A stretch of 27,178 bases of DNA, taken from contig DKTP01000143.1 in assembly GCA_002473085.1 (NCBI GenBank), positions 1 to 27,178 on the forward strand, read 5' to 3'. Shown piece by piece: positions 1-27,178 of the stretch (the stretch's first letter is position 1; the number at the start of each line of letters is the position of its first letter). The translations under genes were made by a program, and so were the position numbers. This stretch comes from Anaerolineales bacterium UBA7227. GTDB lineage: Bacteria > Chloroflexota > Anaerolineae > Anaerolineales > Villigracilaceae. The notes under the pieces were generated by a model, which saw only the letters and a list, made by a program, of their open reading frames with translations, was not told the DNA's origin and searched no databases.

Positions 1-66
1 GAGATTGGTAATTGGAGATTAGAGATTAGGGGCGCCAATCTCCAATCTCCATTCATCTAATCTCTA
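1..66. repeat. Heptamer-periodic inverted repeat at copZ 3' end
   Basis: The left arm (1-30) is built of 7-base units such as GAGATTG, GTAATTG, GAGATTA, GAGATTA. The right arm (35-63) carries the complementary units CCAATCT, CCAATCT and so on, so the whole can fold as an imperfect hairpin around GGGGCG. It abuts and slightly overlaps the stop codon of the minus-strand copZ gene. It is one of seven loci in the window with the same 7-base periodicity. A 3'-end stabilising or terminating role is possible but not shown. Confidence 0.7.
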
Positions 67-282
67 AAGCGCGATTAATCCCTCGGCGGGATAGTTGATC
101 TCTGCCAGCAGCGCTTTGATCTGGGCTTCGTCGGCGGGAGCGTCGAAGGTGACGGTGACTTTCTTGCTGTCCACTTCAGCCTTCACGGACTGGACGCCCT
201 GCAGTTCGGCCACTTCGCTTTCGATGGTATGGGTGCAGTGTCCGCAGGAAATGGCGGGGACGGTATAGGTAACGGTGGTCAT
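64..282 (-). CDS. copZ: CopZ-like heavy-metal-associated (HMA) copper chaperone
   Basis: A 72-residue single-domain protein of the HMA family, which carries Cu(I) in the cytoplasm and hands it to P-type ATPases or to sensors. The metal motif is C-G-H-C at residues 13-16, in the usual place after the first beta strand, and the rest follows the beta-alpha-beta-beta-alpha-beta pattern (VTVTF strand near residues 43-47). Family length is about 65-75, so it is complete. The start is supported by AAGGAGA about 7 bases upstream. It lies 113 bp downstream of csoR on the same strand, so both are probably expressed from the CsoR-controlled promoter. Which metal is bound cannot be read directly; the CsoR neighbour and its operator argue for copper. 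No copA ATPase is present in the window. Confidence 0.9.
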   Translation of the reverse strand: MTTVTYTVPAISCGHCTHTIESEVAELQGVQSVKAEVDSKKVTVTFDAPADEAQIKALLAEINYPAEGLIAL

Positions 283-298
283 GGGAAATCTCCTTTTT

Positions 299-330
299 GG
301 TAACTGGTGATTGGTAATTTACTGAACGCA
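299..330. repeat. Single-arm heptamer repeat between csoR and copZ
   Basis: Successive 7-base units TTGGTAA, CTGGTGA, TTGGTAA, TTTACTG lie in the csoR-copZ gap just upstream of the copZ ribosome-binding site. No matching inverted arm is evident nearby, so this appears to be half of the element seen at 9014-9055, which uses the same TTGGTAA unit. Confidence 0.5.
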
Positions 331-395
331 ATTTGGAAAATTACGTTACATGCTCGTTGAATTAACAACAATACGGCTATCAGACTACGCGACGA

Positions 396-665
396 TCAAA
401 CTTTCGTTGACATCTCGAACACTTCCGTGATCTCCTTCAACACGCGCTCGCGCTCTTTTTTGTCGCTGCCCTGCACGGCAGTGATGACGCAGGAATTGAG
501 GTGGTTTTCCAGAATCTGCGCGCTGACCTTGTTGAGCGCGGCCTCCACCGCCTGGATCTGGCGGATCACGTCTATGCAATACGCGTCTTCCTCCACCATG
601 CGGATGATGCCGCGCAGGTGGCCTTCGACAGTTTTCAATCGGCGGAGAGTCGCTTCGGTTTCCAT
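396..665 (-). CDS. csoR: CsoR/RcnR-family copper-sensing repressor
   Basis: An 89-residue all-helical repressor of the CsoR/RcnR (DUF156) family. These proteins bind DNA as oligomers and let go when Cu(I) is bound. The N-terminal RRLKTVEGHLRGIIRMVEE stretch is the family signature. The CsoR-type metal triad is present: Cys (in DAYCIDV), His (in ENHLNSC) and Cys (in HLNSCV), the C-H-C arrangement of Cu(I) sensors. The start is set at the ATG at 665 because GAGGA lies about 7 bases upstream. A longer in-frame opening to 740 would run through the operator and promoter and has no such site. It is the first gene of a csoR-copZ unit and is probably autoregulated through the operator at 701-726. Confidence 0.93.
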   Translation of the reverse strand: METEATLRRLKTVEGHLRGIIRMVEEDAYCIDVIRQIQAVEAALNKVSAQILENHLNSCVITAVQGSDKKERERVLKEITEVFEMSTKV

Positions 666-700
666 CGGGTTCCTCGATTTCTGGAGCGCGTCATACGGTT

Positions 701-726
701 TACCCCCCCCCCAGGGGGGCGGGGTA
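701..726 (-). promoter_or_regulatory. Putative CsoR operator
   Basis: A pseudo-palindrome beginning TACCCC and ending GGGGTA, with a run of ten C, a central A, then six G. Long G/C tracts bounded by TA are characteristic of CsoR operators in Mycobacterium, Bacillus and Streptomyces. It lies 5 bp downstream of the csoR -10 box, over the expected transcription start, 35 bp before the csoR ATG. Binding here would block the promoter. Confidence 0.8.
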
Positions 727-731
727 AGGCG

Positions 732-760
732 ATCATACATCGAAGACGGAGCATTGTCAA
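732..760 (-). promoter_or_regulatory. csoR-copZ sigma-70 promoter
   Basis: On the minus strand TTGACA (755-760) is followed after exactly 17 bp by TATGAT (732-737). The -35 is a perfect match and the -10 matches in 5 of 6. The predicted start, near 725, falls in the CsoR operator. Confidence 0.82.
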
Positions 761-1116
761 TAGGGATTCTGGCAAACGTTCGACTCTATTTCAAAGCGGA
801 AGGCGCGCCGGTAAAAAACGCCTCGCGGCAGCATTGTGGATTCGCCCGTCTGCTTTGGAAAAGCCGCAAACGAACGTTACGCGAAATATGTAATAAAAGT
901 CACAGTCTTTATCCAGTTACTCTTTTATACTGACGGGCATAAGACGGAAAACACGTCCGTATAACAGACCTTTTGTATCAGCGCGTTCGACGCTTCCATG
1001 ACAGCCACCGAGTCGCGAAGTCACCGGGCTATTTGAGCAACCCTGTGCCTTCGCGTCTCTGTGGTAAAATTTTGCGCTTTTGCAAGAAGCCTGAAATTTC
1101 ACAACTGGAGTGAGAC
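761..1116. other. csoR-nirS divergent intergenic region
   Basis: This 356-bp gap holds no convincing gene; the short open frames crossing it are low-complexity or antisense. Possible plus-strand -10 boxes for nirS are TATACT (926-931) and TAAAAT (1065-1070), but neither has a good -35. No clear FNR/DNR-type TTGAT-N4-ATCAA box was seen. GGAG at 1107-1110 serves as the nirS ribosome-binding site. Confidence 0.5.
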
Positions 1117-3516
1117 ATGAAACATGTTCGAACATACGCGTTTCTCCTGATCCTGACGGGAATTTTGGTCGCCTGCGCGCCAAAAGCCCAGGTGGTGAAA
1201 ACGGAATACATCCTCACCACCGCCATGCGAGAGGGAAATTTCGTCTACGTGGGCGTGGACGGGGAGATCAACGGCGTAGTCAACCCATCCCTGCGCGCCG
1301 CGCCGGGCGAACGGATCACCGTCATGCTGGTCAACAGCGGCGAAGGCGCGCACGATATCGTCTTCGAACTGCCCACCCAAAAGATAAAATCGGATACGAT
1401 CTCTAAAAAAGGCGAGACCACCACGTTTACCTTCGTCGCGCCGAACAACGACGTGACGGTCAGCTATTACGACTCCACGCACAAAGAACTAGGGATGAGA
1501 GGCGTATTGCTGGTCGGCGCGGCCAGCGGGGAACAGACCGTCCAGGTCCCCGCCGAACAACCGTCCGCAGAGAAGCCCGCCGGCCTGTACGATAAAGAAC
1601 TGGCCGCGCAAGCCATCCAAAAGGGCGGATGCGTGGCCTGTCACGTCATCCCGGGCATCGCCGGCGCGGTCGGCACGATTGGCCCCGACCTGAGCGACAT
1701 CGGCCAGGTAGCGCAGGAACTGATCGACACGGGCGAGTACAAAGGCCCGGCGAAAACAGCCGAGGAGTATCTTACCGAATCGATCGAAGCGCCCGACGCC
1801 TTCATCGCTCCCAACTGCCCCGCCGGTCCGTGCGCCAAGGGCGTGATGCCGGCTTCGCTCGCGCAGACGCTCAGCGCGGAGGAATTGAACAGCATCGTGA
1901 AATACCTGGCGTCCCTGCCGGGCGGGGCCATGACCGAGACAACCGGTTCGGCGGCCGCGCCTGCCGGCGAGGCTCCCCAACTGACCGATGAAGAGTTCGC
2001 CTGGGCCAAGGAGACTTTCTTCGAACGCTGCGCGGGCTGTCACGGGACGCTCCGCAAAGGCGCGACGGGCCCCGCCCTCACGCCCGACATGACCCTCCCG
2101 AAGGGAACCACAGGCCTGGCCGCGATCATCTTTAACGGCACCAACCGCGGCATGCCCGACTGGGGCAAGCAGGGCATTTTGACCCAGGAACAGACCGAGA
2201 CCATGGCGAAGTTCCTGCAACACGAGCCGCCCGCCCCGCCCGAACTTTCGCTGCAACAGATGAAAGATACCTGGCAGTTGATCACCCCGGTGGACAAACG
2301 CCCCACCAGCCCGCAAACCAAGCGCAATATTGACAACTACTTCGTCGTCACCCTGCGCGACGCCGGGAAAGTCGCCATCATTGACGGCGACACCAAGGAG
2401 ATCGTCAGCGAAGTGGACAGCGGCTACGCGGTGCATATCACCCGTATGTCGGCCAGCGGACGTTACGCCTACGTCACCGGGCGCGACGGGCGCCTGGCGA
2501 TGATCGACCTGTGGATGGAGAAACCCGAAGTAGTGGCGCGCGTGCAAACCTGCTACGACGCCCGCTCGGTGGAAGTGAGCAAGTACAACGGCCCCGAAGG
2601 CGACTTCCGCGACAAGTACGCCATCACCGGCTGCTACTGGCCGCCGCACTTCGCCATCATTGACGGGCAGACGCTCGAGCCGATCAAGGTCGTCTCCAGC
2701 CGCAGCTACACCGAAGACACCGGCGAATACCACCCCGAGCCGCGCGTGGCGAGCATCCTGGCCTCGCACTACGCCCCCGAATGGGTGGTCAACGTGAAAG
2801 AAACCGGGCAGATCTGGATCGTGAACTACCTCGACCCGCTCAACCCGACCATCAAGATGAACGACGCCGCGCTCTACCTGCACGACGGCGGTTTGGATTC
2901 CACGCACCGCTACTTCCTGGTCGCCGCCAACCAGTCCAACAAAGTTGCCGTGGTGGACTTGAAAACCGGCGAACTGGTGGGCATCGCCGATGTGGGCGAA
3001 GTTCCGCACCCCGGACGCGGCGCCAACTGGGTGGATCCCGAGTTCGGTCCCGTGTGGGGCACGCCGCACCTGGGCGAAGCCTCCGTCATCCCGATCGGCA
3101 CGGATATCGAAGGGCATCCCGACAGCGCCTGGAAGCCGGTCCGCAAGATCGAACTGCCCGGCTCCGGCAGCCTGTTCATTAAGACCCACCCCAAGAGCAA
3201 GTGGATCTGGGTGGATATGACCCTGAACTCCGACCCGGTCCTGGCGCGCACGGTCTGCGTCATCCCGAAATCCGACCCCACGAAGGTGTACAAGTGCTGG
3301 GAAATCGGCTCCTACGGACGCGCCGTCCACTTTGAATACAACAAACAAGGCACCGAGGTGTGGGTCAGCCTGTGGGGCGACGCCAGCAAACCCGGCGAAA
3401 CTGGCGCCATCGTGATCTACGACGACGAGACGCTGGAAGAAAAAGCGCGCATTGACAACCTGATCACCCCGACCGGCAAGTTCAACGTCTACAACACGGT
3501 GAACGACATCTACTAA
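1117..3516 (+). CDS. nirS: Fused cupredoxin-cytochrome c-cytochrome cd1 nitrite reductase, lipoprotein
   Basis: A 799-residue protein predicted to reduce nitrite to nitric oxide with haem d1. Order: lipoprotein signal with lipobox LVAC, Cys20; cupredoxin-like domain, about residues 30-135; cytochrome c domain 1 with CVACH at 172-176 and a probable axial Met244; cytochrome c domain 2 with CAGCH at 305-309 and Met346; then the eight-bladed d1 propeller, about 400-799. The d1 part keeps the proximal His440 (GYAVHITRMS) and both active-site histidines, His551 (ILASHYAPEW) and His597 (DSTHRYF). Classical NirS is about 560-600 residues with one c haem, so the lipid anchor, cupredoxin and extra cytochrome are additions. 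In the cupredoxin the ligands His79, His122 and Met127 are in place, but the Cys position is Asp119. The gene has its own terminator and none of the nirCFDLGHJ d1-synthesis genes nearby, so haem d1 would have to be made from elsewhere in the genome. Confidence 0.9.
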   Translation: MKHVRTYAFLLILTGILVACAPKAQVVKTEYILTTAMREGNFVYVGVDGEINGVVNPSLRAAPGERITVMLVNSGEGAHDIVFELPTQKIKSDTISKKGETTTFTFVAPNNDVTVSYYDSTHKELGMRGVLLVGAASGEQTVQVPAEQPSAEKPAGLYDKELAAQAIQKGGCVACHVIPGIAGAVGTIGPDLSDIGQVAQELIDTGEYKGPAKTAEEYLTESIEAPDAFIAPNCPAGPCAKGVMPASLAQTLSAEELNSIVKYLASLPGGAMTETTGSAAAPAGEAPQLTDEEFAWAKETFFERCAGCHGTLRKGATGPALTPDMTLPKGTTGLAAIIFNGTNRGMPDWGKQGILTQEQTETMAKFLQHEPPAPPELSLQQMKDTWQLITPVDKRPTSPQTKRNIDNYFVVTLRDAGKVAIIDGDTKEIVSEVDSGYAVHITRMSASGRYAYVTGRDGRLAMIDLWMEKPEVVARVQTCYDARSVEVSKYNGPEGDFRDKYAITGCYWPPHFAIIDGQTLEPIKVVSSRSYTEDTGEYHPEPRVASILASHYAPEWVVNVKETGQIWIVNYLDPLNPTIKMNDAALYLHDGGLDSTHRYFLVAANQSNKVAVVDLKTGELVGIADVGEVPHPGRGANWVDPEFGPVWGTPHLGEASVIPIGTDIEGHPDSAWKPVRKIELPGSGSLFIKTHPKSKWIWVDMTLNSDPVLARTVCVIPKSDPTKVYKCWEIGSYGRAVHFEYNKQGTEVWVSLWGDASKPGETGAIVIYDDETLEEKARIDNLITPTGKFNVYNTVNDIY

Positions 3517-3537
3517 ACCGACCCGGCTTGATCGAAG

Positions 3538-3570
3538 AAGCCCCGTCCGCGCGGACGGGGCTTTTCTTTT
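3538..3570 (+). terminator. Rho-independent terminator after nirS
   Basis: A perfect 13-bp stem, AAGCCCCGTCCGC against GCGGACGGGGCTT with almost no loop, is followed by TTCTTTT. It starts 21 bp after the nirS stop codon and separates nirS from the downstream lipoprotein gene. Confidence 0.9.
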
Positions 3571-3574
3571 CCAG

Positions 3575-3580
3575 TATAAT
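3575..3580 (+). promoter_or_regulatory. Possible -10 box for a near-leaderless lipoprotein transcript
   Basis: TATAAT lies only 9 bp before the ATG at 3590 and immediately after the nirS terminator. If used, the transcript would begin within a few bases of the start codon. The -35 position (CGGACG, in the terminator stem) is poor, and there is no Shine-Dalgarno sequence in the short gap. Confidence 0.4.
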
Positions 3581-3589
3581 GCCGACACG

Positions 3590-4219
3590 ATGAAGACCCC
3601 GCCTCGCTCCTGGACCTTCGGCCTGCTCGCCGCGCTGCTGACCGCCTGCTCGCTGAAAGCGGCTCCCGACCCCAACGTGCAGATCCAGATCGCCGTCAAC
3701 GCGACGCTGGCGGCCCTCCCCACCGCCGCGCCCGCCCCGACGAATCCGATTCCCCCCGCCCCCACGCCGTTCATGTTGACCGGTCTCTTCTGCGAATACA
3801 ATTTCTGCATCGGGCATCCTCCCGACATGGCGTTCTACGACGTGGTCGCCAAGCAAAACCCGTCTTCGCCTGTGGCGAGCATGTTCACGAACGGAATCCT
3901 CGCCGCGCACAACAACAGTCTCTTCATTCAACTCATCTGGCAGCACGCGCCCGGCGCGACGGATCCCGTCTTCCTCATAGACCTGATCCTCGAAGACGGG
4001 TTGGACGCGCCGACCGGCGCCTACAACCTGCGTCTCATCCGCGATATGAACGTGCTCTCCAGCCCGATCACTACGACAGCCTCTCCCCTGCTCCCCTACG
4101 GCGGCGCGGCGGGATGGGTCTGCGGCGAGCGCGCCTTCGCATGGAAAGTCTACGCGCCGCAAGCGGAAACGTTCGAACCGCTGCTGGCCGAAGCGCTGGC
4201 GCGGTTCCGCTGCGAGTAG
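3590..4219 (+). CDS. Uncharacterised lipoprotein
   Basis: A 209-residue protein whose function I do not recognise. It has a short positively charged start, a hydrophobic segment and a lipobox LTAC with Cys20, so it is probably lipid-anchored on the outside of the membrane. A Pro/Ala/Thr-rich linker (about residues 40-62) then leads to a globular domain of about 145 residues with four cysteines (in LFCEYNFC, WVCGER and the last-but-one residue), which may form disulfides. Lipoproteins with this linker style are common in Anaerolineae. The start is the only ATG upstream of the signal sequence. It lies 73 bp beyond nirS on the same strand but after a strong terminator, so co-transcription is unlikely and a role in nitrite reduction cannot be claimed. 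Confidence 0.75.
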   Translation: MKTPPRSWTFGLLAALLTACSLKAAPDPNVQIQIAVNATLAALPTAAPAPTNPIPPAPTPFMLTGLFCEYNFCIGHPPDMAFYDVVAKQNPSSPVASMFTNGILAAHNNSLFIQLIWQHAPGATDPVFLIDLILEDGLDAPTGAYNLRLIRDMNVLSSPITTTASPLLPYGGAAGWVCGERAFAWKVYAPQAETFEPLLAEALARFRCE

Positions 4220-4316
4220 GAAGCCGGGACGAGACGCTTTTGCACGATAACCAAGTTTCCCTTATGACGCGCGACAATCTCTCGTCACTGAAGGATTACG
4301 GACGTTTTTTGCCGCG

Positions 4317-4368
4317 AAAGGATTGTCGAATCGCGGGAGTGACTGTATATTTGGCGCAAGGTTTCCGT
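4317..4368. repeat. 52-bp direct repeat, copy 1
   Basis: Bases 4317-4368, from AAAGGATTGTCG to GGTTTCCGT, recur without mismatch at 5210-5261, an offset of exactly 893. Upstream of each copy there is a looser resemblance (T-run then GCCGCG or CCGCCACA). The sequences diverge at once on the right: copy 1 runs into TATAAT (4368-4373), a possible -10 for the next gene. The two copies bracket the DUF2726 gene. Confidence 0.9.
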
Positions 4369-4427
4369 ATAATACATAGTTGGCACGCCCGTGGAAACAA
4401 GTAATTAAAGCAGGAGGCAAAACCTAC

Positions 4428-5099
4428 ATGACAGCCACCACAAAGGAAAAACCGGGTTGCCTAAGCGTTTTATTCCCCCTCTTGAAAAGTCCTCAAAAAA
4501 AGCCGCTTTCGCAGCCACTGCCCTATCGCCTGCGCGACGACTTCCTTTCTCCGGTGGAGTTTTCGTTTTTTAAAGTCCTTTCCTCTCTCGGCGGCGCGCG
4601 GTTGACGATCCAGTCGAAAGTAAGGTTGGCGGACGTGTTCTTCGTCGCTCGTCCTAACGAAAATATGACGTATTTCAGCAGGATTGCCCAAAAGCATTTG
4701 GATTTTCTTGTCTGCGATTCCGTCACGATGAAGCCGCTGCTGGGCATCGAATTGGACGATTCCAGTCACAGACAAAGCGCCAGGCAGGAACGCGACGATT
4801 TCGTTGACAGAGTCTTTGAAGCCGCAGGTCTGCCGTTATTGCGCTTGCCCGTTCGGCGCGAGTACAATACTCAAGACCTTGCCGCTAAAATAGCGCCGCT
4901 TTTGAAGGGTAGAATTAGCCCTTCGACGCCGCGTCCGCAATCTGAAGCAAACCAGCCAGGGAACGTAATCCCGCTCTGCCCTAAATGCGGAATCCCAATG
5001 ACGCTGCGAACCGTCACACAAGGCGAACACAAAGGAAAGCAGTTTTACGGCTGCACAAACTACCCCCGCTGCCGGGAAGTGAAGCCCGGGCCTGCATAG
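4428..5099 (+). CDS. DUF2726 (nuclease-fold) protein with C-terminal topoisomerase-type zinc finger
   Basis: A 223-residue protein. Residues about 32-158 match the DUF2726 pattern, a domain considered related to the PD-(D/E)xK nuclease fold: PVEFSFFKVL near the start, then HLDFLV (Asp92) and GIELDDSSH (Glu108, Asp110), and an LPLLRLPVR strand. Residues 184-215 form a zinc ribbon of the kind found at the end of bacterial topoisomerase I: C-P-K-C (184-187), then Cys209 and Cys215 in YGCTNYPRC. The start is placed at the ATG at 4428, preceded by AGGAGG about 9 bases upstream; a TTG opening at 4380 lacks this. A TATAAT at 4368-4373 might promote it. It lies between two copies of a 52-bp direct repeat and beside the cassette-like unit. 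The nucleic-acid substrate is unknown; DUF2726 genes occur in both housekeeping and mobile settings. Confidence 0.85.
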   Translation: MTATTKEKPGCLSVLFPLLKSPQKKPLSQPLPYRLRDDFLSPVEFSFFKVLSSLGGARLTIQSKVRLADVFFVARPNENMTYFSRIAQKHLDFLVCDSVTMKPLLGIELDDSSHRQSARQERDDFVDRVFEAAGLPLLRLPVRREYNTQDLAAKIAPLLKGRISPSTPRPQSEANQPGNVIPLCPKCGIPMTLRTVTQGEHKGKQFYGCTNYPRCREVKPGPA

Positions 5100-5209
5100 G
5101 CGAGTCGATTTATCCTGTGTGGTGAACGAAACGTGGATGCGTAGTGGGTTGGTCATCCCAATTCATGCTACCGAAAAAATCTATCCTCGCTTCGGATTTT
5201 TCCGCCACA
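5100..5209. other. Gap downstream of the DUF2726 gene
   Basis: No gene is supported here. The stretch carries a weak relative of the sequence upstream of repeat copy 1 (GCTTCGG, a T-run and CCGCCACA at about 5190-5209) and leads into repeat copy 2. Confidence 0.4.
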
Positions 5210-5261
5210 AAAGGATTGTCGAATCGCGGGAGTGACTGTATATTTGGCGCAAGGTTTCCGT
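5210..5261. repeat. 52-bp direct repeat, copy 2
   Basis: It is identical to 4317-4368 over 52 bp. After this copy the sequence reads GTATCC rather than ATAATAC, so the TATAAT box at the end of copy 1 is missing. Confidence 0.9.
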
Positions 5262-5263
5262 GT

Positions 5264-5315
5264 ATCCAGCGAAAATCTTGTTCCTTTTCCTTCAATTTTC
5301 GCTCTCCCGCTGGAT
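5264..5315. repeat. Nested inverted repeat upstream of the cassette boundary
   Basis: ATCCAGCG (5264-5271) pairs with CGCTGGAT (5308-5315), and AGCGAAAAT (5268-5276) pairs with ATTTTCGCT (5295-5303). Both pairings use bases 5268-5271, so two folds compete, or ATCC/GGAT can close outside the inner stem. It ends 13 bp before the GTTAGGT boundary motif. Confidence 0.6.
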
Positions 5316-5376
5316 CAATCCTTAACCGTTAGGTGTTCGCCTTGCAAATCAGGTAATTAAACTAAAAGGGAAAAAG

Positions 5377-7671
5377 ATGATTGCAGAAAGTATCATCAAG
5401 ACTCCGCTATCTCAATTGAACATAACAACACGGTCTTATAATCCCCTCAAATCTGCGGGGATACTAACAGTTGAACATTTTTTAAATGCGTACAATGATT
5501 CTTCGATAGATTCGGTCTTAACTCCAAAAACCTACAATTCAATTTATCATCACATACAAACGTTAATTGAAACTTCTAGTCATGGCGTTCTGGACTGGGT
5601 TGCCTATTCAACTCAACTTCAAATTCCCATCATTCCCCAAAATTACACCGCTGGTTCACCCGCCAATGTTATTTTGAAAGAAATTCCTGCAATAGTTGAG
5701 CGGATTTTAGATGATGAACGCAGATGGTATATCATCGAAAGAAGGTTTGAATTCAATAACGCTACGAAACTCACGTTGCAAGATTTAGGAGAGGCCTTTG
5801 GCGGAGTAAGTAGGCAAAGAATTGACCAAATATGGGACGAAGCATTACTAAAGTTGAGAAGCGTGCTAATCGAGCATAACTTCAAAGGGGAAAATTACCG
5901 CATACATCCTGAAGTATTAGAGTTTATCGAAAAGATTATTGTATTTCTAAACGAAAGCATTTCAAATGGAATATTAGAAAACCAACTTTTTGGAATTCTT
6001 CAACAATCTTTTGGCTTGCAAATTAAGCCTGCAAAGCCTGTGTTATTTCTATTACTCGAATTATGTGGTTTTGACTGCTTGGATTTTGGCAATTCAGACT
6101 TAAAACCAATTTGGGGCAGGTTTGATAAATCAAATCGTCGTGTTTATGAAATTGCAATATCACAAATAGATAAGTTGTTGACTATTGAAACTGTTCATCC
6201 CCAAAAGGAGTTTGATGTACTTCGCCTCATCAATAAGTCAATGCCTAAAAATTCAAAATTACTGCCGTCAGACATAAAAACGGCAATTGAATTATGTAGC
6301 ACCGTAGAAAAACGTGAAGACGGTTTATATTGGGGAAAATTTGAATATCTCAAAGGGCGTGGCAACCAAGCAGAAAGACTGCTTATAGAGAATGCGCCAC
6401 AAACTATGAGCATAGATTCGATTGTGAGAGAAATAAATCACCGTTCAGTGCTTCTTGGAACGAGAAGAGCAAATAGCAGAAATGTCGCTAATCAAATTTC
6501 TAAAGATGAAAGATTCGTAACTATTGGAAAAAGTGGTCAGTGGGGCTTAAAGACATGGGAGCATATTGATACTGGCAGTATTGTCGAATTAATGGAAGAA
6601 TTTTTTGCGTGGAAAAATAAGCCAGCCACTGTGGATGAAATATATGAGTACGTTTCCAGCAAACGCCCCGTTGAAAAAAGTTCTGTCACTATGTACTTAT
6701 CCACAAAGGAACAGTTTTCAAAACACGATAGGCTTCAATGGAAGATGGCAAAATGGAATGAGCCTGATGGAAATGTATGGGGATTAGAAGAAGTTGCTGT
6801 TTTTGTGGAAGATGTTTTTAAGAAAAACAAAACGAAGGTTTTAGAATATAAAATTGTTAAACAGGCATTGATGGAAGAAGTAGGGCTTACATCTAAGCAG
6901 GCACAAGGAATGCTGAATATTAACCCTGTGATAGAAACACATCAGGACAAACATAGAAAAATTTTCGCAACTTTGCAAGAAAGTTACCATGATAAACGTT
7001 TACACGTCAAAGCGTTTGGACTACGAAAAGGCAACGCAACATTAGGAGAAAAAATATCGGAGCGCATCAAGGAAATTATTAATGCGTCACCTGATAAACA
7101 AATTTTGTTATCCGAACTTGTAAAAAGGCTCAGGGAAGAATTCAAGTTCAATAATCGCCCTGAACCTTATGGCTATGTTCAGCGAGCAGAATTTGTAGAA
7201 GTAATTGAATTGCCAAATCAAAGGCAGAAAATTTGCCGTATCAAGGTCAATGAGAATTTACAATTTCCTCAAATTGATAAAATCAGCAATATTGGGTTAA
7301 AAGATAAAGTCAAAAGAGCAATAGGATTTTTAAATCTTGAAAATGTAGATATCGGGTTGTTTTTACTTAGCAAAGAATTTGAGTCGACTTTGCTAATGTA
7401 TTTATTGCAGGCTGAAAAGCATGGAAAGATTACAAATCCAACGCCAGGGAAGTGGAAAAGTCTTGATGAAATGATAAATTTTATTTCAAAAGAAGGTTTG
7501 ATTACAGACAAAGCCACTTTACATTATCTCAGGCAAAAGCGAAATGACCGCGCTCATGGAACTATGCCCACTATTGAAGAACGTCAACTTATGATGAATA
7601 ATTTGCAAGTCGTTACAAATCTTTACATTGATTACATAAAGTTCTTCGATGATAGGACAAATGCCTTATGA
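5377..7671 (+). CDS. Multidomain DNA-binding protein: alpha-CTD-like, sigma region 4-like, HARE-like modules, C-terminal HEPN-like
   Basis: A 764-residue protein of unknown function. Residues 10-36 (LNITTRSYNPLKSAGI core) resemble the helix-hairpin-helix of the RNA polymerase alpha C-terminal domain; compare LDLSVRVFNSLKRTGI in the rpoA of this window. Residues about 112-165 resemble sigma-70 region 4: ERRF, LTLQDLGEAFGGVSRQRIDQI, then EALLKLR. Residues about 331-395, 401-470, 472-533 and 558-624 look like winged-helix repeats. The first has the basic turn and GQWGLKTWE end typical of HARE-HTH domains. Residues about 640-764 are helical with L-R-Q-K-R-N-D-R-A-H-G; the R722-x4-H727 motif matches the active-site pattern of HEPN ribonucleases. 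No membrane segment or signal is visible. GGGAAAAAG precedes the ATG. The gene is A+T-rich and sits alone in a cassette-like unit. A conflict or defence role is inferred from HEPN plus mobility and is not proven; a regulator acting on RNA polymerase is the main alternative. Confidence 0.8.
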   Translation: MIAESIIKTPLSQLNITTRSYNPLKSAGILTVEHFLNAYNDSSIDSVLTPKTYNSIYHHIQTLIETSSHGVLDWVAYSTQLQIPIIPQNYTAGSPANVILKEIPAIVERILDDERRWYIIERRFEFNNATKLTLQDLGEAFGGVSRQRIDQIWDEALLKLRSVLIEHNFKGENYRIHPEVLEFIEKIIVFLNESISNGILENQLFGILQQSFGLQIKPAKPVLFLLLELCGFDCLDFGNSDLKPIWGRFDKSNRRVYEIAISQIDKLLTIETVHPQKEFDVLRLINKSMPKNSKLLPSDIKTAIELCSTVEKREDGLYWGKFEYLKGRGNQAERLLIENAPQTMSIDSIVREINHRSVLLGTRRANSRNVANQISKDERFVTIGKSGQWGLKTWEHIDTGSIVELMEEFFAWKNKPATVDEIYEYVSSKRPVEKSSVTMYLSTKEQFSKHDRLQWKMAKWNEPDGNVWGLEEVAVFVEDVFKKNKTKVLEYKIVKQALMEEVGLTSKQAQGMLNINPVIETHQDKHRKIFATLQESYHDKRLHVKAFGLRKGNATLGEKISERIKEIINASPDKQILLSELVKRLREEFKFNNRPEPYGYVQRAEFVEVIELPNQRQKICRIKVNENLQFPQIDKISNIGLKDKVKRAIGFLNLENVDIGLFLLSKEFESTLLMYLLQAEKHGKITNPTPGKWKSLDEMINFISKEGLITDKATLHYLRQKRNDRAHGTMPTIEERQLMMNNLQVVTNLYIDYIKFFDDRTNAL

Positions 7672-7679
7672 CAAAAAAC

Positions 7680-7802
7680 GCCTAACAAAGCGTGCAGTGG
7701 ATTGGCGGGATTCGTCGCCATTTTCAAGCATTTTTCTGGCTTTGAGTTTTTCCTGCTCTCAAACATTTTCTACGCCCGCCCGCCAACCACTAACGCAGAC
7801 CG
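7680..7802 (+). other. attC-like recombination site
   Basis: It begins with GCCTAAC (7680-7686), a perfect R'' box (RYYYAAC). The arms pair as GCGT (7690-7693) with ACGC (7793-7796), GTGG (7697-7700) with CCAC (7787-7790) and TTGGCGGG (7702-7709) with CCCGCCAA (7779-7786). A7701 is left unpaired, like the extrahelical bases that orient attC. The long internal loop has its own TTTGAG/CTCAAA hairpin. In the excised circle the R' box would be GTTAGGT, which matches R'' in 6 of 7 positions. Confidence 0.65.
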
Positions 7803-7899
7803 TTCACAGGGCATCGCGGCAAAATACCCCTCAACAGATTCCCGACAGGCTTTTCTCATCCCACGCGAACGCTTTTACCCCCCTCTCCGCCGCTCGCCG

Positions 7900-8991
7900 C
7901 TACATCCCCCACCCCTTCGCCTCGTTCCACAGCGCGTCCATCTCCTCCAGCGTCATATCCGAGAGACTCCGTCCCTGCTTTTTCGCGCCTTGTTCCACAT
8001 AGCCGAAGCGCTTCTTGAATTTCAGATTCGTCTCCCTCAGCGCGGACTCGGCGTCCACTTTCCGCCAGCGCGCCAGGTTCACCAACACGAAAAACAAATC
8101 GCCTAATTCTGCCGCGACCTGCTCCTGATTCTCGGCTTGTTTGATCTCCTCGATCTCCTCACGCACCTTGTCCAACACGCCCTCGATCTCAGGCCAGTCG
8201 AATCCCACCCGCGCGGCGCGATCTTGATATTCCTGCGCCTGCGTCAACGCGGGTAATGACAGCGGGACTCCATCCAACAGCCCTTTTTCTTCTTTCTTCT
8301 TTCCTCTTTCCTTCTCTTTTAGTTTCTCCCAATTCGTCAACACATCCTTCACCCCGTCCACCTCCACATCTCCAAACACATGCGGATGGCGGCGGACGAT
8401 CTTGTCGTGGATGCCCTGCACCACGTCCGTCATTGTAAACCGTCCCTCCTCGCTGGCGATCTGCGCGTGCAGGACGATCTGCAACAGCAGGTCGCCGAAC
8501 TCCTCGCGCATGGAATCGAAATCGCCCGCGTCGATTGCTTCCAGCGCCTCGTAGGACTCCTCCAGCAAATTCGTCCGCAGGGACAGGTGAGTCTGCTCGC
8601 GGTCCCACGGACAGCCGTTGGGCGCGCGCAAATGCGCCACGATCTCGTGGAAGGATTCGAACGCCGTCCCCTCCGTCAACGCGGGGATGTAAAAACAGGT
8701 TGAAGGTTGAAAATTGAACGTTGAAAGTTGAAACTTACCGAGACCTTCAGCCTTCAACCTGGAACCTTCAACCGCAGTAATATCATGCTCCTTCGGATAC
8801 ACCGTCAACAATACCTCGCGGACGCGCGCGGCCAGTTCGGGCGAGTCGACTCCCGTCAACAGCGCGGGGAATTCGGACGGGAAGGGCGGCACGTGCGCCT
8901 CGGCCAGAGTCCGCGCCTCGAGCAGGACCAGCCGCGACGTTTCGCCAAGATTCAACACATCCAATGCCTGCAAGACAAGATTGAAATCCAT
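7900..8991 (-). CDS. mazG: Nucleoside triphosphate pyrophosphohydrolase MazG
   Basis: A 363-residue protein that hydrolyses NTPs or dNTPs to monophosphate and pyrophosphate, clearing aberrant nucleotides. From about residue 112 it follows MazG: AHLRAPNGCPWDREQTH, the metal-binding LLEESYEALEAID and EFGDLLLQIV helices, then a second MazG-like half with VREEIEEIKQ and ELGDLFFVLVNLARW. The first 100 residues are an extra N-terminal part, possibly a remnant of the tetrapyrrole methylase domain found in YabN-type fusions. Residues about 73-98 are encoded by an in-frame heptamer hairpin repeat (8698-8773), and the Lys/Glu-rich linker after LTNWEKLKEK is encoded by a second heptamer stretch (8289-8322). 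GGAGG lies about 6 bases before the start. It is the last gene of the minus-strand block and converges on the cassette gene. Confidence 0.92.
   Translation of the reverse strand: MDFNLVLQALDVLNLGETSRLVLLEARTLAEAHVPPFPSEFPALLTGVDSPELAARVREVLLTVYPKEHDITAVEGSRLKAEGLGKFQLSTFNFQPSTCFYIPALTEGTAFESFHEIVAHLRAPNGCPWDREQTHLSLRTNLLEESYEALEAIDAGDFDSMREEFGDLLLQIVLHAQIASEEGRFTMTDVVQGIHDKIVRRHPHVFGDVEVDGVKDVLTNWEKLKEKERGKKKEEKGLLDGVPLSLPALTQAQEYQDRAARVGFDWPEIEGVLDKVREEIEEIKQAENQEQVAAELGDLFFVLVNLARWRKVDAESALRETNLKFKKRFGYVEQGAKKQGRSLSDMTLEEMDALWNEAKGWGM
8289..8322. repeat. Pyrimidine heptamer stretch inside mazG
   Basis: Plus-strand units CTTCTTT, CTTCTTT, CCTCTTT, CCTTCTC follow one another with 7-base spacing. 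In the mazG frame they encode the charged linker around GKKKEEK between the two MazG halves. There is no inverted partner nearby. Confidence 0.5.
8698..8773. repeat. Heptamer inverted repeat inserted in frame in mazG
   Basis: The left arm is GGTTGAA, GGTTGAA, AATTGAA, CGTTGAA, AGTTGAA (8698-8732). The right arm, after a short loop, is ACCTTCA, GCCTTCA, ACCTGGA, ACCTTCA (8743-8770), its complement. The repeat adds about 25 codons to mazG without a stop or frame change. Confidence 0.85.
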
Positions 8992-9013
8992 CGAAGCCTC
9001 CGTTAAAAGGCAA

Positions 9014-9055
9014 TTGGTAAATGGTAATTACCATTTACCAATTACAAATTACCAA
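9014..9055. repeat. Heptamer inverted repeat between rpsI and mazG
   Basis: TTGGTAA, ATGGTAA (9014-9027) are followed directly by TTACCAT, TTACCAA, TTACAAA, TTACCAA (9028-9055). The arms are complementary and the centre has almost no loop. It fills most of the 87-bp gap between the rpsI stop and the mazG start. Confidence 0.85.
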
Positions 9056-9078
9056 CCAGAAAGTCAACTCGAAAGAGT

Positions 9079-9474
9079 TTAACGTTTGGTGTAAGTGGGA
9101 GCCTTGCGGGCGCGCTTGAGGCCCGGCTTCTTGCGTTCCTTGATGCGGGCGTCGCGGGTCAGGTAGCCGCCCTTGCGCATGGCCGAATTCCAATCGGGGT
9201 TGATCTTGACCAGCGCGCGCGCCATGCCAAGCTGCACCGCGGAAGTCTGCCCGGTCACGCCGCCGCCGTCCACTTTGACGGTGATGTCGTAAGACATGGG
9301 ATTCTGTCCCACCGAGGCCAGCGGCGCGAGGATGGCCTGCATATCGCCGAGGCGGGTGAAGTAATCCTGGGCTTCCTTGTCGTTCACGGTGAACTTGCCC
9401 GAGCCGCTCATCAGGCGGACGCGGGCGGCGCTTTCCTTGCGGCGGCCGATGCCTTCATAATACTGCACAGACAT
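9079..9474 (-). CDS. rpsI: 30S ribosomal protein S9
   Basis: A 131-residue protein of the 30S head. The N-terminal GIGRRKESAARVRL stretch (8-21), the central TVKVDGGGVTGQ loop and the basic C-terminal tail ending in TKR are diagnostic. The last Arg of S9 normally touches P-site tRNA. Length is normal for the family (about 128-133). It follows rplM by 15 bp, the usual L13-S9 pair, and is followed by a heptamer hairpin and mazG. Confidence 0.98.
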   Translation of the reverse strand: MSVQYYEGIGRRKESAARVRLMSGSGKFTVNDKEAQDYFTRLGDMQAILAPLASVGQNPMSYDITVKVDGGGVTGQTSAVQLGMARALVKINPDWNSAMRKGGYLTRDARIKERKKPGLKRARKAPTYTKR

Positions 9475-9489
9475 TCTTCTTTCCTTTCC

Positions 9490-9930
9490 TTAAACCAGCG
9501 GTTCGGGTTTCTGCATCGCGTGCGGATGCTCGGCTTCGGCGTAGATCTTCAAACGCTTCAAGAGCGAGCGTCCCATGCGGTTGTGCGGCAGCATGCCCCA
9601 CACCGCCGCGCGGATGGCGCGGTCGGGGCGCGTCTGCAACTGGTCGCGCAGGGTGATGGATTTCATCCCGCCGGGATAGCCCGAGTGATGGTAGTACTTC
9701 TTCGTGTTCAGGCGGCTGCTGGTCCTCGTGCCGGTCACGGCCACGGCGCCGGCGTTCACCACCACCACGTAATCGCCCATCTCCACGCCGGGCGTGAAAG
9801 TGGGTTTATGTTTGCCGAGCAAGACGCGCGCAATGCGGGTGGCCATGCGCCCCAGGTTCTGCCCGGTGGCGTCCACCACGTACCATTTGCGTTCGATCTC
9901 GCCCGCTTTCGGATAATATGACTTGAACAT
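9490..9930 (-). CDS. rplM: 50S ribosomal protein L13
   Basis: A 146-residue early-assembly protein that binds 23S rRNA. Family features: WYVVDATGQNLGRMATRIA (16-34), the GDYVVVVNA strand (52-60) and the WGMLPHNRMGRSLLKRLKIY signature (111-130). GGAG lies about 7 bases before the ATG. It starts 19 bp after the truA stop, and rpsI follows. Confidence 0.98.
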   Translation of the reverse strand: MFKSYYPKAGEIERKWYVVDATGQNLGRMATRIARVLLGKHKPTFTPGVEMGDYVVVVNAGAVAVTGTRTSSRLNTKKYYHHSGYPGGMKSITLRDQLQTRPDRAIRAAVWGMLPHNRMGRSLLKRLKIYAEAEHPHAMQKPEPLV

Positions 9931-9944
9931 CGTTACTCCAACTG

Positions 9945-9972
9945 ACAGTTTACGGTTTTTGATTTAAGGTTG
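9945..9972. repeat. Single-arm heptamer stretch over the truA stop codon
   Basis: Units ACAGTTT, ACGGTTT, TTGATTT, AAGGTTG share a 7-base spacing. The stretch covers the last few truA codons, the truA stop and part of the truA-rplM gap, so the C-terminal residues of TruA (LNQKP) appear to be repeat-derived. Confidence 0.45.
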
Positions 9973-10708
9973 AATCCTTGTAGGCGACTTCGATCAGACT
10001 CAGCCCGTGCGCGGGAGCCAGTCCCGAGGGGAGTTTGACCTGCTCCTCGACCGCCCGGCGGATCTGCCCGACGGTCAACCTGCCCTGCGCCGCGGCGACC
10101 TGCGCGAAGACGAGACGCCGCGCCATGCGATACAAGAACGCGTCCGCGCGGACCTCGTAACGCCACTCCCCCTCCGACTCGGTCCACGCTGAGAGCGAGA
10201 CCGTCCGGACGGTGGAGCCTCCGCGCGTCGTCGGCGAGCCGAAGGCCGCGAAGTCATGCTTTCCGAGGAAAACGGGACTGACCGACCGGAGCAGGTCGCC
10301 GTCCACGGCCGGCCAGACTCTCCACGCGTAGCGTTCGCGTACGGGGTCGCGGACGGGGTCGCAGAAGAGACGGTAGCGGTAGAGACGCGAGGCGGCGTCG
10401 AAGCGCGGCTGGAAGTCGGGTTGCGCTTCGCGGGCGGCGCGCACGGCCAGGTCGGGAGGCAGGGCCGCGTTCAGGGCGGCGCGCAACTTGTCGGGACCGT
10501 GAGGCCACTCGAAGTCCAGCGCGACCGATTGCCCTTCGGCGTGGACTCCGCTGTCGGTGCGCCCGGCGATGAGGACCGAGCGTCCCGTCCAGCCGAGAGT
10601 CCGCAGGGCTTTTTCGAGTTCGCCCTGGGCCGTCCGTCTGGCTTTCTGCCTCTGGCTGCCTGCAAATTTGGCGCCGTCGTAGGCAAGGATCAACTGGTAA
10701 CGTGCCAT
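9950..10708 (-). CDS. truA: tRNA pseudouridine synthase A
   Basis: A 252-residue enzyme that turns U38-U40 of the tRNA anticodon arm into pseudouridine. The catalytic Asp is Asp52 in AGRTDSGVHAEGQ, and the FRFYR-like strand appears as SRLYRYRLF. The usual Gly-Trp-Gln-Arg-Gln near residue 17 is Gly-Ser-Gln-Arg-Gln here. No Shine-Dalgarno sequence precedes the ATG: the upstream 66 bp is a heptamer hairpin whose transcribed strand is pyrimidine-rich next to the start. It sits between rplQ and rplM, a common gene order (rplQ-truA-rplM-rpsI). The C-terminus runs into another heptamer stretch. Confidence 0.95.
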   Translation of the reverse strand: MARYQLILAYDGAKFAGSQRQKARRTAQGELEKALRTLGWTGRSVLIAGRTDSGVHAEGQSVALDFEWPHGPDKLRAALNAALPPDLAVRAAREAQPDFQPRFDAASRLYRYRLFCDPVRDPVRERYAWRVWPAVDGDLLRSVSPVFLGKHDFAAFGSPTTRGGSTVRTVSLSAWTESEGEWRYEVRADAFLYRMARRLVFAQVAAAQGRLTVGQIRRAVEEQVKLPSGLAPAHGLSLIEVAYKDSTLNQKP

Positions 10709-10713
10709 GTGCA

Positions 10714-10775
10714 GAGATTAGAGAGTAGAGAGCAGAGAGCAGGTACTACTCTCTAATCTCTGTTCTCTACTCTCT
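10714..10775. repeat. Heptamer inverted repeat between rplQ and truA
   Basis: Left arm: GAGATTA, GAGAGTA, GAGAGCA, GAGAGCA (10714-10741). Right arm: ACTCTCT, AATCTCT, GTTCTCT, ACTCTCT (10748-10775). Four units face four complementary units over a 6-base loop. It spans the whole gap, touches the rplQ stop codon and ends 5 bp from the truA ATG. Confidence 0.9.
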
Positions 10776-11152
10776 TATTCTTCAACAAGTTCGAGGATCA
10801 CCATTTCCGCCGAATCGCCCATGCGCGGGCCGAGTTTGACCACGCGGGTGTAGCCGCCGGGTTTGTTGGCGAAGCGCGGGGCGATCTCGTCGAAGAGGCG
10901 CTTGATGACTTCGTTGCCGCCGAGGCGGGAGGCCACGAGACGGCGGGCGTGGACTTTGGCGGCCTCGTCCTTGTCGGCGCTGTTGCGCGCAATGGTGATG
11001 AGGCGCTCGGCCTCGCCGCGCACCGCGGCCGCCTTGGCGCGCGTGGTGCGGATGCGCTCGTGGGTGAAGAATTGTTTAATGAGGTTGCGGCGCAAACCGA
11101 TGCGGGCGCTTTTGGTGCGTCCCAGTTTGTAGCCGGATACTTGGTGTCGCAT
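10775..11152 (-). CDS. rplQ: 50S ribosomal protein L17
   Basis: A 125-residue protein near the peptide exit tunnel. The N-terminus is typical (MRHQVSGYKLGR, then HERIRTTRAKA at about 31-41), and the C-terminal part has the NKPGGYTRVVKLGPRMGD core seen in all L17. It starts 6 bp after the rpoA stop, so the two are translated from one message. Its stop codon overlaps the heptamer hairpin that precedes truA. Confidence 0.98.
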   Translation of the reverse strand: MRHQVSGYKLGRTKSARIGLRRNLIKQFFTHERIRTTRAKAAAVRGEAERLITIARNSADKDEAAKVHARRLVASRLGGNEVIKRLFDEIAPRFANKPGGYTRVVKLGPRMGDSAEMVILELVEE

Positions 11153-11158
11153 ATCTGA

Positions 11159-12127
11159 TTACTCCGCGGATGTCGTATCGTCTTTCAAATAGCCCTTTTC
11201 GCGCATTTTCTGGCGGAGTTCGTCGAGACTCTTTTCGCCGAAGTTGCGGATGGACATGACGGCTTGCTCGCCCTTTTCGAGCAGGTCCAGCACGTCGCCC
11301 ACGTTGGTGATACCGGTGCGCTTGAGAGAGTTGAAGACGCGCACCGAGAGGTCGAGGGCTTCCACCGGGGTCTCAGCCACTTCGCTGGTGATGCGGCCGC
11401 CGGCGACTTCCTTCTCGAGGGGGATTGTCAGCGTTTCTTCGCTGATGCCCGCGATGAACCGCAGCTGGTCGATGAGGGCGCGGCTGGCGGCGCTGAGGGC
11501 GCGTTCGGGCGAAATGGCGCCGTCGGTCCAGATCTCGAGCGTCAGTTTGTCGTAGTTGGTGCTTTGGCCGACGCGGGCCGAGCCCACTTCCCAGTTCACG
11601 CGTTTGACCGGGCTGAAGATGGCGTCCACCGGCAGTTCGCCGATGGGCGTATGTCCCGAGCGTTCGTTGGCGGGCGAGTAGCCCCGTCCGCGTTCGACCA
11701 TAAATTCGATGTCGAGTTTGGCCTTGGGGCTGTCCACCGTAAAGAGAAAGAGGTCCGGGTTGACGATCTCGATCTCGGGCGGCGCGATGATGTCGGCCGC
11801 GGTGACGGTGCCTTCGCCGCGCACTTCCAGGTGCATGCGGGCGCTGTCCACGCCGTCCAGTTTCATGCGCAGTTGTTTGACCTGCAGCGTGACCTGGATG
11901 ACGTCTTCGCGCACGCCGGGGATGTCGCTGAACTCGTGCAGGACGTCCAGGATGCGGATGGAGGTCACGGCCGCGCCGTCCAGCGAGGACAGCAAGACGC
12001 GGCGAAGCGCGTTCCCGACGGTGACGCCATAGCCGCGCTCAAGCGGACTGATGATGAATTTGCCGTAGTTGCGAGCTTCCGCTTCGCGCTCGATCTTCGG
12101 CATGACCATGTTCGTGATACCCGTCAC
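11159..12127 (-). CDS. rpoA: RNA polymerase alpha subunit
   Basis: A 322-residue subunit that dimerises to nucleate RNA polymerase assembly and contacts promoter UP elements and activators. The N-terminal domain has PLERGYGVTVGNALRRVLLS; the alpha-CTD spans about 255-315 with LDLSVRVFNSLKRTGI and MSIRNFGEKSLDEL. A GTG start at 12127 is preferred because AGGAGAGG lies 6 bases upstream; in-frame ATGs at 12109 and 12103 are alternatives that would remove 6 or 8 residues. It lies downstream of rpsD across a GC-rich hairpin and just upstream of rplQ. Confidence 0.97.
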   Translation of the reverse strand: MTGITNMVMPKIEREAEARNYGKFIISPLERGYGVTVGNALRRVLLSSLDGAAVTSIRILDVLHEFSDIPGVREDVIQVTLQVKQLRMKLDGVDSARMHLEVRGEGTVTAADIIAPPEIEIVNPDLFLFTVDSPKAKLDIEFMVERGRGYSPANERSGHTPIGELPVDAIFSPVKRVNWEVGSARVGQSTNYDKLTLEIWTDGAISPERALSAASRALIDQLRFIAGISEETLTIPLEKEVAGGRITSEVAETPVEALDLSVRVFNSLKRTGITNVGDVLDLLEKGEQAVMSIRNFGEKSLDELRQKMREKGYLKDDTTSAE

Positions 12128-12156
12128 GGTTCACCTCTCCTGTCGTTAGAAAACAG

Positions 12157-12186
12157 GCTTCGGCCGGTCGCTCGACCGACCGAAGC
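12157..12186 (-). other. Hairpin between rpsD and rpoA
   Basis: GCTTCGG (12157-12163) pairs with CCGAAGC (12180-12186) and GGTCG (12166-12170) with CGACC (12173-12177), with a two-base internal loop on each side. On the transcribed strand it is followed by CTGTTTTC. It could be a weak terminator, an attenuator or a processing site that sets the rpoA level apart from the ribosomal genes upstream. Confidence 0.6.
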
Positions 12187-12197
12187 GTTGACCAGTA

Positions 12198-12848
12198 CTA
12201 CCGTGAGTAGTATTCGACGATCAACTGTTCGTTCAAGTTGCCGTCAATCTCCGCGCGCTCAGGCAGGCGCGCGACGGAACCGCTCAATTTCCTGAGGTCG
12301 CGTCCGAGCCAGGCCGGCGAGACGCGCTTCTCGGCCAGGTCGCCCAGTTCTTTGAAGTAGGACAGGGGGCGCGAGCCTTCGCGGACTTCGATGGTATCGC
12401 CCTCTTTAAGGATCATCGAGGGGATGTCGGTGCGGCGGCCATTGACCATAAAGTGGCCGTGGGTCACCAGCAGGCGGGCCTGCGCGCGGCTGGCGGCAAA
12501 CCCGAGACGGTAGATGACGTTATCGAGACGGGACTCGAGGATCTGCAGCAGGTTGAGACCGGTCAACCCGCGGCGGGCCACCGAGGTCTCGTAATAGCGG
12601 CGGAACTGGCGTTCGAGGATGCCGTAGACGCGGCGGGCGCGCTGTTTGGCGCGCAGCTGGCGGGCATAGTCGGATTCGCGTCCCGTGCGGGTGGCGCTGC
12701 CGCGGCTGCCGGTCTTTCCATGTTGACCGGGGGCGTAGGCGCGCTTTTCGAGCGCGCATTTCGGCGTGAAGCAGCGCTCGCCTTTCAGAAACAGTTTCTC
12801 GCCTTCGCGCCGGCAGAGTTTGCACACCGGACCAATGTTTTTTGCCAT
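12198..12848 (-). CDS. rpsD: 30S ribosomal protein S4 (zinc-binding type)
   Basis: A 216-residue primary 16S rRNA-binding protein. Cys9, Cys12, Cys26 and Cys31 form the N-terminal zinc knuckle of the C+ form of S4. The S4 RNA-binding domain covers about residues 104-155 ([15 protein letters not shown], then [15 protein letters not shown]). The C-terminus IVEYYSR is typical. S4 often represses its own operon; any target site here is not identified. It lies between rpsK and rpoA. Confidence 0.98.
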
Positions 12849-12869
12849 ATCTCTTTTTCCTTACCTGAA

Positions 12870-13274
12870 CTAAACGCGGCGCTTCTTTGGCGGACGGCAG
12901 CCGTTGTGCGGCACCGGGGTAATGTCCGAAATGGAGCGGACTTTCAACCCGGCGGCCTGCACGGCGCGGATGGCGTTTTCCCGCCCGGGGCCGGGACCTT
13001 TGACGAACAGGTCCACTTCCTGGATGCCCAGTTGCTGGGCGGCCTTGACGGCCTGCTCCGCGGCGAGGCGGGCGGCGAAGGGCGTGCTTTTGCGCGAACC
13101 TTTAAATCCCGCCGACCCGGCGCTGCCCCAGGCAACCGTGTTGCCCTGCACGTCGGTGACTGTCACGATGGTATTGTTGAACGAGGCAAAGACATGCACC
13201 TGCCCCGCGGACAGGCTGCGCTTGCCTTTTTTCGCGCCGACGGCGCGGCGCGTGGAACGAACGCTTTGAGCCAT
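12870..13274 (-). CDS. rpsK: 30S ribosomal protein S11
   Basis: A 134-residue platform protein that lies beside the mRNA exit. Diagnostic parts are [16 protein letters not shown] (about 26-41), [14 protein letters not shown] and the C-terminal [15 protein letters not shown]. Length is slightly above the usual 129 because of a basic N-terminal run. It follows rpsM by 15 bp. Confidence 0.98.
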
Positions 13275-13289
13275 GTTGTATCTCTCCTG

Positions 13290-13676
13290 CTATTTCTTTC
13301 CGCCCTTGCGGCGTCCACGGCCGGCGACGGTCTTCTTGGCGCCCTTGCGGGTGCGCGCATTCGTGCGCGAGCGCTGACCGCGCGTCGGCAGGTTGCGGCG
13401 GTGGCGCAGGCCGCGGTAACTGCCGATCTCGATCAGCCGTTTGATGTTCATCTGCATCTCGCGGCGCAGGTCGCCCTCCACCGTGAGATGTTTGGTGATG
13501 TATTCGCGCAGCAGGGCCGTTTCCGCTTCGCTCAGGTCTTTCACCCGCGTATCGGGATTCACTTTGGCGGCGGAAAGGATTTCACGCGCGCGCGACGGCC
13601 CGATCCCATAGATATAGGTCAGACCGGTTTCCACCCGCTTGTTGCGGGGCAGATCAACGCCTTCGATACGAGCCAT
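13290..13676 (-). CDS. rpsM: 30S ribosomal protein S13
   Basis: A 128-residue head protein that bridges to the 50S subunit and P-site tRNA. It starts [20 protein letters not shown], has the [20 protein letters not shown] signature (about 87-106) and ends in a long Lys/Arg tail. It follows rpmJ by 9 bp and precedes rpsK. Confidence 0.98.
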
Positions 13677-13685
13677 AGTTTACAC

Positions 13686-13799
13686 CTATCCCTGTCGTTG
13701 CTTGTGCTTGGGATTTTCGCAGATCACGAACAATCTGCCTTTGCGACGCACCACTTTGCACTTGGCGCAGCGCTTGCGAATTGAGGGTGAGACTTTCAT
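13686..13799 (-). CDS. rpmJ: 50S ribosomal protein L36 (zinc-binding type)
   Basis: A 37-residue protein, starting [20 protein letters not shown]. Cys11, Cys14, Cys27 and His32 make the zinc site of C+ L36. The start is at 13799, with AAGGAG 9 bases upstream; the longer open frame reaching 14015 crosses map in another frame and is not used. It is the first gene after a good promoter (13849-13877), so it seems to head the alpha operon here. In most bacteria infA would come just before it. Confidence 0.97.
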
Positions 13800-13848
13800 T
13801 ACAAAAAACTCCTTCAAGTTGGCCGTCGCCTGGACAGCCAAAGATTGG

Positions 13849-13877
13849 ATTATACACGCGCTGTTTCGTTCCGTCCA
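13849..13877 (-). promoter_or_regulatory. Putative alpha-operon promoter upstream of rpmJ
   Basis: On the minus strand TGGACG (13872-13877, 4 of 6 against TTGACA) is followed after 17 bp by a perfect TATAAT (13849-13854). The expected start lies about 40 bp before the rpmJ ATG. The site lies in the 119-bp map-rpmJ gap. Confidence 0.65.
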
Positions 13878-13888
13878 GAGAAACGCGG

Positions 13889-13906
13889 CGCAAAATTGAT
13901 TTTGCG
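13889..13906 (-). other. Hairpin between map and the rpmJ promoter
   Basis: CGCAAAA (13889-13895) pairs with TTTTGCG (13900-13906) over the loop TTGA, 13 bp beyond the map stop. There is no T-run outside the stem, so it is not a classic terminator, but it marks the join between the spc-type unit and the alpha unit. Confidence 0.45.
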
Positions 13907-13918
13907 GCGCCAACGGGT

Positions 13919-14689
13919 CTAAGGAACAGTCAGGATGAGGGGCTCTCCTGTGGTGACGGCCACCGAATGCTCGAAGTGCGCCGTCAAAGACCCGTCGGCT
14001 GAGACAACCGTCCACTGGTCGGGGAGGACGCGGGTTACGTGCGTCCCCGCAAGGACCATCGGCTCGATGGCGATGGTCATGCCTGGGCGAAGAGGCAGGC
14101 CCGTCCCCGCTTTCCCGTAATTGGGAACTTGCGGGTTTTCGTGCATCTGCCGTCCCACGCCGTGCCCGGTGTATTCACGCGTGACGTGATACCCGCGGCT
14201 TTCGACGTACTGTTGTATCGCCGCCGAGACGTCTCCGGTGCGGTTGCCGACCCGCATCTTTTCGATGCCTGCCCACAAGGCGCCTTCGGTGACTTCGAGC
14301 AGTTCGCGGGCCTTCGGCGAGATCTCGCCCACCCCGGCCGTGATGGCCGAGTCGCCCACGTAACCGTCCAGGATGGTGCCCGAGTCGATGGAGACGATGT
14401 CTCCCTCGCGCAGTTTGCGGTCCTTTTTCGGGATGCCGTGCACCAGTTCGCGGTTGACGCTCGTGGTGATGGAGGCCGGGAACGGCGGGTGGCCGTAGCC
14501 TTTGAACGGCGATACGCAATTGTGTTTCCGTAATACCTCCTCAGCAGCCGCGTTGAGGTCGGCGGTGGAAACACCCGGTTGTAAAAGAGCCTTGACCGTC
14601 GCCAGGATTTCGGCGTTGATGCGCCCGGCTTCGCGCATGATGGCGATCTCGGCCGGACTTTTGATATGCACCTGGCGCAACTGGTCCAT
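13919..14689 (-). CDS. map: Methionine aminopeptidase, type I
   Basis: A 256-residue dimetal enzyme that removes the N-terminal Met from new proteins. The five metal ligands are in register with the E. coli enzyme: Asp102 and Asp113 ([16 protein letters not shown]), His176 ([12 protein letters not shown]), Glu209 (AIEPMV) and Glu240 (HFEHSV); His84 matches the catalytic His of the HGIP motif. The start ATG lies one base after the adk stop, so translation is probably coupled. The gene directly downstream is rpmJ, not infA. Confidence 0.98.
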
Positions 14690-14690
14690 G

Positions 14691-15341
14691 TCAGCGTTTC
14701 AAGGCAGACAGGAAGGCGTTCATCACCTGTTGAATATCCTGTGTGCCGTCAATCTCCACCAGGTTGCCGCGCTGACGGTAAAAAGTGATGAGCGGCGCGG
14801 TCTGTTCGAGGTAGACCTGGATGCGGCGAACGACGGTTTCGGATTTGTCGTCGTCGCGCTGGTAGAGTTCGGACCCGTCGAAGTCGCAGACATTGGCCTG
14901 CCTGGGCGGGTTGTTCTTGTCGTGGAAAATATGCCCGTTGGCGCGGCAGGTCCAGCGGCCGGAGAGGCGCTCCACGAGGACTTTTTCGGGAGCGGTGACG
15001 TAGGGGACCTTGTCCACTTTGCCGCCGAATTCGGCGAGCGTCTTCTCGAGGGCGTCGGCCTGCGCGACGGTGCGGGGAAAGCCGTCCAGGATCGCGCCCG
15101 CCTGACAGTCGGGGTTTTTGAGGCGTTCGCGGATCATGGCGATCGTCACGTCGTCCGGGACCAGTTCGCCCTTGTTCATGTAGGTCTGGGCGAGTTTGCC
15201 CAGTTCCGTCTGGTTTTTCAGGTTCTCACGAAAGAGGTCGCCCGAGGAAATGTGCGCCAGTTGAAGCCGCTCCGAGAGCAACTTGGCCTGTGTGCCTTTT
15301 CCGACGCCGGGCGGGCCGAGTAGAACGATGAAGGTTGCCAT
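14691..15341 (-). CDS. adk: Adenylate kinase
   Basis: A 216-residue kinase that interconverts ATP + AMP and 2 ADP. It has the P-loop GPPGVGKGTQ (9-18), the AMP-binding DGFPRT (86-91) and a long-form LID domain at about 128-165. In the LID the positions that hold four zinc ligands in Gram-positive enzymes read Cys132, Asn135, Cys152 and Asp155, so one Cys is replaced by Asn and zinc binding is doubtful. It starts 7 bp after the secY stop, the normal secY-adk-map order. Confidence 0.97.
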   Translation of the reverse strand: MATFIVLLGPPGVGKGTQAKLLSERLQLAHISSGDLFRENLKNQTELGKLAQTYMNKGELVPDDVTIAMIRERLKNPDCQAGAILDGFPRTVAQADALEKTLAEFGGKVDKVPYVTAPEKVLVERLSGRWTCRANGHIFHDKNNPPRQANVCDFDGSELYQRDDDKSETVVRRIQVYLEQTAPLITFYRQRGNLVEIDGTQDIQQVMNAFLSALKR

Positions 15342-15348
15342 GTCGCGC

Positions 15349-16719
15349 CTATTTGACGAGCAGGGTGTCCTGGTAGCCGTGCAGTTTTAGTTCGGCTTCG
15401 ATGTTCATGAAGGTGTCGCGCACGACGCCGACCACGATGAGCAGGCCCGAAGACGAGACGAGGAACAGGCCGGCCGAACTGCTGGCTGTGCTGACGTTGA
15501 AACTCTTCAACAGCAGGCTGATGATGAACGGCATGATGGCGACGAGTCCCAGGAACAGGGCGCCCGGAAGCGTGATGAGGCTCTGGACGCGCTTGAGGTA
15601 TTTCTGGGTGGGCGCGCCGCGGTTGACGCCGGGGATCTGCGCGCCCATACGCTTGAGATTGTCGCCGTAGTTCTGCTGGTCGAACAGCACAGTGGTATAG
15701 AAGAAGGTGAACGCGACCACCATGAAGAAATACAGGATCCAGTAGAGCGCGCCGTCGCCGCCGAGGTTTCCCTGGACCCAGCTTGCCGCGCTCTTCACCC
15801 AGATGGTTTCGGACTGGCTGAAGTAACTGGCGATGATGACCGGGAATTGGAGCAGGGCGCTGGCGAAGATGAGCGGAATCATGCCGGCCATGTTGACCAT
15901 GAGCGGCAGCGTGCCTTTCACCGGCATGGACATGCGGTTTCCCATGCGGCGGCCGGGATACATCACCGGCACGTTGCGGCGTCCCTGCTGGATGTAGACG
16001 ATGGCGATGATGGTGACGATGATGACGAACAGGGTCACGCCCAGCAACACCCAGCGGTAGGTCTGGTCGCCCATCAACCCCGCGAAGTTGCCCGGCATGC
16101 GCGCCACGATGCCCGCGAAGATGATCAGGGAAAGTCCCTGCCCGCGGATGCCGTATTCCGAGATCAACTCGCCCAGCCAGATGGCGAACATCGTACCGGC
16201 CGTCATGGCCAGCAGGATGGCCGTCGAAGACAGCCACAGGTCCTTCGTAAAGCCAAACGGTACGATAGTCTGCTGGGCCAGCGAGTTGAAGATATTGATC
16301 TGGCCGATGGCCGAAAGCGCCGCCATAGGCACAGCCAGGTAGTAGTTCCATTTCTCCATCCACTTGCGGCCTTCGCGCGGGTCTTCCTCCACGCGGCGCT
16401 GCAAAGCGGGGATAATCGGCACGAGCAGCTGCATGATGATCTGCGCCGTGATGTACGGGTAGACGCCCATCGAGAGCAGGGAGAAATTGGAGATCGTCCC
16501 GCCGGAAAGCAGATCGAGGAAACCCAGGAAGTTCCCGCCGGCGTTGGCGGAACTGGTGAACGCCTGCAACGCGTCGTGGTTGATGCCCGGCGCCGGGACG
16601 TTGGCCGCCAGGCGATAGAGCGCCAGGAGACCGAGCGTGACCAGCAGTTTCTGGCGGATATCCTGCGAGTTCCAAATGTGCCGCACGTAACGCCATGCGG
16701 AGGGTTTCTTTTGAGCCAT
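15349..16719 (-). CDS. secY: Protein translocase subunit SecY
   Basis: A 456-residue channel protein of the SecYEG translocon in the cytoplasmic membrane. Many hydrophobic segments fit the ten-helix topology; family stretches include LGLLALYRLAANVPAPGI (helix 1), SMGVYPYITAQIIMQLL (helix 2) and the YGDNLKRMGAQIPGV region. AGGAG lies about 8 bases before the start. It lies between rplO and adk in the spc-type cluster. Confidence 0.98.
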   Translation of the reverse strand: MAQKKPSAWRYVRHIWNSQDIRQKLLVTLGLLALYRLAANVPAPGINHDALQAFTSSANAGGNFLGFLDLLSGGTISNFSLLSMGVYPYITAQIIMQLLVPIIPALQRRVEEDPREGRKWMEKWNYYLAVPMAALSAIGQINIFNSLAQQTIVPFGFTKDLWLSSTAILLAMTAGTMFAIWLGELISEYGIRGQGLSLIIFAGIVARMPGNFAGLMGDQTYRWVLLGVTLFVIIVTIIAIVYIQQGRRNVPVMYPGRRMGNRMSMPVKGTLPLMVNMAGMIPLIFASALLQFPVIIASYFSQSETIWVKSAASWVQGNLGGDGALYWILYFFMVVAFTFFYTTVLFDQQNYGDNLKRMGAQIPGVNRGAPTQKYLKRVQSLITLPGALFLGLVAIMPFIISLLLKSFNVSTASSSAGLFLVSSSGLLIVVGVVRDTFMNIEAELKLHGYQDTLLVK

Positions 16720-16743
16720 GTCAGGTCTCCTGATGAAACGCCG

Positions 16744-17199
16744 CTAGGCGATCAACTCCACGCTGCCGCCGGCCGCCTCGATCTTGGACTTGGCGGCCGC
16801 GCTAACTCGGTGGACGCGCACTTTCAGGGCAGACTTCGCCTCGCCGCGTCCGAGGATGACGACGGGCTTGCGCGGGTCGCGCAACAGCCGCGCCTCGGCC
16901 AGCGATTCGGGCGTGACTTCGGCGTTCGCCTGGAACGACTCGGTCAACTGGTCCAGGTTGATTTCGTTGTATTCCACGCGGTTGATGGAGCGGAATCCTT
17001 CGCCGCGCATGAACGGCAGGCGGCGATAGAACGGCAGGTTGCCGCCCTGGCGATAGAGACGTCCGCCCTCGCCGGAGCGCGAGCCCTGTCCTTTGGTGCC
17101 GCGCCCGGCCGTCTTGCCCTGGCCGGCCGCGGAGCCGCGTCCCACGCGCTTGCGATTCTTCTTGGAGCCCGGATTGGGCGTGAGATCGTGTAATTTCAT
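16744..17199 (-). CDS. rplO: 50S ribosomal protein L15
   Basis: A 151-residue late-assembly protein. The first 50 residues are the glycine/arginine-rich arm (KRVGRGSAAGQGKTAGRGTK) and the C-terminal half holds the VILGRGEAKSALKVRVHRVS domain. It follows rpmD by 7 bp and precedes secY. Confidence 0.98.
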   Translation of the reverse strand: MKLHDLTPNPGSKKNRKRVGRGSAAGQGKTAGRGTKGQGSRSGEGGRLYRQGGNLPFYRRLPFMRGEGFRSINRVEYNEINLDQLTESFQANAEVTPESLAEARLLRDPRKPVVILGRGEAKSALKVRVHRVSAAAKSKIEAAGGSVELIA

Positions 17200-17206
17200 T
17201 TTCGGT

Positions 17207-17404
17207 CTACTCTTCCACTCGAAGCAGGTGGCTGATCTTGGCCAGCATCCCGCGCAGGGCGGGATTGTCCTTGTGTTCCACCGTCTGGTTCATCCGGCGC
17301 AGACCCAGCGCGCGCACGGTCCTCTTCTGATCCTTGGCGTAGCCGATGGCGCTTTTGACCAGCGTAATGCGCAAAGTCTTGCCGCTTGTTTCCTTTTTAG
17401 GCAT
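17207..17404 (-). CDS. rpmD: 50S ribosomal protein L30
   Basis: A 65-residue protein with the L30 pattern: [20 protein letters not shown] then [20 protein letters not shown] and a final [13 protein letters not shown] helix. Its start overlaps the rpsE 3' end by 8 bp, which suggests coupled translation. Length is normal (about 58-65). Confidence 0.98.
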
Positions 17405-17948
17405 GTTGATTCCTCCGTTCCCAGAACGGCATCAACTCGTTCACAGGCTTGCCGCGGCGGGCGGCTTCCTTCTGCGGAGAGCGCATCTGATCGAGGGCCG
17501 CGAAGGTCGCCATCACAACGTTCAGCACGTTGGCCGAGCCAAGCGACTTGGTCAGGATATCGCGCACGCCGGCCACTTCCAGCACGGCGCGCACGCCGCC
17601 CGCGGCGATTACGCCGGTGCCGGGCGAGGCGGGCTTCAGGAAGACCCTGGCCCCGGCCACTTTGCCGATGCTCTCGTGCGGGACGGTGGTCCCCGCCAGG
17701 TTGACCTGGCGCAGGTCCTTGCGCGCCCGCTCAGAGGCCTTGCGCATCGCGTCGGGGACGGCGTTGGCCTTGCCCACGCCCATCCCGATGGAGCCTTTCC
17801 TGTCGCCCACCACCACGGTCACGCGGAACTGGAAGCGGCGCCCGCCCTTGACGACTTTCGCGACGCGGGCGATCTCGATCACGCGTTCTTCGTAGGCGTC
17901 CTGTTGCTCGAAGTCCTGCTGTTCAGGTTTCTTGTTATATTCAGCCAT
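17397..17948 (-). CDS. rpsE: 30S ribosomal protein S5
   Basis: A 183-residue protein at the mRNA entry side that affects decoding accuracy. Core parts are [20 protein letters not shown] and [20 protein letters not shown], then the C-terminal [15 protein letters not shown]. The start is placed at the ATG at 17948; GTGGAG is 6 bases upstream, and the longer frame beginning at that GTG (17960) would have no ribosome-binding site of its own. A short Gln/Glu-rich N-terminal segment precedes the fold. Confidence 0.96.
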
Positions 17949-17966
17949 AATGTACTCCACTGCGGC

Positions 17967-18332
17967 CTAGAAGCGCAGGCCGCCCTCGCGCGCGCCGTCG
18001 GCCAGGGCCTTGACGCGGCCGGTGTAGCGGAAGCCGCCGCGGTCGAAGACGACCGCTTCGATCCCCTTCGACTTGGCCCGTTTTGCAACCGCCTCGCCGA
18101 CCAGTTTGGCCTGCTCGGATTTCTTCTTGCCCTGCATGTCCGATTTCAGTTCGCTGTCCACCGACGAAGCGGAGACCAGCGTATGGCCCTGCTGGTCGTC
18201 AATGATCTGCGCGTAGATCTCCGAGAGACTGCGGAACACGCTGAGGCGAGGGCGGTCTGCCGTCCCGGCCAGGTTCTTGCGGACGCGGGCGTGGCGGCGG
18301 AGGCGCGCCTCGGCACGATTCTTGTCAGCCAT
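17967..18332 (-). CDS. rplR: 50S ribosomal protein L18
   Basis: A 121-residue 5S rRNA-binding protein. Motifs are [20 protein letters not shown] (about 43-62) and the C-terminal [20 protein letters not shown]. It starts 3 bp after the rplF stop and ends 18 bp before the rpsE start. Confidence 0.98.
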
Positions 18333-18335
18333 AAA

Positions 18336-18884
18336 TTACTTGGCTCCTTTCCCGGCTTTGCCAGCCTTGCGGCGGATGCGCTCGCCAAGATAATGGATAC
18401 CCTTGCCGTGGTAGGGTTCGGGCGGGCGCACCTTGCGGATGTCGGCCGCGGTCTGACCGACGGCCTCTTTGTCGTAGCCCATCACTTTGATCTGACGGGT
18501 CTTCTGGTCCACCTCGAAACTGATGCCGGCCGGCGGCGGCACTTCCACGGGATGAGAGTAGCCGACGTTCAGCACCAGGTTTTTGCCGTTCATTTCGGCG
18601 CGGTAGCCCACGCCGTCCACTTCCAGCACGGTCGTAAACCCGCCGCTCACGCCATGGATCATGTTCGCCAGCAGGGCGCGGGTGGTGCCGTGCAGGGCGC
18701 GTTCGGCAGGATCATCGGACCGGCGCGTGACGGCGACCTGGCCGTTTTCGAGGGCGATGCCGATCAGCGGCGAAAACGTCCGCTGCAGCTCGCCTTTCGG
18801 GCCTTTCACCTTCACGAGCGAACCTTCAATGTTTATCTGCACACCGCCGGGGACGGCAATGGGCAGGCGTCCAACACGAGACAT
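18336..18884 (-). CDS. rplF: 50S ribosomal protein L6
   Basis: A 182-residue protein near the GTPase centre of the 50S. Two alpha/beta repeats are visible: GGVQINIEGSLVKVKGPKGE at the start and the GYSHPVEVPPPAGI and GQTAADIRKVRPPEPYHGKG signature near the C-terminus. It lies in the invariant rpsH-rplF-rplR order. Confidence 0.98.
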   Translation of the reverse strand: MSRVGRLPIAVPGGVQINIEGSLVKVKGPKGELQRTFSPLIGIALENGQVAVTRRSDDPAERALHGTTRALLANMIHGVSGGFTTVLEVDGVGYRAEMNGKNLVLNVGYSHPVEVPPPAGISFEVDQKTRQIKVMGYDKEAVGQTAADIRKVRPPEPYHGKGIHYLGERIRRKAGKAGKGAK

Positions 18885-18901
18885 AGTTTCGTTCCTCCTG
18901 C

Positions 18902-19315
18902 CTACCAGACTTTACAGAGAATCTCGCCGCCCACGCCCAATTGGCGGGCGCGGACGCCCGTCATTACGCCCTTGGGCGTGGACAGGATGGCGACGCCCAG
19001 CCCGGACAGGACCCAGGGGATGTCCTGCTTGCGGGTGTAGATGCGGCGGCCGGGCTTGCTCACGCGCTCCAGGCCGGTGATGACCGGCTTGCGCTCGCGG
19101 CGTTCGCCCACATATTTGATCTTCAGGCGCAGCGTCTTGCTGGCAGCCTTCTCGGCCTCGGCCACTTCGTAGCCGTCGAGGAAGCCCTCTTCCTTCAAGA
19201 TCTTGGCGATCTCGATCTTGAGGCTGGAACTGGGCATCGCCACCTGGGCATGGCCGGAGAGGACAGCGTTGCGGATGCGCGTCAGCATATCAGCGATCGG
19301 GTCATTGACAGACAT
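18902..19315 (-). CDS. rpsH: 30S ribosomal protein S8
   Basis: A 137-residue 16S rRNA-binding protein. It opens [20 protein letters not shown] and ends with the family block [20 protein letters not shown] followed by GEILCKVW. S8 is often the translational repressor of the spc operon; no target structure was identified here. Confidence 0.98.
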
Positions 19316-19331
19316 ATCTCACCTCCACCGG

Positions 19332-19514
19332 TTACCAGGATGACTTGGTCACGCCGGGGATTTTTCCCTGCAATGCCAGTTCACGGAAGCAGATGCGGCA
19401 CAGGCCGAATCGGCGCATGTATCCACGCGGGCGGCCGCAACGGTGGCAGCGGTGGCGCACCTGCACCTCCCTGCGGCGTCGAAGTTCACGATATTGCATA
19501 GCTTTCTTTGCCAT
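19332..19514 (-). CDS. rpsZ: 30S ribosomal protein S14, short zinc type
   Basis: A 60-residue type Z S14. Cys23, Cys26, Cys39 and Cys42 ([12 protein letters not shown] and [10 protein letters not shown]) bind zinc. It begins [16 protein letters not shown] and ends PGVTKSSW. The short zinc form is usual in Gram-positive and Chloroflexota lineages, whereas proteobacteria use a longer form without zinc. It lies 3 bp after rplE. Confidence 0.98.
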
Positions 19515-19517
19515 AAG

Positions 19518-20066
19518 TTACGCTTCCTTTTTAGTGAATGGCATTCCAAGCAGTTGAAGCAGGGAACGCGCTTCGTCGTCGTTCCGCGCGCTGGTGACGA
19601 TGGTCACTTCCATGCCTCGCAGTTTGTCGATCTTGTCGTACTCGATCTCGGGGAACACCAATTGGTCCTTGAGGCCGAGCGTGTAATTGCCGCGCCCGTC
19701 GAAGGCGTTGGCCGAAACGCCGCGGAAGTCGCGCACGCGCGGCAGGGTCACGTTGACGAGACGGTCGAGGAACGCCCACATGCGCGGGCCGCGCAGCGTC
19801 ACCTTGGCGCCGATGATGCGGCCTTCGCGCAGTTTGAAGTTGGCGATGCTCTTGCGGGCCTTGGTCTGGATCGGTTTCTGGCCGGTCACAGCCGCCAGGT
19901 CGGCCACGGCAAACTCCAGGGCCTTGGCGTTGTCCAACGCCTCGCCCACGCCGATGTTGACCACGACTTTTTCGATGCGCGGCACCTGCATGACGTTCTT
20001 GTACTGGAACGCCTTCTGCAAGCCGGGGACGGCTTCGTTCTGATAACGTTCGATCATCCTATTCAT
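19518..20066 (-). CDS. rplE: 50S ribosomal protein L5
   Basis: A 182-residue 5S rRNA-binding protein. Family parts include [51 protein letters not shown] and the C-terminal [20 protein letters not shown]. The open frame reaches 20171, but the true start is taken as 20066: the upstream part overlaps rplX and is not L5-like, and GGAG lies about 8 bases before this ATG. Confidence 0.97.
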
Positions 20067-20083
20067 GGTTTCGCTCCGCCCGC

Positions 20084-20416
20084 CTAATCGATCATCGCGT
20101 CGCACTGCTTGCAGACGCGGTGCGCGCCGGTTTCGTCGCGGCGGATCGCGACGCGGGTCTTTTGGCTGCATTTTGGACAGACCAGCATGACGTTGGAAAT
20201 ATCCATCGCCGCCTCGAATTTGATGCGACCCGGCTGGATATTGCGCCCGGCCTGCGTCTGCACCTGTTTCTGGTGCTTGGTGCGAATGTTCACGCCCTGG
20301 ACGACCACGCGGCCGGCAACCGGCTGCATGTGAAGCACTTCGCCGCGCTTGCCTTTATCTTCCAGCTTGCCGCTGATCACCTCGACGGTATCGCCTTTTT
20401 TGATCTTAACTTTCAT
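20084..20416 (-). CDS. rplX: 50S ribosomal protein L24 with C-terminal zinc ribbon
   Basis: A 110-residue assembly-initiating protein with an N-terminal KOW fold ([20 protein letters not shown]). The C-terminal 35 residues hold two CxxC pairs, Cys80/Cys83 (CPKC) and Cys102/Cys105 (CKQC), probably a zinc ribbon as in several other L24 proteins. The start at 20416 is chosen since GGGAG lies 8 bases upstream; the GTG at 20431 would consume that site. Confidence 0.96.
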
Positions 20417-20437
20417 TCTTGTCGCTCCCACGCTGGC

Positions 20438-20809
20438 CTACAGCACTTCCGGCGCCAGCGAAACGATTTTCATAAAGCCTTTTTCGCGCAATTCGCGCGC
20501 CACCGGCCCAAAGATGCGCGTGCCGCGCGGGTTCTGCCCGTCGGCGTCCAGGATCACCGCGGCGTTGTCGTCGAAGCGGATGTGCGAGCCGTCCTCGCGG
20601 CGCCATTCTTTGGCGCAGCGCACGACCACCGCGCGCACCACTTCGCTCTTCTTGACCGAACCCTGCGGCGTGGCCGATTTGACCGCCGCCACCACCACGT
20701 CGCCCACCGCGCCGTACCTGCGGGTGGAGCCGCCCAGCACGTGGATCACCTGGATCTCGCGCGCCCCGGTGTTGTCGGCTACCTTGAGAAATGTTTCCTG
20801 CTGGATCAT
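20438..20809 (-). CDS. rplN: 50S ribosomal protein L14
   Basis: A 123-residue protein at the subunit interface. It begins [20 protein letters not shown] and has the [20 protein letters not shown] block followed by [20 protein letters not shown]. The start ATGA overlaps the rpsQ stop by 4 bp, so translation is probably coupled. Confidence 0.98.
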
Positions 20810-21174
20810 GCCTGCTCTCCCGATTCTTCCCGGGCCTCGACGACGCTTTCGGGTTTCTCTTCCACGCCGCTCAACGCGGAGGCGTCCACGTCCGCCGAGG
20901 AGACGGCCTCCACGCCCGCGTCCGCCGTGCGGATCTCGCGCTTGACCACCGTCTCGACCGCCCAGCGTTTACCGCGCGACAACGGCCGCGACTCGACGAT
21001 CTGCACTTCGTCGCCCATCTGGCAGCCGATCTCGTCGTGAGCCTTGACGCGCCGGCTGGAGTGAACCACCTTCTTGTAGAGCGGGTGGCGGTAGACGCGT
21101 CGAATCTCGACTACGACGGTCTTGTCCATTTTGTTGCTGGTGACGACACCAGTCATGCGACGACGATTGTTCAT
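20806..21174 (-). CDS. rpsQ: 30S ribosomal protein S17 with acidic C-terminal tail
   Basis: A 122-residue primary assembly protein. Residues 1-83 are the S17 OB fold: [20 protein letters not shown], then [10 protein letters not shown] and [18 protein letters not shown]. Residues about 84-122 are an added tail rich in Ala, Ser and acidic residues; S17 usually stops near 85-90. The tail is probably disordered. The gene overlaps both neighbours by 4 bp. Confidence 0.97.
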
Positions 21175-21377
21175 GCTTCACCTTTCCCTTCCGCCCGGCG
21201 CTGGTTGAGGACGGTCATCATGCGGGCGATATCGCGGCGGAGGATGCGCAAACGACTGGTGTCGGTCAACTGGCCGGTCACCTGCTGAAAGCGGTATTTC
21301 ATCAATTCCTCGCGGGCGTCCGCCAGTTTCGATTCCACTTCTTCGATTTTCAGGTCACGAATCTCGCTCGTTTTCAT
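21171..21377 (-). CDS. rpmC: 50S ribosomal protein L29
   Basis: A 68-residue two-helix protein near the exit tunnel, part of the docking site for SRP and trigger factor. It has [20 protein letters not shown], then [20 protein letters not shown] and the terminal [13 protein letters not shown] helix. Its start overlaps the rplP stop by 4 bp. Confidence 0.98.
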
Positions 21378-21799
21378 GACGACTCTCCTGCCTCGCGGCG
21401 GGTCACGATCTTGGTCTTGATGGCGAACTTGTACTGCGCGCTTTTCAAGGCCAAGATCGCCATATCTTCAGGCAGGCCGCTGATCTCGAACATCACGCGG
21501 CCCGGCTTGACCACCGCCACATAGTATTCCACGTTGCCTTTACCGGAACCCATGCGGGTCTCGGGCGGTTTATGGGTATAGGGCTTGGCCGGGAAAATGC
21601 GGATCCAGACCTTGCCGCGGCGCTTCATTTCGCGGACGATGGCGCGCCGCGCCGCTTCGATCTGACGGGCGGTCACCCAGCCCGGTTCCAGCGCCTGCAG
21701 GCCGTACTCGCCGAACGAGATTTCCGCGCCGCGCAGGGCTTTGCCCCGCATACGGCCGCGCATCTGCTTGCGCCACTTGACACGTTTTGGCATCAACAT
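21374..21799 (-). CDS. rplP: 50S ribosomal protein L16
   Basis: A 141-residue protein that helps place A-site tRNA. It has [30 protein letters not shown] helix, [19 protein letters not shown] and [24 protein letters not shown] lies 7 bases before the ATG at 21799; a second ATG two codons on would give the more usual MPKR start. Confidence 0.97.
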
Positions 21800-21862
21800 A
21801 ATTTCTCTCCAAAGATTAGAGCCGGGCGGCGGAGGGCGCTCCAGCGCGCTCCTTCCCGTTCT

Positions 21863-22612
21863 CTATTCGCTAACGTATACGCCCTCGGTCGTCTCGGTCT
21901 TCTCTTCGACTTCCGGCGCGGTCTCGCCTTTGTAGACCCACACTTTGATGCCGATCTGCCCATAGGTGGTAGTGGCTTCGGTGCGGGCAAAATCAATATT
22001 CGCCCGCAGGGTCTGCAGGGGTACGCGTCCGTCGCGCAGCCAGACGGTGCGGGCCATTTCGGCTCCTCCCAGGCGTCCGGCCACTTCGATCTTGATGCCC
22101 TGCGCGCCCTGCTTCATCGCGGACTGGATGGCGCGTTTCATCGCGCGGCGGTAGGCAATGCGGCGCTCCAACTGGTCGGCGATATTGCGCGCCACCAGCA
22201 CGGCGTCGGTGTCTGGCGTGGAAATCTCTTTGATGTCCAGATCCACTTTCCTGCCGATCAACGTTTCCAAAGCCTGGCGGATCTTCTTGACGCCCTCGCC
22301 TTTGCGGCCAATCAGGATGCCCGGCTTGGCGGTGTGGATGGAGATTTTCGTCTTGCCCGGGAAACGCTCCACGTCCACGCGCGAGATGCCGGCCTTGTTG
22401 TTCAAAACGGCATCGGGCAATTCCCGGCGCAGTTTGCGGGATTCGGCGTTCATGGCCGCGCCGCCTTTGGAGTCCTTGCCCAAAAGCAGCGAGCGGATGG
22501 CCATATCCTGGTGCAACTGATCGAGATACTGCGCGCCTTCCGCGAACCAGCGTCCCTGCCACATGGCGTTGATGCCCAGACGCATACCAACAGGATGTAC
22601 TTTACGACCCAT
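21863..22612 (-). CDS. rpsC: 30S ribosomal protein S3
   Basis: A 249-residue protein at the mRNA entry channel with helicase activity in the ribosome. It begins MGRKVHPVGMRLGI, has the KH-domain GXXG as IGRKGEGVKKIRQALE and the C-terminal GRLGGAEMARTVWLRDGRVP and GQIGIKVWVYKGE blocks. The start at 22612 is preceded by AAAGGAG about 6 bases upstream; the upstream in-frame extension overlaps the rplV end and is not S3-like. A 63-bp GC-rich gap with a partial inverted repeat separates it from rplP. Confidence 0.97.
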   Translation of the reverse strand: MGRKVHPVGMRLGINAMWQGRWFAEGAQYLDQLHQDMAIRSLLLGKDSKGGAAMNAESRKLRRELPDAVLNNKAGISRVDVERFPGKTKISIHTAKPGILIGRKGEGVKKIRQALETLIGRKVDLDIKEISTPDTDAVLVARNIADQLERRIAYRRAMKRAIQSAMKQGAQGIKIEVAGRLGGAEMARTVWLRDGRVPLQTLRANIDFARTEATTTYGQIGIKVWVYKGETAPEVEEKTETTEGVYVSE

Positions 22613-22622
22613 AATTTCTCCT

Positions 22623-22964
22623 TTACGACTCGCGCTCACGCAGAATCACAGTCACATGCGAAGAACGGCGCAGGACAGGCTTGAAGCGTCCGCGCGCGCC
22701 GAAGCGTCGCCACTTGCGCGTAGGCGCCTCATTGGCATAGATCTGGGCCACATACAAATCATCGCGGCTGACGCCGAAATTCTCCTCGGCGTTTGCCACC
22801 GCGGAGGCCAGCAGTTTGCGGACGGGCGCCGCGGGACCCTTGGTCTCGAAGCGCAGGATATCCAGCGCTTCAGTAGCGTCCCGGCCGCGCACCATGTCCA
22901 CCACCAGGCGGACTTTCTGTGCGGAAACCGGCAGGAAACGCAGGTGTGCTTCGATATTTTGCAT
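22623..22964 (-). CDS. rplV: 50S ribosomal protein L22
   Basis: A 113-residue protein whose beta-hairpin lines the exit tunnel. It has AHLRFLPVSAQKVRLVVDMV at the N-terminus and the hairpin-linked RKWRRFGARGRFKPVLRRSS, then SHVTVILRE. Length is normal. It lies between rpsS and rpsC. Confidence 0.98.
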   Translation of the reverse strand: MQNIEAHLRFLPVSAQKVRLVVDMVRGRDATEALDILRFETKGPAAPVRKLLASAVANAEENFGVSRDDLYVAQIYANEAPTRKWRRFGARGRFKPVLRRSSHVTVILRERES

Positions 22965-22975
22965 GACTGGTTCTC

Positions 22976-23251
22976 CTACTTCGCCGCGGCTTCCTTCGTG
23001 CTGTGCCCGCGGAAGAGGCGGGTCGGCGCGAACTCGCCCAAGCGATGACCGACCATGTTTTCCGTCACATAGATCGGCACATGGCGGCGGCCGTCATGCA
23101 CGGCGATGGTGTGCCCCACCATTTGCGGGAAGATGACGCTGGCCCGACTCCAGGTGCGGATGACTTTCTTCTCGCCCTTGGCATTCATGGCCTCAATGCG
23201 CTTGTAAAGTTTGGGCTCGATAAACGGCCCTTTTTTCAATGATCGAGACAT
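22976..23251 (-). CDS. rpsS: 30S ribosomal protein S19
   Basis: A 91-residue head protein that contacts the A-site finger of 23S rRNA. It begins [20 protein letters not shown] and contains the signature [20 protein letters not shown] and [19 protein letters not shown]. Confidence 0.98.
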
Positions 23252-23270
23252 GGTTTCGTTCCTCTATCGC

Positions 23271-24107
23271 CTAACGGCTCTTCTTGCTGCGACGGCGGAC
23301 AATATACTTGTCGGTCTGTTTGTTCTTGCGCGTGCGGTAACCCAGGGTGGGCTTGCCCCACGGCGTGCGCGGACCGGGCTTGCCGATCGGTTGACGGCCT
23401 TCGCCGCCGCCGTGCGGATGGTCACGCGGGGTCATCGCCGAGCCGCGTACGGTCGGGCGGATGCCTTTGTGGCGTTTGCGTCCGGCCTTGCCCAGTTTGA
23501 TGTTGCTGTGATCGAGGTTGCCGATCTGCCCGATTGTCGCGTAGCAGACCTGGCGGATGAGGCGCACTTCGCCCGACGGCATGCGCACCTGGGCGAAATC
23601 GCCCTCTTTCGCCAGCAGCTGCGCCGAGCCGCCCGCCGAGCGGACGAGCTGCCCGCCGCGGCCTTCCTGCAACTCGATATTATGGATCATCGTGCCGACC
23701 GGGATGTTCGCGATGGGCAGGTTGTTGCCCGAACGAATCTCCGCCGACGGCCCGGCCATGAGCGAGTCGCCCACTTTCACGTCCAGCGGGGCGATGATGT
23801 AGCGCTTTTCGCCGTCCGCGTAATGGAGGAGCGCCAGGCGCGCCGTGCGGTTCGGGTCGTACTCGATCGCCGCGACCTTCGCCGGGATGCCGCGCTTCTC
23901 GCGTTTGAAGTCCACCTTGCGGATGAACTGGCGATGCCCGCCGCCGCGATGACGGACGGTGACGCGGCCGTAGGCGTTGCGTCCGCCCGATTTGCGAAGC
24001 GGCACGAGCAGGGAACGCTCGGGCTTGGACTTGGTGATTTCATCGAAGGCGTACCCCGTCATGTTGCGCTGACCGGGGGTCACCGGTTTGTACTTTTTAA
24101 CTGCCAT
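23271..24107 (-). CDS. rplB: 50S ribosomal protein L2
   Basis: A 278-residue protein needed for subunit joining and peptidyl transfer. It has [20 protein letters not shown], the PANVIP-like [13 protein letters not shown] stretch and the [20 protein letters not shown] loop that carries the essential His. The residues before this loop read MTPR where MNPV is more usual. Its start overlaps the rplW stop by one base (TAATG). Confidence 0.98.
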
Positions 24108-24409
24108 TATTGGACCCCTCCAAAGGCGTCAATGGTCTGCCCGGCGGCCAGGGTCACGATCGCCTTCTTGAACCCGGACTTGCGCACCAGCAGCCGCCGG
24201 CTCTTGGCGCGGCGGCCGCGCTTGGCCGGGGCGTTGACAATATTCACGCGCGTCACGTTCACGTCGTAGATCAACTCGATCGCGTCCTTCACCATGCCGC
24301 GCGTCGCGTTCGAGGCGACCTCGAACGTATACTGATTCAATTTACCGGACTGATAATTGGATTTCTCCGTGATCAGCGGGCGGCGCAAAACGTCAAAAAT
24401 CGTCGTCAT
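24107..24409 (-). CDS. rplW: 50S ribosomal protein L23
   Basis: A 100-residue protein at the exit tunnel, the docking site for trigger factor and SRP. It has [20 protein letters not shown] at the start and a lysine/arginine-rich loop [20 protein letters not shown]. It lies 10 bp after rplD. Confidence 0.98.
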
Positions 24410-24419
24410 GGTTCACATC

Positions 24420-25049
24420 CTATCCGAGCTGCGCCGTCAGGGTATCCAGGGCCTTGAGCGGCAACACCAGTTTGTCGTAGCCCAGCAGGTCGCGGATGTT
24501 GAGGTAGCCCGCCAGCAGCACCTTCGCGTCCGGCAGGTTGACGGTCGAACGCATCACGGTGTCGTAATCCTGGTCCTTTTCAGACATCACCACCAGCGCG
24601 CTGGACTCGCCGACCAGGCGGGTCAACGCCTCGGACATCAGGCGGGTGCGGGCTTCGTCGAGTTTGATCTCGTCCACCAGCACTACGCCGGCCTCCGCGG
24701 CCTTGGCGGTCAACGCGGAGCGCAGCGCGGCCTGGCGCATCTTCTTCGGCATCTGCTGGAAGTAACTGCGCGGCCGGGGCGTGTGGACGCGTCCGCCGCC
24801 CACCCACTGGACGGCGCGGCGCGAACCCTGGCGGGCGCGGCCGGTGCCTTTTTGCTTCCACGGCTTCTGGCCGCCGCCAGAGACTTCGCTGCGCGTCTTG
24901 GTCTTGTGCGTGCCGAGGCGGGCGTTCGCCATCTGACGAACGTATGCCTGGTGCATCAGGTCCACGTTGACTTTGGCTTCGAAGATGGCGGCGGGCAATT
25001 CCACCGATTTCACCTTCTCACCCTGCATGTTAAAAACGTCTGCTTTCAT
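24420..25049 (-). CDS. rplD: 50S ribosomal protein L4
   Basis: A 209-residue protein whose extended loop lines the tunnel. It has FNMQGEKVKSVELPAAIFEA, the loop segment TKTRSEVSGGGQKPWKQKGT followed by GRARQGSRRAVQWVGGGRVH, and the C-terminal LLGYDKLVLPLKALDTL. L4 represses the S10 operon in some bacteria. It lies 16 bp after rplC. Confidence 0.98.
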   Translation of the reverse strand: MKADVFNMQGEKVKSVELPAAIFEAKVNVDLMHQAYVRQMANARLGTHKTKTRSEVSGGGQKPWKQKGTGRARQGSRRAVQWVGGGRVHTPRPRSYFQQMPKKMRQAALRSALTAKAAEAGVVLVDEIKLDEARTRLMSEALTRLVGESSALVVMSEKDQDYDTVMRSTVNLPDAKVLLAGYLNIRDLLGYDKLVLPLKALDTLTAQLG

Positions 25050-25065
25050 CGCTATAGCCTCGCGC

Positions 25066-25695
25066 TTACTGCTTGCGCGCCTCCTTGATCATGATCACGC
25101 CGCCCTTCGGGCCGGGCACCGCGCCGTGGAGTCCGAGCAGGTTGCGTTCGGCGTCCACTAATACGACCTTGAGTCCCTGCACGGTGACGCGGTCGCTGCC
25201 CATGTGGCCCGCGCGCCGCGTCCCTTTATAGACGCGGCCGGGGGTGGTGGTGGCTCCGCTCGAACCCGGCGCGCGCACCCGGTCGGACGCGCCGTGCGTT
25301 TTAGGCTGGCGGTTGAAGTGATGACGCTTGATGGTACCGGCGAAGCCCTTACCCTTGCTGACGCCGACAACGTCCACGCGTTCGCCCACGGCAAAAGTCT
25401 CCACCGTGACCTTGTCGCCGATGTTCACATCTATGGTCTTGGAGCGAAATTCGCGCAAGAAGCGCAACGGAGGAATTTCCCTGGCCTTGAGATGTCCCAA
25501 CTCGCCGCCCGACAACCGTTTGGGATGCTGCTCGCCAAAACCCAATTGGACCGCAGAGTAGCCCTCGTTTTCGGGAGTGCGTACCTGCGTAACGTAACAT
25601 GGCCCAGCTTCGATGATGGTCACGGGTTGCGCGACGCCTCGTTCATCGAAGATCTGGGTCATGCCGATCTTCTTGCCAATCAGCCCTTTTAACAT
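25066..25695 (-). CDS. rplC: 50S ribosomal protein L3
   Basis: A 209-residue early-assembly protein. It begins MLKGLIGKKIGMTQIFDERG and has the FAGTIKRHHFNRQPKTHGAS and GSSGATTTPGRVYKGTRRAG loops that reach the peptidyl transferase centre. The open frame extends to 25758, but the extension is not L3-like and AAGGAG lies 8 bases before the ATG at 25695. An unusually long gap of 232 bp separates it from rpsJ. Confidence 0.97.
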   Translation of the reverse strand: MLKGLIGKKIGMTQIFDERGVAQPVTIIEAGPCYVTQVRTPENEGYSAVQLGFGEQHPKRLSGGELGHLKAREIPPLRFLREFRSKTIDVNIGDKVTVETFAVGERVDVVGVSKGKGFAGTIKRHHFNRQPKTHGASDRVRAPGSSGATTTPGRVYKGTRRAGHMGSDRVTVQGLKVVLVDAERNLLGLHGAVPGPKGGVIMIKEARKQ

Positions 25696-25927
25696 TTCGG
25701 TTTTCTCCTTCATAAAGTGTTGGTGCGAGACTGTCAACCCGGGCCGGGGCTGCATCATCTCGGAGACAGCGCAGTTAATTGTCGAGGCGCGACGCGGGGA
25801 ATGTTCGCGTCCACGCGCGGGGCAGTTCTTGCGCTGCTTTCGTTCAGTAGTTCCGCAGTTGCACGGTCGCGCGGCCGCATTCGCTCTGCCGCCGCGCCGC
25901 GAAACCGCCGGCTACATGACGATCAGA
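25696..25927 (-). promoter_or_regulatory. Long rpsJ-rplC spacer with candidate promoter and hairpin
   Basis: This 232-bp gap holds no convincing gene. On the minus strand TTGACA (25732-25737) and TATGAA (25709-25714) are 17 bp apart. The start would then fall about 7 bp before the rplC ATG, overlapping its ribosome-binding site, so use of this promoter is uncertain. Further upstream GACGCG (25791-25796) pairs with CGCGTC (25806-25811), extended by GCGC on both sides with a 3-base bulge. The region could be a leader for rplC-rplD and the genes that follow. Confidence 0.4.
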
Positions 25928-26236
25928 CTAGATTTTGATCTCGATATCCACGCCCGCCGGAAGGTTCAGGCGCATGAGCATGTCGATGGTTTTCGAGTCC
26001 GGGTCCAGCACGTCGATCAGGCGGTTATGCGTGCGGATCTCGTAGTGTTCGTGCGAATCCTTGTCAATGAAAGCGGAGCGTCGTATTGTAAAGCGTTCCA
26101 GCTTGGTTGGCAAGGGTACGGGGCCGACGACGTGCGCGCCGGAGCGCTCGGCTGTTTCGACGATCCGTTTGGCGGACTGGTCGAGGACGCGATGGTCGTA
26201 AGCCTTGAGGCGGATGCGGATTTTCTGCTTGGTCAT
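25928..26236 (-). CDS. rpsJ: 30S ribosomal protein S10
   Basis: A 102-residue head protein, also the NusE partner of NusB in transcription antitermination. It has [20 protein letters not shown], the [20 protein letters not shown] loop and [20 protein letters not shown] at the end. It starts 9 bp after the tuf stop, so tuf and S10 genes are probably on one message. Confidence 0.98.
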
Positions 26237-26245
26237 GGCTGTGGC

Positions 26246-27178
<933 letters not shown>

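Follow-up and report, generated by a model that had tools for sequence, protein, structure and literature searches.

Several described systems carry parts of the protein considered here. PglW of type 2 BREX has an alpha-CTD-like domain followed by winged HTHs, and Hma is treated as BREX-related in the excerpts available of the same source (PMC12839542). With respect to HEPN domains, the family table in the survey of Anantharaman et al. (2013, PMC3710099) lists, for the DUF4145-like family, fusions to SIGMA-HTH, TIR and ATPase; the joining of a HEPN to a sigma HTH is already known from that entry. The excerpted sections also place the HEPN of an integron cassette (PDB 3jrt) in its own HEPN family, from Gammaproteobacteria, and propose dormancy as the role of integron HEPN genes. 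Part of a further paper (PMC10853773), finally, ascribes to HARE-HTH domains the recognition of modified bases in DNA.

The window (the whole stretch of 27,178 nucleotides that was analysed) contains a single intact ORF that brings such parts together in one chain of 764 residues, and the gene is present in one copy in the 3.0-Mb draft genome. Its features are as follows.

5329..7802, + strand: integron-type gene cassette of 2.47 kb, from TTAGGTG... to ...GACCG, with apparent G|TT points at 5328/5329 and 7802/7803
5377..7671, + strand: alpha-CTD/sigma4/winged-helix/HEPN protein, 764 aa
5383..5574, + strand: helix-hairpin-helix, RNAP alpha-CTD-like (about residues 3-66)
5662..5871, + strand: HTH, sigma-70 region 4-like (residues 96-165), recognition helix R146-Q-R148-xx-Q151
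5908..6117, + strand: winged helix 1 (178-247), from the secondary structure of the model alone
6127..6336, + strand: winged helix 2 (251-320), resembling the cullin winged helix
6358..6549, + strand: winged helix 3 (328-391), HARE/RNAP-delta-like (TIGR04567, E 3e-5)
6580..6747, + strand: winged helix 4 (402-457), RNAP-delta-like by structure
6784..6975, + strand: winged helix 5 (470-533)
7042..7242, + strand: winged helix 6 (556-622), LOTUS/MecI-like
7267..7668, + strand: HEPN domain (631-764), with a weak DUF4145 match among the evidence
7540..7557, + strand: HEPN motif R722-N-D-R-A-H727, kept in 84/84 (R722) and 83/83 (H727) ungapped rows
7680..7804, + strand: attC of the cassette, with R'' GCCTAAC at 7680-7686, ending in GTT and then other sequence

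The initial annotation had parsed this chain as an alpha-CTD-like part, a sigma region 4-like HTH, about four winged helices of HARE type and a C-terminal HEPN. The first two parts and the last hold, whereas the model places six winged helices in 178-622, and the HARE type stands for two of them, the others having no specific HARE/delta support. The sigma-70 region 4 profile gave 23.7 bits against a cut-off of 24.1 in one scan and 28.4 bits, over the cut-off, in another; in relatives its score reaches 60.8 bits. Full-length sigma models match the window protein by their region 4 end only (the ECF model at 12.7 versus 42.9 bits), and Pfam gave no sigma region 2 family at E<=1, in a search whose HMMER filters may discard weak matches. 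RpoA models likewise match only from about 234 onward, that is in the CTD, and the N-terminal dimerisation domain of RNAP alpha was not found with them. The HARE-HTH profile stays under its cut-off in the window protein (14.5 versus 25.9 bits) and exceeds it in the relatives P0028, P0013 and L076; of all six winged helices, it is the HARE one whose conservation is strongest (mean entropy 1.66). A Foldseek search with the whole model gave three matches below E 0.001, all RPC62-type proteins with multiple winged helices, and these were set aside at TM-scores of about 0.1.

The recognition helix of the sigma-like HTH is strongly conserved: over 63 rows, R146 is kept in 61, and both R148 and Q151 in all 63. 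The commonest residues at 147 and 150 are E and R (52/63 each), and the window protein has Q147 and D150. We take these to be two of the -35 contact positions by sigma70 numbering (the roles of R584, E585, R588 and Q589), and the specificity of this branch may therefore have shifted. The N-terminal scaffold as a whole probably binds DNA, for example at promoter-like or otherwise recognised DNA.

As for the C-terminal domain, its model has the helical fold of a HEPN, and HEPN chains are its best matches in a structural ranking. R722-x4-H727 stands at the end of helix 712-726, ahead of helix 733-763; provided that 696-705 is counted as an insertion, helix 712-726 is helix 3, at the end of which R-x4-6-H is expected in HEPN domains according to the survey excerpts (PMC3710099). 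The Pfam match to DUF4145 (PF13643) falls below the gathering score (14.9 versus 23.1 bits, E 0.028), and Foldseek with the HEPN domain gave no match under 0.001, so that the assignment draws on the motif, the structural ranking and the family evidence taken together. When 85 proteins are aligned with MAFFT, N723 is kept, like R722, in 84/84 ungapped rows. More widely, the pattern R..RNxxxH occurs in 92 of the 97 proteins from the searches for relatives (that with the HEPN unit included) and in none of 108 other proteins; three of the 97 have RNxxxH after K719 instead, and the sequences of P0037 and P0085 stop at or ahead of the motif. The proposal of a HEPN with an R722/H727 dyad thus stood up in fold, in structural ranking and in homologues, where the dyad is retained and not lost. 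The domain is a predicted RNase, and it would presumably cleave RNA.

The HEPN unit also occurs in other company. A search with residues 628-764 returned 58 proteins, own included, with fusions to NYN-REC (P0086), to an NNH2-NACHT-type ATPase (P0087), to a TIR (P0091) and to a reverse transcriptase (P0096); a protein of genome G300 with weak ATPase matches has the unit at its end. The HEPN profile matches all five at E 8e-41 or better. In PADLOC, P0096 matches Drt8 over residues 5-517 (E 7.6e-139), and in P0091 the TIR matches ThsB (E 6.5e-44). P0096 is thereby a Drt8-type defence reverse transcriptase carrying its own predicted RNase, and P0091 combines a ThsB-like TIR, DUF5679 and the HEPN unit, giving two predicted effectors per chain.

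The scaffold, in turn, is found with other effectors. In G313 (L045) a scaffold relative ends in a Schlafen AlbA_2 domain (E 2e-15), not a HEPN, and its gene occupies the place between HmaA and HmaB, sharing four bases with each, and HmaC comes next. A search with this protein returned 297 proteins, and 11 of the 120 listed are of the scaffold-AlbA_2 type (P0098-P0108); those listed after P0109 share the AlbA_2 part alone (19-21% coverage). The scaffold profile matches all 12 tested (P0098-P0109) at E<=3.1e-74 and the HEPN profile none of them. In a tree of 35 scaffolds, where that of L076 sits on a long branch, the AlbA_2 type forms one clade (100/100) and the labels change twice in total, the minimum possible; its midpoint root leaves the direction of the swap unfixed. 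The scaffold of G651 (L076) comprises three alpha-CTDs together with sigma4 and HARE, and no nuclease was recognised in it. Its gene overlaps a TGT-family gene by four bases, followed by a 1358-aa protein with no Pfam match and a HerA-type ATPase gene, and the run (290-12000) is possibly a DNA-modification defence system. Both halves of the protein are, in short, modular and exchanged with known defence parts. The PADLOC model of PglW matches residues 193-386 of the L076 protein at E 1.2e-21, and among the 25 members of our profile A4 the MzaA models match 15 (best 1.7e-11) and PglW three; on the reading favoured below, the alpha-CTD/sigma4/HARE chain, of which these models match parts, may be a sensing platform common to several defence systems.

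The initial annotation had also called the gene cassette-borne, and the boundaries bear this out: it is the only long ORF within a 2.47-kb cassette that has its own attC and G|TT recombination points, and the two same-genus genomes searched are without it. The left edge retains TTAGGT, the TTAGGTG starting 48 bases upstream of the start codon. The attC, of about 125 bp, starts eight bases past the stop codon, and at the right edge its final R' bases are swapped for other sequence (G|TTCACAGGG). From these edges we infer what may be the trace of a single-cassette insertion at a secondary G|TT site. The attC is 68-85% identical to eight attC sites in relatives (seven in G064, one in G407), namely the 8 of 18 scanned matches with a clear R', and shuffles reach at most 56%; folded as a DNA strand it has a z of -2.38, with 4/200 shuffles equally good. 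The R'' core, at one mismatch or fewer, occurs 15 times in the same-genus G064 (reversed-pattern control: 0) and in 10 of the 21 genomes searched, and on three small G064 contigs (L094, L095, L096) the cores stand 0.7-2.6 kb apart, as integron-type arrays. A search of the own draft genome (96.8% complete) for an integron integrase gave nothing clear, the best match reaching 21.3 bits where the cut-off is 265.

To the left of the cassette lies a DUF2726 gene and to the right mazG (both by Pfam), beyond which a reading of the ORFs gives a ribosomal-protein cluster. Since mazG is present in 20/21 relatives and together with rpsI in 5/5 loci compared, it is not counted as a defence neighbour. The interval bounded by mazG and the small gene at 3590-4219 is variable, with a GNAT-like gene in G400 (by reading) and a different gene, of 692 aa, in G403, and tblastn gave no match to the window protein in five compared loci of the mazG region. 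The A4 profile, moreover, found the gene in none of the listed genomes, two from the same genus and 18 from the same family. Because of this absence and the variable place before mazG, a housekeeping gene was rejected as the main reading. The DUF2726 domain (PF10881, E 3.2e-28) encoded at 4380-5099 (+ strand) is itself fused to a C4 zinc ribbon of the topoisomerase type (PF01396, E 2.3e-9), and its gene is bracketed, upstream of the cassette, by an exact 52-bp direct repeat (4317-4368 and 5210-5261) that is perhaps the footprint of its insertion. Further left, 1117-3516 (+ strand) encodes 799 aa in which cytochrome c domains and a cytochrome D1 heme domain are joined to a part with weak resemblance to cupredoxins.

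The distribution of the family is patchy. At E<=1e-20, profile A4 (25 members, including the AlbA_2 part) matches 7/400 genomes of the phylum, own included, 6/396 of the class, and 4/158 and 1/177 in further samples; these samples overlap, and the counts take in the own genome, fragments, G300 (HEPN only) and G693 (AlbA only). The last is not a relative, because the AlbA_2 part of A4 brought in a 1028-aa ORF of L075 that looks like an AlbA_2-type ATPase: the match spans 631-757 only, and no L075 ORF of at least 90 aa matches the scaffold or HEPN profile. On the same locus, by sequence reading, 6929-12136 (- strand) holds two adjoining large proteins that each have an AlbA_2-like stretch, in one case at the end of a DUF262/GmrSD-like protein. 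Of the 71/400 genomes that match at E<=1e-3, most do so over about 90-170 only, in the manner of ordinary sigma factors. A tblastn search of plasmid and phage collections gave no relatives, and exact peptide patterns found none among viral contigs.

Ten loci with HEPN-type relatives were viewed (L031-L036, L046, L048, L077, L078). Herpetosiphon L048 has a VWA-CoxE/AAA_5/DUF5682 cluster, with matching ORFs in L032; a Fic gene lies near the relative in L034 and a PIN/Phd pair near that of G972 (L078). In G168 (L046, 9556-17631) the relative has an in-frame TAA, and its neighbours are Trypco1 and a trypsin-NACHT-HEAT protein of 1818 aa. The relative of G964 (L077) adjoins a GNAT gene and has a fragment of an integron integrase nearby (TIGR02249, E 9.2e-29, 100.8 bits versus a cut-off of 265); beside it is an attC-like site, found by eye, which we consider no more than suggestive, as it folds no better than shuffles (z -0.24). 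No recognised defence gene was found near the relatives in L031, L033, L035 and L036, whose neighbours were partly scanned. In G592, where the contig ends in a truncated scaffold, GmrSD and a PbeA-like helicase are close by. The homologues are thus not confined to housekeeping loci. As to the defence setting that had been anticipated, the fusion partners and operons of relatives speak for it; the four loci just named, and the window's own DUF2726, mazG and ribosomal-protein neighbours, do not.

We favour, at a probability of roughly 55%, a mobile one-gene defence RNase of the abortive-infection type with a DNA-reading sensor. The scaffold (alpha-CTD, sigma region 4 and six winged helices, two of them RNAP-delta-like) would sit on promoter-like or otherwise recognised DNA; phage attack would alter this DNA or its transcription; this change would release or dimerise the C-terminal HEPN, and the freed HEPN would cut RNA through R722/H727 and so halt phage production. 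The sensor may read promoter or transcription state, as had been proposed at the outset, and modified-DNA sensing would fit the operons of relatives about equally well. It is unlikely that the protein goes as far as a one-protein mimic of the promoter contacts of RNAP holoenzyme, detecting takeover of transcription by the phage and cutting RNA by its HEPN. Seated at promoters or on RNAP, it would then place its alpha-CTD on upstream DNA and its sigma region 4 on the -35 element and the beta-flap, with the HARE part delta-like, as a general platform that in other systems has a Schlafen-type effector or none.

An alternative is that the scaffold senses chemically modified (or unmodified) DNA, and not transcription, as in a type-IV-like system in which an RNase effector has replaced the DNase. 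There are TGT-type enzymes of DNA 7-deazaguanine modification, and scaffold relatives do stand beside a TGT-family protein and beside the DUF1156 methyltransferase of Hma; the reported recognition of modified bases by HARE-HTH, and the strong conservation of just this winged helix, point the same way. The HEPN-type cassette, however, comes with neither a methyltransferase nor a TGT, its scanned neighbours being DUF2726 and MazG, and we hold this alternative improbable. Rather less probable still is a host regulator that binds DNA and has particular transcripts cut close to their promoters, under stress or in dormancy and not in phage defence. Its N-terminal modules resemble RNAP-associated parts, some relatives lie amid apparently ordinary genes, and the dormancy proposal of the 2013 survey would suit it; patchy presence, carriage on a cassette and swaps with defence effectors and sensors argue against it. 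It is very doubtful, finally, that the HEPN serves mainly for dimerisation and that the protein is then no more than a transcription regulator or a subunit that binds DNA. The structural matches do include chains of MtlR and of nucleotidyltransferase partners, but R722, N723 and H727 do not vary over ungapped rows, which is what an active HEPN RNase should show.

A defence RNase of the favoured kind would be a portable immune enzyme with a sensor built from parts of the transcription machinery, making a direct link from the recognition of promoters to the destruction of RNA. The exchange of HEPN and AlbA_2, along with the HEPN fusions (Drt8, ThsB-like TIR, NACHT-type), would offer a modular set for probing the target of the promoter-like sensor.

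In the literature searched we found no description of the chain in full, of the exchange of effectors or of the Drt8-HEPN fusion; the main HARE-HTH paper (PMC3272235), outside this literature, may hold an earlier mention. The DUF4145-like family shares a HEPN with R-x4-6-H, though the Pfam match of the window protein is under the cut-off; the excerpts of PMC3710099 mention no alpha-CTD/HARE chain, Drt8 fusion or Schlafen exchange, and the sigma fusion listed may belong to another family. The HEPN of PDB 3jrt is also encoded by an integron cassette gene, and the same excerpts do not mention a sensor scaffold for it. Unlike type II toxin-antitoxin HepT-MntA, the window gene has no adjacent MNT antitoxin, nor is HmaA, HmaB or HmaC adjacent by Pfam; the link to Hma and the DUF499-centred BREX-related systems is the scaffold-AlbA_2 relative that forms part of a single Hma operon (L045). 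With MzaA, from the MZA system, the sigma region 4 HTH is held in common, the match being confined to this HTH where ranges are known. In PglW a kinase precedes, and an inactive STAND module follows, the alpha-CTD/wHTH part, according to the excerpts of PMC12839542; in the scaffold family their place is taken by HEPN, Schlafen AlbA_2 or nothing recognised. With RNAP delta (RpoE) the protein shares the HARE-type winged helix, of which it has two, set amid a long array with DNA-binding domains and a HEPN.
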